Below, piece by piece: positions 1 through 64,000 of a stretch of 64,000 bases of DNA. The position numbers and the translations under genes were made by a program. The stretch lies in assembly GCF_026017845.1 (NCBI RefSeq), contig NZ_CP100416.1, positions 3,011,926 through 3,075,925 on the forward strand. Reading direction: 5' to 3'. The DNA comes from Amycolatopsis mediterranei (GTDB lineage Bacteria; Actinomycetota; Actinomycetes; Mycobacteriales; Pseudonocardiaceae). The notes beneath the pieces were generated by a model. That model made no database searches and was not told where the DNA came from. It was given only the letters and a program-made list of their open reading frames with translations. Position 1 is the first letter of the stretch, and every line of letters begins with the position of its first letter.

Positions 1-115
<115 letters not shown>

Positions 116-119
116 CTCG

Positions 120-557
120 TCAGCCGGTGACGACCTTCCCGTTCTCGACCTTGACCGGCACCGACGGCAGCGGCTTCTTCGCCGGGCCCTGCTTGACCTC
201 GCCGGTGAGCGCGTTGAACACCGAACCGTGGCACGGGCAGACCAGGTCGGCGCCCTTCGGCGTGACGGTGCAGCCCTGGTGCGTGCACACGGCGCTGAAC
301 GCGGCACAGGCCGACTCGGACGTCCGGGCCACGATCACGTCGGACCCGTCCGGGGCCTTCGCCGCCTTCGCCTGCCCGATCGGGACCTCGGCGAGGGCGA
401 CCAGCGGCGTCCCGGCGGCGATCGGCGCCTGCGCGGTGCCCGATTTGCCGTTCGAATCCGACGAGCAGGCGGTCAGCGCGACGGCGCCGACGGCGGCACC
501 GGCGACGGCGGCACCGGTGGACAGGACGGTGCGGCGGGAGTGCAGTTCGGCTGTCAT
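120..557 (-). CDS. Tat-exported Rieske (2Fe-2S) protein
   Basis: This 145-residue protein is predicted to be an exported electron-transfer protein. A twin-arginine signal (RRTVLS, residues 8-13) precedes a hydrophobic stretch and a lipobox-like LTAC with Cys31, so it may be lipid-anchored outside the membrane. The Rieske fold is clear: CTHQGC at 91-96 and CPCHGS at 107-112 supply Cys91/His93 and Cys107/His110 as cluster ligands and Cys96/Cys109 as the usual disulfide. The redox partner is unknown. The ATG lies 7 bases after a SigL-type -10 element, so the mRNA is probably leaderless and controlled by the sigma factor encoded divergently. It is too short to be the Rieske subunit of a cytochrome bc complex. 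Confidence 0.9.
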
Positions 558-564
558 GACCTAA

Positions 565-592
565 AGAACGAGAGCGCCACGCGTTCGGTTCA
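565..592 (-). promoter_or_regulatory. SigL-type ECF promoter for the Rieske gene
   Basis: Read on the minus strand, TGAACC (592-587) is followed after 16 bases by CGTTCT (570-565). This fits the published mycobacterial SigL consensus of TGAACC at -35 and CGT at -10. The ATG at 557 begins 7 bases past the -10. The -35 GGTTCA/TGAACC overlaps the start of the oppositely oriented promoter. Confidence 0.65.
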
Positions 593-600
593 ATTCCCGG

Positions 601-628
601 TGAACCGGATCGCCCCCTGTTCCGTGTA
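601..628 (+). promoter_or_regulatory. SigL-type ECF promoter for the sigma/anti-sigma operon
   Basis: TGAACC (601-606), a 16-base spacer and CGTGTA (623-628) match the SigL consensus. The element drives the operon that encodes the SigL-like factor, which implies autoregulation. The two -35 elements form a CGGTTCA...TGAACCG inverted repeat (586-592 / 601-607). Confidence 0.65.
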
Positions 629-662
629 TGTACCGGAGTGGGTGTGGAGTGGAGGAACGATC

Positions 663-1031
663 ATGGTGAGTTGGGTTCTACGCATCGTCGTGGCGGCCGC
701 GCTGCTCGGCTCGGCGGGCGTGCACTACTTCTTGTGGACGCAGGGTTATTCGGGCATCACCGGCACGCTGTTCCTGCTCGACGCGATCGCCGGGCTGGTG
801 CTCGCGATCGCGGTACTGGCCTGGCGGCACTGGCTGCCGGCGCTGGGTGCGGCCGGGTTCGGGGCGCTGACGCTCGGCGCGTACGTGCTGGCCGCGACCG
901 TCGGGTTCATGGGCAACCACGACCAGTTCGACAGCCAGCCGGAGTACTGGGGCGTCATCACCGAAGCGGTCTGCATCGTGGGCGGTCTGGCGCTGCTGTT
1001 CGTGAAGGACCGGCGCCGGGTCACGGCCTGA
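663..1031 (+). CDS. small four-helix integral membrane protein
   Basis: A 122-residue, almost entirely hydrophobic protein with about four predicted transmembrane helices, roughly residues 4-24, 32-52, 58-80 and 98-116. The soluble piece between helices 3 and 4 carries a short acidic segment (NHDQFDSQPEY), and the C-terminus is basic (KDRRRV), so it is probably cytoplasmic. No family is recognised with confidence. The start is the ATG after GGAGGAACGATC. It is the first gene behind a SigL-type promoter and ends 4 bases before the sigma factor gene, so it is probably a member of the SigL regulon and of the same transcript. Membrane and exported proteins are typical targets of this sigma group. 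Confidence 0.75.
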   Translation: MVSWVLRIVVAAALLGSAGVHYFLWTQGYSGITGTLFLLDAIAGLVLAIAVLAWRHWLPALGAAGFGALTLGAYVLAATVGFMGNHDQFDSQPEYWGVITEAVCIVGGLALLFVKDRRRVTA

Positions 1032-1035
1032 GTTC

Positions 1036-1548
1036 GTGGGAGAGGTCGCCGAAGAGGCGCTCATGCGCGCGCTGCACGAGGAGCACGCGACCGCGCTGTG
1101 GTCCTACGCGCTGCACCTGACCTCCGGTGACCGGATCCGGGCCGAGGACGTCGTCCAGGAGACGCTGCTGCGGGCCTGGCGGTCGCCGGCGGTGCTGGAC
1201 CAGTCGCAGGGTTCGGCGCGGGCGTGGCTGTTCACGGTCGCCCGGCGGATCGCCATCGACGGCTGGCGCTCGGCGTCGGCGCGGTCGGAGGTGATGACCG
1301 ACCGGCCGCCGGACCGCGTGGTCGCCGACGGCACCGACCGCGCGGTGCAGGGCTGGCTGGTCGCCGAGGCGCTGGCCGAGCTGTCGGAACGGCACCGCGA
1401 GGTGCTGGTCCTGTGTTACTTCCAAGGCTATTCAGTGGCAGACGCCGCTCTGCGGCTGGGCGTGGCCGAAGGGACGGTCAAGTCGCGCACGCACTACGCG
1501 TTGCGCGCGTTGCGGCTGGTGCTCGAGGAGAGGGGGGTGACCCAGTGA
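1036..1548 (+). CDS. sigL: SigL-like ECF RNA polymerase sigma factor
   Basis: A 170-residue group IV sigma factor. Region 2 lies at about residues 14-80, with RAEDVVQETLLRAW as its signature and the ARAWLFTVAR stretch following. Region 4 lies at about 115-165, with the helix-turn-helix around LGVAEGTVKSRTHYALRALR. Sequence character and gene arrangement (sigma factor followed by a zinc anti-sigma factor) match M. tuberculosis SigL-RslA. In that organism SigL controls exported and cell-envelope functions and is released by redox-sensitive RslA. The GTG at 1036 is chosen because it gives the family's usual length; an ATG at 1063 is possible. The stop overlaps the anti-sigma start (GTGA), so the two are translationally coupled. 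TGAACC-N16-CGT promoters upstream support the assignment. Confidence 0.8.
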   Translation: MGEVAEEALMRALHEEHATALWSYALHLTSGDRIRAEDVVQETLLRAWRSPAVLDQSQGSARAWLFTVARRIAIDGWRSASARSEVMTDRPPDRVVADGTDRAVQGWLVAEALAELSERHREVLVLCYFQGYSVADAALRLGVAEGTVKSRTHYALRALRLVLEERGVTQ

Positions 1549-2204
1549 GCGAAGACCCGTTCGCGACGTTCGACGCCGCGTACGTGCTCGGGGCGCTCGC
1601 CCCCGAGGACCGGCAGCGCTTCGAGGAACACCTGCGTACGTGCGACCGGTGCGCGGCTTCGGTGCGCGAGCTGGCGGGACTGCCCGGGCTGCTGGCCAGG
1701 GTCGACGCCCCGACGGCCGCCGTCCCGGACGCCGGCCCACCCCCGCCGGACCTGCTGCCGGCGGTGCTCCGCCGCGTCCGGCGCGGCCGCCGCATCCGGC
1801 TCGCGGTGACGTCGGCGTCGGCGGCGGTCGCGCTGGCGGCGTGCGTCGCACTGGGCGTGGTGGTGACTCTGCCGGCTCCGGCTCCCGTTCCGCCGGCGGG
1901 GCCGCCGCCGGTCGCGATGACGGCGCTGGGCCAGTTCCCGGTCCGTGCGGACGCCCGCCTGGCGTCGTTCGAGTGGGGCACGCAGGTCGACATGTCGTGC
2001 AGCTACACGGGCAGCCGCAGCGGCGGCGAGTACCTCCTCGTGGCGGTCTCCCGCTCCGGGGCCCAGACGCAGCTGGCGACGTGGAAGGCGGTCCCGGACG
2101 ACACGGCCCGCATCGTGATCGGCACGGCCGTGCGGCGCCCGGACCTGGCCGCCCTGGAAATCCGCCTGACGAGCGGCCTCCCCCTGCTCCGGCTGACGTT
2201 GTGA
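1545..2204 (+). CDS. rslA: RslA-like zinc-binding anti-sigma factor
   Basis: A 219-residue membrane anti-sigma factor that should sequester the SigL-like protein encoded just upstream. The N-terminal ZAS motif HxxxCxxC is present (His29, Cys33, Cys36) inside FEEHLRTCDRC. A single transmembrane helix lies at about residues 86-108, after a basic RRVRRGRR stretch, giving a cytoplasmic N-terminus and an extracellular C-terminal domain of about 110 residues. In this family, oxidation or loss of zinc at the two cysteines frees the sigma factor. The GTG at 1545 overlaps the sigma stop by 4 bases. It is the last gene of the operon. Confidence 0.85.
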   Translation: MSEDPFATFDAAYVLGALAPEDRQRFEEHLRTCDRCAASVRELAGLPGLLARVDAPTAAVPDAGPPPPDLLPAVLRRVRRGRRIRLAVTSASAAVALAACVALGVVVTLPAPAPVPPAGPPPVAMTALGQFPVRADARLASFEWGTQVDMSCSYTGSRSGGEYLLVAVSRSGAQTQLATWKAVPDDTARIVIGTAVRRPDLAALEIRLTSGLPLLRLTL

Positions 2205-2257
2205 GACCGGTGGCTCATCCGGGCCGCAGGGGGCCCCGGATGAGCCACCCCCCACCC

Positions 2258-2421
2258 CGCGAGTCGACCCTCCAATCACGCGAGTCGACCTCCCAATCAC
2301 GCGAGTCGACGCTTCAATCACACGTGTCGACCGTCTGGGTGCGCGAGCCGACCCTTCGGGTGCGCGAGCCGACCCTCTGAGTACGCGAGCCGACCCTTCG
2401 GGTGCGCGAGCCGGCCCTCTG
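2258..2421. repeat. 21-bp tandem repeat, about eight units
   Basis: Seven full units of exactly 21 bases begin at 2258, 2279, 2300, 2321, 2342, 2363 and 2384, and a partial eighth begins at 2405. Each has the pattern CGCGAG(T/C)CGACC followed by a variable tail. Units 1-3 end in CAATCA and units 4-7 mostly in GGGTG, so the array appears to consist of two sub-blocks. It fills the gap upstream of aroC, about 70 bases from its ATG. No spacers are present, so it is not CRISPR. Confidence 0.9.
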
Positions 2422-2491
2422 GCTCTGCTGCCATGCGGGGGGAGCGGAGGCATGTCCCGGCCCGTACCGCGCCCGTGACAGGATTGAGCCC

Positions 2492-3675
2492 ATGTTGCGC
2501 TGGATCACCGCAGGTGAATCGCACGGACCCGCGCTGGCCGCCGTGCTCGAAGGCATGCCCGCCGGGGTTGCCGTCACCACCGCCGACGTCACCGAGCAGC
2601 TGGCCCGGCGGCGCCTCGGCTTCGGCCGCAGCCCGCGGATGGGCTTCGAGACCGACCACATCGAGTTCCTCGGCGGCGTCCGCCACGGCCTCACCCAGGG
2701 TGGCCCGGTCGCGGTGCAGATCGAGAACGCCGAGTGGCCCAAGTGGGAGCAGGTCATGGCGGCCGACCCGGTCGACCCGCAGATCCTCGAAGGCCTCGCG
2801 CGCAACGAACCGCTCACCCGGCCCCGCCCCGGCCACGCGGACCTGCCCGGCATGCAGAAGTACGGCTTCGACGAGGCCCGTCCCGTCCTGGAGCGCGCGA
2901 GCGCCCGGGAGACGGCGTCGCGGACCGCGCTCGGCACCGTCGCCCGCAACTTCCTCAAGCAGCTGCTCGACGTCGAAATCCTCAGCCACGTCGTCTCGAT
3001 CGGCGGGGCCGACGCGCCCGAAGGCCCGCTGCCGAAGGCGGAAGACCTCGCGGCGATCGACGAGAGCCCGGTGCGCGCCTTCAGCCAGGAGGGCACCGAT
3101 GCGATGGTCGCCGAGGTCGACGCCGTGCGGAAGGCGGGCGACACCGTCGGCGGCGTGATCGAGGTCCTCGCCTACGGCCTCCCGCCGGGCCTCGGCTCGC
3201 ACGTCCACTGGGACCGCCGGCTCGACGCGCGGCTGGCCGGCGCCCTGATGGGCGTCCAGGCGATGAAGGGCGTCGAGGTCGGCGACGGCTTCACGACCGC
3301 CCGCCGCTGGGGCAGCCAGGCCCACGACGAGATCGACCGCGGCACCGGCCCGGTCGGCGTCACCCGCCGGTCCAACCGCGCGGGCGGCCTGGAAGGCGGC
3401 ATCACCAACGGCGAGCCGCTGCGGGTGCGGGTGGCCATGAAGCCGATCTCGACCGTCCCCAAAGCACTGTCCACAGTAGACGTCAAGACCGGCGAGCCCG
3501 CGGTGGCCATCCACCAGCGGTCCGACGTCTGCGCGGTGCCCCGCGCCGGGGTCGTGCTGGAATCGGTGGTGGCACTCATCCTCGCCGACGCCGCCCTCGA
3601 GAAGTTCGGCGGCGACTCGCTCGCCGAGAGCAAGCGCAACGCCGACGCGTACCTCAAGGCCCTCGAGGAGCGGTG

Positions 3676-3679
<4 letters not shown>
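2492..3679 (+). CDS. aroC: chorismate synthase
   Basis: A 395-residue enzyme that converts 5-enolpyruvylshikimate-3-phosphate to chorismate using reduced FMN, the last step of the shikimate pathway. The family signatures are visible: GESHGPAL with His11 near the N-terminus, [12 protein letters not shown] around residue 40, the [11 protein letters not shown] substrate/FMN loop near 113, and ATSR-type basic residues in the C-terminal third. Length is normal for the actinobacterial enzyme. It leads an operon with aroK, aroB, aroQ and a GNAT-VOC gene, each joined by a 4-base stop/start overlap apart from the aroK-aroB junction. The upstream gap holds the 21-bp repeat array. Confidence 0.97.
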
Positions 3680-5742
<2,063 letters not shown>

Positions 5743-5746
<4 letters not shown>

Positions 5747-6669
5747 CCCTGCTGGCGACGCCGCGCTTGAGGTTGCGGCCGCTGACCGAGGCCGATCGCG
5801 AAGCCGTGGTGAAGGTGTTCGCCGACCCCGAGATGAGCCGCTTCTTCGCCGCGGACTTCTCCGACCCGGCCGTGGCGAGCGCGATGGTGGACCGCCGGCT
5901 GGCCTACCGCGGCCCGGCCGGCCAGGGTCACTGGGTGCTCGAGCGCGACGACGAGGTGATCGGCGTCGCGCACCTGCGCCCTTCGTGGGAGCTGCCGGGC
6001 GGGGTGCCGGAGCTGGGTTATTACGTCGCGAGCGCGCACGCGGGGCAGGGCCTGGCCACCGAGGCCGCCCGCGCGCTGCTCGACCACGGGCTCGGCGCGC
6101 TCGGGCTCCCGGCGGTGTGGGCGCTGGTCCACGAGCGGAACGCGGCGAGCCGGAAAGTGGCCGGGCGCCTGGGTTTCCTCGACGTCGGCAGCGGCGTCCA
6201 CTACGGCGACCTGCACCGCGTGCTGGTGGCGCTGCCCGCCGTGCACGGGCGGCCGCACCACATCGAGCTGTGGGTGCCGGACCTCGCCGAGGCCGAGCGC
6301 AGCTGGGGCTGGCTGCTGGGCGAGCTGGGCTGGCGCGAGTTCCAGCGCTGGGCGGCGGGAGTCAGCTGGCGGCTCGGCGGGACGTACTTGGTGGTCGAAG
6401 CGTCGCCGGCGCTGAGCGCGGCGGACCACGAGCGCACCCGGCCGGGTTTGAACCACCTGGCCCTGCACGTGGGCACCCGAGCGAAGGTCGACGACCTGGT
6501 GGGCCGCGCGGCGGACCACGGCTGGCGGCCGCTGTTCGCGGACCGGTACCCCCACGCGGGCGGCACCGCGCACTACGCCGCGTACCTGGAGAACGAAGCC
6601 GGGTTCGAGGTCGAGCTGGTCGCGGCAGAGGGGCCGGCCGGCGCTGAGCCGGGGTCGCCGACGTCTTGA
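5743..6669 (+). CDS. GNAT acetyltransferase fused to a VOC (glyoxalase-fold) domain
   Basis: This 308-residue protein has two recognisable halves. Residues 1-165 are a GNAT N-acetyltransferase of the RimJ/RimL type, with [13 protein letters not shown] at the start and an acetyl-CoA pocket around [13 protein letters not shown] and [13 protein letters not shown]. Residues from about 170 to 300 form a vicinal-oxygen-chelate domain starting [17 protein letters not shown], with a second beta-alpha unit around [17 protein letters not shown] and the closing glutamate near FEVELVA. Substrate and metal are unknown. The ATG overlaps the aroQ stop, so it is translated as the last gene of the shikimate operon. 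The pairing of the two domains is unusual. A palindromic hairpin starts at its stop codon. Confidence 0.88.
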
Positions 6670-6711
6670 ATGACTCATTCCTGGCGTCGGATGTCAGGAA
6701 TGAGTCATTCA
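6667..6711. terminator. palindromic hairpin at the 3' end of the aro operon
   Basis: Perfect 17-bp arms, TGAATGACTCATTCCTG (6667-6683) and its reverse complement (6695-6711), enclose an 11-base centre. The left arm begins on the stop codon of the GNAT-VOC gene. Two further G-T wobbles and two Watson-Crick pairs extend the stem if it forms in RNA. A very similar palindrome occurs at 60936-60988, also directly after a stop codon. Confidence 0.75.
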
Positions 6712-6880
6712 TGACGTTCGGACCGGCGCCCGCACCCGGCTGGAATGGCAGCGCCGGGCGAGGCGGGCGGCGAGCTGTTGCGCGGTCGGGAGCGTGTTCG
6801 AGGAGCTGGGTCTCTGCGACCCGTCACGATCGAAGGACCGTCGAACAGGAGCGCGGCCGCTCGGACGGGTGGACTCTCGC

Positions 6881-6886
6881 TACACT
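6881..6886 (+). promoter_or_regulatory. -10 element of a leaderless promoter (TACACT)
   Basis: TACACT ends 8 bases before the GTG at 6895, and no ribosome binding site lies between. This suggests transcription starts at or next to the start codon of the lipoprotein gene. Confidence 0.5.
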
Positions 6887-6894
6887 CCGATGTC

Positions 6895-8418
6895 GTGCAC
6901 CCGTTTCGTCGTGGGGGTCGGCGACCCGCTCGTGCCTTGCTCGCCAGTGTCCTGGCCGGGCTGCTGCTCGCGGGGTGCACCGAGGGGTACGCCCAGCCGC
7001 AGGCGGCCGGGGAGCAGCCGGCGATCGCGGGCGGGAAGACCGCCTCGCCGCCGCGGCCCACCGATGTCGGCCTTCCTTCGGGTGACCCCCGGCAGAGTGG
7101 TGGGGTCATCGCCGCCGGTGGGGCCGATGCCGTCTACAACTACGGACCGTCGGTGATGCTCGACCGGGGGCAAACCCGGATGTGGTGGTGCAGCCAGTAC
7201 GGCGGCGCCGGACCGGCCGGGGACGACATCCTCTACGCCCAGGCGCCGTCGACCGACGGGCCGTTCACCGGACCGGACGGCGGCATCCCGGCCGCCGTGT
7301 TCTCCGGGGCGCCCGGGCAGTTCGACGGCATGCACACCTGTGATCCGTCCGTGCTGCGCGTCGGCTCGACGTACTACCTGTACTACACCGGCGCCGCCGG
7401 GGACCACGCGCTCGGCAACGCGATCGGGCTCGCGACCAGCCCCGACGGGATCCACTGGACCCGCGCGGCCGGCGGGCGGCCGATCCTCGGGCCGTCGCAC
7501 GACGTGCAGCGCGCCAACGTCTACGGTGCGGGCCAGCCGTCGGTGGTCTACCTCGACGGCTGGTTCTACCTGATGTTCACCGACACTTCCGGCCGCGCCA
7601 CGGGCGAAAACGGCGCGGGGCAGTTCCTGCTCCGGTCCCGCGACCCCGCGTTCGGGTCGGGCGTGCAGGCCTTGGACGTCGGCGGGTTCGTGCCGGTGGC
7701 GTCGACCTCGGCGCCGCGCGCCCGGTCGGTCGTCGACGGGTTCAGCGCGGACCTGATGTGGGTGGGCGCGCTCGCCGCGTTCGTCGTGGCGCACGAGACC
7801 GACGGCGGGACGATGCTGACGTTCTGGACCGCGGACTTCGCCGAGCACCCGTACCGGCAAGTGCTGGTGCCCGGGCCGTGGCAGGAAGGGCCCGGCCTGG
7901 TGCGCCGCGCGGACGGGCACGCGCCGCTGTCGCCGGCCGACCCGTGCGACCGGGTGCCGTTCGACGTGGTGCGGGCGACCTCGCTGGGCGGGGCCGCCGC
8001 CCCGACCGACCTGCGGCACTTCGGGCTGGACCTGCTGGGCAGCCGGGCCTGCGAGAACCCCGGCCGGGTGGCGGCGACGTTCGACGGCGTGACGGCGCCT
8101 TCGCCGGAGCGGACGATGGACCTGGTCCGGGCGGGGCAGCGGGTCCGCGTCGACCGGCGCGGGGTCGCCGCGGCCCTGGCCGGCGAACTGCTGGAGAAGG
8201 CACCGCCGCAGGTGGCGGCCCTGCCGGTGGCGGCCCGGCTGCGCGCGGGGGCCGAGGCGGTCCAGGCGCCCGGCCGCGGATTCGCGCTGGTCCTCGACGA
8301 CCACCGGCTGTGGCCGATCTCGGACCCGGTGGTCGCGGCGGGCAACGACTCGGCACCGCGCCCGGTGACCGACGCGCAGTGGGACGGTTATCGGCCGGGT
8401 CCGGCACTGACCGGGTGA
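6895..8418 (+). CDS. secreted lipoprotein with glycoside-hydrolase-like beta-propeller
   Basis: A 507-residue exported protein. The N-terminus VHPFRRGGRRPARALL, a hydrophobic segment and LLLAGCTEG form a lipoprotein signal with the lipidated Cys near residue 28. The mature part has repeated sheets typical of five-bladed beta-propeller glycosidases (GH43/GH62/GH117-like): YNYGPSVMLD, HTCDPSVLRVGSTYYLYYTG, GQPSVVYLDGWFYLMFTD and SADLMWVGALAAFVVAHE. DPSV with a nearby aspartate resembles the catalytic-base blade of GH43, but no complete set of catalytic residues can be assigned, so activity is inferred. The last 120 residues resemble no known domain. The GTG start is favoured by its position just after a -10 hexamer. 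The gene stands alone. Confidence 0.65.
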   Translation: MHPFRRGGRRPARALLASVLAGLLLAGCTEGYAQPQAAGEQPAIAGGKTASPPRPTDVGLPSGDPRQSGGVIAAGGADAVYNYGPSVMLDRGQTRMWWCSQYGGAGPAGDDILYAQAPSTDGPFTGPDGGIPAAVFSGAPGQFDGMHTCDPSVLRVGSTYYLYYTGAAGDHALGNAIGLATSPDGIHWTRAAGGRPILGPSHDVQRANVYGAGQPSVVYLDGWFYLMFTDTSGRATGENGAGQFLLRSRDPAFGSGVQALDVGGFVPVASTSAPRARSVVDGFSADLMWVGALAAFVVAHETDGGTMLTFWTADFAEHPYRQVLVPGPWQEGPGLVRRADGHAPLSPADPCDRVPFDVVRATSLGGAAAPTDLRHFGLDLLGSRACENPGRVAATFDGVTAPSPERTMDLVRAGQRVRVDRRGVAAALAGELLEKAPPQVAALPVAARLRAGAEAVQAPGRGFALVLDDHRLWPISDPVVAAGNDSAPRPVTDAQWDGYRPGPALTG

Positions 8419-8447
8419 CGCGGACCCGGTGGCCGCAGCCGGCCGCG

Positions 8448-8660
8448 GGCAATCTGCGAGGCGACGCCTGGGTGCGGGGGTAGGCCGCCGGGCAATCGGC
8501 GAGGCGCCGCCTGGGTGTGGGGAGGCCGCCGGGCAATCGGTGAGGCGCCGCCCGGGCATGGCGGGAGGCCGCCGGGTATCGGCGAGGCGACGCCTGGGTG
8601 TGGGGGAGGCCACCGGCCGTCGGCGAAGCGCCGCCCGGGGAGTGGCGGGAAGCCGCCGGT
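8448..8660. repeat. five imperfect ~42-bp tandem repeats
   Basis: Units start near 8448, 8491, 8532, 8575 and 8615 (spacings 43, 41, 43, 40). Each follows the pattern GG(CA)ATCGGCGAGGCG(A/C)CGCC(T/C)GGG...GGAGGCCGCC. The array fills the whole 241-base gap between two convergent genes and ends at the stop codon of the minus-strand membrane protein. No other feature is seen in this gap. Confidence 0.8.
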
Positions 8661-9145
8661 TATCCGCGCGGCTCCCGGCTGGGCGGCCGAACCCGCCGTG
8701 GCCGCGGAGAAGGCACCTCTCGCGCCTCCTCGTCCGACTCCGACTCCGGCTCCGGCGACCGCCCGATCCGCCCGCCCACGAACAGCCCCAGCCCGGCCGG
8801 GATCAGCACCAGCAACGCCGAGAACGCCGCTCCGCCGGTCAGGGCCCCGCCCAGCTCGGACACGCCCGTCTGGTCCACGAACACCGCCCGGCCGATCACG
8901 TACAGGATCCCCGCGACCGGTCCCGCGATCAGCGCGGCGATGAACCACACGCGCCCGCGGTCCGGCAGGCCGCGCCACGCGTCCAGCGCGCTCCACAACG
9001 CCGCCGCCCCGACCAGGACCGCCAGCGCCAAGGACACCGGCAGCGCCTGGTCCGTCGGGTGGTACACGGCGTACTTGGCCAGCACCGTCAGGGCGACGCC
9101 GTGCAGCACCGCCATCACCAGTCCGCGAATCACCCAGGCGCTCAT
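8660..9145 (-). CDS. B-4DMT-type four-helix membrane protein
   Basis: A 161-residue membrane protein with four predicted helices, at about residues 5-25, 37-55, 68-90 and 100-122, then a charged proline/arginine-rich tail (SPEPESESDEEAREVPSPRP) that should be cytoplasmic. It matches what is annotated in Pseudonocardiaceae as a B-4DMT family transporter, usually found next to the aminopeptidase P-efp-nusB cluster as here. Its substrate is unknown. TACACT on the minus strand (9158-9153) ends 7 bases before the ATG with no ribosome binding site, so the transcript is probably leaderless. The gene is divergent from pepQ. Confidence 0.6.
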   Translation of the reverse strand: MSAWVIRGLVMAVLHGVALTVLAKYAVYHPTDQALPVSLALAVLVGAAALWSALDAWRGLPDRGRVWFIAALIAGPVAGILYVIGRAVFVDQTGVSELGGALTGGAAFSALLVLIPAGLGLFVGGRIGRSPEPESESDEEAREVPSPRPRRVRPPSREPRG

Positions 9146-9152
9146 CCTGCGG

Positions 9153-9158
9153 AGTGTA
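9153..9158 (-). promoter_or_regulatory. -10 element of a leaderless promoter (TACACT)
   Basis: On the minus strand TACACT is followed by 7 bases and the ATG at 9145. There is no Shine-Dalgarno sequence. Confidence 0.5.
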
Positions 9159-9201
9159 GGCGGCCTACTGGCGAGTCGCTTCCCCCGGGAAGCACGCGCA
9201 C

Positions 9202-9207
9202 TAGGGT
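9202..9207 (+). promoter_or_regulatory. -10 element of a leaderless promoter (TAGGGT)
   Basis: TAGGGT ends 6 bases before the GTG at 9214 of the aminopeptidase gene. No Shine-Dalgarno sequence is present. Confidence 0.5.
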
Positions 9208-9213
9208 GGACGG

Positions 9214-10302
9214 GTGCCTGAAACCCACGGACGACGCCGGGCGGCGCTGCGCGGGCTCCTGACCGGAGCCGGTGTCGATGCGCTGCTGGTCACCGATCTG
9301 CTGAACATCCGTTACCTGACCGGGTTCACCGGCTCGAACGCCGCCGTTCTGCTCCACGCCGGCGGCGACGGCAAGACGCTCTTCTGCACCGACGGCCGCT
9401 ACACCACCCAATCGGCCGCCGAGGTGCCCGATCTCGAGACCGTCGTCGACCGGGCCAGTGCCGCCGCCCTCGTGGCCCGAGCCGCCAAGGACACCAAGGC
9501 CTACGGGCGGCTCGGGTTCGAGAGCCAGCACGTCAGCGTCGAGACCTACGAAGCGCTCCGGGAGCGGGTGCCCCTGGAGCGGACGCCCGGCCTCGTCGAG
9601 CAGCTGCGCGAAGTCAAGGACGAAGCCGAGATCGAAGCGCTGCGCCAGGCGTGCGCGGCCGCCGACCGGGCGCTGGACGACCTGGTCGCCGCCGGCGGGC
9701 TGCGGCCGGGGCGGACCGAGCTGGAAGTCGCCCGTGACCTGGAGAACCGGATGCTGGAGCACGGCTCGTCCGCGCCCAGCTTCGCCTCCATCATCGCCGC
9801 CGGTGCGCACTCCGCCATCCCGCACCACCAGCCGACGCACGCCGAGCTCGAGCGCGGCGACTTCGTGAAGCTGGACTTCGGCGCGACCGTCGACGGCTAC
9901 CACTCCGACATGACCCGCACCTTCGTCCTCGGCGAACCCGCGGACTGGCAGCGGGAGGTGTACGACCTCGTGCACGCCGCCCAGGCGGCCGGGGTCGCCG
10001 CCGTCGTGCCGGGCGCCGAGGTGTCCGATGTGGACGCCGCCGCGCGGACGGTGATCGCGGACGCGGGCCACGGCGAGCACTTCGCCCACGGCCTCGGGCA
10101 CGGCGTCGGCCTGCAGATCCACGAGGCGCCCAGCTTCGCCGCGACGGGCGTCGGTACACTGGCCGCCGGTATGGCGGTCACCGTCGAGCCCGGCGTGTAC
10201 CTCGCGGGGCGCGGTGGCGTGCGCATCGAGGACACGCTCGTCGTGCGGGCTGGGGAGCCCGAACTCCTCACCCTGAGCACCAAGAACCTCGTGGTCGTCT
10301 GA
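9214..10302 (+). CDS. pepQ: aminopeptidase P / Xaa-Pro dipeptidase family metallopeptidase
   Basis: A 362-residue M24 peptidase that should cleave X-Pro peptide bonds in the cytoplasm. The N-terminal creatinase-like domain covers residues 1-125 (NIRYLTGFTGSNAAVL). The pita-bread catalytic domain holds the five dinuclear-metal ligands: aspartates in KLDFGATVDGYHSDMTR, His in HGLGHGVGLQIHE, Glu in TVEPGVYL and Glu in GVRIEDTLVV. Its place before efp and nusB is conserved in actinobacteria (Rv2535c-Rv2533c in M. tuberculosis). Confidence 0.92.
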   Translation: MPETHGRRRAALRGLLTGAGVDALLVTDLLNIRYLTGFTGSNAAVLLHAGGDGKTLFCTDGRYTTQSAAEVPDLETVVDRASAAALVARAAKDTKAYGRLGFESQHVSVETYEALRERVPLERTPGLVEQLREVKDEAEIEALRQACAAADRALDDLVAAGGLRPGRTELEVARDLENRMLEHGSSAPSFASIIAAGAHSAIPHHQPTHAELERGDFVKLDFGATVDGYHSDMTRTFVLGEPADWQREVYDLVHAAQAAGVAAVVPGAEVSDVDAAARTVIADAGHGEHFAHGLGHGVGLQIHEAPSFAATGVGTLAAGMAVTVEPGVYLAGRGGVRIEDTLVVRAGEPELLTLSTKNLVVV

Positions 10303-10347
10303 CAGCGGCCCCGAACCCGAAGATTCGACACAGGAGACTGCAAGCTC

Positions 10348-10911
10348 GTGGCCACGACCAACGACCTGAAGAACGGGCTCGTCCTCAACCTCGAGGGCCA
10401 GCTGTGGACCGTCACCGCGTTCCAGCACGTCAAGCCGGGCAAGGGCGGTGCCTTCGTGCGCACGACGCTCAAGCACGTGCTCACCGGCAAGGTGGTCGAC
10501 AAGACGTTCAACGCGGGCACGAAGGTCGAGACGGCCACGGTGGACCGCCGGAACATGACCTACCTGTACAAGGACGGCGCCGACTTCGTCTTCATGGACG
10601 GCGACACCTACGACCAGATCACGGTCCCGGCCGAGGTCGTCGGCGACAACGCCAACTACATGCTCGAGAACACCGAGGTCCAGGTCGCGGTGCACGAGAA
10701 CGAGCCGCTGTACGTCGAGCTCCCGACGTCGGTCGAGATCATCATCCAGCACACCGACCCCGGCCTGCAGGGCGACCGTTCGACCGGCGGCACCAAGCCG
10801 GCGACGCTGGAGACCGGCGCGGAGATCCAGGTCCCGCTGTTCCTGTCCACCGGCGAGAAGATCAAGGTCGACACCCGCGACGGCCGTTACCTGGGCCGCG
10901 TCTCCAGCTGA
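10348..10911 (+). CDS. efp: translation elongation factor P
   Basis: A 187-residue, three-domain factor that enters the ribosomal E-site to relieve stalling at polyproline stretches. The N-terminal KOW-like domain has the exposed loop KPGKGGAF with the lysine/arginine tip around residue 32. The two OB-fold domains follow, ending in the GRYLGRVSS signature. The GTG at 10348 is preceded by CAGGAGAC. The stop TGA shares its last base with the nusB ATG (TGATG), so the two are coupled. Confidence 0.97.
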
Positions 10912-11366
10912 TGCCGACGTCGAAACCCCACCCGAACCGCGGCGGTGCGATCAGCCGCCGGCAGGCGCGCCGCCGCGCGGTGGAAATGCTGTACGAGGCC
11001 GTCCAGCGCGACACCGACGCGGTCACGCTGCTGGCCGACCGGGTCGGCGCGACCGAGGTCGACCCGATCGGGGACTACACGATCACCCTGGTCGAGGGCG
11101 TGACCGGCCGGAAGACCCAGATCGACGAGCTGCTGGCCGAGCACGCGCAGGGCTGGACCCTGGAGCGGATGCCGAAGGTCGACCTCGCGGTGCTGCGGGT
11201 CGGGGTCTACGAGCTGCTCTGGGCCGAGGACGTGCCGGACCCGGTCGCGATCGACGAGGCCGTCGGCCTGGCGAAGGAGCTGTCCACGGACGACTCGCCG
11301 CGGTTCGTCAACGGCGTGCTGGGCCGGATCGGCACGATCGCCGACCGCCTCCGCGCGGTTCTCTAG
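10911..11366 (+). CDS. nusB: transcription antitermination factor NusB
   Basis: A 151-residue all-helical protein that binds boxA RNA with NusE (S10) for rRNA antitermination. After a basic N-terminal tail, the helices start at SRRQARRRAVEMLYEA. The conserved C-terminal half includes DLAVLRVGVYELLW, VAIDEAVGLAKELSTDDSP and FVNGVLGRIG. It starts one base inside the efp stop codon and is probably expressed from the efp transcript. Confidence 0.96.
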   Translation: MPTSKPHPNRGGAISRRQARRRAVEMLYEAVQRDTDAVTLLADRVGATEVDPIGDYTITLVEGVTGRKTQIDELLAEHAQGWTLERMPKVDLAVLRVGVYELLWAEDVPDPVAIDEAVGLAKELSTDDSPRFVNGVLGRIGTIADRLRAVL

Positions 11367-11389
11367 GGCCGGCCGGAGGTCATGCCCGC

Positions 11390-11788
11390 TCAGACGTCGG
11401 CTTCGATGGCGAAAGTGTTGCCGTCCGGGTCCTGAAACCAGGCGATCCGCCCACCGCCGGCCCGGGCCGTGATCCCCTTCGCGTCGTGTTCGAGCTGGTC
11501 GTAGCGGGTGAACTCGACGCCGGTCGAGGTGAGTTCGTCGACGATCTCGTCGAGGTCGTCGACGTACCAGGTCGCCAGGGTGGCCGGGCTCTTCCCGGCG
11601 GTGACGGACTGGTACACGTTCAGGGCCGGTCCGCCACCGGATCCGTAGGTCCGGCTGCCGCCGGCGACGTGGGCGCTGGGCCCGGACTGCAGCGCCCGCA
11701 GGCCGAGCTTGCCTTCGTAGAACTCGACCGCCCGGTGGATGTCGGACACGGCGATCGAAGCTCTGACTCGGTACGCGCTCAGGGGCAT
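11390..11788 (-). CDS. VOC family (glyoxalase/bleomycin-resistance-like) protein
   Basis: A 132-residue single VOC domain built of two beta-alpha-beta units: RVRASIAVSDIHRAVEFYE at the start and RIAWFQDPDGNTFAIEADV at the end, with LATWYVDDLDEIVDEL between. Such proteins act as dimers on small molecules or as drug-binding proteins; the ligand cannot be predicted. The ATG at 11788 is chosen because a minus-strand TAGGGT ends 5 bases before it, suggesting a leaderless mRNA. An upstream in-frame start at 11815 would add nine residues. Confidence 0.8.
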   Translation of the reverse strand: MPLSAYRVRASIAVSDIHRAVEFYEGKLGLRALQSGPSAHVAGGSRTYGSGGGPALNVYQSVTAGKSPATLATWYVDDLDEIVDELTSTGVEFTRYDQLEHDAKGITARAGGGRIAWFQDPDGNTFAIEADV

Positions 11789-11882
11789 GAGCCACCCTAT
11801 CGCGCCACAAGACACGGCGAAGTGAGCGCGGATCGCGCTCTCCGCGAGCAGGGCTCGCCCCCGAACGAGCCCCCCGACGAGT

Positions 11883-11921
11883 CAGTGAGCGTCTCCGGTG
11901 CCCCACCGGGAACGCTCACTG
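11883..11921. terminator. hairpin downstream of bldD
   Basis: Arms CAGTGAGCGTCTCCGGTG (11883-11900) and 11904-11921 are complementary apart from two adjacent positions, with a 3-base loop. The hairpin lies 24 bases past the bldD stop and upstream of the VOC gene's start. No T-tract follows. Confidence 0.6.
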
Positions 11922-11945
11922 CGTCGGTCAAAGCACATCCGGCGA

Positions 11946-12434
11946 TCAGTCCTCCTTGGAAGGACGCGCCTCCGGCGGCAGGACGCCCCAGTCGATGAGC
12001 TGCTCGGTGAGCTCGCCCGGGGTCATGTCGTAGATGATCGCCAGGGACCGCAGGTCCTCGGTGCGGATCGAAAGCACCTTGCCGTTGTAGTCGCCGCGCT
12101 GGCTCTGGATCGTCGCCGCGTAGCGGGCCAGCGGGCCCACCTTTTCGGCCGGCAGCTGCTGCAGGCGCTCCAGGTTGATCACGATCTTGGTGGCGGGCTC
12201 GGCACCGGAGGGGACCCGGCCCTCGGGCAGCAGCTCGACCACCGGCACACCGTAGAAGTCGGCCAGCTCGGCCAGCTTCTGGACGGTGACGGCGCGGTCG
12301 CCACGCTCGTACGAGCCGACGACGACGGCCTTCCAGCGCCCACCGGACTTCTGCTCGACCCCGTGCAGGGACAGGCCCTGCTGCTGGCGGATCCCGCGGA
12401 GCTTGGCCCCGAGCGCCTTGGCGTAATCGCCCAT
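11946..12434 (-). CDS. bldD: developmental master regulator BldD
   Basis: A 162-residue DNA-binding repressor of sporulation and antibiotic genes in actinomycetes, dimerised by tetrameric cyclic di-GMP. The N-terminal Xre-type helix-turn-helix covers about residues 5-66 (GLSLHGVEQKS ... VVGSYERGDRAVTVQKLAEL). The C-terminal domain keeps the c-di-GMP signature RxD-X8-RxxD exactly: Arg113-Gly-Asp115, then Arg124-Thr-Glu-Asp127. Position next to pyrR and nusB is as in Streptomyces (SCO1488-SCO1490). A good match to the BldD operator lies about 67 bases upstream of its start, suggesting autoregulation. Confidence 0.95.
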   Translation of the reverse strand: MGDYAKALGAKLRGIRQQQGLSLHGVEQKSGGRWKAVVVGSYERGDRAVTVQKLAELADFYGVPVVELLPEGRVPSGAEPATKIVINLERLQQLPAEKVGPLARYAATIQSQRGDYNGKVLSIRTEDLRSLAIIYDMTPGELTEQLIDWGVLPPEARPSKED

Positions 12435-12500
12435 CTGGTCGTTCTCCGTTCTTCACCCCCTCCCGGTCGGGGTGACCGGGCCGGGGGACTCGCTGAGTCG

Positions 12501-12515
12501 AATACTCAGAGTAAT
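12501..12515. promoter_or_regulatory. candidate BldD operator upstream of bldD
   Basis: The 15-mer AATACTCAGAGTAAT matches the published Streptomyces consensus NTNACNC(A/T)GNGTNAN at all fixed positions except the second. It lies in the bldD-pyrR intergenic region, just downstream of a minus-strand TTGACC...TAACCA promoter-like pair. Confidence 0.55.
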
Positions 12516-12599
12516 GGTTACGCATTGTTGTCACCAGGTCAAGCAGAAGCTTGCCGCGAATCACGCCACACCACCCGGAAGACTGAGCAAAGTGCCTGC

Positions 12600-12605
12600 T
12601 ACTGT
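12600..12605 (+). promoter_or_regulatory. putative -10 element of the pyr operon (TACTGT)
   Basis: TACTGT lies 77 bases before the pyrR start codon, which would give a 5' leader of about 70 nt beginning near 12612. The leader contains a CCCC-N8-GGGG hairpin (12617-12632), the palindrome GTCCTTTAAGGAC (12640-12652) and the PyrR loop. Confidence 0.45.
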
Positions 12606-12651
12606 CGGTGGGAAAGCCCCGACCAGCAGGGGAACAGACGTCCTTTAAGGA

Positions 12652-12676
12652 CCCGTCCGGTGAGGCGGGGAAGGAG
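12652..12676 (+). promoter_or_regulatory. PyrR-binding RNA stem-loop next to the pyrR ribosome binding site
   Basis: CCCG (12652-12655) pairs with CGGG (12666-12669) around the loop UCCGGUGAGG (12656-12665). This matches the PyrR-recognition consensus UCCNGNGAGG. The ribosome binding site AAGGAG (12671-12676) follows after one base, so bound PyrR would block translation rather than cause termination, as shown for Mycobacterium smegmatis. No terminator-like structure with a T-run is seen. Confidence 0.75.
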
Positions 12677-12682
12677 TCCGGT

Positions 12683-13297
12683 TTGTCGTCACGCCCGCGT
12701 GACGCGGCTGGTTCGGCCGGGGAGCGCGAGCTCCTGACGGCCGGCGATGTCGCGCGCACGATCGCCCGAATGGCCCATCAGGTCATCGAAAAGACCGCGA
12801 ACGGTGCGGAGAGCACTACCCCGCCCGTGTTGCTCGGCATCCCGTCCCGGGGCACGCCGCTCGCGGTCCGCCTGGCCGACAAGATCGGCGAGTTCTCCGG
12901 CGTCCGCCCGCCCACCGGCGCCCTCGACGTCACCCTCTACCGGGACGACCTCCGCCGCCGCCCGCCGCGCGCGCTCGAGCAGACGCAGCTGCCGCCGGAC
13001 GGCATCGACGACCGCGTCGTGATCCTGGTCGACGACGTCCTCTTCTCCGGCCGGACGATCCGGGCCGCGCTCGATGCCCTGCGTGATCACGGCCGGCCCC
13101 GCGCGGTCCAGCTGGCCGTCCTGGTCGACCGCGGTCACCGCGAGCTGCCGATCCGCGCCGACTACGTGGGCAAGAACGTGCCGACCGCCCGCTCCGAGGG
13201 CGTGTCCGTCCTGCTGGCCGAGATCGACGGCCGGGACGCCGTCTTGCTGCGTCCCGCGGAAACCGGCCCTTCCGAAGCTGCTGGAGAGGACTCGTGA
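12683..13297 (+). CDS. pyrR: bifunctional pyr operon regulator / uracil phosphoribosyltransferase PyrR
   Basis: A 204-residue type I phosphoribosyltransferase-fold protein that binds pyr mRNA when UMP/UTP is high and has weak uracil phosphoribosyltransferase activity. The PRPP signature [15 protein letters not shown] is at about residues 111-125. [13 protein letters not shown] and [14 protein letters not shown] are family signatures. The rare TTG start at 12683 is chosen because AAGGAG lies 6 bases upstream and directly follows the PyrR-binding loop. The next in-frame candidate would remove conserved sequence. It ends in a GTGA overlap with pyrB. Confidence 0.9.
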
Positions 13298-14241
13298 AGC
13301 ACCTGCTCGCCACCGACGGCCTGGACCCGGCGCTGGCCACGGCCGTGCTCGACACCGCCGACGAGCTGAAGCACACGCTGCTCGGCCGCGAGGTCAAGAA
13401 GCTGCCGACGCTGCGCGGCCGCACGGTGATCACCCTGTTCTACGAGAACTCGACCCGCACCCGGGTGTCGTTCGAGATCGCCGGCAAGTGGATGAGCGCG
13501 GACGTGATCAACGTTTCCGCGTCCAGCTCCTCGGTCAACAAGGGGGAGTCCCTTCGCGACACCGCGCTGACGCTGGCCGCGGCGGGTGCCGACTGCGTGA
13601 TCGTCCGGCACCCGGCCAGCGGAGCCGCCCAGCGGCTTTCGGAGTGGCTGGCCGGGCCCGGCACGTCGGTGGTCAACGCCGGCGACGGCACCCACGAGCA
13701 CCCGACGCAGGCGCTGCTCGACGCGGCCACGCTGCGGGAGCGCCTCGGCTCCCTCAAAGACCGCCGGATCGCGATCGTCGGGGACGTCCTGCACAGCCGC
13801 GTCGCCCGCTCGAACATCCACCTGCTCTCGGCCCTGGGCGCCGAAGTCGTGCTCGTCGCGCCGCCGACGTTGCTGCCTTACGGCGTCGAAAGCCTTCCGG
13901 TGACCGTTTCGCACGACCTGGACGCCGAGCTGCCCGCGGTCGACGCGGTGATGATGCTTCGCGTTCAGGCGGAACGGATGGCTGGCGGGGGCCCAGGGCA
14001 GAGCTTTTTCCCGAGCGCCCGCGAGTACTCGATCGCCTACGGCCTCTCGGAAAAGCGGCAGAAGCTGCTGCCGGACCACGCGGTCGTCCTGCACCCCGGT
14101 CCGATGCTGCGCGGGATGGAGATCGCGAGCGCGGTCGCCGACTCCCCGGCCTCGGCCATCACCGAACAGGTCCGCAACGGCGTCCACGTGCGCATGGCGG
14201 TCCTCTACCACCTCCTGGCCAGCGAAGGAGCCGCCGCGTGA
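13294..14241 (+). CDS. pyrB: aspartate carbamoyltransferase catalytic subunit
   Basis: A 315-residue enzyme that condenses carbamoyl phosphate and aspartate to carbamoyl-aspartate. The carbamoyl-phosphate site is [11 protein letters not shown] around residue 51, with HPTQALLD near 137 and the aspartate-binding [11 protein letters not shown] near the C-terminus. [12 protein letters not shown] carries the loop reaching into the neighbouring active site. The GTG start overlaps the pyrR stop and the stop overlaps the pyrC start. No regulatory pyrI subunit gene follows, as is usual in actinobacteria. Confidence 0.97.
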
Positions 14242-15524
14242 GCACCGTGATCCAGGGCGCCCGCCCGTACGGCGAGGGTGACCCGGTCGACGTCCTGATC
14301 GAGGACGGCGTGATCACCGCGATCGGCGCCGTCGACGTCCCGGAAGACGCCGACGTGATCGACGCGGGCGGCCAGGTGCTGCTCCCCGGCTTCGTCGACC
14401 TGCACACCCACCTGCGCGAACCCGGTCGCGAGGACACCGAGACGATCGATTCCGGCTCGGCTGCGGCGGCGCTCGGCGGGTACACCGCGGTGTTCGCCAT
14501 GGCCAACACCGACCCGGTCGCCGACAACGCGGTGATCGTCGAGCACGTCTGGCGGCGCGGGCAGGAGGCCGGCCTGGTCGACGTCCACCCGGTCGGCGCG
14601 GTCACCGTCGGGCTCAAGGGCGAGAAGCTCGCCGAGCTGGGCACGATGGCGAACTCGCAGGCCCGGGTGAAGGTCTTCTCCGACGACGGCCTCTGCGTCG
14701 CCGACCCGCTGCTGATGCGCCGCGCGCTGGAGTACTCGACCGCGCTCGACGTCGTCATCGCGCAGCACGCCGAGGAACCGCGGCTGACCGTCGGCGCCCA
14801 GGCCCACGAGGGCGAGCGCGCGGCCCGGCTCGGCTACACCGGCTGGCCCGCCGCGGCGGAAGAGTCCATCGTGGCCCGCGACTGCCTGCTGGCGCTGCAC
14901 GCCAACGCCCGGCTGCACGTCTGCCACGTGTCCACTTCGGGCACGGCGGACGTCCTGGCTTGGGCGAAGGATCGCGGCACGAAGGTGTCGGCCGAGGTCA
15001 CGCCGCACCACCTGCTGCTCACCGACGAGCGCCTGGCCACCTACGACCCGGTGAACAAGGTGAACCCGCCGCTGCGCACGGAGTCCGACGCCGCGAAGCT
15101 GCGGAACGCGCTGGCGGAAGGCGTCATCGACTGCGTCGCCACCGACCACGCGCCGCACGCGGTGCAGGACAAGGACACCGAGTGGACCGCGGCCCGGCCG
15201 GGCATGCTCGGGCTGCAGACGGCGCTGTCCATCGTCACCGAAACGATGGTCCGCACCGGCCTGCTCGACTGGCGCGGCGTCGCCCGCGTGATGAGCGAGC
15301 GGCCCGCCGAGATCGGCAACCTGGCCGACCACGGCCGGCCGATCGAGGTGGGCGAGCCGGCGAACCTGGCGCTGGTCGACCCGGATGCCGAGTGGACGGT
15401 CCGGGGCGCCGAGCTGGCCAGCATCGCGGCCAACACCCCGTACGAGGGAATGCGGCTGCCCGGCGTGGTGACCGCGACGCTGCTGCGCGGGCGGATCACC
15501 GCGCGGGACGGGAAGATCTGCTGA
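14238..15524 (+). CDS. pyrC: dihydroorotase
   Basis: A 428-residue class I dihydroorotase of the amidohydrolase superfamily that cyclises carbamoyl-aspartate. The zinc site starts at [13 protein letters not shown] (about residue 58), with further ligands in the His residues of AQHAEEPRL and CHVSTSG and the aspartate in ATDHAPHA near 305. The GTG at 14238 overlaps the pyrB stop by 4 bases. Its stop TGA shares a base with the ATG of the PH-like gene. Confidence 0.97.
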
Positions 15525-16018
15525 TGGAGCGCTTCTGGCTCGTGCTGGCGATTTTCGCCTTCTTCCTGCTCTGCGTCTGGGGCATGTACGTGGGCTGGCG
15601 CCGCAAGGCGCGCTCGCAGAGCGTCCAGGTGCCGCCGTTCCCCGCCATCCCTTCGGACGCCGGTGACGTGCTGCTGGAATCGACCGGCGTCTACCTCGCC
15701 ACGACCTTTGCCGGGGAGTGGCAGAACCGGATCGTCACCCGCGGCGCGGGGCTGCGCACCGGCGCGGTCTGGCGCCTGCACGACGGCGGTGTCGCCGTCG
15801 AACGCGGGGGAGCGCCCGACTTCTGGATCCCGCGGGAGGCCGTCACCGGCATCCGGCGCGACACGAAGATCGCCGGGAAGGTGATGGGCACCGACGCGCT
15901 GCTCGTCATCACCTGGCGGCTCGGGGACGCCGGGCTCGACACCGGCTTCCGCGGCGACGACCTCGACGACTATCCACAGTGGATCGAACAGCTCAAGATC
16001 AAGGGAGGTGCCCAGTGA
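15524..16018 (+). CDS. membrane-anchored PH-like domain protein of the pyr operon
   Basis: A 164-residue protein with one N-terminal transmembrane helix (about residues 4-24) followed by a basic GWRRKARSQ stretch and a beta-rich domain of about 130 residues resembling bacterial PH-like domains. A gene of this kind sits between pyrC and carA in many actinobacteria (Rv1382 in M. tuberculosis). Its role there is unknown; it may tether pyrimidine enzymes to the membrane, but this is speculation. Its ATG overlaps the pyrC stop, and its end carries AAGGGAGG, the ribosome binding site of carA. Confidence 0.75.
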   Translation: MERFWLVLAIFAFFLLCVWGMYVGWRRKARSQSVQVPPFPAIPSDAGDVLLESTGVYLATTFAGEWQNRIVTRGAGLRTGAVWRLHDGGVAVERGGAPDFWIPREAVTGIRRDTKIAGKVMGTDALLVITWRLGDAGLDTGFRGDDLDDYPQWIEQLKIKGGAQ

Positions 16019-17136
16019 ACGCGCGCGCTCAGGCCGCACTGGTGCTCGAAGACGGCCGGGTGTTCCGCGGCGCTGCCTACGGCGCGCAGGGGCGAACCCT
16101 CGGCGAGGCGGTGTTCTGCACCGGTATGACCGGCTACCAGGAAACGCTGACCGACCCGTCCTACCACGGGCAGATCGTGGTGCAGACCGCGCCGCAGATC
16201 GGCAACACCGGCTGGAACGACGAGGACGACGAGTCCTCGAAGATCTGGGTCAACGGGTATGTGGTGCGCGATCCCGCCCGGACGCCGTCCAACTGGCGCT
16301 CTCGCCGGACGCTGGACGAGGAACTGGTGCGCCAGGGGATCGTCGGCATCGCCGAGGTCGACACCCGCTCGCTGACCCGCCACCTGCGCGAGCTGGGCGC
16401 GATGCGCGCCGGGGTGTTCTCCGGCGACGCGCTGGGCAGCGTCGACGACATGGTCGCTTCGGTGTTGGCGAGCCCGAAGATGGAAGGTGCCGACCTGGCC
16501 GGCCAGGTCAGCACGCCGAAGCCGTACGTGGTCTCACCTTCCGGCGAAGTCCGCTTCCGGGTGGTCGCGCTGGACTTGGGCATCAAGTCCAACACCCCGC
16601 GGCAGATGGTCAAGCGCGGCATCGAGGTGCACGTGCTGCCCTCGAGCTCGTCGTTGGACGACCTCCTGGCGATCGAGCCGGACGGGGTGTTCCTGTCGAA
16701 CGGCCCGGGCGACCCGGCCACCACGGTGCACGCGACCGAGCTGACCAAGCAGGTCCTGGGCCGCGAGATCCCGCTGTTCGGCATCTGCTTCGGCAACCAG
16801 GTCCTCGGCCGGGCGCTCGGGCTCGGCACGTACAAGATGCGCTACGGCCACCGCGGCATCAACATCCCGGTGATCGACGTGGCGACCCGGTCGGTGGCCA
16901 TCACGGCGCAGAACCACGGCTTCGCCCTGGAAGGCGAGCCGGGCCGGCGCTTCGAGTCCCCGTTCGGGGCGGCGCAGATCAGCCACTATTGCCCCAACGA
17001 CGACACGGTCGAGGGCGTGCGGGCGCTGGACGTCCCGGCGTTCTCGGTCCAGTACCACCCCGAAGCCGCGGCCGGCCCGCACGACGCGGCCCCCCTGTTC
17101 GACGATTTCGTTTCGCTCATGGAGAAGCGGTCGTGA
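16015..17136 (+). CDS. carA: carbamoyl-phosphate synthase small (glutaminase) subunit
   Basis: A 373-residue subunit that hydrolyses glutamine and channels ammonia to CarB. The N-terminal CarA-specific domain starts AALVLEDGRVFRG and contains GMTGYQETLTDPSY. The class I amidotransferase domain starts near residue 180 (RVVALDLGIKSN) and has LSNGPGDP, the nucleophile Cys in GICFGNQ, and His/Glu in VQYHPEAAAGP. In most organisms carB follows directly; here two unrelated genes intervene. The stop overlaps the GTG of the ATPase gene (GTGA at 17133). Confidence 0.97.
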   Translation: MNARAQAALVLEDGRVFRGAAYGAQGRTLGEAVFCTGMTGYQETLTDPSYHGQIVVQTAPQIGNTGWNDEDDESSKIWVNGYVVRDPARTPSNWRSRRTLDEELVRQGIVGIAEVDTRSLTRHLRELGAMRAGVFSGDALGSVDDMVASVLASPKMEGADLAGQVSTPKPYVVSPSGEVRFRVVALDLGIKSNTPRQMVKRGIEVHVLPSSSSLDDLLAIEPDGVFLSNGPGDPATTVHATELTKQVLGREIPLFGICFGNQVLGRALGLGTYKMRYGHRGINIPVIDVATRSVAITAQNHGFALEGEPGRRFESPFGAAQISHYCPNDDTVEGVRALDVPAFSVQYHPEAAAGPHDAAPLFDDFVSLMEKRS

Positions 17137-18305
17137 CCCTCACGACCGGCATCGAGCGGCTCCGGATCCGGAATTTCCGGGTGCTCCGGGACGTCGAGCT
17201 GGCCGGCCTGACGCCGGTGACGGCGTTGCTCGGGCCGAATGGCAGCGGCAAGTCCACGGTCTTCGACGCATTGGACTTCCTCTCCGAGTCGCTTCGGGCG
17301 GGGCTGCGCTCGGCGTGGAACCAACGCGGGGGCGCCGCCGACATCGTGACCCATGGGTCGACCGGGCCGGTCGAGATCGAGGTGACCTGCCGCATCGAAG
17401 GCGCGGTGGCTGAGTACCGGCTTGCCATCGAGCACGACGATGACGAGCCGGTGGTGGCCGAGGAGAACCTGAGTTGGCAGCCGGCGGGGGCCGAAGCGCC
17501 TTCTGAGGCCCTGGATCTCCGGCGCGGGGCCGGAACGGTCGCCGGGATCGGAGCAATCGGTGGACAGCTTTCGTTGGCTACGCCGGACCTACTCGGCGTA
17601 GCTGTGGTCAGCCAGCTCGCCAACACGGCCGAAGTCGGCAAGTTCTACCGGTTCATCACCGAGATTCGTCTCTCGGATCTGGCTCTCGACGCGATGCGTA
17701 ATGGCGCGAAGGACGACAAGACGTCTCGGCTCAAGCCGGATGGCCGGAACGTGGGGGCCATCGTCCGGCGTATGCGCAACGGGCTTCCCCGCGAGTGGGA
17801 GAACATCCGGGCTTCGCTGCAGAGGTACGTCCCGGGATTCGAGGACATCGAACCCTTCGAACACGGCAACGGCGCCTGGATCGTCCGCCTGCGCGAACAG
17901 GGCAGGGAAGACCTCATCGCCCCGGAAAACATCTCGGACGGAACGCTGCAACTGCTCGGCTATCTGGTCGCGCTCCAAACCGATACCTCGGTGCTGCTGG
18001 TCGAGGAGCCGGAGAAGCAGGTCCACCCGCGACTGCACTACCGGCTCGCCGAGGACGCGCGGCGGACGGAGACAGCTGGTCAGGTCTTGGTCGCCACCCA
18101 TGCCCCCGAGTTCGTCGACCCTCTGCGGCCTGACGAGGTCTGGATGCTGTTCCGTGACGAATCCGGCTTCGCCCAGGCCCGGCGAGCGGCGGACATCCCT
18201 CAACTGATGGCCATGGTCGACAGCGGGGGCCTGCTGGGGAATCTCTGGACCGAAGGATTCTTCGGCCTCGGTGACCCCCTCGACCGGCCGGGGCAGCCTC
18301 GGTGA
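17133..18305 (+). CDS. OLD/ABC-type AAA ATPase inserted in the pyr operon
   Basis: A 390-residue RecF/OLD-like AAA_21 ATPase without a fused nuclease domain. It starts ERLRIRNFRVLRD and has Walker A GPNGSGKST (residues 34-42), an ABC-signature-like NISDGT (266-271), Walker B LLVEEPE (288-294) and a switch histidine in ATHAP (His323). All ATP-site elements look intact. It overlaps carA upstream and the DUF4276 gene downstream by 4 bases each, so it is translated as part of the pyrimidine operon. Base composition is visibly less GC-rich than in carA and carB, which suggests horizontal acquisition. ATPases of this type with a separate TOPRIM-like partner are common in phage-defence systems (PARIS, Gabija and split OLD are related in logic). 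Its exact function is unknown. Confidence 0.85.
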   Translation: MTLTTGIERLRIRNFRVLRDVELAGLTPVTALLGPNGSGKSTVFDALDFLSESLRAGLRSAWNQRGGAADIVTHGSTGPVEIEVTCRIEGAVAEYRLAIEHDDDEPVVAEENLSWQPAGAEAPSEALDLRRGAGTVAGIGAIGGQLSLATPDLLGVAVVSQLANTAEVGKFYRFITEIRLSDLALDAMRNGAKDDKTSRLKPDGRNVGAIVRRMRNGLPREWENIRASLQRYVPGFEDIEPFEHGNGAWIVRLREQGREDLIAPENISDGTLQLLGYLVALQTDTSVLLVEEPEKQVHPRLHYRLAEDARRTETAGQVLVATHAPEFVDPLRPDEVWMLFRDESGFAQARRAADIPQLMAMVDSGGLLGNLWTEGFFGLGDPLDRPGQPR

Positions 18306-18898
18306 TCCACATCGAGATCCTGGTGGAAGAGCAGTCGGCGGAAGCAGCGTTGAAGGCGCTGGTCCCGAAGATCGTCGGTGAGGACGTGTCCTTCGCGGTC
18401 CGGCGCTTCCGAGGCAAGCAGGATCTGCTGAAGCGGTTGCCCGGAATTCTGCGAGGGTTCGCGGCCCGGGTCCCGTGGGAAGCGCTTCGCGTCGTCGTGC
18501 TCGTCGACCGGGACGCCGAGGACTGCCGGGAGCTCAAGCGCCACCTGGTCAGGTTGAGCGGGGAAGCGGGACTTCCGTCCGAGTACATCCTGCACCGCGT
18601 GGTGATCGACGAGCTGGAGTCCTGGTTTCTCGGCGACGTCCCGGCCCTGTGTACGGCATACGACCGGGTGCCGAAAGACCTGGACAAACAAGCGCGTTAC
18701 CGCGATCCCGACGACACCGGCAAGGCGTCGCGTGCGCTGGAGGACCTCCTGCGGTCCAAGAGATATCTCCGAGACCGCTTGCCGAAGGTGGCAGTCGCTG
18801 AAGCCATCGCGCCCCACATGGACATCGAGAACAACCGATCCAAAAGCTTTCAGGTATTCCGCGACGGTCTGCGGCGCCTGGTGAAAGAAGGAAACTGA
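18302..18898 (+). CDS. DUF4276 protein with TOPRIM-like acidic motifs, partner of the ATPase
   Basis: A 198-residue DUF4276 family protein. The order of acidic motifs resembles TOPRIM nucleases: IEILVEEQS near the N-terminus (Glu9/Glu10), [12 protein letters not shown] with Asp69-x-Asp71, and [12 protein letters not shown] with Glu104/Glu106. [29 protein letters not shown] and [10 protein letters not shown] are typical of the family. It probably acts with the preceding ATPase, to which it is coupled by GTGA at 18302; its TGA shares a base with the carB ATG. Nuclease activity is inferred from the motif pattern only. Codon use is less GC-biased than in its neighbours. Confidence 0.8.
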
Positions 18899-21800
18899 TG
18901 CCGAAGAGGACGGACATCCAGCACGTGCTGGTGATCGGCTCCGGGCCGATCGTGATCGGGCAGGCCGCGGAGTTCGACTACTCCGGTACCCAGGCCTGCC
19001 GGGTGCTGCGCAGCGAAGGCCTGCGCGTGTCCCTGGTGAACTCGAATCCGGCCACCATCATGACCGACCCCGAGTTCGCCGACGCCACCTACATCGAGCC
19101 GGTCACGCCGGACTTCGTCGAGAAGGTCATCGCTGCCGAGCGCCCCGATGCGCTGCTCGCCACCCTCGGTGGGCAGACCGCGCTCAACTGCGCCGTCGCG
19201 CTGCACGAACGCGGGGTGCTCGACAAGTACGGCGTCGAGCTGATCGGCGCCGACATCGACGCCATCCAGCGCGGCGAGGACCGGCAGAAGTTCAAGGACA
19301 TCGTGCGCACCATCGGCGCCGAAGTCCCGCGCAGCCGCGTCTGCCACGACATGGACGAGGTCCGCGACACCGTCAAGGACCTGGGCCTGCCGGTCGTCAT
19401 CCGGCCGTCCTTCACCATGGGCGGGCTCGGCTCGGGCATGGCGCACACGCCCGAGGACCTCGAGCGGCTGGCGTCCACCGGGCTCGCCGAATCTCCCGTC
19501 ACCGAGGTGCTCATCGAGGAGAGCGTGCTCGGCTGGAAGGAGTACGAGCTCGAGCTGATGCGCGACAAGCACGACAACGTCGTGGTCGTCTGCTCGATCG
19601 AGAACATCGACGCGATGGGCGTGCACACCGGCGACTCGGTCACCGTCGCCCCGACGATGACCCTCACCGACCGCGAGTACCAGGTGATGCGGGACGTCGG
19701 CATCGCCGTGCTGCGCGAGGTCGGCGTCGACACCGGCGGCTGCAACATCCAGTTCGCGATCAACCCGCGCGACGGCCGGATGGTCGTCATCGAGATGAAC
19801 CCGCGCGTGTCGCGGTCTTCCGCGCTGGCGTCGAAGGCCACCGGTTTCCCGATCGCCAAGATCGCCGCGAAGCTCGCCATCGGCTACACGCTCGACGAGA
19901 TCCGCAACGACATCACCGGCGAGACGCCGGCGGCGTTCGAGCCCACTTTGGACTACGTCGTCGTCAAGATGCCGCGGTTCGCCTTCGAGAAGTTCCCGGG
20001 CGCGGACCCGACGCTGACCACGACGATGAAGAGCGTCGGCGAGGCGATGTCGTTCGGCCGCAGCTTCCCCGAGGCGCTCGGCAAGGTGATGCGGTCGATC
20101 GAGACCAAGGCGACCGGCTTCTGGACGCTGCCCGACCCCGCCGGCGCCACGCTGGAGTCCACTTTGGACGAGCTGCGCACGCCGCGCGAAGGCCGGCTGT
20201 ACGAAGTGGAGCGGGCGCTGCGGCTCGGCGCCACCGTCGAGCAGGTCCACGAGGCGTCGGGCATCGACCCGTGGTTCATCGACCAGATCGCCTACATCGC
20301 CGAGGTCGGCGCCGAAGTCCGTGACGCGCCCGTGCTCGACGGCGAGCTGCTGCGCCGCGCCAAGCGCACCGGGCTTTCGGACCGCCAGATCGCCGCGCTG
20401 AGGCCGGAACTGGCCGGCGAGGACGGCGTCCGCACGCTGCGCCACCGCCTCGGCGTGCGGCCGGTGTTCAAGACCGTCGACACCTGCGCGGCCGAGTTCG
20501 CCGCCAAGACGCCCTACCACTACTCGGCCTACGAGTCCGACCCCGAAGCCCAGTCCGAAGTGGCCGTCCAGCCGGACAAGCCGAAGGTGCTCATCCTGGG
20601 CAGCGGCCCGAACCGGATCGGGCAGGGCATCGAGTTCGACTACTCCTGCGTGCACGCGGCGATCGCGTTGCGGGAGGCGGGGTTCGAGGCCGTCATGGTC
20701 AACTGCAACCCGGAAACCGTGTCCACCGACTACGACACCTCCGACCGGCTGTACTTCGAGCCGCTGTCCTTCGAGGACGTCCTCGAAGTCGTGCACGCCG
20801 AGCAGGCGTCCGGCACGGTCGCCGGCGTCATCGTCCAGCTCGGCGGCCAGACCCCGCTGGGCCTGGCCAAGCGGCTCGCCGACGCCGGGGTGCCGGTGGT
20901 CGGCACGCCGCCGGAGGCGATCAACCTGGCCGAGGACCGCGGCGCGTTCGGCGAGGTCCTCACCGACGCCGGGCTGCCCGCCCCGCGCTACGGCACGGCG
21001 ACGTCGTTCGAGGGCGCGAAGCGGATCGCCGACGAGATCGGCTACCCGGTGCTCGTCCGGCCGTCCTACGTGCTCGGCGGCCGCGGCATGGAGATCGTCT
21101 ACGACGAGGAGACCCTGGCCGGCTACATCAGCCGGGCCACGGAGATCACGCCGGAGCATCCGGTGCTGGTGGACCGGTTCCTCGACGACGCCATCGAAAT
21201 CGACGTCGACGCGCTGTTCGACGGCGAGGAGCTCTACCTCGGCGGCGTCATGGAGCACATCGAGGAAGCCGGCATCCACTCCGGTGACTCCTCGTGCGCG
21301 CTGCCGCCGATCACGCTCGGGCACACCGACCTGCAGGCCGTCCGGCGTTCCACCGAGGCGATCGCCCGCGGTGTCGGCGTGCGCGGGCTCCTGAACGTCC
21401 AGTACGCGCTCAAGGACGACGTCCTGTACGTCCTGGAGGCCAACCCGCGCGCGTCGCGGACGGTGCCGTTCGTGTCCAAGGCGACGGCGGTGCCGCTGGC
21501 CAAGGCCGCCGCGCTGATCATGACCGGCTCGACGATCAAGGACCTGCGCGGGAGCGGGGTCCTGCCGGCCGAGGGCGACGGCGGGCGGATGCCGGCCGAC
21601 TCGCCGGTCGCGGTGAAGGAAGCCGTGCTGCCCTTCCACCGCTTCCGCACCCCCGAAGGCCACGGCGTCGACTCGCTGCTGGGCCCGGAGATGAAGTCCA
21701 CCGGCGAGGTGATGGGCGTCGACGTCGACTTCGGCAAGGCGTTCGCGAAGTCGCAGAGCGGCGCGTACGGCTCGCTGCCGACCTCCGGGCGGGTGTTCGT

Positions 21801-22212
21801 CTCGGTGGCCAACCGCGACAAGCGCTCGCTGGTCTTCCCGGTGAAGCGGCTGGCGGACCTCGGGTTCGAGATCCTCGCCACCTCCGGCACCGCGGAAGTC
21901 CTGCGCCGCAACGGGATCCCGTGCACCGTGGTGCGCAAGCACTACGAGGGTTCGACCGAGGCCGAGCCGAACATCGTGGACGTCATCCTCAACGGCGATG
22001 TCGACATGGTGATCAACACCCCGTACGGGAACAGTGGTCCGCGCGTCGACGGCTACGAAATCCGCACCGCGGCGGTGTCGCGGGACATCCCGTGCGTGAC
22101 GACCGTGCAGGGCGCCGCGGCGGCCGTGCACGGCATCGAAGCGCTGATCCGGGGCGACATCGGGGTCAAGTCCCTGCAGGAGCTGCAGGCGGCGCTGAAG
22201 GCGAAGTCGTGA
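18898..22212 (+). CDS. carB: carbamoyl-phosphate synthase large subunit
   Basis: An 1104-residue synthetase with two homologous ATP-grasp halves. The first starts [14 protein letters not shown] and phosphorylates bicarbonate; the second starts [14 protein letters not shown] near residue 562 and phosphorylates carbamate. The C-terminal allosteric (MGS-like) domain, from about residue 960, begins [13 protein letters not shown] and ends in the family helix. [18 protein letters not shown] and [18 protein letters not shown] are the paired metal/ATP motifs. The ATG shares a base with the stop of the DUF4276 gene, and its stop overlaps the pyrF GTG. Confidence 0.98.
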
Positions 22213-23057
22213 GCGGCCGCGAGCGGTTCGGGGCGCGGCTGGCCAAGGCCGTCGCGGCCCGCGGCCCGCTGTGCGCCGGGATCGACCCCCACCCGGGCCT
22301 GATCGAGGCCTGGGGGCTCCCGGTGGACGTCTCGGGCCTGGAACGGTTCGCGCTGTCCGCCACGGAGGTCCTGGCGGCGCACGCGGCGATCGTGAAGCCG
22401 CAGTCGGCGTTCTTCGAAAGTTTCGGGGCGGCCGGTGTCCGGGTGCTGGAACGGGTGGTCGAGACCGCCCGCGACGCCGGGGCGCTGGTGCTGCTGGACG
22501 TCAAACGCGGCGACATCGGGTCCACGATGGGCGCCTACACCGCCGCGTACGTCTCCGAGGGTGCGGCGATCGCCGCCGACGCGATCACCGTTTCGCCGTA
22601 CCTCGGGTTCGGCTCTTTGGCCCAATGCGCCGAAACGGCCGTCTCGGCGGGGCGCGGCATCATCGTGCTCGCCCGGACTTCCAACCCGGAAGCGGCCGTG
22701 GTGCAGAACGCGAAGCTGCCCGACGGGCGCACGGTGGCGCAGTCGATCGTCGATTCCGCGGCGGCACTCAACGCAGGCGCGGAACCGCTCGGCGATGTGG
22801 GTGTCGTCGTCGGGGCCACCATCGCGCCGGGAGAGCTCGATCTTTCCCGGCTGAACGGACCGGTGCTGGCGCCCGGTTTCGGGGCCCAGGGAGCCACTGC
22901 GGCCGATTTGCGGGCCCTGTTCGGCGCGTCCCTGCCGGGCGTGCTGCCCGCCTCGTCCCGGGACATCCTGAAGCACGGTCCGGAGCAAGCGGCTTTGCGC
23001 CAAGCGGTCGAACGGGTCGCCGAAGTGCTGGCCGACCCGCAGGAAAACGGCCAATAG
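22209..23057 (+). CDS. pyrF: orotidine-5'-phosphate decarboxylase (type 2)
   Basis: A 282-residue enzyme making UMP from OMP, the last step of the pathway. It belongs to the longer type 2 group found in actinobacteria: GIDPHP near residue 21, [11 protein letters not shown] near 60, the catalytic [13 protein letters not shown] near 95, SPYLGFGSL near 128 and GVVVGAT near 197. The GTG at 22209 overlaps the carB stop. It is the last gene of the pyr operon and is followed by hairpins at 23060-23077 and 23112-23138. Confidence 0.96.
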
Positions 23058-23059
23058 CA

Positions 23060-23077
23060 GGGGCCGGAACGGGCCCC
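23060..23077 (+). terminator. GC hairpin after pyrF
   Basis: GGGGCC (23060-23065) pairs with GGCCCC (23072-23077) across a 6-base loop, 2 bases after the pyrF stop. No T-run follows, so termination strength is uncertain. Confidence 0.45.
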
Positions 23078-23111
23078 CACCAGGCACCCCCGCATTGTGG
23101 CCGGTGCTCAC

Positions 23112-23142
23112 GGGTGGGTACCGTCGCGTCACCCACCCAGTT
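23112..23142 (+). terminator. hairpin with T-tract between pyrF and mihF
   Basis: GGGTGGGT (23112-23119) pairs perfectly with ACCCACCC (23131-23138) and is followed by AGTTTTG. This is the most terminator-like structure in the gap and closes the pyr operon just upstream of mihF, unless it acts as an mihF leader structure. Confidence 0.55.
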
Positions 23143-23164
23143 TTGAGAACTACCGGAGGAAAAC

Positions 23165-23482
23165 GTGGCACTTCCCCAGCTGACAGAGGAACAGCGCGCT
23201 GCGGCGCTGGAGAAGGCCGCCGCCGCTCGCAAGATCCGTGCTGAGCTGAAGGAGCGGCTGAAGCGGGGCGGTACCACTCTGGTCGACGTGCTGAAGCAGG
23301 CCGAGGAGAACGAAGTCCTCGGCAAGATGAAGGTTTCGGCTCTGCTCGAGGCCCTCCCGGGCGTCGGCAAGGTCCGCGCGCAGCAGACCATGGAACGACT
23401 GGAGATCGCCCCCAGCCGTCGCCTTCGCGGCCTCGGCGACCGGCAGCGCAAGGCGCTGCTGGCCGAGTTCAGCGGCGAGTGA
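23165..23482 (+). CDS. mihF: actinobacterial integration host factor
   Basis: A 105-residue nucleoid-associated protein of the actinobacterial IHF family (mIHF, Rv1388; sIHF, SCO1480), unrelated in fold to E. coli IHF. It binds DNA through a long N-terminal helix and a helix-two-turn-helix; the latter is visible as [22 protein letters not shown]. It ends with the conserved [18 protein letters not shown]. The GTG at 23165 is preceded by a strong ribosome binding site (GGAGGAAAAC). The stop overlaps the gmk GTG. Confidence 0.95.
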
Positions 23483-24135
23483 ACGGCGCCGGTCGTGACT
23501 ACCCGGTGAGCCGGGGCGCCGACCGAGGCAGTGAGCCGGTGGCGGGGGAGTTCTCCCGCCACCGGCTCACCGTCGTATCGGGGCCTTCGGGAGTCGGGAA
23601 GTCGAGCGTGGTGGGCGAGCTGCGGAAGCTGGAGCCCGACGTCTGGTTCAGCGTCTCGGTCACCACCCGCCACCCGCGTCCCGGCGAAGTCGACGGGGCG
23701 CACTACCACTTCGTCGACCGCGCGGAGTTCGACGCGATGGTCGCCGACGGACGGCTGCTGGAATGGGCCGAGTTCGCCGGCAACCGCTACGGCACCCCGC
23801 GCGAGCCGGTCGAGAAGGCGCTCGCCGAGGGCCGCCCGGCCGTCCTGGAGATCGAACTGCAGGGCGCCCGCCAGGTCCGCGCGGCGATGCCGGAGGCCCG
23901 GCTGGTGATGCTGATGCCGCCGTCGTGGGAGGAACTGGTCGGCAGGCTCACCGGGCGCGGCACCGAAAACGAGGCCGCCGTGCAGGCCCGGCTGGCCGAA
24001 GCGGAGCGCGAGCTGGCGGCGGCGGGGGAGTTCGACCACCGCCTCGTCAACGCCGACGTGCGGGAGGCCGCCGAGCACTTGCTAAACTTGATTACAGCTG
24101 ATCAGTTTTCCGACGAAGCGGAGCACCACGAGTGA
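23479..24135 (+). CDS. gmk: guanylate kinase
   Basis: A 218-residue kinase that converts GMP to GDP. The P-loop [10 protein letters not shown] is at about residues 34-43, [16 protein letters not shown] at about 57-72 is the GMP-binding signature, and the lid arginines lie near TGRGTENE. The first 28 residues are variable. In-frame GTGs at 23506 and 23539 are alternative starts, but the GTG at 23479 overlaps the mihF stop in the way common in this region. It is followed by rpoZ with a 4-base overlap. Confidence 0.94.
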
Positions 24136-24401
24136 CCACCCAGGTAGCCCTGACCGAAGAGCTCGAGGGCATCACCAACCCCCCGATCGACGACCTGCTC
24201 GAGAAGGTCAGCTCCAAGTACGCGCTGGTGATCTACTCGGCGAAGCGCGCCCGCCAGATCAACGACTACTACGCCCAGCTGGGCGAGGGTCTGCTCGAGT
24301 ACGTCGGCCCGCTCGTCGAGCCGGGCCCGCGCGAGAAGCCGCTCTCGATCGCGCTGCGCGAGATCCACGGCGGCCTGCTCGAGCACACCGAGGGTGAGTA
24401 A
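24132..24401 (+). CDS. rpoZ: RNA polymerase omega subunit
   Basis: An 89-residue subunit that chaperones and stabilises the beta-prime subunit of RNA polymerase. [30 protein letters not shown] contains the conserved core, and [10 protein letters not shown] closes the fold. Its place between gmk and coaBC is conserved in actinobacteria. It overlaps both neighbours by a few bases. Confidence 0.96.
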
Positions 24402-25614
24402 GCCCCGCGTCGTCCTGGGCGTGGGCGGCGGGATCGCCGCCTACAAGGCCTGTGAGGTGCTGCGCGGGCTGACCGAATCCGGTCACGACGTCCGCGTGGT
24501 CCCCACCGAAGCCGCGCTGAACTTCGTCGGCGCGGCGACCTTCGAAGCCCTCTCCGGGCACCCGGTGCACACGGGCGTGTTCACCGAGGTCCCCGAGGTC
24601 CAGCACGTCCGCGTCGGCAAGGAAGCCGACCTGGTCCTGGTCGTCCCGGCCACGGCGAACCTGCTCGCCAAGGCCGCCCACGGCCTCGCCGACGACCTGC
24701 TGACCAACACCCTGCTCACCGCCCGGTGCCCGGTCGCCTTCTTCCCGGCGATGCACACGGAGATGTGGGAGCACCCCGCGACCCGCGACAACGTCGCCCT
24801 GCTGCGCTCGCGCGGCATGGTCGTCACCGAGCCCGACTCCGGCCGGCTGACCGGGGTCGACACCGGCAAGGGCCGCCTGGCGAACCCGGCCGAGATCGTC
24901 GACCTCGCGAAGCTGCTGCTGGCCCGCCCGGACGCCCTCCCGCGCGACCTCGAAGGCGTCCGCGTGGTGATTTCGGCGGGCGGCACCCGCGAGCCCCTCG
25001 ACCCGGTGCGCTACCTGGGCAACCGCTCGTCCGGCAAGCAGGGCTACGCGCTGGCCCGCGTCGCCGCCCAGCGCGGCGCCGACGTCACGCTGGTCACCGC
25101 GCACACCGTCGCGCTGCCCGACCCGGCGGGCGCGACCGTGGAGCACGTCTCGACGGCGGAGGAGCTGCGTCAGGCCGTGCACGCGGCTTCTCGGGCCGCG
25201 GACGTCGTCGTGATGGCCGCCGCCGTCGCCGACTTCCGGCCGGCGAACCGGGCCGACCACAAGATCAAGAAGTCCGACGACCAGCCGGACCCGGTCATCA
25301 CGCTCGAGCGCAATGCCGACATTCTCGCGGAATTGGTGCGAAACCGGCGGCCCGGTCAGGTCGTCGTGGGATTCGCCGCGGAAACCGGCGACGCGCAGGG
25401 CGGTGTGCTCGACCACGCCCGCGTGAAGCTCAAGCGCAAAGGCGCGGATCTGCTGGTGGTGAACGCCGTCGGCGACGGCAAGGCGTTCGGCACGGAGGAC
25501 AATTCGGGCTGGCTGCTCGGGTCCGACGGCACGGAAATCCCCATTCCCCTCGGCGCGAAGGCTGAACTGGCGTCCACTCTGTGGGACGCTGTTGTGAGCT
25601 TTGTGAAGCGTTGA
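24394..25614 (+). CDS. coaBC: bifunctional phosphopantothenoylcysteine decarboxylase / synthetase
   Basis: A 406-residue enzyme for two steps of coenzyme A synthesis. The N-terminal flavoprotein CoaC half (about 1-185) starts [16 protein letters not shown], has the [13 protein letters not shown] motif and [13 protein letters not shown], which corresponds to the PAMN/PXMN region. The C-terminal CoaB half (about 190-400) starts [17 protein letters not shown] and uses CTP, with KIKK near residue 290 and GFAAET near 330. The GTG start lies inside the end of rpoZ (8-base overlap). Confidence 0.95.
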
Positions 25615-25695
25615 CCGTCCCCCCAGCGATAGTAAGTACGCTTGCACTGGTAAGGGGTGCCTAACTTTCGGGGCATCCGACGTCTAGGTGAGGAA

Positions 25696-26910
<1,215 letters not shown>

Positions 26911-26924
26911 CCCACGATCCGGTG

Positions 26925-26956
26925 AAGGCCACCTCGAAGCTCTTCGAGGTGGCCTT
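26925..26956 (+). terminator. strong hairpin after metK
   Basis: Perfect 15-bp arms, AAGGCCACCTCGAAG (26925-26939) and CTTCGAGGTGGCCTT (26942-26956), with a 2-base centre. It lies 14 bases after the metK stop and 43 bases before the priA start, so it separates the two transcription units. Confidence 0.75.
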
Positions 26957-26999
26957 CCTCGTGTCCGGGCTGTCGGTGGGGTCTGGTAGAGATCAGGGC

Positions 27000-29099
27000 G
27001 TGAGCAGTTCCGAGCCCGAAGCTCTCTGGGACCTCCCGGAGAAGCCGCCCGCCGCCAAGGCGGTGCCGTCGCGTGCCCGGAAGAAGGCGCCGAAGCCGGG
27101 GGAGAAGGCGAAAGGCGCCCAGTCGCCCGCACCCGAGCTGCCGGTCGCGCGGATCGTCGTCGACATCCCCCTCGCGCACCTGGACCGCACCTTCGACTAC
27201 CTCGTGCCGGAGAAGCTGCACGAGACCGCCGTGCCGGGCTGCCGCGTCCGCGTCCGGTTCGCCGGGCAGCTCGTCGACGGCTACCTGATCGAACGCGGCG
27301 AGACCAGCGACTACGGCAGCAAGCTGGCGTTCCTCGACCGCGTGACGTCGGCCGAGCCGGTGCTGCCGCCGTCGCTGCACGCGGTGTGCCGGGCCGTCGC
27401 CGACCGCTACGGCGGCACGCTGTCCGACGTCCTGCGGCTGGCCATCCCGCCGCGGCACGCCAAGGCCGAAGGCGAACCACCGGTCCCGCCGGCGGGACCA
27501 CCGGAAGCGCCGGATCCCACGGCCTGGGCGCGTTACCAGCGTGGCCCGGCGTTCGTGGAGGCCCTCGCCGAGGGGAAGCCCGCGAACGCCGTCTGGCAGG
27601 CCCTGCCGGGTGAGGACTGGCCGCGCCGGCTCGCCGAGGCGGCCGGCACGGTGGCCGCCTCGGGGCGGGGCGCGGTGCTGGTGGTGCCGGACCACCGCGA
27701 CCTGACCAGGGTGCACGCGGCCTGTGCGGCGGTCGTGGGCGAGGACGCCGTCGTGGCGCTGATCGCCGGGCTCGGGCCCGCCGAGCGCTACCGGCGGTGG
27801 CTGGCCGTGCTGCGCGGCGCGGTGCGGGTGGTCGTCGGGACGCGGGCGGCGATGTTCGCCCCGGTCCGCGACCCGGGCCTGTTCGCCGTCTGGGACGACG
27901 GCGACGACCTGCACCTCGACCAGCACGCGCCGTACCCGCACGTCCGCGACGTCCTGATGGACCGCGCGCACGCGGCGAAGGCGTCGCTGCTGGTCGGCGG
28001 CTTCGCCCGGACGGCCGAGGCCCAGCTGCTCGTCGAGTCCGGCTGGGCCGCCCCGGTCCTGGCCGACCGCGTGACGCTGCGAGCGGCGGCCCCGCGCGTC
28101 ACCCCGGTCGGCGAGGACTTCGACGTCGCCCGGGACGAGGCCGCCCGGGTGGCGCGTCTGCCGGCGGTGGCCTTCGAGGCGGCGCGCCAGGCGTTCGCGG
28201 CGGACCTGCCGGCGCTGGTGCAGGTGCCGCGGCGCGGGTACGTGCCCGGCCTGGCCTGCGGCCACTGCCGGACACCCGCCCACTGCCGCCGGTGCGCGGG
28301 GCCGCTGGCGCTGCCCGGCGGTTCGCTCGACGGGCACCCGAAACCGCCGGCCTGCCGCTGGTGCGGTGTCCCCGAAACGGCGTTCCGCTGCCCGGCGTGC
28401 GGCTCGGTCCGGCTGCGCGCGGTGATCGTCGGCGCGAAGCGGACGGCGGAGGAGCTCGGCCGGGCGTTCCCGGGCGTCCCGGTCCGCACGTCCGGGGCGG
28501 CGGAGGTGCTGGAATCGGTGCCGGGCAAACCGGCGCTGGTGGTGTGCACGCCGGGCGCGGAGCCGGTGGCCGACGGCGGCTACGGCGCGGCCCTGCTGCT
28601 GGACGGCTGGGCGCTGCTGGGCCGCCAGGACCTGCGGGCGGGCGAGGAGACCCTGCGCCGCTGGATGGCGGCGGCGGCCCTGGTCCGCCCGGCCGCGGCG
28701 GGCGGCCGCGTGATCGTCGGCGCGGAGGCGGGCCTGGCGGTGGTCCAGGCCCTGGTCCGCTGGGACCCGGCCTGGCACGCGGCCCAGGAGCTGTCCGAGC
28801 GCCGCGAGCTGGGCTTCCCGCCGGCGATGCGGATGGCGAGCATCGAGGGCAGCCCGGACGCGGTGGCGGCCCTGCTGGAGGACTTGCCACTCCCGGAGTC
28901 GGGCGAGGTCCTGGGCCCGGTCCCGATCGGCGAGCTGGACGAGGAGGGCAACGCGGAGCGCGAGCGGGCGCTGGTCCGGGTGTCCCGCGCGGAGGGCAAG
29001 GCCCTGGCGGCGTCGATCCACGCGGCCGCGGCCCGCCGCGACGCCCGGAAGGCGACGGAACCGATCCGCATCCAGGTGGACCCGCTGGAGCTGATCTGA
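27000..29099 (+). CDS. priA: primosomal protein N' (PriA), probably helicase-inactive
   Basis: A 699-residue PriA homologue, expected to help restart stalled replication forks. The 3'-DNA-binding domain lies near residues 45-140 (DIPLAHLDRTFDYLVPE). The paired zinc motifs are visible as CGHC..HCRRC around residue 420 and CRWC...CPAC around 455. The C-terminal domain has RRELGFPPAMRMA. The region where Walker A (GKT) should lie reads GRGAVLVVPDH, and no DEAH box is present, so ATP hydrolysis is probably lost. This is the usual state of actinobacterial PriA. The GTG at 27000 sets the N-terminus before a lysine-rich linker. Confidence 0.88.
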   Translation: MSSSEPEALWDLPEKPPAAKAVPSRARKKAPKPGEKAKGAQSPAPELPVARIVVDIPLAHLDRTFDYLVPEKLHETAVPGCRVRVRFAGQLVDGYLIERGETSDYGSKLAFLDRVTSAEPVLPPSLHAVCRAVADRYGGTLSDVLRLAIPPRHAKAEGEPPVPPAGPPEAPDPTAWARYQRGPAFVEALAEGKPANAVWQALPGEDWPRRLAEAAGTVAASGRGAVLVVPDHRDLTRVHAACAAVVGEDAVVALIAGLGPAERYRRWLAVLRGAVRVVVGTRAAMFAPVRDPGLFAVWDDGDDLHLDQHAPYPHVRDVLMDRAHAAKASLLVGGFARTAEAQLLVESGWAAPVLADRVTLRAAAPRVTPVGEDFDVARDEAARVARLPAVAFEAARQAFAADLPALVQVPRRGYVPGLACGHCRTPAHCRRCAGPLALPGGSLDGHPKPPACRWCGVPETAFRCPACGSVRLRAVIVGAKRTAEELGRAFPGVPVRTSGAAEVLESVPGKPALVVCTPGAEPVADGGYGAALLLDGWALLGRQDLRAGEETLRRWMAAAALVRPAAAGGRVIVGAEAGLAVVQALVRWDPAWHAAQELSERRELGFPPAMRMASIEGSPDAVAALLEDLPLPESGEVLGPVPIGELDEEGNAERERALVRVSRAEGKALAASIHAAAARRDARKATEPIRIQVDPLELI

Positions 29100-29136
29100 C
29101 CTCCGGGACTTCTGCCCTCATCAAGGTGAGCGGCGG

Positions 29137-29142
29137 TAGTTT
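29137..29142 (+). promoter_or_regulatory. -10 element of a leaderless promoter (TAGTTT)
   Basis: TAGTTT ends 6 bases before the ATG at 29149, with no ribosome binding site between. Confidence 0.5.
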
Positions 29143-29148
29143 GGTGCC

Positions 29149-30015
29149 ATGGCGAAGGTGAGGCCGACACCTTTCCCGGAGCGGAACGGCAAAGTGCCGT
29201 TCAACGCTTCCGGGGTCGCCCAGGTGGGTTCCCGGCGGTTCGTCTTCGTCGACAACAAAGACCCCACCGCGTTGTTCGAGATGACGTTCGATTCCGGCGG
29301 CGGCGCGGTCGAACGGATTCACCGGCGTCCGTTGGCCGGGCTGGGCAAGGGAAACCTGCGTGATCCCGAAGGGCTCACCCGGGTCGACGTGCGCGGGGAA
29401 ATCTTCCTCGTCGTCTCTTCCTCGTTGTGTGCCGCGGCCGGGAACCGGAGCTGCGACGGCCTCGTGCGCGTCCGGTACGCAGCCGGCGGAAAGCTGCCCG
29501 CCGAGCCGATGGCCGGGTTCCGGGACTGGCTGCTCGCCCGCGAACCCACGCTCGCCGCGGCCGGGCGGCGGGAACCGGACGCGGGCGGGCTCAACGTGGA
29601 AGGCCTGGCCTGGGACCGGAACGCGTTGCTCTTCGGCCTGCGGGGACCGGCCGAGCCGGGGTGCGTCACCCTGGTCCGGATCCCCGCCGACGTCGGCGGA
29701 CCGCGGTGGACGACCGCGGCACTGGGGCACCCTGAACTGATTCGCGTGCGGCTGCCCCACCCGGAGGTGACGCACGGGGTCCGGGACATTTCCGGTGCGG
29801 CGGAGCCCGGCGATTTCCTGCTCCTGCTCGGGCGTTCGACCAGCCGCGGCGACGCGCCGTTCCGGCTCGGCACCTGGAACCGCGGCGACGACCGGGCCGC
29901 GCTGCTCGACGTCAGCTTCCACCGGACCGCGAAGCCGGAGGGCGTCACGCCGTTCCCGATCGGCGGGCAGCGGATCCTGATCGTCGACGACGCCGGCGGC
30001 TACGCGGTCCTGTGA
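29149..30015 (+). CDS. DUF3616-like beta-propeller protein
   Basis: A 288-residue protein with the pattern of DUF3616 proteins: NASGVAQVGSRRFVFVDN and NLRDPEGLTRVDVRGEIFLVVSSS in the first third, LNVEGLAWDRNALLFGLRGP in the middle, and KPEGVTPFPIGGQRILIVDD at the end. The repeated EG(L/V) units suggest propeller blades. No signal peptide is seen, so it is probably cytoplasmic. Function unknown. Its stop lies one base from the stop of the convergent cotH-like gene. Confidence 0.65.
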   Translation: MAKVRPTPFPERNGKVPFNASGVAQVGSRRFVFVDNKDPTALFEMTFDSGGGAVERIHRRPLAGLGKGNLRDPEGLTRVDVRGEIFLVVSSSLCAAAGNRSCDGLVRVRYAAGGKLPAEPMAGFRDWLLAREPTLAAAGRREPDAGGLNVEGLAWDRNALLFGLRGPAEPGCVTLVRIPADVGGPRWTTAALGHPELIRVRLPHPEVTHGVRDISGAAEPGDFLLLLGRSTSRGDAPFRLGTWNRGDDRAALLDVSFHRTAKPEGVTPFPIGGQRILIVDDAGGYAVL

Positions 30016-30016
30016 G

Positions 30017-31675
30017 TCACGAGAAGTACAGCTTCGACGGACCGGGATCCTGGTGGACGCGCGGTTTTCCGGCCGCTGTGGGATCCGTGCCGAACGCCGC
30101 GCCCAGCCCGGTGCGGATGCTCGTGAGGGTGAACCAGCCGCTGAACGCGAAGGCGTCGCCGACCGGGTCGACCGGCGTCACCGAGAACTCTTCGGCGTGG
30201 GTCGCGTTGTCCGCCACGCGCGTGCAGAGCAGGGGGTGACCCTGGCTCGACGTCGTCGTGGTGGCGTGGAGCGGCCGCCCGGACGCCTTGCTGCCGACGG
30301 ACTGCCCGGCGCCGAGCGGGGCGAAGCACCACAGGTCCGTGTCGTCGATGTTCGCCGGCCGCAGCCGGTGGACGACCTCGCCGCCTCCGGGCTCCTCCGC
30401 CGTGGCCGGGATGGCTTCGCTGCCGCTGGCGTGCAGGCACTCGTTGGTGACGTCGTCGCGGACGTACGCGCCGGCGGTGCCGGGCAGGCCGCCGCACAGG
30501 TAACCGGCGGAGGTGGCGAGCCGCAGCTGCTTCCGCACGGCGGTCAGCTGCGTGGGCACGTCCGGCACGCCGAGCCCGGCCAGCAGCGTCCCCATCCCGT
30601 CGAGCCACGGCCGGAGGACCTCCTGTTGGGTCCGGAAGCCGAAGACGGTTTCGCGGTAGGCGTGGATCTGGTCGACCACCTGCGCCCGCCGTCCCGCGTC
30701 GTCGCGCACGAGCTTGGCGAGCAGCCCGACCGTGTCGAGCCGGAAGTGCCGGTCGGGCTGGAGGGTCTGGTCCAGACCCCACGGGATCAGCTTGAAGTCG
30801 ATGTCGTCGACGCCCGGCTGGGCGACGGCGTCCACGTCGTTGTAGACGTAGGTGTTGTTGGTGTTGCGGGTGTAGCCGTCCCAGTGCTTGAGGAAGAACT
30901 CCATCGCGTAGAGCTTGGCGAACTGGTCGAGGTCGAACACCTCGCTCGCCCCGGCCAGCCCGTTCGCGGCGATGTGGTCGATGGCGAACCGCAGGTCGGC
31001 CTTGTCGTCGAACTTCGAGAGCGGTTCGACCCCGATGAACGGGAACCGCTCGGCGACGAAGTCGTCCTGGTGCTCCAGCTCGTAGAGGTTGCCGTTCAGG
31101 TGGCCGAAGTTGCGCTCGATGTAGCGCGGCATGACCGGCTCGACGTTCACGAAGACACCGGGGCTGTCGACGCCGGCCTCCCCCTGCCCGATCGGCACGC
31201 CGTTCACCCGCACCTGGGCGTAATTGCCGCGCGAATAGGGGAGCCCGGCCAGCTCGAACAGTTTGTAGCCGAGCAGCTGCCGGAGGTAGGAGAGATCCTG
31301 GACGGAGTTGTTGAGCGTCAGGTAACGCGACCCGATCAGCTTCCGGACCGGTTCCTTGTTCGCGTCGAGGAACTTTCCGAAGTCGAGGTGCAGGCAGGGT
31401 TTGCCGCTGTTGATCGAGCCGCAGAACGACTTTTTCTTGATCCCCACGCCGGGCAGTGCGGTCCGGGCGGGGAACTTCGTCCCGGACAGCTCGACCGACG
31501 TCGCCTGCCGCCAGGTGTAACGGCTGCCGCCGGTCCAGTCGAAGTTGCACACCCCGCCGGCGGGCTGCTCGGTGCGCACCGCGTCCCAGTCCGCGGGCGG
31601 CATCGTGATATCGATCGTCAGCACATTGTCGATCGCGTAGAGGGAATCGAGTGCCTGCTGCTCCTGGCTGCCCAT
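30017..31675 (-). CDS. CotH kinase family protein with C-terminal beta-rich domain
   Basis: A 552-residue protein of the CotH family, eukaryote-like protein kinases first described as spore coat proteins. Around residues 25-110 lies the family's start (VLTIDITMPPADWDAV, and KKKSFCGS corresponding to the KKxF lysine region). HWDGYTRNTNNTYVYND near 275 and LIPWGLDQTL near 305 match the catalytic and metal-binding blocks, where Asp of LDQ is the expected metal ligand. Residues from about 430 form an extra beta-rich domain with paired cysteines (NECLH, LWCFAP, LLCTR), perhaps ricin-like. No signal peptide is seen. ATG 31675 is chosen because minus-strand TACACT ends 6 bases before it. Confidence 0.75.
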   Translation of the reverse strand: MGSQEQQALDSLYAIDNVLTIDITMPPADWDAVRTEQPAGGVCNFDWTGGSRYTWRQATSVELSGTKFPARTALPGVGIKKKSFCGSINSGKPCLHLDFGKFLDANKEPVRKLIGSRYLTLNNSVQDLSYLRQLLGYKLFELAGLPYSRGNYAQVRVNGVPIGQGEAGVDSPGVFVNVEPVMPRYIERNFGHLNGNLYELEHQDDFVAERFPFIGVEPLSKFDDKADLRFAIDHIAANGLAGASEVFDLDQFAKLYAMEFFLKHWDGYTRNTNNTYVYNDVDAVAQPGVDDIDFKLIPWGLDQTLQPDRHFRLDTVGLLAKLVRDDAGRRAQVVDQIHAYRETVFGFRTQQEVLRPWLDGMGTLLAGLGVPDVPTQLTAVRKQLRLATSAGYLCGGLPGTAGAYVRDDVTNECLHASGSEAIPATAEEPGGGEVVHRLRPANIDDTDLWCFAPLGAGQSVGSKASGRPLHATTTTSSQGHPLLCTRVADNATHAEEFSVTPVDPVGDAFAFSGWFTLTSIRTGLGAAFGTDPTAAGKPRVHQDPGPSKLYFS

Positions 31676-31681
31676 CCGGCC

Positions 31682-31687
31682 AGTGTA
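31682..31687 (-). promoter_or_regulatory. -10 element of a leaderless promoter (TACACT)
   Basis: On the minus strand TACACT is followed by 6 bases and the ATG at 31675 of the CotH-like gene, without a ribosome binding site. Confidence 0.5.
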
Positions 31688-31864
31688 CGACCGGATTCCG
31701 GCGGCAAGAACAATTCCGGAATTCCGTGACCGATCCGGTTCGGGTGGGTGTATCACCCATTGTCGGTGCAGCCGGTGGGGGAGCGCCGGAATGCGGCGAC
31801 GCGGCGATGCTCCGGGGCACGGCACCGCCGTGGTGGAGGAGCTTTCAGCGCCGTCGAAGGGCGC

Positions 31865-33214
31865 TCAGTCCGGGAGCACCGTTGCGGGCAGCGAGTTCAC
31901 CGCCGACCGCGGCGATTCCGTGGCCCGGGGCGGAACGACCGGGCCGGGGGTCGTGGCGGCGGCCGACGTCAACGCGGCCACCTGGCTCGCGATGGCCTGC
32001 CGCCGGGCCTCGAAGGCGGGATCGGTCAGTGCGGCCGGATCCGCCGGCTGGCCCAGCACCGGCGTGTGCAGGTGCCCGCCCGCCACCGACGGGAGACCCA
32101 GGCCCAGCCGAACCCGGTTCGCCCGGAACATCGACTCGTTGGACAGGTAGTTCCCGCCGCCGCCGGACGCCGCGATTTCGCCCGCCGCCGGGGCGTCCGA
32201 GCGGCACACCGGCGTGCCCGTGCCCGGGTGCGCCGCGTCCGGCCACACGCAGAACGCCTGGTTGAAGTTCACCGGGTAGGCGCCGGTCACCTCGAGCATC
32301 CGGGCGTACGGCAGCGTGGTCTCGATGAACTGGACGGCCGGCTGCGGCCAGCCCGCCGCGGGCGGGACGGCGCCGGTGACCGACGCGTCGTTGTTGTCCG
32401 GGAAGCCACCGCGCCAGGCACCCGCCCAGCGTTCGACGTCGAACCGGCCCGGGCGGCCCTGGCTGATGGTCAGCACGACGTCCGGCCGCCGCGCACGGTC
32501 GCGCAACGCCGAGCCGTACGCCGCTTCGACGATGCCGTCGTCGAAGTAACCCCAGACCACCGGGAAGCTCACCGCCTGGACCACGGCCGGACCCGAGGGC
32601 GTGTCGAGGACGCGGCCGTCGAGCTGCAGCGCGGAGGCTCCGGCGGGATTCGAGATCGTCAGCCCCGGGCCGTTCAGCTGGAACGGGTCGAAGCCGCTCA
32701 CCATGACCCGCCGCGTCTTCCCGAGCGGGAACCGGACGTCGTCGAGGCCGCGGGAGCCGCGGTCGAACGCCGTGAGCAGGGACTTCCGGTCCGGAACGCC
32801 GAACGACGGCGTCCACTGCCGGATTGCGCTGCTCAGCTGCAGCCGGGCCCAGTAGAGGGGCCGGTCGTCGAACCGGTCGAGCGTGCCCAGATCGGGACGG
32901 CGGCCCTGGGCGCGGTCGACGGCGGTCCGCCACAGCCGGTCACCGGCCTGTGTGACGACGCGCGCGGCCCGGTGCGGCGTGCGCGCCGCGCAGAGGTCGC
33001 GCTTCACTGCGGCGACGAGCGGGTCGAACCCGGCCAGCCGGACGAGCTCGGGCCCGACGGCCGGACCGCCGGCCGGCAGGGTCGCCGTCAGCCGTTGTTC
33101 CTCCACGGTCAGCGGCGTGGCCGGGTCGAAGCAGCCCGGTGCGGCCGCGGCGGTGCCGGGCAGGGCGACGAGCGGGACGGCGGCGAGCAGGGGGAGCAGG
33201 GCGGACAGGCGCAC
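31865..33214 (-). CDS. secreted pyroglutamyl-peptidase-like protein with Ser at the catalytic Cys position
   Basis: A 449-residue exported protein. A Sec signal (VRLSALLPLLAAVPLV...TAAAAP) precedes a helical stretch of about 140 residues and then a pyroglutamyl peptidase I (C15)-like domain: VMVSGFDPF near residue 172, FDVERWAGA near 268 (Glu position) and GGHLHTPVLG near 393 (His position). In true enzymes the nucleophile lies in a TAGxFVCNHxFY-type motif; here the equivalent GGGGNYLSNESMF has Ser for Cys. Activity is therefore doubtful or altered. The GTG at 33214 has GGAGGG at good spacing. Conserved Cys residues (CVWPD, VCRSD) probably form a disulfide. Confidence 0.7.
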   Translation of the reverse strand: MRLSALLPLLAAVPLVALPGTAAAAPGCFDPATPLTVEEQRLTATLPAGGPAVGPELVRLAGFDPLVAAVKRDLCAARTPHRAARVVTQAGDRLWRTAVDRAQGRRPDLGTLDRFDDRPLYWARLQLSSAIRQWTPSFGVPDRKSLLTAFDRGSRGLDDVRFPLGKTRRVMVSGFDPFQLNGPGLTISNPAGASALQLDGRVLDTPSGPAVVQAVSFPVVWGYFDDGIVEAAYGSALRDRARRPDVVLTISQGRPGRFDVERWAGAWRGGFPDNNDASVTGAVPPAAGWPQPAVQFIETTLPYARMLEVTGAYPVNFNQAFCVWPDAAHPGTGTPVCRSDAPAAGEIAASGGGGNYLSNESMFRANRVRLGLGLPSVAGGHLHTPVLGQPADPAALTDPAFEARRQAIASQVAALTSAAATTPGPVVPPRATESPRSAVNSLPATVLPD

Positions 33215-33417
33215 GGGATTCCCTCCACGTCGTGGGCGACGCGGTCGAGTCTTCCGGCGGTCACGCCTGCCGCGTAACCCGCATAAGTCGGGAGAAAGGC
33301 TCCCGGTGCGGCCGGCCGGTCGTTCCCGCCGGGGTGCGCTCCTCGCGCGGGCGGAGTTGTGGGTGGTAAGTCGGTTGTGTCTTGAAGCCGTCCGGGACAA
33401 GGGGCAGACTCGCCCGC

Positions 33418-35214
33418 ATGCCCGCGCATAGGAGCCGCACCACGCTCGTCCTGGCCGTCGCCGCCGTGCTCACCGCCGGCGCCGCCGTGCCCGCCACCGC
33501 CGCCACGCCCACGCCGAAGTCGCCGGTCGCCGTCGGCTTCGGGGGCGCTGTCGCCAGCATCGACGCCGACGCCACCGCGATCGGCACGCAGGTCCTGCGC
33601 GACGGCGGGAACGCCGTCGACGCGGCCGTCGCGGTCGCCGCCGCGCTCGGCGTCACCGACCCGTTCTCGGCCGGGGTCGGCGGCGGCGGGTTCTTCGTCT
33701 ACTACGACGCCAAGACCCACCGCGTGCACGCCCTGGACGGCCGCGAGACCGCGCCGAAGACCGCCGACGAGAACCTCTTCGTCGAAAACGGCAAGCCGCT
33801 CGCGTTCGCCGACGCCGTCACCAGCGGGCTGAGCGTCGGCGTGCCCGGCACGCCCGCGACCTGGGCCGAGGCGCTGCGCAAGTGGGGGACGCGGTCGCTG
33901 GCGAAGTCGCTGAGGCCCGCCGAGAACCTCGCGCGCAACGGCTTCGTCGTCGACCAGACCTTCCAGACGCAGATCGCGAACAACGCCGCGCGGTTCTCGG
34001 CGTTCCCGTCGACGCGGTCGCTGTACCTGCCGGGCGGCGCGCCCCCGGCGCCGGGGACGGTCTTCAAGAACCCCGACCTGGCCGCCACGTACGCGCAGCT
34101 CGAGCGGGCCGGCGTCGACGCGCTGTACCGCGGCCCGATCGGCGCGGACATCGCCAAGACGGTGCAGAAACCGCCGGTCGACCCGGCTTCGACGATGAAC
34201 GTCCGGCCCGGCAAGCTCACCGCGGCCGACATCGCGGCGTACCGCGCCATCGAGCGCGACCCGACCCACGCGCGCTACGAGGGCCTCGACGTCTACGGCA
34301 TGCCGGCGCCGTCGTCGGGCGGGCTGACGGTCGCCGAGGCGCTCAACATCCTCGAGAACTTCGACCTCAAGCACGCGAGCAAGGCCGACTACCTGCAGTA
34401 CTTCCTGGAGTCGACCCGCTTCGCCTTCGCCGACCGCAACCGCTGGATCGGCGACCCGGCCTTCGTCGACGTCCCGGCGCGCGAGCTGCTGAGCCGGCGG
34501 TTCGCCGACTCCCGGGCCTGCCTGATCTCGAGGGACAAGGCGGCGACCAGCCCGGTCGCCCCGGCCGACCCCCGGCACCCGGCGCCGTGCGCCGCGAGTT
34601 CTGTGGCGGCTCCCACTCCGTACGAGGGCGAGAACACGACGCACCTGACGGTCGCGGACAAGTGGGGCAACGTCGTCGCCTACACGCTGACGATCGAGCA
34701 GGAGGGTGGCAGCGGCATCGTCGTGCCGGGCCGCGGGTTCCTGCTCAACAACGAGCTGACGGACTTCTCCTTCACGCCGGTGACGCCGGGCGTGCCCGAC
34801 CCGAACCTCCCGGGCCCGGGCAAGCGCCCCCGCTCGTCGATGGCCCCGACGATCGTCCTCGACCACGGCCGCCCGTTCTTCGCGACGGGCTCCCCGGGCG
34901 GAGCGTCGATCATCACGACGGTGCTCCAGGTGCTCCTCGGCCGCCTGGACCGCGGCTTGTCGTTGGAGGACGCGATCGCGGCCCCGCGCGCGTCGCAGCG
35001 CAACTCGGCACAGGCGCAGGTGGAGCAGGCCTTCTTGGACCAGCCGGAGACGGCGGTGCTGCAGGCCCGCGGCCAGGGCTTCTCGACGGCCCCGGCGGAG
35101 ATCGGCGCGGCCACGGGCGTGGAGCGGCTGCGGGACGGCCGCTGGCTGGCCGCGGCGGAGCCGGTGCGGCGCGGCCAGGGCGCGGCTCAGGTGGTGTGGC
35201 CGGCGCACTGGTAG
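33418..35214 (+). CDS. ggt: secreted gamma-glutamyltransferase
   Basis: A 598-residue Ntn hydrolase that cleaves gamma-glutamyl bonds of glutathione and transfers the glutamyl group; exported by a Sec signal (residues 1-30, LVLAVAAVLTAGAAV). The large subunit starts around GFGGAVASIDADATAIG and contains SAGVGGGGFFVYYD and ALDGRETAP. Autocleavage is expected before Thr407 in ENTTHLTV. The small subunit has GGSGIVVPGRGFLLNNEL, the SSMAPTIV motif and GSPGGASIITTV. The ATG at 33418 is chosen over an upstream start because it leads straight into the signal peptide. Divergent from the pyroglutamyl-peptidase-like gene. Confidence 0.93.
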   Translation: MPAHRSRTTLVLAVAAVLTAGAAVPATAATPTPKSPVAVGFGGAVASIDADATAIGTQVLRDGGNAVDAAVAVAAALGVTDPFSAGVGGGGFFVYYDAKTHRVHALDGRETAPKTADENLFVENGKPLAFADAVTSGLSVGVPGTPATWAEALRKWGTRSLAKSLRPAENLARNGFVVDQTFQTQIANNAARFSAFPSTRSLYLPGGAPPAPGTVFKNPDLAATYAQLERAGVDALYRGPIGADIAKTVQKPPVDPASTMNVRPGKLTAADIAAYRAIERDPTHARYEGLDVYGMPAPSSGGLTVAEALNILENFDLKHASKADYLQYFLESTRFAFADRNRWIGDPAFVDVPARELLSRRFADSRACLISRDKAATSPVAPADPRHPAPCAASSVAAPTPYEGENTTHLTVADKWGNVVAYTLTIEQEGGSGIVVPGRGFLLNNELTDFSFTPVTPGVPDPNLPGPGKRPRSSMAPTIVLDHGRPFFATGSPGGASIITTVLQVLLGRLDRGLSLEDAIAAPRASQRNSAQAQVEQAFLDQPETAVLQARGQGFSTAPAEIGAATGVERLRDGRWLAAAEPVRRGQGAAQVVWPAHW

Positions 35215-35228
35215 GGCCGAGGTCGAGG

Positions 35229-35257
35229 CCCGCCTTTCCGATTCGGAAGAGGGCGGG
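35229..35257 (+). terminator. hairpin after ggt
   Basis: CCCGCC..TTCCG pairs with CGGAA..GGGCGGG around an ATT loop (35241-35243), with a small internal mismatch. It lies 14 bases after the ggt stop. There is no T-run. Confidence 0.55.
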
Positions 35258-35271
35258 TACTCCGGCCCGGG

Positions 35272-35359
35272 CTGTGCGGCGGCGCGGCACCGGCCGGAAA
35301 GTGCCCCCGCCCGCACTGTGCGGCGGCGCAGCGACGGCCGGAAAAATGCCCCCGCCCTC
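35272..35359. repeat. 44-bp direct repeat, two copies
   Basis: Copies start at 35272 and 35316. Both read CTGTGCGGCGGCGC(G/A)GC...CGGCCGGAAA, then a purine-rich variable stretch, then GCCCCCGCCC. They are about 85 percent alike by eye. Confidence 0.65.
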
Positions 35360-35519
35360 CCTGGCGGGCGTGCCCTTGTCCAGCCTATCGGCACCCCCCG
35401 ACGAAAAGGCGGGAAAGCACGTCGCCGGGGCCTGGTTGTCCCCATCGCGGTGACCCTGTGGACAACCAGGCCCGAGCTGGGCGCGCCCTGCTGAAGGGGG
35501 CCTTCTAGACTCGGCCCCG

Positions 35520-35567
35520 ATGTTCCAGCCACCTGAAACCCTGCTTCCGCCGGGGGTGGGCCGATGA
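35520..35567 (+). CDS. 15-codon leaderless leader ORF upstream of fmt
   Basis: TAGACT (35506-35511) is followed after 8 bases by ATG 35520, which opens a reading frame [15 protein letters not shown]. Its stop TGA (35565-35567) overlaps the fmt ATG (ATGA at 35564). The arrangement fits a leaderless short ORF whose translation feeds ribosomes to fmt. Leaderless coupled small ORFs are known in mycobacteria. The Pro-Pro pairs are a possible pausing site. There is no direct evidence that it is translated. Confidence 0.4.
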
Positions 35568-36490
35568 AGCTCGTCTTCGCCGGCACTCCCGACCCGGCGG
35601 TCCCCGCCCTGCGCGCCCTGCTCGATTCCGGGCGGCACGAGATCGTCGCCGTCGTCACGCGGCCCGATGCGCAGGCCGGACGCGGCCGGCGGGTCGTGCG
35701 GTCGCCCGTCGGCGCGCTCGCCGATGCACACGGCATCGAAGTCCTGACGCCCGCGCGCGCCGGTGATCCGGCGTTCCTCGCGCGGCTGACCGAGCTTGCG
35801 CCGGACGCCTGCCCGGTCGTCGCCTACGGGGCGCTGCTGCCGCAGGCCGCCCTCGACATCCCGCGGCTGGGCTGGGTGAACCTGCACTTCTCGCTGCTGC
35901 CCGCGTGGCGCGGGGCCGCGCCCGTGCAGGCCGCGATCCGCGCCGGGGACGAGATCACCGGCGCCTCGACCTTCCGGATCGTCAAGGAACTGGACGCCGG
36001 CCCGGTCTTCGGCGTCGTCACCGAGGCGATCGGGGCCACCGACACCGCCGGCGCCCTGCTCGGGCGGCTCGCGGAGTCCGGGGCGAAGCTGCTGCTGTCC
36101 ACCATGGACGGTCTGGCCGACGGCAGTCTCGTCGCGCGGGAGCAGCCCGCCGAAGGCGTCAGCTACGCGCCGAAGGTGACCGTCGAGGACGCGCGGGTGT
36201 CCTTCGCCGACCCGGCGCCGGCGGTCGACCGGCAGATCAGGTCGGTCACGCCGGAGCCCGGCGCGTGGGCGGAGTTCCGCGGGGAACGGTTCAAGCTGGG
36301 CCCGGTCACGGTGCTCGACGAACCCGGCCCGCCGCCGGGCGAGATCGTGGTCGAACGCAAACGGGTGCTGGTCGGGACGGCGACGAAGCCGTTGCGGCTC
36401 GGCGAAGTCCAGGCACCCGGCAAGAAACGGATGGCGGCCACCGACTGGGCGCGCGGAACAAGGATCGACCAGGGAGAGCGCCTCCGGTGA
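35564..36490 (+). CDS. fmt: methionyl-tRNA formyltransferase
   Basis: A 308-residue enzyme that formylates initiator Met-tRNA using 10-formyl-tetrahydrofolate. The Rossmann-like N-terminal domain starts [19 protein letters not shown]. The catalytic [17 protein letters not shown] block carries the Asn and His, and the catalytic Asp lies in [10 protein letters not shown]. The C-terminal OB-fold tRNA-binding domain begins near residue 210. It overlaps rsmB by 4 bases (GTGA at 36487). The fmt-rsmB-rpe order is conserved in actinobacteria, although here rpe is separated from it by about 5 kb of other genes. Confidence 0.96.
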
Positions 36491-37911
36491 ACGACCACAG
36501 GGAACGACGACCGTCACGGCCGCAGCGGGGCCGGCCGGCCCCGCGCAAGGAAGGTCCGCGCCGCCCGCCGGAGGTCGATCCGGCCCGGCAGGCCGCGTTC
36601 GACGTCCTCGCGGCCGTCCGGACGAAGGACGCCTACGCCAACCTCGTCCTGCCCGACCTGCTGCGGGAGCGGCGGATCACCGGCCGGGACGCGGCGCTGG
36701 CCACCGAACTGACGTACGGCACCTCGCGCGCACAGGGCCTGCTCGACGCGATCATCGAGTCCTGCGCCGAGCGCCCGCTCAAGCAGACCGACCCGGCGGT
36801 GCTCGACGCGCTGCGCCTCGGCGTCTACCAGCTGCTGCGCACGCGCATCCCCGAGCACGCCGCCGTGACGTCCACTGTGGACCTCGTGCGCGCGGAAGCC
36901 GGTTCGTGGGCCACGGGTTTCGCGAACGCCATCCTGCGCAAGGTGTCCGAAAAGGACGAAACGACCTGGCTCGACGAACTGGCGCCGGACGAGGCGGCCG
37001 ATCCGATCGGGGCCTACGCGCTGCGCACCGCGCACCCGCGCTGGATCGCGCGGTCGTTCGCCGAAGCGCTGGGTGACAAGGGCGCCGGCCTCAAGGCCGC
37101 GCTGGAAGCCGACGACGCGCGCCCCGAAGTGCACCTCGTCGCGCGGCCCGGCGAGATCAGTGCCGACGAGCTCGCGGCGATCACCGGCGGCGACCCGGCG
37201 CCCTACTCGCCCTACGGCGTGCGGCTGCCCGCCGGCGCCGGCGACCCGGCCGACGCCGAACCGGTCCGCGAGCGGCTGGCCGCGGTGCAGGACGAGGGCA
37301 GCCAGCTCTGCGCCATCGCCGCGACGAAGGTGCCGCTCGAAGGCTCCGACGAGCGCTGGCTCGACCTCTGCGCCGGTCCCGGCGGCAAGGCGGCGCTGCT
37401 CGGCGCGCTGGCCGCGATGAGCGGGGCGGCCGTCGACGCCGTGGAGAAGGCGCCGCACCGCGCGAAGCTCGTCGAGAAGGCCACGACCGGCCTGCCGGTG
37501 AAGGTGCACGTCGGCGACGGCCGCGAAAGCGGCCTGGAACCGGGCTACGACCGGATCCTCGTCGACGCGCCGTGCAGCGGGCTCGGCGCGCTGCGGCGGC
37601 GGCCGGAGGCGCGCTGGCGCCGTCAGCCGTCCGACGTGGCGGACCTGACGAAGCTGCAGGGCGAGCTGATCACCGCGGCCTACGACCTGCTGCGGCCGGG
37701 CGGCGCGCTCACGTACGTCGTCTGCTCGCCGCACCTGGCCGAGACCGAAGGCGTCTTCGCGGAGACGGCGCGGCGGCTGAAGGCCGAGGTCGTGGACGCG
37801 CGCGAGTTCTTCCCCGGCGTCCCGGAGCTCGGGGACGGGCCGTACGTCCAGCTGTGGCCGCACCGCCACGGCACGGACGCGATGTTCTGCGCCGTGCTGC
37901 GCAAACCGTGA
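36487..37911 (+). CDS. rsmB: 16S rRNA (cytosine-5) methyltransferase RsmB/Sun family
   Basis: A 474-residue methyltransferase expected to modify C967 of 16S rRNA. A basic proline/arginine-rich N-terminus is followed by a NusB-like RNA-binding domain (about residues 35-165) and a NOL1/NOP2/Sun domain from about 170. SAM is bound at [14 protein letters not shown] near 296. The two functional cysteines lie in [14 protein letters not shown] near 362 and [12 protein letters not shown] near 415. The GTG at 36487 overlaps the fmt stop, and the stop overlaps the next gene. Confidence 0.94.
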
Positions 37912-38414
37912 GGAACCTCGGGCTGGTCGCCAGCTCGTGCGGCGGGCTGGACGTCCGGTTCGCCGCCGAGCTGGCCCGCCCGGCGGCCGGACGCGGCTGG
38001 CGCCCGGCGATCACGCTGACCCCGGCCGCGCACCGCTGGCTGGAGTCGACCGGAGGCCTCGCCGACGTCGCCGCCTGCACGGACCTGCCGGTCCGCAGCG
38101 TTTCCCGGCTGCCCGGCGAGCCGCGGCCGCACCCGGACCCCGCGGTGTTCCTCTTCGCGCCGGCGTCGGCGAATTCGGTGGCCAAGCTGGCGCTGGGCAT
38201 CGCGGACAACCAGGCCCTGACGGTGCTCGGCGACGTGCTGGGCGCGCCGGGGGTCACGATGGTGGTGGCGTACCAGATCCAGGACACCCGCGCGCACCAC
38301 CCGGCGTGGCAGCGTCACCTCGACACACTGGCCGGTGCCGGGGTGACGCTGCACCGCCTCGACGTCGGGCGGCCGTGGACCGAGGTTTTGGATCTGCTGC
38401 CTTCAGCTCGGTGA
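37908..38414 (+). CDS. flavoprotein (HFCD / CoaC-like)
   Basis: A 168-residue protein resembling the flavoprotein family of CoaC and EpiD: an N-terminal strand GLVASSCGG, HRWLESTGG, and FLFAPASANSVAKLALGIADNQALT, which corresponds to the PASANT-type FMN-binding loop. The usual catalytic His and PxMN motifs are not evident, so the reaction is unknown. It overlaps rsmB by 4 bases and is probably co-translated with it. It is convergent with the serine hydrolase gene. Confidence 0.65.
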   Translation: MRNLGLVASSCGGLDVRFAAELARPAAGRGWRPAITLTPAAHRWLESTGGLADVAACTDLPVRSVSRLPGEPRPHPDPAVFLFAPASANSVAKLALGIADNQALTVLGDVLGAPGVTMVVAYQIQDTRAHHPAWQRHLDTLAGAGVTLHRLDVGRPWTEVLDLLPSAR

Positions 38415-38442
38415 GGCCGCGCTTGGGCGGTGGTTGCTGAGC

Positions 38443-38482
38443 GGTGCCCGCCGGGTCCGCACCGCGGCGGGTGCTGGGCACC
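38443..38482. terminator. possible bidirectional terminator hairpin
   Basis: GGTGCCCGCC (38443-38452) can pair with GGCGGG...GGGCACC (38466-38482), leaving a TGCT bulge. It lies in the 212-base gap between two convergent genes. Nothing else is recognised in this gap. Confidence 0.4.
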
Positions 38483-38626
38483 ACCTACCGCACTGCGCGG
38501 CGCCCGTGCCGCGGTGGCGGTGAGCCGGAGCGGCCCACCGCGATCACGCCGCCCGAACACCGGCCCGCGGGGGCGCCCCCCGTCTTCCACGCTACCGGTG
38601 ACCACCGACAGTTTCGGGCCGCCGAC

Positions 38627-39742
38627 CTACGAACACACCGCCGCATCCACAGCCGCCAGCAGGTGCCCGCTCGTGTCGGCCGGCGTCGGATTCTCGTTCA
38701 GCACCACCGATGCCCGGCGGCCGTCCGGGCCCACTCCGGCGAAGTTCGTGAAGCCGATGATGCCCCCTTCGTGTCCCCACACCACTCCGCACGACACCGG
38801 GACGCTGCCCAGCCCGAGGCCGTAACCGGCGCCCGGGATGCCGAGGTCGGCGGGCACCGTCCGGCGCATCTCCGCCAGCTCGGCCGGGCGCAGCAGCCGG
38901 CCGCCCAGGAGCGCGCCGTAGAAGCGGTCGAGGTCGGCCGGGGTCGAGACCAAGCCGCCCGCCGCTCCGGCGATCGTGGCGTCGAAGTCGCTGAAGTCCA
39001 CCAGCTTGCCGCCGAACGGGAGGTAGCCGATCGCGTGCGGGGCGGGCAGCTTCTCGTCGCCGCGGCGGGGGAGGTACGTGTCGCGCAGGCCGAGCGGCCC
39101 GGTGATCCGGTGGGCGATTTCGTCCGCCGTCGCGTGCCCGGTGACCTGCTCCACGAGCATCCCGGCCACGATGTAGTTCGTGTTCGAGTACGACCAGCTC
39201 GTGCCGGGCGGGAACAGCGCCGGGTGCTTCAGCGCCATCGCCACCAGCTCGGCCGGCTCCGCGCCGCGGTGCCGCAACGCTTCCGGGTTCGTCAGGTCGA
39301 GGTCGTCGGTGTAGTTGTAGAGCCCGCTCGTGTGCTGCAGCACCTGCCGGACGGTGATCCGCCGGTCGGGCAGGAGCCCCGGCAGGTACCGCGAAACCGG
39401 CGCGTCCAGCCGCACCCGGCCCTCCGCGACCAGCTGCAGCACGACCGTCGCCACGAACGTCTTGGTGACGCTGCCCGCGCGGAACGAACCGTTGCGCGGG
39501 AACGGCTTCCCGGTGGCGACGTCGCCCGTGCCGCTGCGGGTGACCTGGGTCCGCCTGCCGTCCTGGACGACCGTCACCGCCCCCGGTACGCCGTCCTGGG
39601 CGGTCAGCACGTCCAGGCTCGCCTGGACCGGGCTCGCCACCGCCGGCGCCGCCGTGGTGGCGGCCAGTGCCGGCGCCGCCGTGGTGGCGGCGAGCAGCAC
39701 GACGAGCGTGCCGGCGGAGACGGCCCGCAATGACTTCCGCAT
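38627..39742 (-). CDS. secreted serine hydrolase of the beta-lactamase / DD-peptidase superfamily
   Basis: A 371-residue exported class C-like serine hydrolase, related to D-alanyl-D-alanine carboxypeptidases and esterases. The signal peptide (MRKSLRAVSAGTLVVLLA) is followed by a short duplicated ATTAAPA stretch, then SxxK in GSVTKT near residue 110, YxN in YSNTN near 210, and HxG-like WGHEGGIIG near 327. Substrate unknown. The ATG at 39742 lies 31 bases after TAGCGT (minus strand, 39779-39774), with a G-rich GGGGG as weak ribosome binding site. A 12-bp inverted repeat brackets this promoter. Confidence 0.88.
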   Translation of the reverse strand: MRKSLRAVSAGTLVVLLAATTAAPALAATTAAPAVASPVQASLDVLTAQDGVPGAVTVVQDGRRTQVTRSGTGDVATGKPFPRNGSFRAGSVTKTFVATVVLQLVAEGRVRLDAPVSRYLPGLLPDRRITVRQVLQHTSGLYNYTDDLDLTNPEALRHRGAEPAELVAMALKHPALFPPGTSWSYSNTNYIVAGMLVEQVTGHATADEIAHRITGPLGLRDTYLPRRGDEKLPAPHAIGYLPFGGKLVDFSDFDATIAGAAGGLVSTPADLDRFYGALLGGRLLRPAELAEMRRTVPADLGIPGAGYGLGLGSVPVSCGVVWGHEGGIIGFTNFAGVGPDGRRASVVLNENPTPADTSGHLLAAVDAAVCS

Positions 39743-39749
39743 GAGAAAA

Positions 39750-39800
39750 CCCCCTGGTGTCTCGGTGTTCCCCACGCTAGGGGGACCGGACACCAGGGGG
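39750..39800. promoter_or_regulatory. 12-bp inverted repeat flanking the serine hydrolase promoter
   Basis: CCCCCTGGTGTC (39750-39761) and its exact reverse complement GACACCAGGGGG (39789-39800) are 27 bases apart. They straddle the minus-strand -10 TAGCGT (39779-39774). This could be a split operator or a hairpin at the 5' end of the transcript. Confidence 0.5.
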
Positions 39801-39844
39801 TATCGGGGAGACCACCGGAAAAACCCGGGGGCCTGCCCCACCAC

Positions 39845-41239
39845 TCAGCGCAGCTTCAGGGCGCGCTTCAGGGTGCCGAACAGGTCGGTCTGGTTGGTCA
39901 GGCCGACGATGTTGGCCGCCTGCGGGCCGAGGCCCGCGATGCGCACCTGCGTGCCCGTGTGCGACTGCGAGCCGCCCGCTTCCGCGGTGCCGTAGGCCAG
40001 CGTCATGTTGGCGCCCTCGTTGGTGATCAGGGTCGCGGTCAGGCCCGGCGTGACGGTGGGCTCGACGATCTGGCTGCTGTGGCCGTGGTCGGCGGTCACC
40101 AGCACCAGGGTGTCGGGGTGGCTGCGGGCGAACGCCGTGCCCGCCGCGATCGCCGCGTCGAAGTCGATCGTCTCGCCGATCTGGCCGCACGGGTCGGCCG
40201 CGTGGTCCTGCTTGTCGATGCTCGCGCCCTCGACCTGCAGGAAGAAGCCCTTGTCGCTGCGGCGGTCGTCGAGCAGCTCCAGCGCCTTGCGGGTCTGGTC
40301 CGCCAGCTTCGGCTGGGTGGCGGGCACCTTCGCGTTCGGCGTGCAGCGGGACGGCGCGGTGCCGCCGTGCACGGCCGCCGGGCCGCTCCAGTTCACCGGC
40401 ATGTTGCCGTCGGCGAACAGGCCGAGGACCGGCTTGCCCTTCTTCGCCGCCGCCAGGTCCGCCGCGGTGTTGACGACGTTGTAGCCGGCCGCCTTGGCCT
40501 GGTCCAGCACGGTCTTGCCCTTGAACTGGCCCGCCGTCACCTGCTGGTTGAAGTACTTGGCGCCGCCGCCCAGCAGGACGTCGGGGCGGGTCTGCACCAG
40601 CTGCTCGGCGATCGAGCCGAGGCCGCCGTTCTCCTTGGCGTTCTTCGCGCACTTGGCGGTCGTCTCGACCGGGCCCTTGCAGTCGCGGTTGACGACGTGC
40701 GAGCCGAGCACGGCCGGGGTCGCGTCCTGGACCTCGGCGGTGGTGACGTCGCCGGTGCGCAGGCCGTTGCGCTTGGCGATCTCGAGGATCGTCGGGACGT
40801 CATTGCCGTAGGCGTCGACCGAGATCGCGCCGTTGTAGGTCTTGGTGCCGGTGGCCCAGCCGGTGCCGGACGCGGCGGAGTCGGTCACGTAGTTCGGCTT
40901 GGCCGGGTTGTTCTGCTCGACCGCGTAGGTCGTGTAGTCACCGGTCAACGGCAGCTCGTCCATGGCGAGCCGGCCCGCGGCGCCACGCTCGTAGTTGCGC
41001 GCGGCGGTGATCTCCGACTGGCCCATGCCGTCGCCGAGGAACAGGATGACGTTGCGGGCGTGGCCGCCCTGAATCGCGGCACGGACGTCGGCGGTGCGGT
41101 CACCGGTGCCGGCCGACGAGCGCGCGTCGGCGTTGTCGGAGCCGTTGGTGGCCAGGGCGACGGGGGCGGCGGCGACCAGCGCGGCGCCGAGCGCGCCCGC
41201 GACCAGCCACCGGCGGCGGCCGGTGAACAGCGAAGCCAT
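39845..41239 (-). CDS. phoA: secreted alkaline phosphatase
   Basis: A 464-residue exported phosphatase that releases inorganic phosphate from organic esters. After a signal peptide (RRRWLVAGALGAALVAAAPVALA) comes VILFLGDGMGQSE with metal ligands, the nucleophile Ser in VTDSAASGTGWATG, EGASIDKQDHA, and VLVTADHGHSSQ with further zinc ligands. The lysine-rich middle insert has a probable disulfide (RDCKGP..AKCAKN). The ATG at 41239 has GAGGAG 4 bases upstream; in-frame starts at 41251 and 41299 are less likely. An array of PHO-box-like repeats lies upstream, consistent with PhoP control. Confidence 0.95.
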   Translation of the reverse strand: MASLFTGRRRWLVAGALGAALVAAAPVALATNGSDNADARSSAGTGDRTADVRAAIQGGHARNVILFLGDGMGQSEITAARNYERGAAGRLAMDELPLTGDYTTYAVEQNNPAKPNYVTDSAASGTGWATGTKTYNGAISVDAYGNDVPTILEIAKRNGLRTGDVTTAEVQDATPAVLGSHVVNRDCKGPVETTAKCAKNAKENGGLGSIAEQLVQTRPDVLLGGGAKYFNQQVTAGQFKGKTVLDQAKAAGYNVVNTAADLAAAKKGKPVLGLFADGNMPVNWSGPAAVHGGTAPSRCTPNAKVPATQPKLADQTRKALELLDDRRSDKGFFLQVEGASIDKQDHAADPCGQIGETIDFDAAIAAGTAFARSHPDTLVLVTADHGHSSQIVEPTVTPGLTATLITNEGANMTLAYGTAEAGGSQSHTGTQVRIAGLGPQAANIVGLTNQTDLFGTLKRALKLR

Positions 41240-41302
41240 GTTTCTCCTCATTCGCGAACTTCGGGGACTTCGGGGGCTTACGGCCCGGATTTCGGACACG
41301 GG

Positions 41303-41308
41303 TTATTA
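41303..41308 (-). promoter_or_regulatory. putative -10 element of the alkaline phosphatase gene (TAATAA)
   Basis: TAATAA on the minus strand lies about 30 bases downstream of the PHO-box array. It would give a 5' leader of about 57 bases. Confidence 0.4.
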
Positions 41309-41337
41309 GTCCTCCCGCATGTGTGCCCCGGAGGGAC

Positions 41338-41392
41338 TGAAGGTGACCTGAGGGTGGCCGCTGGCCGAACTCCTGACTTCATGTGGGTGACC
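41338..41392 (-). promoter_or_regulatory. PHO box: 11-bp direct repeats upstream of alkaline phosphatase
   Basis: Read on the minus strand, five consecutive 11-mers run from 41392 to 41338: GGTCACCCACA, TGAAGTCAGGA, GTTCGGCCAGC, GGCCACCCTCA, GGTCACCTTCA. Four of them fit the Streptomyces PhoP consensus G(G/T)TCAYYYR(G/C)G with one to three mismatches. The 11-base register and the position upstream of a phosphatase gene support a PhoP operator. Confidence 0.65.
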
Positions 41393-41405
41393 GGGAGCAC
41401 GTCGG

Positions 41406-42065
41406 TTATTGACCGGCGAGGTGGCCCGGCTTGACGACCCCGGCTTCGTACGCGATCACCACGGCCTGGCTGCGGTTGCCGGCCCCGAGCTTGGTGAAGA
41501 TGTGGCCCACGTGGGTCTTCACCGTCTCCAGGCTGACCACCAACGCCGCCGCGATGTCCTGATTGGACAGACCGGTGGCGATGAGCCGGAGCACCTCGGC
41601 TTCGCGGCGGGTGAGCGTCTTCGCCGCCCGCGTGTGCTTCCCGCCCGCGGCCCGGCCGATCACCAGCCGCCGGATCGCCTCCGGGAAGAGCAGAGACTCG
41701 CCGGCGGCCACCGTCCGCACGGCGTGCGCGATCTCCTCCTTGCGCGCCCGCTTCAGCAGGAACCCGCTGGCCCCGGCCAGCAGCGCCTCGTGCACGTAGT
41801 CGTCGTTGTCGAACGTCGTGACGACCAGGATCTTCGGCGGATCCGCGAGCGCGGCGAGCACCTGCCGGGTGGCTTCGATGCCGTCCACGCCGGGCATCCG
41901 CACGTCCATCAGCACGACGTCCGGCCGGGTCCGCCGCACGGCGGCCAGCACTTCGCCGCCGTCGGCCGCCTCGCCGACCACCGGCACGCCCTGCTGTTCC
42001 AGCAACGCGCGCAGCCCGGTGCGGACCAGCGGCTCGTCGTCGGCGAGCAGCACCGTCGGCGTCAC
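41406..42065 (-). CDS. LuxR/NarL-type response regulator
   Basis: A 219-residue two-component response regulator. The receiver domain (1-125) has the acidic pair in LLADDEPLVRTGL, the phosphoacceptor Asp in VVLMDVRMPGVDG near residue 53, Thr in VVTTFDND and Lys in FLLKRA. The LuxR helix-turn-helix domain (about 145-210) has LTRREAEVLRLIATGLSNQDIAAAL and VSLETVKTHVGHIFTKL. The GTG at 42065 overlaps the stop of the sensor kinase gene. Targets are unknown; the neighbouring phosphatase has its own PHO box, so no link to phosphate should be assumed. Confidence 0.93.
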   Translation of the reverse strand: MTPTVLLADDEPLVRTGLRALLEQQGVPVVGEAADGGEVLAAVRRTRPDVVLMDVRMPGVDGIEATRQVLAALADPPKILVVTTFDNDDYVHEALLAGASGFLLKRARKEEIAHAVRTVAAGESLLFPEAIRRLVIGRAAGGKHTRAAKTLTRREAEVLRLIATGLSNQDIAAALVVSLETVKTHVGHIFTKLGAGNRSQAVVIAYEAGVVKPGHLAGQ

Positions 42066-43261
42066 GCGGCCGCCCGCAGCGGGATGGTCGCGCTCAGCCG
42101 CCACTGCCCGCCGTCCGGACCGGCGTCGAGCTCGCCGCGCAGGGCTTCGACGCGCTCGGCGAGTCCGGCCAGGCCGCGCCGCCCGGTGCGCGGCCCGTCG
42201 CCGGGCAGCGCGTTGACGACCGCGATGCCGAGGCGGTCCGGCCCGGCCTCGACCCGGACGTCGACCGTGCCCGGGCCGGCGTGGCGCAGCGCGTTGGTCA
42301 GCCCCTCCTGGACGATCCGGTAGCCCTCCCGCGACACCGCGGCGGGCAGCGCCGCGACCGGCCCGGTGACGGCCAGGCGGACGTCGAGCCCGGCTTCGCG
42401 AGCGCGCACGGCCAGGACGTCCACTTCGGCCAGGGTGCGCGTCGGCTCCTTCGTGGCCGGCTCCTCGCGGAGCAGCCCCAGGACGTGGTCGAGGTCCTCG
42501 AGGGCGCTTCGAGACGCTTCTTCGATCGTGCCGAGTGCCCGCCGCACCTGGGCCGGGTCCGCCTCGACCAGCTCGGCCGCGGCCGCCGCCTGGATGGTCG
42601 ACGTCGTCAGCGTGTGCCCGATGGAGTCGTGCAGCTCGCGGGCCAGGCGGTTGCGCTGGGCGAGCACGGCCGACCGGCGTTCGGCCAGCGCCGTGCGTTC
42701 GGTGGTGGACGGGCCCAGCAGCGCGGTCGCGCCGGCCTGGAAGGCGCGGGTGGCGGCCGCCGTGACCAGGAGGGCGAGCACGAGCATGACCAGGGCGACC
42801 GGCAGCATCCACGGCCCGGCGACGGCCTTCGCGCCGAAGAACGTGAACTCGGCCTGGTCGCCGTTCAGCCACATCGCGGGGGAGAGGACGCCGAGCGCCA
42901 GGACGGCATCGACGACGAGCAGGAGGCCGCCGAGTCCGCTGTGCAGGACGAGCCATGCCCCGGACCGCAGCCGGTCCGGCCAGGCGGGCCGTGCCCGGCC
43001 CGGGGCCGGCAGGTCGGTGCCGAGCAGGCCGTTCGCGACGGCGACGCCGAACCGCCGCACCGGTCCCGTCAGCCCGAGCAGCCCCAGGAGCGCCGCGAGA
43101 GCCAGCACGGCCAGCAGCGCCCGGGACCGGCCCTCACCGGTGAGCAGGGCCCACGGCACGGCGAACGGAGCCACCGGGACGGCCAGGACCGCGCCGAGCA
43201 CGGCGTAGGGGATGCTGCGGTAGCCACCGGGGCGCAGCAGGGATCTCGCGAAACCGGACAT
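42062..43261 (-). CDS. sensor histidine kinase (HisKA_3 / DesK type)
   Basis: A 399-residue membrane kinase. About four to five transmembrane helices occupy residues 15-180. The dimerisation/phosphoacceptor segment NRLARELHDSIGHTL carries the phosphorylated His near 212. The C-terminal HATPase domain has the N box EGLTNALRHA and the glycine motif GRRGLAGLAERVEAL. It forms a pair with the overlapping response regulator gene. Minus-strand TACTGT (43274-43269) ends 7 bases before the ATG, so the transcript is probably leaderless. Confidence 0.92.
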   Translation of the reverse strand: MSGFARSLLRPGGYRSIPYAVLGAVLAVPVAPFAVPWALLTGEGRSRALLAVLALAALLGLLGLTGPVRRFGVAVANGLLGTDLPAPGRARPAWPDRLRSGAWLVLHSGLGGLLLVVDAVLALGVLSPAMWLNGDQAEFTFFGAKAVAGPWMLPVALVMLVLALLVTAAATRAFQAGATALLGPSTTERTALAERRSAVLAQRNRLARELHDSIGHTLTTSTIQAAAAAELVEADPAQVRRALGTIEEASRSALEDLDHVLGLLREEPATKEPTRTLAEVDVLAVRAREAGLDVRLAVTGPVAALPAAVSREGYRIVQEGLTNALRHAGPGTVDVRVEAGPDRLGIAVVNALPGDGPRTGRRGLAGLAERVEALRGELDAGPDGGQWRLSATIPLRAAA

Positions 43262-43268
43262 GCGGCCG

Positions 43269-43274
43269 ACAGTA
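43269..43274 (-). promoter_or_regulatory. -10 element of a leaderless promoter (TACTGT)
   Basis: On the minus strand TACTGT is followed by 7 bases and the ATG at 43261 of the histidine kinase gene. Confidence 0.5.
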
Positions 43275-43356
43275 GGGTGCGCGCGGGTCCCGTAACCTCC
43301 CTCTCCGGAGCCAGATCCTGGTCACAACCGGTTAGCGAGCGTTAGCAGCGGCCTCC

Positions 43357-43362
43357 TACACT
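43357..43362 (+). promoter_or_regulatory. -10 element of a leaderless promoter (TACACT)
   Basis: TACACT ends 6 bases before the GTG at 43369 of rpe, with no ribosome binding site. Confidence 0.55.
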
Positions 43363-43368
43363 CGGGAT

Positions 43369-44055
43369 GTGGCAGACCGACCTTTGATCGCACCCAGCAT
43401 CCTCGCGGCGGACTTCGCCCGGCTCGGCGAGGAGATCGCCGCCGTCGCCGCCGGCGGGGAGACCCGCGCCGACTGGGTCCACGTCGACGTCATGGACGCG
43501 CACTTCGTGCCCAACCTGACCCTCGGCCTGCCCGTGGCCAAGGCCCTGATCGACAGCACCGACCTGCCGATCGACTGCCACCTGATGATCGACGACCCGG
43601 ACCGCTGGGCGATCGGGTACGCCGAGGCCGGCGCCTACAACGTCACCGTGCACGCCGAGGCCGCGAAGGACCCGGTGGCGCTGGCGAAGAACCTGCGGGC
43701 CGCGGGCGCGAAGGCCGGCCTCTCCCTCAAGCCGGGCACCGCGCTCGAGCCGTGGCTCGACGCGCTCAAGCACTACGACACGCTGCTGGTCATGTCGGTC
43801 GAGCCGGGCTTCGGCGGGCAGTCGTTCATCGCCGATGTCCTGGAGAAGGTCCGCACCGCGCGGCGGCTGGTCGACACCGGGCACCTGAAGCTGATCGTCG
43901 AGATCGACGGCGGGATCAACGCCGACACCATCGAGCAGGCCGCCGAGGCGGGCGTCGACTGCTTCGTCGCCGGATCCGCCGTCTACGGCGCCGCCGACCC
44001 GGGCAAGGCCGTCGCCGCGCTGCGCGAACAGGCGGCCCGCGGCCGGGCCGGCTGA
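43369..44055 (+). CDS. rpe: ribulose-phosphate 3-epimerase
   Basis: A 228-residue TIM-barrel metalloenzyme that interconverts ribulose 5-phosphate and xylulose 5-phosphate, supplying the pentose used by riboflavin synthesis next door. It shows [17 protein letters not shown], the catalytic Asp and metal ligands in [32 protein letters not shown] and [11 protein letters not shown], and ends in the phosphate-binding VAGSAVYG. It leads the rib operon, with 92 bases before ribE. Confidence 0.96.
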
Positions 44056-44147
44056 ACCGCGCAGCGGCACCGGAGAAGCCACCGGGCCGCGGCGGGTGTT
44101 GGATGGAAGGACCGGCTCTCAGACCGGCTCACAAGGAGGCAGCGCAC

Positions 44148-44773
44148 GTGTTCACCGGCATAGTCGAGGAGATCGGCGAAGTCACCGCGGTCGAGCAGCT
44201 GACCAACGCGGCCCGGCTGCGCGTCCGCGGCCCGCTGGTCACCGGCGACGCCGGGCACGGCGACTCGATCGCGGTCAGCGGGGTCTGCCTGACCGTGGTC
44301 GAGGTGACGGGCGGCGAGTTCACCGTCGACGTCGTCCACGAGACGCTGCAGCGCTCGAGCCTGGCCAAGGTCGCGGTCGGCGACCGGGTCAACCTCGAAC
44401 GTGCCACCCCGGCCGGCGGCCGGCTCGGCGGGCACATCATGCAGGGCCACGTGGACGGGACCGGGGTGTTCCTCGGCCGCGACGAGAACGGCGTGACGAC
44501 GTTCGCGATGCCGGCGCACCTGTCCCGGTACGTGGTCGAGAAGGGCTCGATCGCGGTCGACGGCGTCTCGCTGACGGTCGCGGCGATCAGCGCCGACCAG
44601 TTCGCGGTGGCCCTGATCCCGACCACCCTCGAGGCGACCACGCTCGGCGCCCGGGAAGCGGGCGACCTGGTCAACCTCGAGGTCGACGTGGTCGCGAAGT
44701 ACGTGGAAAAGCTGGCCGAGGCCCATATCCGCGACCAGGTGCACAATCGGGACGGCGGCACGGAGGAGCGGTC

Positions 44774-44777
<4 letters not shown>
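44148..44777 (+). CDS. ribE: riboflavin synthase alpha chain
   Basis: A 209-residue enzyme that dismutates two 6,7-dimethyl-8-ribityllumazines into riboflavin. Two homologous beta-barrel repeats are visible: [12 protein letters not shown] at the start (GTG-encoded Met) with [16 protein letters not shown], and [12 protein letters not shown] with [16 protein letters not shown] in the second. The GTG at 44148 follows a strong AAGGAGG. A ribG/ribD gene, usual in this operon, is not present between rpe and ribE. It overlaps ribBA by 4 bases. Confidence 0.95.
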
Positions 44778-47045
<2,268 letters not shown>

Positions 47046-47051
47046 CGGGCG

Positions 47052-47828
47052 TCAGAGGTCCAGGTCCACCACGATCGGCGCGTGGTCCGAAGGGCCCTTC
47101 CCCTTCCGCGCATTGCGGTCCACATAGGAATCCGTGACGGCGGAAGTGAAAGCCTCGTTCCCGTACACCAGGTCGATCCGCATGCCCTTGTTGTTCGGGA
47201 AGTTCCCCGCCCGGTAGTCCCAGTACGTGAACGGGTGGTCGTACTTCAGCGGCCTCGGGAAGACGTCCGACAGGCCGAGGTCCCGCAGCCGGGCCAGGGC
47301 TTCGCGCTCCGGCTTCGTCACGTGGGTCGACTCCGCGAACACCGCGATGTCCCAGACATCCGCGTCCGTCGGCGCCACGTTGAAGTCGCCCAGCACCGCG
47401 AACGGCCCGTCGGAAACCTCCGAAGCCACCAGCGAATGCAGCGACGAAAGCCACTCCAGCTTGTACGCGTAGTGCGGGTTGTCCGGCTCACGCCCGTTGG
47501 GCACGTACACCGACCACACCCGTACGCCGCCGCACGTGGCCCCGATCGCGCGGGCCTCCGAAGCGCCGTCGAACTGCGGCTCGCCCGGCAGTCCGCGCAC
47601 GACGTCCGACACGCCCACCCGCGACACGATGCCGACGCCGTTCCAGCGCCCCAGCCCGTACGCCGCGACCTCGTAGCCGAGCGCCTCGATCTCGGCCGCC
47701 GGGAACGCCTCCGTCGTGTTCTTCAGCTCCTGCAGGCACAGCACGTCCGGCGCCGTCTCCTCCAGGAAACCCAGCACGCGCGGCAGGCGGGGGACGATGG
47801 AGTTCACGTTCCAGGTGGCGATCCGCAT
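47052..47828 (-). CDS. xth: exodeoxyribonuclease III
   Basis: A 258-residue AP endonuclease / 3'-5' exonuclease of the EEP family for base-excision repair. Motifs in order: TWNVNSI with Asn7, LQELK with the metal Glu, YVPNG with the catalytic Tyr, GDFNVAPTDADV with Asp/Asn, and the terminal SDHAPI with the Asp-His pair. The ATG at 47828 starts directly at MRIATWN, the family's usual N-terminus. Single gene, convergent with the rib operon. Confidence 0.95.
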   Translation of the reverse strand: MRIATWNVNSIVPRLPRVLGFLEETAPDVLCLQELKNTTEAFPAAEIEALGYEVAAYGLGRWNGVGIVSRVGVSDVVRGLPGEPQFDGASEARAIGATCGGVRVWSVYVPNGREPDNPHYAYKLEWLSSLHSLVASEVSDGPFAVLGDFNVAPTDADVWDIAVFAESTHVTKPEREALARLRDLGLSDVFPRPLKYDHPFTYWDYRAGNFPNNKGMRIDLVYGNEAFTSAVTDSYVDRNARKGKGPSDHAPIVVDLDL

Positions 47829-47901
47829 GCCGCGAGCATCCCACACGCCACCGACGAGAACGGGGCGGCGCAGGGGACCGCGCCGCCCCGGGGAAGCACC
47901 C

Positions 47902-48624
47902 TCAGACGCCCGCGGTCGTCCGGATCCAGGACCGGCTCGCCGCCACGCTCGCGTAGTTGTTCGTGCCGCGTGTGTTCGACCCGCTCTGGTTCTGGACCGT
48001 CGACGCGACGCCGACCTGGACGCCGTTCGCGACCTCCGGACCGCCCGAGTCGCCCTTCCACGCCGAGCCGTTGACGCCGACGCTCTGGATCGCGCGACCG
48101 CCGTAGGCGTCCGTGGAGCGGCCGGTCACCTGGACGTTCGCCGTCTTCAGCGACGTCGCCGGCGGGCCGGTCGGGGTGGTGCGGCCCCAGCCGTAGATCT
48201 GGTTGCTGCTGCCGGTGGCCGGGTCGGAGCCGCCCAGCGAGATCGGCGCGGTGCTCGTCGCCGACGCCAGGTGCAGCAGCGCGATGTCGCCGTTCGGGGA
48301 CTGGTACTCGTTGTCGACGGCGATCTTCGTGCCCGAAAGCAGCGTGTTGCTGCCGACCCGGACGTACATCCCCGAGCCGTCCTGGTCGAGGCAGTGCACC
48401 GCGGTCATGACCCAGCGCGACGCGATGACCGTGCCCGAGCAGTTGAAGCCCTGGTAGTCGCGCCCGGGCGTGTTGACGTACACCTGGGCGCCCCAGGAGA
48501 CGGTGGGCGCGGTGCCGCCGCCGACGATGTTCGGCTGGACGCCCGCGGTGGCGACCGCGCCGCCGGCCAGGGTGAGCGCGACGGCGGCCGCGGAGGCGGC
48601 ACCGAGGAGACGGAGAGGGGTCAC
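47902..48624 (-). CDS. secreted trypsin-like (S1) serine protease
   Basis: A 240-residue exported protease. Residues 1-28 form a Sec signal. A short propeptide-like stretch leads to IVGGG at about 33-37, though the protein lacks a classical long pro-region. The catalytic triad is His77 in MTAVHC, Asp113 in NGDIALL and Ser193 in GDSGGP. The cysteines of NCSG and VHC form the usual disulfide. The residue six before the catalytic Ser is Asn in NGSAWKGDSGG rather than Asp, so trypsin-like Arg/Lys specificity is not assured. The GTG at 48624 has AAAGGA upstream. Confidence 0.9.
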   Translation of the reverse strand: MTPLRLLGAASAAAVALTLAGGAVATAGVQPNIVGGGTAPTVSWGAQVYVNTPGRDYQGFNCSGTVIASRWVMTAVHCLDQDGSGMYVRVGSNTLLSGTKIAVDNEYQSPNGDIALLHLASATSTAPISLGGSDPATGSSNQIYGWGRTTPTGPPATSLKTANVQVTGRSTDAYGGRAIQSVGVNGSAWKGDSGGPEVANGVQVGVASTVQNQSGSNTRGTNNYASVAASRSWIRTTAGV

Positions 48625-48803
48625 GGTGGTGATCCTTTCGACAGGGGGACCGGGTCGGGCCGTCGGAAAGTAACCACCGCGTCACAGGTCCGGACACCGA
48701 CGAAGGTCGGAACCGGGCGAAGACCCGACTTCCGGCGGATCGGACACGGGCCCCCGGAAGCACCGCCGGACGGGGGCGTGCGGAAACTGTCGGTGTCGCC
48801 AAA

Positions 48804-48809
48804 TAGGCT
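48804..48809 (+). promoter_or_regulatory. -10 element of a leaderless promoter (TAGGCT)
   Basis: TAGGCT ends 6 bases before the GTG at 48816 of uvrC. No ribosome binding site is present. Confidence 0.55.
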
Positions 48810-48815
48810 GGGGGT

Positions 48816-50771
48816 GTGGCTGACCCGACCACCTACCGTCCCTCGCCGGGGAGCATCCCGGATGCCCCTGGCGTGTACAAATTCCGCGACGCGACCAAGC
48901 GGGTCATCTACGTCGGCAAGGCGAAAAGCCTCCGGAGCCGGCTGAACTCCTACTTCGCCGACCTCTCCGGCCTGCACCCGCGCACGCGGCAGATGGTCAC
49001 CACGGCCGCGAGCGTCGAGTGGACCGTCGTCGCCACCGAGGTCGAGGCGCTCCAGCTGGAGTACAACTGGATCAAGGAGTTCGACCCGCGGTTCAACGTC
49101 CGCTACCGCGACGACAAGAGCTACCCGGTGCTCGCGGTGACGCTGAACGAGGAGTTCCCGCGCCTGCACGTCTACCGCGGCGCGCGCAAGAAGGGCGTCC
49201 GCTACTTCGGCCCGTACGCGCACGCGTGGGCCATCCGGGAGACGCTCGACCTGCTGCTGCGCGTCTTCCCGGCCCGCACCTGCTCGGCCGGGGTGTTCCG
49301 GCGCCACGGCCAGATCGGCCGGCCCTGCCTGCTCGGCTACATCGACAAGTGCTCCGCGCCGTGCGTGGGCCGTGTCTCCGCCGACGAGCACCGCGACATC
49401 GTGGAGGACTTCTGCGACTTCCTGGCCGGCAAGACCGACGTCATGATCAAGCGCCTCGAAACCGAGATGGCCGCGGCGTCCGAGGAGCTGGAGTTCGAGC
49501 GCGCCGCCCGGCTGCGCGACGACCTCGGCGCGCTGCGCCGCGCCATGGAGAAGCAGGCCGTGGTGCTCGGCGACGGCACGGACGCCGACGTCGTGGCGTT
49601 CGCCCACGACGACCTCGAGGCCGCGGTTCAGGTCTTCCACGTGCGCGGCGGCCGGGTCCGCGGCCAGCGCGGCTGGGTGATCGACAAGGCCGAGGAGATG
49701 GACGTCCCGGCGCTGGTCGACCACTTCCTCACCCAGTTCTACGGCGACGAGGCCGAGCTGGACGCCCGCGACGACGTCGACGCGGGGCCGGTCGTCCCGC
49801 GCGAGGTGCTGGTCCCGGAGCTGCCCGCGGACGCCGAGGCGGTCGCGGAGTGGCTCACCGGGCTGCGCGGCTCGCGGGTCCAGCTGCGGGTGCCCCAGCG
49901 CGGCGACAAGAAGGCGCTGGCCGAGACCGTGCAGCGCAACGCGGGGGAGGCGTTCACCCAGCACAAGCTGCGCCGCGCCGGCGACCTCACGGCCCGCTCG
50001 GCGGCGCTGACCGAACTGCAGGAGTTCCTCGCCCTCGACACCGCGCCGCTGCGCATCGAGTGCATCGACATCAGTCACATCCAGGGCAGTGACGTCGTCG
50101 CGTCGCTCGTCGTGTTCGAGGACGGGCTGGCGCGCAAGTCCGAGTACCGGCGCTTCGCGCTGCGGGAGGCGGCCACGGAGGGTGACGTCGCCTCGATCGC
50201 CGAGGTCGTCCGGCGCCGGTTCTACCGCTACCTCAAGGAAACCGCCGAGGAGTCGAGCACGCCCGGCCTCGACCCGGAGACCGGCCGGCCGAAGAAGTTC
50301 GCCTACCCGCCGAACCTGCTGGTCGTCGACGGCGCGGGCCCGCAGGCCACCGCGGCCGCCGACGTGCTGGCCGAGCTCGGCATCACCGACATCTCGGTGA
50401 TCGGGCTGGCCAAGCGGCTCGAAGAGGTCTGGCTGCCTGCCGACCCCGACCCGGTGATCCTGCCCCGGACGTCGGAGGGGCTGTACCTGCTGCAGCGGCT
50501 GCGTGACGAAGCCCACCGCTTCGCCATCGCCTATCACCGCGAGAAGCGGTCCAAGCGGCTGGTGACGTCCGAATTGGACAGTGTGCCCGGGCTGGGGCAG
50601 GCTCGCCGCACGGCGCTCATCAAGCACTTCGGCTCGGTGAAGAAGCTCAAGCAGGCCAGGATCGAAGAGATCGAGGCGGTGCCCGGCTTCGGCAGGCGCA
50701 CCGCGGAAGCCGTGGTCGCCGCGCTGGCCGGGGAGTCCGGCGCCGGCCACGGCACAGAAGCAGGGGAGTAG
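48816..50771 (+). CDS. uvrC: excinuclease ABC subunit C
   Basis: A 651-residue nuclease that makes both incisions in nucleotide-excision repair. The GIY-YIG domain is at about 14-95 ([18 protein letters not shown]). The UVR motif that binds UvrB is near 205-240 ([15 protein letters not shown]). The RNase H-like 5' incision domain is near 400-520 ([23 protein letters not shown]). The C-terminal double helix-hairpin-helix ends in [16 protein letters not shown]. It starts the conserved uvrC-rapZ-yvcK-whiA cluster. Confidence 0.97.
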
Positions 50772-50780
50772 GGAAACACA

Positions 50781-51671
50781 GTGAGTGCGCAAGAGGAGAT
50801 CCGCGGCTCCGGCATGGAGGTCGCGGTCGTGTCCGGGTTGTCGGGGGCGGGCCGCAGCACGGCGGCCAAGTGCCTGGAGGACCTGGGCTGGTTCGTCGTC
50901 GACAACCTGCCGCCGGAGCTGATCGCCACCATGGTCGAGCTGGGCGCGCAGGCGCGCGGCGCGATCACGAAGGTGGCGGTGGTGATGGACGTGCGCTCGC
51001 GCGCGTTCACCGACGACCTGGCCTCGGTGATCAAGGACCTCGACGCCCGGGGCTACAAGCCGCGGGTGCTGTTCCTGGAGGCGACCGACGCGGTGCTGGT
51101 GCGGCGGTTCGAGGCCGTCCGCCGGGGCCACCCGATGCAGGGTGACGGCCGGCTCGCGGACGGCATCACGGCGGAGCGGACGCTGCTGGAGCCGCTGCGC
51201 GAGGAGGCCGACCTGGTGCTCGACACGTCGTCGCTGTCGGTGCACGACCTGCGCGCCAAGATCGAGGACGCGTTCGGCTCCGAGGCGAGCACCCAGACCC
51301 GGGTCACCGTGCTGTCCTTCGGCTACAAGTACGGCCTGCCGATGGACGCCGACCTGGTGATGGACGTCCGGTTCCTGCCCAACCCGTTCTGGATCCCGGA
51401 GCTGCGCGAGCACACCGGGCTCGACGGCGAGGTCCGCAACTACGTCCTCTCGCAGGAGGGCGCCGAGGAGTTCCTGGACCGCTACCACCAGCTGCTGCGG
51501 CTGATCGGCGCCGGCTACAAGCGCGAGGGCAAGCGGTACCTGACGCTCGCCGTCGGCTGCACCGGCGGCAAGCACCGCAGCGTGGCACTGTCCGTCGAGC
51601 TCGCCGAGCGTCTGTCCAAAGAGGACGGGATGGCCGTGAAGGTGGTGCACCGCGACCTTGGTCGGGAATAA
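50781..51671 (+). CDS. rapZ: RapZ/YvcJ family nucleotide-binding protein
   Basis: A 296-residue P-loop protein. In E. coli RapZ delivers the GlmZ small RNA to RNase E; in Gram-positives (YvcJ) the role is less clear and c-di-nucleotide or UDP-sugar signalling has been proposed. The P-loop is GLSGAGRST (about residues 19-27), with Arg where Lys is usual, a substitution typical of actinobacterial members. The C-terminal domain has FGYKYGLP, DVRFLPNP and the GCTGGKHRSV motif. It starts 9 bases after uvrC. Confidence 0.92.
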   Translation: MSAQEEIRGSGMEVAVVSGLSGAGRSTAAKCLEDLGWFVVDNLPPELIATMVELGAQARGAITKVAVVMDVRSRAFTDDLASVIKDLDARGYKPRVLFLEATDAVLVRRFEAVRRGHPMQGDGRLADGITAERTLLEPLREEADLVLDTSSLSVHDLRAKIEDAFGSEASTQTRVTVLSFGYKYGLPMDADLVMDVRFLPNPFWIPELREHTGLDGEVRNYVLSQEGAEEFLDRYHQLLRLIGAGYKREGKRYLTLAVGCTGGKHRSVALSVELAERLSKEDGMAVKVVHRDLGRE

Positions 51672-51672
51672 C

Positions 51673-52665
51673 GTGCGCGCGGTCGCCCTCGGCGGCGGCC
51701 ACGGACTGCACGCCACCCTGTCCGCGGTGCGGCGGGTGACCCCCGACGTCACCGCGGTCGTGACGGTGGCCGACGACGGCGGATCGTCCGGCCGGCTGCG
51801 GCGCGAACTCGGGCTGCTGCCGCCGGGCGACCTGCGGCAGGCGTTCGCCGCCTTCGCCGCGGAAGACGGCGGCACGCTGTGGGCCGAGGTCTTCCAGCAC
51901 CGCTTCGGCGGTGACGGCGCACTGGCCGGGCACGCGGTGGGGAACCTGCTGCTGGCCGGGCTGTTCGAGGTGCTCGGCGATCCGGTCGCCGCGCTCGACG
52001 AGGCCTGCCGGCTGATGGGCGTCTCGGGCCGCGTGCTGCCGATGTCGCCGGAGCCGCTGGAGATCGAGGGGCAGGTCAGCGGCCTCGACAGTGAAGACCC
52101 GGCCGCGGTGCGCACCATCCGCGGCCAGGTCGCGGTGGCTTCCACGCCGGGGCAGGTGCAGCGCGTCAGCCTGCATTCGCCGGGCCGGTCGGGGCGGCCG
52201 CCGCAGGCGTGCGCGGAGGCCGTCGACGCCGTGCTCGCCGCCGACGTCGTGTTCCTCGGGCCGGGCTCGTGGTTCACGAGTGTGCTGCCGCACCTGCTCG
52301 TGCCGGGACTGCACGACGCACTCGTGCACACGGCCGCGACGAAGGTGCTCGTGCTCAACCTTGTCCCCCAGCCGGGGGAAACCGCGGGATTCTCTCCGGA
52401 GCGTCATCTCGACGTACTCTTCGAGCACGCGCCCGATCTGCGGGTCGACGCGGTGATCGCGGACCGCGATTCCGTCCCCGACCCGGCGAATCTCCGCCGC
52501 GCGGCGGAACGGCTGGGCGGCCGGGCGCACCTGGGGGCGGTCGCCGACCCCGGAGTGCCGGGACGGCATGATCCTGATGCGCTCGCGCGGACGATGCGGG
52601 AGGCTCTCGGTCTCGGCAGGGACGGGGAGCACGGGGGAGGAGCGAAAGGCAGGGAGGGGCAGTAA
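51673..52665 (+). CDS. yvcK: YvcK/CofD-like gluconeogenesis factor
   Basis: A 330-residue CofD-fold protein needed in other bacteria for growth on gluconeogenic carbon sources and for correct cell-wall synthesis, through binding of UDP-sugars. It shows the nucleotide loop [12 protein letters not shown] at the N-terminus, [25 protein letters not shown], and [21 protein letters not shown]. The GTG at 51673 is chosen because it follows the rapZ stop by one base and leads directly to the first strand; an in-frame TTG at 51658 would overlap rapZ. It overlaps whiA by one base (TAATG). Confidence 0.9.
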
Positions 52666-53657
52666 TGGCGATGACCGCCGCGGTGAAGGACGAGCTGAGC
52701 CGGCTGGAGATCACGAAGATCGGGCCGCGCCGGGCGGAGGTCGCGTCGCTGCTTCGCTTCGCCGGCGGGCTGCACATCGTGGCCGGCCGGGTGGTCGTCG
52801 AGGCGGAGCTGGACACGGGCTCGGTCGCGCGACGGCTGCGCAAGGAGATCCACGAGCTGTACGGCCACCATTCGGACGTCCACGTGATCACCGCCAGCGG
52901 CGGGCTGCGCAAGGGCACCCGGTACGTCGTGCGCGTGGTGAAGGACGGCGAGGGCCTGGCCCGGCAGACCGGGCTGATCGACCAGCGCGGCCGCCCGGTG
53001 CGCGGGCTGCCCGCGGCCGTGGTGTCCGGGGGAGTGGCCGACGCGGAAGCGGCGTGGCGGGGCGCGTTCCTCGCCCACGGGTCGCTGACCGAACCGGGCC
53101 GCTCGTCGTCGCTCGAGGTGACCTGCCCGGGCCCGGAAGCGGCGCTGGCCCTGGTCGGCGCGGCGCGCCGGATGGGCATCCAGGCGAAGTCCCGCGAGGT
53201 CCGGGGAGCCGACCGCGTGGTGGTCCGCGACGGCGACGCGATCGGCGCGCTGCTGACCCGCCTGGGCGCGCACACGAGCGTCCTGCAGTGGGAAGAGCGG
53301 CGGATGCGCCGCGAGGTCCGCGCGACGGCCAACCGCCTGGCCAACTTCGACGACGCGAACCTGCGGCGATCGGCCCGCGCGGCGGTGGCGGCGGCGGCCC
53401 GGGTGGAGCGGGCGCTGGAGATCCTCGGCGAGACGGCCCCGGATCACCTGCTGGCGGCGGGCCGGCTCCGGCTGTCCAACCGGCAGGCGTCCCTGGAGGA
53501 ACTGGGCCAGCTGTCGGAGCCGCAGATGACGAAGGACGCGGTGGCGGGCCGGATCCGGCGGCTGCTGGCGATGGCGGACAAGCGGGCCAAAGACCTCAAC
53601 ATCCCGGACACCGAGTCGGCGGTCACGCCCGAGATGCTCGAGGAAGAAGAGGCCTGA
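52665..53657 (+). CDS. whiA: sporulation/cell-division regulator WhiA
   Basis: A 330-residue transcription factor that with WhiB turns on cell-division genes such as ftsZ during sporulation in Streptomyces. The N-terminal part resembles a degenerate LAGLIDADG homing endonuclease ([27 protein letters not shown]). The C-terminal helix-turn-helix reads [15 protein letters not shown] followed by [19 protein letters not shown]. Position after uvrC-rapZ-yvcK is universal in Gram-positives. The C-terminus ends in an acidic tail. Confidence 0.96.
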
Positions 53658-53816
53658 CCAGCTCCCACGGCCGGCGGTCGTCCGTCCGCGGTGCCGCCGG
53701 AGGTTAACGGGATCGGTGCCGTCCGGGCCATCTCGTAACACCCCGGTAGCACTCCGAAGAAGCCGAGGAAACGCGCAGCCCCCAGCCTCGGAGACGACCG
53801 AGGGAAGGGGAAGATC

Positions 53817-54821
53817 ATGCGCAACACACACCTGCAGGTGACGCCCGCGGTCGGCACCTGGCTCGCCCGGCGCAGCAGCAAGGCCGAGGACTGGACCACC
53901 GAAGAACTCGTCGCGGCCAAGCGCGGCACCACGGTCTCGGTCGTCATCCCGGCGCGCAACGAGGAAGCGACCGTCGGCGCGATCGTCGCCGCCATCCGCG
54001 AAGAACTGCAGGAACACCACGCACTCGTCGACGAGATCCTCGTCGTCGACAGCCACTCCACCGACGCCACCGCCGAGGTCGCGGCGGCCGCGGGGGCGGA
54101 CGTCGTCGCGCAGGACGCCGTCTTCCCCGCCCTCGAAGGCCTGGCCGGCAAGGGCGAGGCGCTGTGGAAGGGCGTCGCGGCGACGACCGGCGACCTCGTC
54201 GTCTTCGTCGACGGCGACCTCCACGACTTCACCACGAGCTACGTCACCGGCCTGCTCGGCCCGCTGCTCACCGATCCGTCGGTGGCCTACGTCAAGGGCT
54301 TCTACCACCGGCCGCTCGGCGACCAGGCCGACGGCGGCGGCCGCGTCACCGAGCTCGTCGCACGGCCGCTGCTCAACATGTTCTGGCCGGAACTGTCGGG
54401 GTTCGTGCAGCCACTGGCCGGCGAGTACGCGGGCCGCCGGGAAGTGCTGGAGAGCATCCCGTTCGTCGTCAACTACGGCGTCGAGATCGGGCACCTGATC
54501 GACCTCACCGAGCTGCGCGGTCTCGACGCACTGGCCCAGGTCGACCTCGGCCACCGCGTCCACCGGCACCAGAGCACCCAGGCGCTGGGGCGGATGGCCG
54601 GGCAGATCATGCTGACGCTGTTCGACCGCCTGGAGCGCTACGACCGGCTGGTCACGGCGGTCCCGCCGGCGACGCTGCTCGCCCAGTTCCAGCGGGGCAC
54701 GTCGGCCGACGGCGTCGAGCGCGAACTGGTGCTGACCGACCTGACCTCGCCGCAGCGCCCGCCGCTGGACAGCCTGCCGGCGTCGATCCGGCCGGAGAAC
54801 GCCCTGCAGGAAACGGCGTAG
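53817..54821 (+). CDS. gpgS: glucosyl-3-phosphoglycerate synthase
   Basis: A 334-residue GT81 glycosyltransferase that transfers glucose from a nucleotide sugar to 3-phosphoglycerate, the first step towards glucosylglycerate and the methylglucose lipopolysaccharides that actinomycetes make. It shows VVIPARNEEATVG near residue 45, DSHSTDAT near 80, GKGEALWKG near 115, the metal-binding DGDLHD near 136, and FYHRPLGD near 164. AAGGGGAAGATC upstream supports the ATG. It stands alone after whiA. The 159-base upstream gap contains CCGAGG/CCTCGG half-sites but no clear promoter. Confidence 0.92.
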   Translation: MRNTHLQVTPAVGTWLARRSSKAEDWTTEELVAAKRGTTVSVVIPARNEEATVGAIVAAIREELQEHHALVDEILVVDSHSTDATAEVAAAAGADVVAQDAVFPALEGLAGKGEALWKGVAATTGDLVVFVDGDLHDFTTSYVTGLLGPLLTDPSVAYVKGFYHRPLGDQADGGGRVTELVARPLLNMFWPELSGFVQPLAGEYAGRREVLESIPFVVNYGVEIGHLIDLTELRGLDALAQVDLGHRVHRHQSTQALGRMAGQIMLTLFDRLERYDRLVTAVPPATLLAQFQRGTSADGVERELVLTDLTSPQRPPLDSLPASIRPENALQETA

Positions 54822-54824
54822 GTC

Positions 54825-55685
54825 TCACGCGGGCACGTGTTCGGGCTGCCAGCCGGGCGGCCCGAACACGTAACCCGCGCGCTCCCGCCACGTCCGGGCC
54901 GTGCGGAGGTCGCGCAGGATCGAGCCGTACTCGTGGAAGCCCACCTTGAGCAGGTGGTACGTCTCGATGTTCTTCGTCAGCCCGTACGTCGGCCGCCGGC
55001 CTTCGGGGACGAAGCTGCCGAACAGCCGGTCCCAGACGATGAGGATGCCGCCGTAGTTCGCATCGAGGTATTCGGGGTCGCTGCCGTGGTGGACGCGGTG
55101 GTGGGACGGGGTGTTGAAGACGTACTCGAACCAGCGCGGCAGCTTGCCGACCTTCTCGGTGTGCACGAAGAACTGGTAGACGAGGTCGATCGACAGCCCG
55201 GTCAGGATCATCCACGGCGGGATGCCGCACAGCGCCAGCACCGACCAGAACGGCAGCTGGAAGTACGGGGTCCACTTCTGCCGCAGCGCGGTCGAGAAGT
55301 TGTAGTGCTCGCTGGAGTGGTGCACCTGGTGCCCGGCCCAGAGCAGCCGCACGCGGTGGCTGGCCCGGTGGTAGGCGTAGAACACGAGTTCCTGGCCGAG
55401 CAGCATGAGCACCCACGCCCACCAGTCGCGCGGATCCAGCTTGACCGGCGCCAGCTCGAACAGCGCCGCGAACACGACCAGCATCACCAGCCGGAACAGG
55501 GCGTTGACGCCGACGGCGACCGTGCCCATCAGCATGCTCGTCCGGGTGTCGGCGACGCTGTAGCCGACGATGCCGTCGTCGTGGCCGAGCACGTGCACCG
55601 CGACGATTTCGATGGTGACGAACAGCAGGAACACCGGAATCGCGAACAGCACGGGGTCGCGCAGGTGTGCCAGGAACTCGGCCAC
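54825..55685 (-). CDS. sterol desaturase / fatty acid hydroxylase family membrane protein
   Basis: A 286-residue integral membrane di-iron oxygenase-like protein. Transmembrane helices lie at about 12-30, 55-80, 90-110 and 150-170. The three histidine clusters are HRASHR, HQVHHSSEHYN and HHRVHHGSD, spaced as in the C-5 sterol desaturase/ERG3 superfamily. Substrate unknown; a carotenoid, hopanoid or fatty acyl lipid is plausible. The GTG at 55685 has GAGGAGG 4 bases upstream. It is divergent from a TetR gene, with a shared operator-like sequence between. Confidence 0.88.
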   Translation of the reverse strand: MAEFLAHLRDPVLFAIPVFLLFVTIEIVAVHVLGHDDGIVGYSVADTRTSMLMGTVAVGVNALFRLVMLVVFAALFELAPVKLDPRDWWAWVLMLLGQELVFYAYHRASHRVRLLWAGHQVHHSSEHYNFSTALRQKWTPYFQLPFWSVLALCGIPPWMILTGLSIDLVYQFFVHTEKVGKLPRWFEYVFNTPSHHRVHHGSDPEYLDANYGGILIVWDRLFGSFVPEGRRPTYGLTKNIETYHLLKVGFHEYGSILRDLRTARTWRERAGYVFGPPGWQPEHVPA

Positions 55686-55708
55686 GTCGCCTCCTCGGAT
55701 CTGACCAT

Positions 55709-55748
55709 ACGGTAACTTACCCTTGGGTCACTTTACGCACGGTAGGCT
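55709..55748. promoter_or_regulatory. divergent promoters with imperfect operator palindrome
   Basis: Minus-strand TACCGT (55714-55709) faces the desaturase and plus-strand TAGGCT (55743-55748) faces the TetR gene, ending 7 bases before its GTG. Between them, 55712-55736 form an imperfect inverted repeat GTAACTTACCC-TT-GGGTCACTTTAC that a TetR dimer could bind to repress both genes. Confidence 0.5.
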
Positions 55749-55755
55749 TTTCGGT

Positions 55756-56364
55756 GTGACGGAGTCAAGGGCGGTCGGGACCAAGGGGATGCCCCGCGAA
55801 GAGCGCGAGGCCCAGCTCGTGGTGGCCGGCACCGAAGAGTTCGGCCGGGCGGGGTACGCGGGCGCGTCGATGGTCGAGATCGCGCGCCGGGTCGGGGTCA
55901 CGAAGCCGTTGCTGTACCAGTACTTCGGCTCGAAGGACGGGCTGTACCTGGCCTGCCTGCACCGCGCGGGTGGCCGCCTCACCGACGGCGTGGCGACGAC
56001 CATGGCGGCCGGCGGCCGGCCCGACCAGATGCCGCTGAAGGTGCTTGCGGCGATCTTCACGACGTTCGACCACGACCGGTACGCGTGGCGCCTCCTGCGC
56101 GACGCGACGGTGCCGTCGACGGGCGACATCGCCGCGGCGGCCGCGGACTACCGCCGCCGGCTCGACGCGTTCGCCGTGCTCGGCGCCACGCAGCTGCTGA
56201 CCTCCCGCGGCCTGGCCGACCCGGCGGACATCGAGGCCGTGGCGCAGGTGTGGACCGGCGTGGTCGACTCGCTGATCAGCTGGTGGATCGACCGGCCCGA
56301 GGAAGACGCCGACGCGATGACGACCCGCTGCGCCCGCATCATGGGCGGCCTGTTCGGCTGGTGA
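55756..56364 (+). CDS. TetR family transcriptional regulator
   Basis: A 202-residue repressor-type protein. The N-terminal helix-turn-helix is at about 17-60 (EFGRAGYAGASMVEIARRVGVTKPLLYQYFGSKDGLY, a canonical TetR HTH). The C-terminal ligand-binding domain is not recognised further. The GTG at 55756 follows TAGGCT by 7 bases and has no ribosome binding site, so the mRNA is probably leaderless; an upstream in-frame TTG at 55723 is less likely. It probably regulates the divergent desaturase gene and itself. Confidence 0.9.
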   Translation: MTESRAVGTKGMPREEREAQLVVAGTEEFGRAGYAGASMVEIARRVGVTKPLLYQYFGSKDGLYLACLHRAGGRLTDGVATTMAAGGRPDQMPLKVLAAIFTTFDHDRYAWRLLRDATVPSTGDIAAAAADYRRRLDAFAVLGATQLLTSRGLADPADIEAVAQVWTGVVDSLISWWIDRPEEDADAMTTRCARIMGGLFGW

Positions 56365-56391
56365 GGTCCGCGGCCTGGAGCGCCGGTCGGG

Positions 56392-57576
56392 TCAGTCGCT
56401 CCCGGTCAGCTCGGCCAAGGCCGCACGCACCTCCGCCAAGAACCGCGGCCGGTCGTCGCCGTACGTGTGGCCCGCCGCCGACAGCGCCTGCCCCAACGCC
56501 TCCAGCTCGTCTTCGCGCACCGCCGCGAAGATCGCCGGGAAGGCCATGGCCTGCTGCAACGCGTTGTCGTGCCGTCCGTCCGGCGTGCGCACGAGCGTGT
56601 GCGGGACGTCCGGATCCGCCAGGAGGCGATCCCACGCCGTGGTCCAGTCGTCGAACGGCGGGGGCAGCGGAATCCCCTTGTCGAGCGCGCGCAGTCCCTC
56701 GGCGATCCAGCCGACGCCGTCGAGCCGGGCCCGCTCGAACGCGAGGTGGGCCACCCGCCGGGCGAGCGCGCGGCAGAGCTCCGGCCCCGCGGCGACCGCC
56801 GCCCCCACCAGGTCGCGGTCGAGCTTGGCGAACTCCCGCAGCGAACCTGGCGGCAGATCGAGGACCGGCGACGCCGGGAGCACACCACCCCACTCGCGAA
56901 GCAGCTGCTCGTGCCGGGCCTTCGCGCGGGCCTCTTCCTCGGCCCGGCACCGCGCCTCCCACCGGGCGGCAAGCTCCTCGTCGGTCGGCGGCGGGGGCAG
57001 GTCGCGGGCGAAACCGTGCCAGTACGCCGCGATCGCGCTCGTTTCACGGACGATGACGTCGGGGGCGGGCGGCGCGGGCCAGAACTGCAGCAGGTAGCTG
57101 TCCAGCCGGGGCTCGCCGTCGAGGCGGGTGTCGCGCTCGCGGCCCGCGTCGATCGCCGTGCCGCTGTAGCGGACGCGGTAGTCGCCGGGCGTCAGCTCGA
57201 GGTCCCACCAGGCGGAGCCGCCCCAGGTGACCAGCACGGTCCGGCCCTCGGCGTGGAAAGAGGCCTCGACGACGTCTTCCGCGCCGCTGTCCGGCGGCTC
57301 GCTCTCGTGCACTTCGGCGGTGAAGCCGACGTTGCCGGTGTGCAGCCCGGTGATGAGGAACAGGTGCCCGGGATCGGCGGCGCCGCACAGCCCGTTGCGC
57401 TGCCCGGCGAAGCACGCCGCCAGGTCACCCTCGAACGGCTCCGCCTCGTCGTCGTGGACGTAGATCTGTCCATAGTGGACGTGAACGTCGCCGTGGACCA
57501 CGGTTCGCATGCCCGTCAGCATGGCAGAGACCACCGACAGTTTCGGTTTGCCGCTTTTGCCCGCTTCTGTCGACAC
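56392..57576 (-). CDS. unrecognised two-part hypothetical protein
   Basis: I do not recognise this protein of up to 394 residues. The first 150 residues are beta-rich (VHGDVHVHYGQIYVHDD, LFLITGLHTGNVGFTAEV, WWDLELTPGDYRVRYSG), which resembles competence/immunity-type beta domains. The remainder is helical and acidic (EELAARWEARCRAEEEARAKARHEQLLREW). No signal peptide or transmembrane segment is seen. The start is uncertain: GTG 57576 has AAGGGC upstream, while ATGs at 57522 and 57510 would remove 18 or 22 residues. It stands alone, convergent with the TetR gene. Confidence 0.6.
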   Translation of the reverse strand: MSTEAGKSGKPKLSVVSAMLTGMRTVVHGDVHVHYGQIYVHDDEAEPFEGDLAACFAGQRNGLCGAADPGHLFLITGLHTGNVGFTAEVHESEPPDSGAEDVVEASFHAEGRTVLVTWGGSAWWDLELTPGDYRVRYSGTAIDAGRERDTRLDGEPRLDSYLLQFWPAPPAPDVIVRETSAIAAYWHGFARDLPPPPTDEELAARWEARCRAEEEARAKARHEQLLREWGGVLPASPVLDLPPGSLREFAKLDRDLVGAAVAAGPELCRALARRVAHLAFERARLDGVGWIAEGLRALDKGIPLPPPFDDWTTAWDRLLADPDVPHTLVRTPDGRHDNALQQAMAFPAIFAAVREDELEALGQALSAAGHTYGDDRPRFLAEVRAALAELTGSD

Positions 57577-57673
57577 GGAGAGTGCCCTTCGCGAATTCGT
57601 TGCTCGAATGGCGTAGCGAAATCACCCCGGTTCGCGATTAATCTGGGAAGCCGTCCCGTCGAGAGGTTGCCCC

Positions 57674-58042
57674 ATGCCCGAACCAGCCGCATCCATCCCG
57701 GCCGATCCCCGGCTCGCCGCGCGGTTCACCGAGGACCTGCTCGACGGCTGCCGGGTGCTGGCCAAGGATTACGGCTACCGGCCCGCCCAGTTCGAACGCA
57801 TGGTGCGCGAGCACGGCGGTGTCGAAGCGGCCCGGCTGCTGCTGCGCGGGGCCGGCACCGCGGGCGGGTTCACCGTGCTCTGGGAGAAGAACCAGCTCGG
57901 CCGCAGCTCCGAGGCGGTCATGCTCCGCGAGGAGTACGCCGAGCTGTTCACCCCCGACGAGCTCCTGCTGGCCCGCCGCCGGCTGGAGGAACACGGCTTC
58001 GACGTCGACGCCCACCTGCGCCGGATTTCCGAGCCGGGCTGA
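57674..58042 (+). CDS. small conserved hypothetical protein
   Basis: A 122-residue soluble helical protein of unknown function. The segment GGVEAARLLLRGAGTAGGFTVLWEKNQLGRSSEAVML followed by EEYAELFTPDELLLARRRLEEHGFD resembles a small domain found alone or at the ends of larger proteins in actinobacteria, but no role is established. TAATCT (57640-57645) is a good -10, giving a leader of about 22 bases, and GAGAGG lies 7 bases before the ATG. It is followed by a convergent large gene. Confidence 0.6.
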   Translation: MPEPAASIPADPRLAARFTEDLLDGCRVLAKDYGYRPAQFERMVREHGGVEAARLLLRGAGTAGGFTVLWEKNQLGRSSEAVMLREEYAELFTPDELLLARRRLEEHGFDVDAHLRRISEPG

Positions 58043-58108
58043 GCGGACCCCGATGGCCAAGGGCGGCAGGGGTGACCGGCGCCGCTCCGGTCACCCCTGC
58101 CGCGGCTT

Positions 58109-60742
58109 CTAGGCGGCGGCGCTGGACTTGCCGCGCAGCACCACGTTCGCCGTCGACGCGCCCTTGATCGCCGTTTCGATCTGGGCCATCGTCGAGGACG
58201 ACGTCAGGCCGGGGACCGTGGCGGTGTTCAGGGCGTAGAGCGTGAACGTGTACGGGTGGCTCGAACCGCCCGGGCAGGGGCCGAAGAACTTCTGCGCGTT
58301 CGCCCCGCTGCCCATCGCCTTCTGTTTCGCGCCACCCTGGTTCGGCACGGTGTACCCCGCGCCGAGGCCTTCCGGCAGCGACTTCGTGGCCGCCGGGACG
58401 TCCCAGATCGCCCAGTGCAGCTTGTTGCCGCTGTTGGCGACGTCGGCGAACACGATGGCGTAACCCTTCGCGCCGTCGGCGGCACCCCACGCGAGCGGCG
58501 GCGACGGGTCCTGGCCCGCCGTGCCGTCGCCGGCGCAGGTGTACTTGTCCGGGATGGTGGCGTTGTCGGCGAAGGCGGAGCTGGTCAACTTGAAGCCGCC
58601 GGGCGTGCTGCCGCCCGGGAACTTCAGCCGCACGATCACGTTGTCCAGCACCGACGGCGTGCCGCCGTTCTTGTCGTTGTTCGTCGAGGTCAGCCAGAGC
58701 CCGCCGTCCGGGGTCTTCGTGACCGAGCGCAGCCGGCCCCAGCGCCCGGAGAACAGCGTCGACACCGTGCCGACGCCGGTGCCCGCGGCGTTGATCTGCG
58801 TGGCGAACAGCTGCTCACCGGTCACGCCGGCGATGTAGATCCAGTCGTTGACGATCTCCACCCCGCTCGGCCCGGCCTGCGACGTCGGCCAGGTCTTCTT
58901 CGGGGCGATGTAGCCGCTGCAGCTGCCCTGCGTGCCTTCGCAGCTGGGCCAGCCGAAGTTGCCGCCCTTCTGGATCAGGTTGAGCTCGTCCTGGCTGCTC
59001 TCGCCGAACTCCGCCGCCCACAGCTGGCCGCGGGAGTCCCAGGCCAGGCCCTGCGGGTTGCGGTGGCCGTAGCTCCAGACGTACCGGGCGTTGCCGCCGG
59101 TGGCGTAGAACGGGTTGTCGCTCGGCGCCGAGCCATCGGGGTTGAGCCGCAGGATCTTCCCGTTGAGCGAGCTCTTGTTCTGCGCGTTGTCGCTGTTCTT
59201 GGCGTCGCCGACGGTGGCGTACAGCTTGCCGTCGGGACCGAACTTGATCCGGCCGCCGTTGTGGTAGCGGTTCTTCGCGATCCCGGTCAGCACCGGCGTC
59301 GACGTCGACGACAGCGTGCTGCCGTCGTAGGTCATCTTCACGATCCGGTTGTCGCCGGAAGCGGTGTGGTACAGGTAGATCGCGTGGTCGGACGCCCAGT
59401 TCGGCGAGATGGCCAGGCCGAGGAGGCCGCCTTCGCCGTTGGTGCCGACCGCGCCCGGCACCTTGCCCAGCGTGGTCTTCTGGCCGGACGGCGTCACCAG
59501 CAGGACCTCGAACCGGTCCCGCTCGGTCACCAGCGCGTTGCCGTTCGGGAGGAAGTCCACGGCCCAGCCGAGGTCGACCTTCGCGATGTCCTTGTCGTAC
59601 TCCGGGATGCCCCCGGCGCCGCCCGGAGCGCTGGTCTTCGCCGTGACGGCGTTGCTGGCGGCCGAGGTGTTGCCGTCGGGGTCACGGGCCTTGACCGTGA
59701 AGGTGTAGGACGTGTTCGGGTCGAGGTCCGTGATGGTCGTGCTCAGTGACGTCGTCGTCGCCACCTTGGTGCTGCCCTGGTAGACGTCGTAGCCCGAGAT
59801 GGTGCCGCTGTCGTCCGTGGAAGCGTTCCACGCCAGGGAGACGCTGTTCGCGGTGACGCCGGTGGAGCGCAGGTTGCCCGGCACGCTGGGCGGGGTGGTG
59901 TCGTTGCTCGGCGGCGTGGTGAAGGTGACCACGTTGCTCTGCTGCGACGGGTTGCCGGCGGCGTCGTACGCGCCGACGGAGATGTCGTAGGCCGTGTTCG
60001 GCGTCAGGTTGTCGACGGTCGCGCTCGTGGTGTTCCCGTCGACGGTCTTGAGGACGTTGCCGCCGCGGTTGATCTCGTAGCGGACGACGCCGACGTTGTC
60101 GGTCGCGGCGGTCCAGGTGAAGGTCGCGGCCGTCGCCAGGATGTTGCTCGCCTTCAGGTTCGTCGGCGGCGTCGGCGGCTCGGGGTCGACCGGCGCGGTG
60201 AAGGTGTCGGTGAGCTTGTCGGCGTTCGGGCCGCCGTTGGCGGTGGTCGCGGTGGTCCGGACCTTGTTGACGCCCGCGGTGAGCTGCACGGTCGCGGTGA
60301 CGGTCTTCCAGGTCGTCCACGCGCCGGTGGCGGGGAAGTCGACGGTGCCCTTGTCGCCGCCGTCGACGGTCAGCTTGACCGGCCGGTTGTCGGCGGTTCC
60401 GTTGGCGTAGCGGAAGGTCAGCGTGTGCGTGCCCGCCTGGGCCGCGTTCACGGAGTATTCGACGTAGCTGCCGGTGACGTTGTCGAAGTTGACGAACCCG
60501 GTGCCTGAGTACCCGGCGTGGTTCGATTCGACCACGCCCTGGACGACGGTGGCGTTCTCGGACTCGTAGTCGGTGTCCGCTGCCGCTTTCGGGGGGCCCA
60601 GGGGGGCTTGCCCCCCGGCCGGGGTCTGGGGCTCGGCCCCAGAAGTCACTGCGAAAGCGTTTACCGGGGTGAGCGCGGTGAGGCCGAGCGCCGCGACCGC
60701 GGTACCGGCCAGTACCGCGCGCCACGGTGGACGGGGTGCCAC
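58109..60742 (-). CDS. secreted CBM6-FN3-FN3-sugar dehydrogenase-PEBP fusion protein
   Basis: An 877-residue exported multidomain protein. Domains in order: signal peptide (1-31); CBM6/35-like carbohydrate-binding module (about 57-165, ESENATVVQGVVES and SYVEYSVNAAQAG); two fibronectin type III domains (about 190-275 and 283-370); a PQQ-dependent GSDH/sorbosone dehydrogenase-type six-bladed propeller (about 385-715, WAVDFLPNGNALVTERD, GEGGLLGLAISPNW, RYHNGGRIKFGPDGKLY, WSYGHRNPQGLAWD, AEFGESSQDELN); and a YbhB/PEBP domain (about 718-875, IPDKYTCAGDG, LHWAIWDVPA, FGPCPGGSSHPYTFTLYALN). It probably oxidises sugars on an insoluble polysaccharide. A GC-palindromic element forms part of the linker coding sequence. 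Start: GTG 60742. Confidence 0.88.
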   Translation of the reverse strand: MAPRPPWRAVLAGTAVAALGLTALTPVNAFAVTSGAEPQTPAGGQAPLGPPKAAADTDYESENATVVQGVVESNHAGYSGTGFVNFDNVTGSYVEYSVNAAQAGTHTLTFRYANGTADNRPVKLTVDGGDKGTVDFPATGAWTTWKTVTATVQLTAGVNKVRTTATTANGGPNADKLTDTFTAPVDPEPPTPPTNLKASNILATAATFTWTAATDNVGVVRYEINRGGNVLKTVDGNTTSATVDNLTPNTAYDISVGAYDAAGNPSQQSNVVTFTTPPSNDTTPPSVPGNLRSTGVTANSVSLAWNASTDDSGTISGYDVYQGSTKVATTTSLSTTITDLDPNTSYTFTVKARDPDGNTSAASNAVTAKTSAPGGAGGIPEYDKDIAKVDLGWAVDFLPNGNALVTERDRFEVLLVTPSGQKTTLGKVPGAVGTNGEGGLLGLAISPNWASDHAIYLYHTASGDNRIVKMTYDGSTLSSTSTPVLTGIAKNRYHNGGRIKFGPDGKLYATVGDAKNSDNAQNKSSLNGKILRLNPDGSAPSDNPFYATGGNARYVWSYGHRNPQGLAWDSRGQLWAAEFGESSQDELNLIQKGGNFGWPSCEGTQGSCSGYIAPKKTWPTSQAGPSGVEIVNDWIYIAGVTGEQLFATQINAAGTGVGTVSTLFSGRWGRLRSVTKTPDGGLWLTSTNNDKNGGTPSVLDNVIVRLKFPGGSTPGGFKLTSSAFADNATIPDKYTCAGDGTAGQDPSPPLAWGAADGAKGYAIVFADVANSGNKLHWAIWDVPAATKSLPEGLGAGYTVPNQGGAKQKAMGSGANAQKFFGPCPGGSSHPYTFTLYALNTATVPGLTSSSTMAQIETAIKGASTANVVLRGKSSAAA
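60584..60659. repeat. GC-palindromic element read in frame inside the sugar dehydrogenase gene
   Basis: An 8-bp inverted repeat, CGCTTTCG (60584-60591) and CGAAAGCG (60652-60659), brackets two hairpins: GGGGGGCTTGCCCCCC (60601-60616) and CTGGGGCTCGGCCCCAG (60626-60642). Hairpins of this composition are typical of intergenic repeats in streptomycetes and relatives. Here they encode residues 28-53, a Pro/Gly/Ala-rich stretch from the signal peptide end to the CBM. Confidence 0.7.
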
Positions 60743-60812
60743 TGGGAGCCTCCTGCGTTGTCGGGGGACAGGGGGTGACCGGGGCGGAATGGTCGGCGGA
60801 CCACCGGCGACA

Positions 60813-60837
60813 ATAGTTAGGAAAGTTTCCTATCTAT
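60813..60837. promoter_or_regulatory. 25-bp palindrome upstream of the sugar dehydrogenase gene
   Basis: ATAGTTAGGAAA-G-TTTCCTATCTAT has 12-base arms with one mismatch, centred at 60825, about 70 bases upstream of the GTG. It is AT-rich in a GC-rich setting and looks like a repressor operator. The TTAGGAAA core resembles sites of ROK-type sugar regulators, but that assignment is a guess. Confidence 0.55.
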
Positions 60838-60935
60838 GGGACAGATCTCACACCCTCCGAGCGGGCTCTGTCAATACTCGACACGATGGGTTACCCACCG
60901 TGCCAAGGGTTTCCCGCTCAGCGGGTCACTCCTCC

Positions 60936-60988
60936 GCAGTGAATGACTCATTCCTGGCGTCAGACGCCAGGAATGAGTCATTCACTGC
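60936..60988. terminator. 53-bp near-perfect palindrome after hemF
   Basis: Perfect 26-bp arms, GCAGTGAATGACTCATTCCT... (60936-60961) and its reverse complement (60963-60988), flank a single A. It starts 3 bases beyond the hemF stop on the minus strand and shares a 22-base core with the palindrome at 6667-6711. Each arm contains the smaller palindrome GAATGACTCATTC. Confidence 0.75.
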
Positions 60989-60991
60989 ACG

Positions 60992-61825
60992 TCAGCCTGC
61001 CGTCACCGGGGTTTCGGCCGCCCAGTCGCGCGGAACCAGGAACGACGCCAGCTCCGCCTCCGCGCTCCCCGGCTCGGGCGTGAACTCCGCTTCCCACCGC
61101 GCCAGCGGCGGCAACGCCGACAGGATCGCCTCGGCGTCGGCCTGTACCGCGGTCGCCGCGTCGTGGACCAACGTGAACTCCACGTACCGGCCGCGGCGGT
61201 AGAGCTGCCACTGCCGTTCGCGCTCGCCGTGCGGCACGTCCTTGCGCCGCCGCACGATCGGGAAGTACGCCGGGGCGATCGCGGCGATGCCCGCCGCCGT
61301 GAAGGCCGCCGACCGCCGCCAGCCGTCCGGGCCGGGCAGGCTCAGGTGGTCGAAGAGGATGCCGCCGATGCCGCGGGCCTCGTCGCGGTGCGGGAGCCGG
61401 AAGCGGTCGTCGCACGCTCGCTTCGCCTGGGCGTGGAACGCCGGGTCGAGCGTGTCGCAGTGGTTCTTCAGGACGCGGTGGAAGTGCGTCGCGTCCGAGG
61501 CGAAGCCGTAGCAGGGCAGGAGGTCGACGCTGCCGCCGAACCACCACGCGTCCGCGGCTTCGCGGTAGCGGAAGTGCGCCTGGAACGCCGGCACGTACGG
61601 GTTGCGCGGGTGGAGCACGACCGACAGCCCGGCCGCGAAGTACTCGTCCGAGAAGGCCGCGCTGACGACGGCGCGCTCGAAGACGTCACCGTTCTCCAGC
61701 CGCCGCGTGCGGCCGGAGCGGCCGAAGCGCCCACCGCCGTCGAGGCGTTCCAGCTCGGCGACCAGCTCCCGCTGGCCCGCGCTGACGATCGCCCTGACGG
61801 CGTCGCGTCTGTCCCCTGAAGGCAT
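60992..61825 (-). CDS. hemF: oxygen-dependent coproporphyrinogen III oxidase
   Basis: A 277-residue enzyme that decarboxylates two propionates of coproporphyrinogen III to give protoporphyrinogen IX, using O2. Signatures are NGDVFERAVVSAAF near residue 45, SVVLHPRNPYVPAFQAHFRYRE near 68, WWFGGSVDLLPCYGF near 94 (the FGGxDLTPxY block), FHRVLKNHCD, and the C-terminal DEARGIGGILFDHL. It lies 38 bases downstream of an F420-type oxidoreductase gene on the same strand. A G-rich GGGGGTGGGGGT precedes the ATG. Confidence 0.88.
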   Translation of the reverse strand: MPSGDRRDAVRAIVSAGQRELVAELERLDGGGRFGRSGRTRRLENGDVFERAVVSAAFSDEYFAAGLSVVLHPRNPYVPAFQAHFRYREAADAWWFGGSVDLLPCYGFASDATHFHRVLKNHCDTLDPAFHAQAKRACDDRFRLPHRDEARGIGGILFDHLSLPGPDGWRRSAAFTAAGIAAIAPAYFPIVRRRKDVPHGERERQWQLYRRGRYVEFTLVHDAATAVQADAEAILSALPPLARWEAEFTPEPGSAEAELASFLVPRDWAAETPVTAG

Positions 61826-61863
61826 ACCCCCACCCCCGGGGGCAGATTACCAGCGAACCGGGG

Positions 61864-62301
61864 TCAGCCGGCGATGTCGGCCCGCGCGATCACCTTGGTG
61901 ATCTTCGCCCGGACGAGGGATTCCTCCGGGACGGCGTTGCGCTTGCCGTACGCCTCGCCCTGCTCGACACCCATGTACCGGTCGCCCAGCTTCGTCGCCC
62001 ACTCGAGCATGTCGTCGAGGTCGTGGGTCAGCCGCGCCTCGGCGGTGAACTGGACGTAGGAGAACGGCGGCTTCTGGTCGTCGACGGCCAGCGAGATGCG
62101 CCCGTCGCGGGCGATGGCCTTGCCCTTGAGCGTCTCGGTGCCGGTGGTGAAGATCAGCTCGTCGCCGTCCGGGCCTTCGTTCAGCAGGAACCAGATCGGG
62201 GTGACGATCGGGGAGCCGTCCTTCCTGACCAGGCCCAGCATGCCGGTGCGGGTGCCTTCGGACGCGAACTTCCACCACTCTTCGCGGCTCATCTCACGCA
62301 T
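61864..62301 (-). CDS. PPOX-class F420-dependent oxidoreductase-like protein
   Basis: A 145-residue split-barrel flavin/deazaflavin protein. It shows the EGTRTGMLGLVRKDGSPIVTPIWFLL start, ELIFTTGTETLKGKAIARDGRISLAVDD and FSYVQFTAEARLT, a pattern typical of actinobacterial F420-dependent PPOX-class enzymes such as biliverdin reductases. The substrate is unknown; co-location with hemF makes a tetrapyrrole attractive but unproven. Minus-strand TAACGT (62314-62309) ends 7 bases before the ATG, so the mRNA is probably leaderless. Confidence 0.8.
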   Translation of the reverse strand: MREMSREEWWKFASEGTRTGMLGLVRKDGSPIVTPIWFLLNEGPDGDELIFTTGTETLKGKAIARDGRISLAVDDQKPPFSYVQFTAEARLTHDLDDMLEWATKLGDRYMGVEQGEAYGKRNAVPEESLVRAKITKVIARADIAG

Positions 62302-62308
62302 AGGAGGG

Positions 62309-62314
62309 ACGTTA
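62309..62314 (-). promoter_or_regulatory. -10 element of a leaderless promoter (TAACGT)
   Basis: On the minus strand TAACGT is followed by 7 bases and the ATG at 62301. The AGGAGGG between them reads CCCTCCT on the coding strand, so it is not a ribosome binding site. Confidence 0.5.
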
Positions 62315-62349
62315 GCCCGTCACCCGCGCGTGCGCAGAGGGTGGCCGAC

Positions 62350-62355
62350 TAGCCT
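62350..62355 (+). promoter_or_regulatory. -10 element of a leaderless promoter (TAGCCT)
   Basis: TAGCCT ends 8 bases before the GTG at 62364 of the kleisin-like gene, with no ribosome binding site. Confidence 0.45.
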
Positions 62356-62363
62356 GGCCTGCT

Positions 62364-63845
62364 GTGCGAGACGACGACAGGGCCGCCATGGGACTGGCCG
62401 ACGAGGGGCTGACCCGCCGCCTCAAGGCGCTGGCCTGCACCGCGCCGCTGCACGACCTGGACGCGCGCAAGGCGAAGCTCGACTGGGCCGACGCCACGAT
62501 CTACCAGATGGCCGAGATCGCGCTGCACACGATCGACCAGGTCACCATCGCGATGGACTTCGACACCGGCGCCGGCCACGACGAGGTCATCGACCGGCTG
62601 CTGCCGTTCATCGCCCAGCAGGCGCCGTCGCGGATGCCCGAGGAACACGTCCGGGTGGCCAAGTGGGTGCTCGACAACCTCATCAACGTCGGGACGACCG
62701 ACCGCGGCTTCCGGCGCGTCTACGGCTCGGTCGGGCCGGGCGGCTACCAGCGGCGTCAGTTCGATTTCAAGCTGCTCGTCGAGCTGGCCGCCCGCGACGG
62801 CGAGGTCTACCTGCGCGCCACCGACGAAGCCATCAACGTCCTGGTCGGCGCCCTCGACACCGACGTCGAGTCCGCGCAGATCGCCGCCGAGGTCAAGCTC
62901 GAGAACCTGATCAACCGCGGCCGGCTGGCCGACGCGAAGCTCGCCGCCGAGCAGGCCCGCTACCGGACCGTCCAGTACGGCGAAACCCTGCGCGCGAAGC
63001 TCGACGCGACCCGCCGTGACGTCCGGTCGGTCGACTGGGAACGCGAAGTGCCCGAGCTGCTCGACAGCGCGCTGAGCCACATCGAGGCCCGGTTCCGCGC
63101 CGAGAACGCCATCCTCAAGAACATCACCACCGCCCGTGACGAGACCGAGGACCTCGACCGCAAGCGGCGCGCCGCCGAGCTCGTCGACATCGTCGGCGAC
63201 TGCATCCGCCGCCACACCCGCCTGCAGTCCCGGCTGGCCGACGCGGGCGCGGTCTTCCGCGCCGAGCAGGACCGCCAGCAGTTCTCCGGCCCGCCCCAGC
63301 GCGCGACCCTCGATCTCTTCGGCCAGCTCCTCGTGCCCACCCTGGGTCTGCCGCTGGCCGACGCCGTCGCCCCGGCCGAGCACTTCTTCCACGCCGTCGC
63401 GGGCATCTCCGCTCCCGTCGTGCCGTCGCTGTCGTCGCTGGTCTCGCTGCTCCTCCGCCCGGCACCGGAACGCGACCAGCTGGTCGGGGAGATCCCCGAA
63501 CGCGAGCTGATGCCCGCCGAGGTCACCGACAAGTTCGGCGACGACGTCTGGCGCGCCGCCGACGAGCTCCTCGACCTGCCCGAAGTGCCACGGCGGCTGT
63601 CGGGCCTGCTCGAAGAAGCCCGCCGCAGCCGCCAGCCGGGGCTCGCTGCCCTGGTCGCGCTGCGCGCGGTCCACGCCTACAGTCCCGGGATCGGCGCGGC
63701 CCGCCGCCAAGGCGACCGCTCGGTGCTGCTCGCCGTCGACGACGGCACGCTCCTGGACGACCCGGACTTCGGCGGCGCCGACCTGCTCCTGTCCACCGCC
63801 GCCGTCGAGCGGGCCGACGAAGAAGAGAACGAGGAGGTCGCCTGA
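62364..63845 (+). CDS. putative MukF/MksF (JetA-like) kleisin of a condensin-type system
   Basis: A 493-residue helical protein. The N-terminal 130 residues look like winged-helix folds. The middle contains RRQFDFKLLVELAARDG, YLRATDEAINVLVGALDTD, and a long helical stretch (about 160-265, ENLINRGRLADAKLAAEQAR, LRAKLDATRRDVRSVDW, LSHIEARFRAENAIL). This order resembles MukF/MksF proteins and the JetA subunit of Wadjet plasmid-defence systems. The match is from remembered family patterns and is moderate. A second gene starts one base before its end, as expected if an MksE/JetB partner follows. The SMC-like subunit would lie outside the window. Confidence 0.5.
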   Translation: MRDDDRAAMGLADEGLTRRLKALACTAPLHDLDARKAKLDWADATIYQMAEIALHTIDQVTIAMDFDTGAGHDEVIDRLLPFIAQQAPSRMPEEHVRVAKWVLDNLINVGTTDRGFRRVYGSVGPGGYQRRQFDFKLLVELAARDGEVYLRATDEAINVLVGALDTDVESAQIAAEVKLENLINRGRLADAKLAAEQARYRTVQYGETLRAKLDATRRDVRSVDWEREVPELLDSALSHIEARFRAENAILKNITTARDETEDLDRKRRAAELVDIVGDCIRRHTRLQSRLADAGAVFRAEQDRQQFSGPPQRATLDLFGQLLVPTLGLPLADAVAPAEHFFHAVAGISAPVVPSLSSLVSLLLRPAPERDQLVGEIPERELMPAEVTDKFGDDVWRAADELLDLPEVPRRLSGLLEEARRSRQPGLAALVALRAVHAYSPGIGAARRQGDRSVLLAVDDGTLLDDPDFGGADLLLSTAAVERADEEENEEVA

Positions 63846-64000
63846 TGGCGCTGTCCCACAGCAGCGTGGACGCCGAGGCCGCGGCCCGGCTGGTCGCCTT
63901 CGGCATGCGGCCGAAGCAGCTGCCCGCGCGTGACGTCGTCTACGGCGACCTCGTCCGCCGCTACGGCGAGGACAACGCGTTCAAGGCGCTCACCCACGCC
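63845..64000 (+). CDS. partial gene, possible MksE/JetB-like partner (cut by window end)
   Basis: The first 52 codons of a gene that continues beyond the window, starting MALSHSSVDAEAAARLV. The ATG shares a base with the stop of the kleisin-like gene, so they are coupled. Too little is visible to assign a family; the suggestion of a condensin accessory subunit rests only on its neighbour. Confidence 0.5.
   Translation, partial: MALSHSSVDAEAAARLVAFGMRPKQLPARDVVYGDLVRRYGEDNAFKALTHA

Follow-up and report, generated by a model that had tools for sequence, protein, structure and literature searches.

Why two further genes should lie between carA and carB, which encode the subunits of carbamoyl-phosphate synthase, is the question raised by this locus of Amycolatopsis mediterranei. 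An earlier note on the window, by which we mean the whole 64,000-nucleotide stretch of DNA that was analysed, had described four genes joined through GTGA, GTGA and TGATG junctions, and this arrangement is exact to the base, coordinates and frames included (Table 1). The first GTGA (17133-17136) contains the carA stop codon TGA at 17134-17136, the second (18302-18305) encloses the stop of the ATPase gene, and the DUF4276 stop and the carB ATG have TGATG (18896-18900) in common; the 1.8 kb insert holds the two genes of the pair and nothing more. The statement that carA and carB are normally adjacent also stands: in 58 of the 61 junctions of the genus that lack the pair, the carA stop lies -17 to +2 nt from the carB start, and the other three have 91-156 nt of other DNA between the genes.

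Table 1. Features of the carA-carB region and of the head of the pyr operon, in window coordinates.
Feature	Position	Strand	Basis
carA, carbamoyl-phosphate synthase small subunit	16015..17136	+	Pfam CPSase_sm_chain 1.1e-51, GATase 1.3e-41
ABC/OLD-type ATPase, HEC-01A-like (P0001), 390 aa	17133..18305	+	Pfam, PADLOC, model
DUF4276 protein, HEC-01B-like (P0002), 198 aa	18302..18898	+	PF14103 71.3 bits; HEC-01B 1e-74
carB, carbamoyl-phosphate synthase large subunit	18898..22212	+	carB in 80/80 genus genomes
PyrR-binding-site-like element, head of pyr operon	12638..12686	+	RF00515, sub-threshold
GAAGGA, likely carB Shine-Dalgarno, inside last DUF4276 codons	18887..18892	+	direct reading; function inferred
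carB first 68 nt, invariant in 27 clade genomes	18898..18965	+	occupied and empty alike

Ahead of the carB start, GAAAGAAGGAAAC is found in 15 of the 17 carriers of the genus and in the remnant of G008, while G013 and G011 have variant sequences at this position. The last two sense codons of carA, CGG TCG (17128-17133), distinguish the occupied allele: within the 27-genome clade of the window, all 13 genomes with the pair or a remnant end carA in CGG TCG (12) or CGG CCG (1), and all 14 empty genomes in AAG GCC. Upstream, the proposed PyrR-controlled leader corresponds to an element match at the operon head that stays below threshold, with 29.8 bits (E 0.55) against an RF00515 gathering score of 54; a sub-threshold match is present in each of the 40 genus genomes searched and exceeds the cut-off in none.

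The upstream protein of the pair is an ATPase related to those of several defence systems. Pfam assigns it to AAA_21 (E 3e-25) and AAA_15 (E 1.9e-14), ATPase-type families alone, with no TOPRIM domain on the same chain. The ATPase is intact, as had been claimed, with both the GPNGSGKST segment at about 17232-17258 and the LLVEEPE segment at about 17994-18014, which we take to be Walker A and Walker B. In solved structures its profile matches PtuA (5.4e-15) and OLD (5.9e-15), with GajA behind these two and AriA at 4.5e-8; the predicted model (pLDDT 92.1, pTM 0.91) has fold matches led by PtuA and including Rad50, SMC and GajA. The genome contains no second copy in our search, which returned one full-length match for the ATPase and one match for its partner.

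The DUF4276 assignment of the partner lies well above the Pfam gathering score of 30.2, and all 21 aligned DUF4276 sequences match HEC-01B. Five acidic residues, Glu9 (18326-18328), Asp69-x-Asp71 (18506-18514) and Glu104 with Glu106 (18611-18619), are invariant in 52 aligned sequences, the two aspartates in both alignments (21 and 52 sequences). Alignment A4 comprised the window and 51 of 80 loci, alignment A3 the window and 62 of 80, and three loci with internal stops (L038, L081 and L102) were left out of the DUF4276 alignment. The earlier reading of these acids as TOPRIM-like in order is upheld, in that Glu9 and Asp69-x-Asp71 align in order with an OLD-type TOPRIM profile (E 0.003, hhalign probability 10%); the score of 26.3 was reached by none of 100 column shuffles (maximum 21.3) and compares with 22.4 for a carB control, the profile being a selected set from which 10 of 23 TOPRIM loci without the searched motif had been left out. 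This weak profile-level support suggests that the DUF4276 protein may have a TOPRIM-like fold. A profile search of solved structures gave zero matches, and PHROGs gave zero families at E up to 1. Other Pfam families among the 52 sequences were rejected as noise, the commonest being DUF3226 (4 sequences, best 0.016) and DUF4898 (3, best 0.0026).

Comparison with known systems places the pair closest to HEC-01, with strong matches of both proteins (ATPase to HEC-01A, 9.2e-117; partner to HEC-01B, Table 1) and adjacent genes that overlap by 4 nt. The A and B names in PADLOC are not bound to one partner; one HEC-01B model matches the ATPase and one HEC-01A model the DUF4276 protein. The pair resembles PARIS (AriA and AriB) in having separate genes for an ABC ATPase and an effector of TOPRIM type, in our case a putative one; the AriA match of the ATPase (PADLOC 2.5e-24) is, however, far poorer than that to HEC-01A, and the partner is not recognisable as AriB, which is absent from its PADLOC matches (15 families, all HEC-01A/B). 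Homology of the ATPase and the TOPRIM-like motif order of the partner recall OLD and Gabija GajA, but in OLD classes 1-3 and in GajA a single chain bears both ATPase and TOPRIM, whereas here there are two proteins. PtuA of Septu and retron systems is the best sequence-profile match, but its partner is the HNH nuclease PtuB and not a DUF4276 protein. The best NCBIfam match of the ATPase is MAD3 of MADS (NF047739), yet its 95.7 bits fall far under the cut-off of 420. The proposed defence-type ATPase/effector pair is thus borne out at the level of homology, and some relatives lie within type I restriction operons. We consider it probable that the two genes encode a PARIS-like ATPase with a TOPRIM-like effector, together an anti-phage module of HEC-01 type acting in the manner of PARIS or of a split OLD system, and that this module is an immune allele open to exchange at its site within an essential operon.

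The distribution of the pair is patchy, and it is not vertically conserved in all relatives. Among 79 junctions of the genus, 17 hold the pair, one a remnant and 61 neither, and at least 15 changes are required to explain its presence on a tree of pyrB and pyrC; one genome (G043), in which both carA and carB are fragmented across contigs, was left out of the junction and tree work. Within the 27-genome clade of the window, 12 genomes have an intact pair and one a remnant. A search of 390 family genomes gave 27 matches, of which 26 lie at carA|carB (two as remnants) and one at aroK|aroB. Pairs at carA|carB occur in seven genera of the family, an eighth genus has a remnant, and outside the order a single genome carries the pair there. 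This breadth speaks against a single acquisition, as does a tree of the pair in which all 25 car rows fall on one side of a branch; the aro and hsd rows are each likewise confined to one side of a branch. Three loci (L051, L066 and L080) and nine named car loci (L032-L036, L040-L042 and L057) were left out of this tree. With the DUF4276 protein as query, a search of 50,697 phage records gave one match and a search of 72,556 plasmid records gave 10, all below 60% identity.

Relatives of the pair also occupy other operons, as seen in a survey of the best 80 of 471 loci in which car labels were set by hand. Some lie at purQ|purL. Of the 71 non-car loci among these 80, 15 have hsdR directly downstream, and five of these lie directly behind hsdS; Pfam backs hsdR in six of them and hsdS wherever it was named. 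The label HSD was first given by neighbour length, and on checking hsdR was found in all 12 tree rows so labelled. Another 53 of the 71 have no hsdR match, and many of these non-car loci lack a close same-strand neighbour. None of the car, aro and pur settings is a defence island, which counts against the defence reading. A pyrimidine-specific sensor, as the earlier note had envisaged, is not required, because relatives also occupy aro, pur and hsd operons. The pair could instead be a guard that watches its host operon (CarAB, PurQL, AroKB or a type I restriction complex) and is set off once a phage inactivates or breaks down the product of that operon. The hsdS|hsdR setting of some relatives would suit such a role, as would the separation of the glutaminase subunit from the synthetase in both car and pur, and PARIS is triggered by anti-restriction proteins (PMC11455837). 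We nevertheless regard a guard as decidedly unlikely, since the use of several unrelated operons may reflect merely steady expression and recombination arms.

The pair is not a one-off insertion, and its alleles are exchanged at the locus. In the clade of the window, whether a junction is occupied shows almost no linkage to flanking SNPs (carB being tested on the alignment), and sister species have swapped pair alleles: the groupings G061+G066 and G000+G051, recovered by pyrC and carB, are rejected by the ATPase and DUF4276 genes with lnL differences of 159.7-361.2, although the three tested pairings were picked after seeing the data, so that their p-values differ in meaning from those for groups chosen in advance. 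The start of carB has low synonymous divergence, but this was rejected as stand-alone proof of recombination because empty genomes are equally low. From these sequence patterns, an essential operon appears to act as a fixed port at which immune genes can be exchanged. Exchange of this kind could also be the work of a selfish cassette that cuts the empty junction and then enters it during repair templated by an occupied allele, as in homing, with defence secondary or absent. The near absence of linkage, the single insertion point, the branch-wise separation of car, aro and hsd rows, the clean empty sites and the restriction of the insert to two genes would all agree with this, as would the invariant 68 nt at its 3' border, the longest such run among pyrB, pyrC, carA and carB in the 27 genomes. 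This conservation could, however, serve translation of carB; some relatives lie inside restriction operons; the modular diversity of the pair alleles better fits an arms race; and we know of no homing element of the TOPRIM type, so that homing seems very unlikely.

The pair is under purifying selection, with a median dN/dS of 0.28 and 0.32 for the two genes (78 pairs). That it might be an accessory of carbamoyl-phosphate or pyrimidine metabolism, acting as a CarAB regulator or repair factor, is suggested by its frames, which overlap those of carA and carB in all 17 carriers of the genus. We judge this highly improbable, given its absence from 61 of 79 junctions, the presence of the same family in aroK|aroB, purQ|purL and hsd operons, and alleles that swap between species where those of carB and pyrC do not.

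The lower GC content noted for the pair is real, with third-position values (GC3) of 0.83 and 0.81 in the window against 0.93-0.97 in pyrB, pyrC, carA and carB, but it is not a mark of recent arrival because the mean over the 17 carriers is equal (0.83 and 0.81). A recent single horizontal insertion in the lineage of this strain, of no wider meaning, would fit GC and GC3 below those of the neighbours, but can be given hardly any credence, since the same site is used in 17 genomes of the genus, in seven from other genera of the family and in one from another order, besides two remnants.

Our analysis suggests a model for the anti-phage module of the HEC-01 type. Ribosomes on the pyr/car mRNA would translate the pair through stop-start coupling, and the pair would itself provide the ribosome-binding site of carB, so that carB production continues. 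An oligomer of the ABC-type ATPase, probably in complex with the DUF4276 protein, would sense infection and restrain or activate its partner, a putative metal-dependent nuclease of TOPRIM-like type, whose activation would lead to the cutting of RNA or DNA and stop growth in an abortive outcome. In Amycolatopsis, occupied, empty and differing occupied versions would replace each other at one locus, most likely by homologous recombination in the conserved flanks that carA and carB provide, with no recognised mobile element involved. A bolder and rather unlikely extension is that carA|carB is a chromosomal immune-allele port whose versions, either empty or with one of several types of ATPase core and effector, are shuffled between species by gene conversion, possibly because the nuclease of the pair itself cuts empty alleles, and possibly while guarding the product of the host operon, with aroK|aroB, purQ|purL and hsdS|hsdR as further ports.

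HEC-01 (Hma-embedded candidate 1 in PADLOC-DB) was put forward as a candidate through an embedding approach (PMC12988326), and the HEC-01 defence system is a genome-annotation match in Desulfovibrio piger (PMC12724379); the other open-licence papers with that term seem from their titles to concern other subjects. In the open-licence literature we found no experimental validation of HEC-01 itself and no mention of DUF4276, nor, among the matches listed, a carA-carB insertion of this kind; fixed residence in housekeeping operons and the exchange of alleles at a single locus were likewise absent from the literature examined.

A defence-type pair is seemingly kept at one exact point of an essential operon and renewed through allele exchange. 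Islands, prophages and mobile elements are where defence genes are usually reported, and the present case suggests that surveys seeking islands can miss systems within biosynthetic operons. The occupied and empty junctions of close actinomycetes form a natural presence/absence series in which the function of HEC-01, its upkeep at middle frequency and the spread of immune genes without a recognised vehicle may be tested.

The earlier note had placed an ATPase gene and a DUF4276 gene between carA and carB, and our analysis confirms this arrangement, with all four genes on the plus strand and successive overlaps of 4, 4 and 1 nt. The pair is present in single copy in the window's genome, a single contig of 10.6 Mb. 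Its best-matching models in PADLOC-DB are the two components of the candidate HEC-01, HEC-01A (9.2e-117) and HEC-01B (1e-74), and the window proteins are members of this already known candidate kind. Among its nearest relatives (the best 80 of 471), named records belong to Amycolatopsis (A. pretoriensis, A. iheyensis, A. bullii, A. jejuensis and A. coloradensis). In genome G000 no match to the DUF4276 protein (P0002) occurs outside the car locus; a further AAA-type ATPase gene of this genome (C1:1492765-1493799; loci L002, L003) has a 405-residue frame that is distantly related (28-38%) to the window ATPase (P0001). A PyrR-site-like element at 12638-12686 of the window falls under the Rfam cut-off, and all 40 genus genomes searched give similarly sub-threshold matches.

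The gene pair and its flanking genes in the window.
Feature	Position	Strand	Profile match	Junction
carA	16015-17136	+		shares 4 nt with ATPase
ATPase	17133-18305	+	AAA_21 3e-25, AAA_15 1.9e-14	shares 4 nt with DUF4276
DUF4276 protein	18302-18898	+	DUF4276 71.3 bits (cut-off 30.2)	shares 1 nt with carB
carB	18898-22212	+		start inside DUF4276 end by 1 nt

Both carA and carB are present in 80 of 80 genus genomes, and P0002 matches occur in 18 (17 whole and a 27-residue remnant in G008), every one of them between carA and carB. With the fragmented genome G043 excluded, the 79 junctions comprise 17 with the pair, one with the remnant and 61 without; in 58 of these 61 the carA stop lies -17 to +2 nt from the carB start, three (G052, G063, G005) hold 91-156 nt of other DNA, and none holds a gene-sized insert. 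This other DNA measures about 156 nt in L170 (G052) and L173 (G063) and 91 nt in L189 (G005). At the pairless locus L154 (G018) carA is extended in frame by about 81 nt, and G004 has a second carA and carB match, 61-64% identical, on contigs C121 and C21. Across 390 family genomes, P0002 matches number 27 (E up to 1e-6), the genus's 18 included: in other genera the pair occupies the carA-carB junction in seven genomes (G095, G121, G122, G211, G226, G300, G368), a remnant lies at that junction in G191, and in G377 a divergent pair separates aroK from aroB. The ATPase frame of G300, whose assembly is 78% complete, is interrupted. The car junction is a fixed locus for the pair and not the site of a one-off insertion. 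The earlier note's interpretation is thus partly supported: its reading as a candidate defence module gains from the HEC-01 matches, and the patchy occupancy is borne out. When 98 pairs are placed in a quick tree, the car rows (25) fall on one side of a branch versus the other labelled groups (support 99), as do the 4 aro rows (100) and the 12 rows from type I restriction (hsd) operons (96), with the long-branched L027 placed unsurely; the position of the car rows is therefore compatible with a single entry, and the pair may have entered this junction once.

Occupancy requires at least 15 changes on the pyrB-pyrC tree of the genus (79 genomes, 18 occupied), and the window's own clade of 27 genomes includes 12 with the pair, one with the remnant and 14 empty. 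Within this clade the last two sense codons of carA track occupancy without exception; other SNPs have a mean r2 with occupancy of 0.03-0.10 in carA and 0.03-0.06 in carB, where about 0.038 is expected if unlinked. The first 300 nt of carA, the region farthest from the insert, give 0.103, and the highest single-site value, 0.40, lies in carB. Synonymous divergence of the flanks is similar for empty and occupied genomes. Flank trees join G061 with G066 (100 in both pyrC and carB) and G000 with G051 (70 in pyrC, 99 in carB), groupings that the ATPase and DUF4276 trees reject by 159.7-361.2 log-likelihood units. The case of G041 and G047 is less clear, being held in pyrC (94) and DUF4276 (42), neither held nor rejected in carB (p 0.38), and rejected by the ATPase (p 0.016). 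Divergence at fourfold sites between G061 and G066 is 0.10-0.15 in pyrB, pyrC, carA and carB versus 0.45 in DUF4276, and that between G065 and G075 is 0.06 in the ATPase versus 0.20 in carA. In the 98-pair tree the Amycolatopsis alleles L018, L020 and L021 cluster with L026 of another genus (98), apart from the remaining alleles of Amycolatopsis, a placement expected of old shared alleles. Identity windows resolve modules: the N-terminus of the ATPase is conserved, its core varies, and its C-terminus changes jointly with DUF4276. Median dN/dS over 78 pairs of 13 carriers is 0.28 for the ATPase and 0.315 for DUF4276, versus 0.11-0.16 for pyrC, carA and carB; both genes are therefore constrained yet faster-evolving.

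With start codons chosen by script, the ATPase-DUF4276 overlap is 4 nt in 17 of 17 carriers, the carA-ATPase overlap 4 nt in 15 (1 nt in G073, 11 nt in G011) and the DUF4276-carB overlap 1 nt in 16 (17 nt in G011); G073 has TGATG at both ends of the pair. In the G008 remnant part of the ATPase and almost the whole of DUF4276 are gone, but the GTGA and TGATG joints persist. Every empty junction (61 of 61) has GGAG or AAGG in the 22 nt before carB, mostly within the last codons of carA; in carriers the final codons of DUF4276 contain a purine-rich stretch, which reads GAAAGAAGGAAAC in 15 of 17 and has variants in G013 and G011. From sequence, this pattern would fit selection for continued carB translation. 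The first 68 nt of carB (window 18898-18965) are invariant in the 27 clade genomes, occupied or empty, and form the longest invariant run in their pyrB, pyrC, carA and carB.

Outside the family, five matches came from sampling the order (397 genomes) and the class (394 genomes). In G725, of another order, the pair again lies between carA and carB; in G800 and G1052, the only carriers among 40 genomes of the latter's genus, it lies between aroK and aroB; in G398 it is immediately 5' of aroB, with no aroK detected upstream; and in G971 it adjoins a gene read as a signalling gene. The aro loci make up a second group of the pair among actinomycetes, located between aroK and aroB in L193, L194 and L030 and directly 5' of aroB in L190, with efp following in L193. 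Scanning named genomes gave 471 confirmed relatives, of which the best 80 were examined, and the neighbourhood counts are therefore a sample of the nearest relatives. Nine of these 80 (L032-L036, L040-L042, L057) have the car setting and, judging by record titles, come from the Pseudonocardiaceae genera Amycolatopsis, Actinophytocola and Pseudonocardia. Among the other 71, several of which end too near the pair for judgement, hsdR starts within about 35 nt of DUF4276 in 15 (L047, L053, L055, L059, L060, L062, L066, L071, L086 as a fragment, L091, L094, L095, L101, L104, L110) and lies farther away in three more (L081, L089, L099), while hsdS is immediately upstream of the pair in five (L053, L055, L062, L071, L094); Pfam confirms all five hsdS assignments and 6 of the 15 for hsdR, the others resting on tblastn. 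The hsdS-type proteins of L053, L055, L062 and L071 carry an extra N-terminal nucleotidyltransferase (Polbeta) domain, and L104 (898-6572) has an AbiEi-type regulator gene upstream of the pair and hsdR downstream. In L097 (4074-8816, Rhodospirillales) a GATase_5 gene precedes the pair and an AIRS-domain gene follows, which by sequence may be read as purQ-pair-purL; on that reading the pair, as with carA and carB, splits a glutaminase subunit from its synthetase. Of the remaining non-car loci, many lack a close neighbour on the same strand, and at others the neighbours are unrelated, for example a sulfatase, FtsH or FapA gene.

The predicted model of the ATPase is confident (pLDDT 92.1, pTM 0.91). 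Its top fold matches are PtuA chains (TM about 0.4-0.5, with large rmsd), joined by Rad50 and SMC heads, two of these at rmsd 5.6-5.7; together these support a predicted ABC/SMC-type head and no specific system. Sequence-profile comparison ranks PtuA, OLD and a retron ATPase highest among its solved relatives, followed by AriA and GajA. For DUF4276 a profile search (E up to 1) found no solved relative. Comparison with a profile of 13 OLD-type TOPRIM sequences of the same bacterial family scored 26.3 (E 0.003, probability 10%), and in this low-probability alignment Glu9 falls opposite the TOPRIM Glu, and Asp69-x-Asp71 opposite Asp-x-Asp. None of 100 column-shuffled controls scored as high (maximum 21.3); reversed alignments scored 12-13 and other families 11-16, carB excepted at 22.4.

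By analogy with known systems, the pair would comprise a sensor ATPase and a nuclease effector. In PARIS an AriA hexamer holds AriB until phage anti-restriction proteins release it, and freed AriB dimerises and cuts tRNA-Lys (PMC11455837). AriB is described in PMC12409363 as a two-metal TOPRIM ribonuclease that, in its authors' view, is activated by AriA and not merely released. Other reports propose a fourth OLD class for split ATPase/TOPRIM systems (PMC10568477), show antiviral activity for several Hma-embedded candidates, HEC-06 included (PMC12988326), list the mechanism of HEC systems as unknown (PMC10855318), and contain HEC-01 as an annotation hit (PMC12724379). The searched literature contained nothing on DUF4276 and, among the papers listed, nothing on insertion of the pair between carA and carB. 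A defence role is likely, and the pair is a candidate for one. As far as our searches reach, its fixed housing in essential operons and its allele exchange are undescribed, and this biology of location is a stronger and more surprising result than the defence reading.
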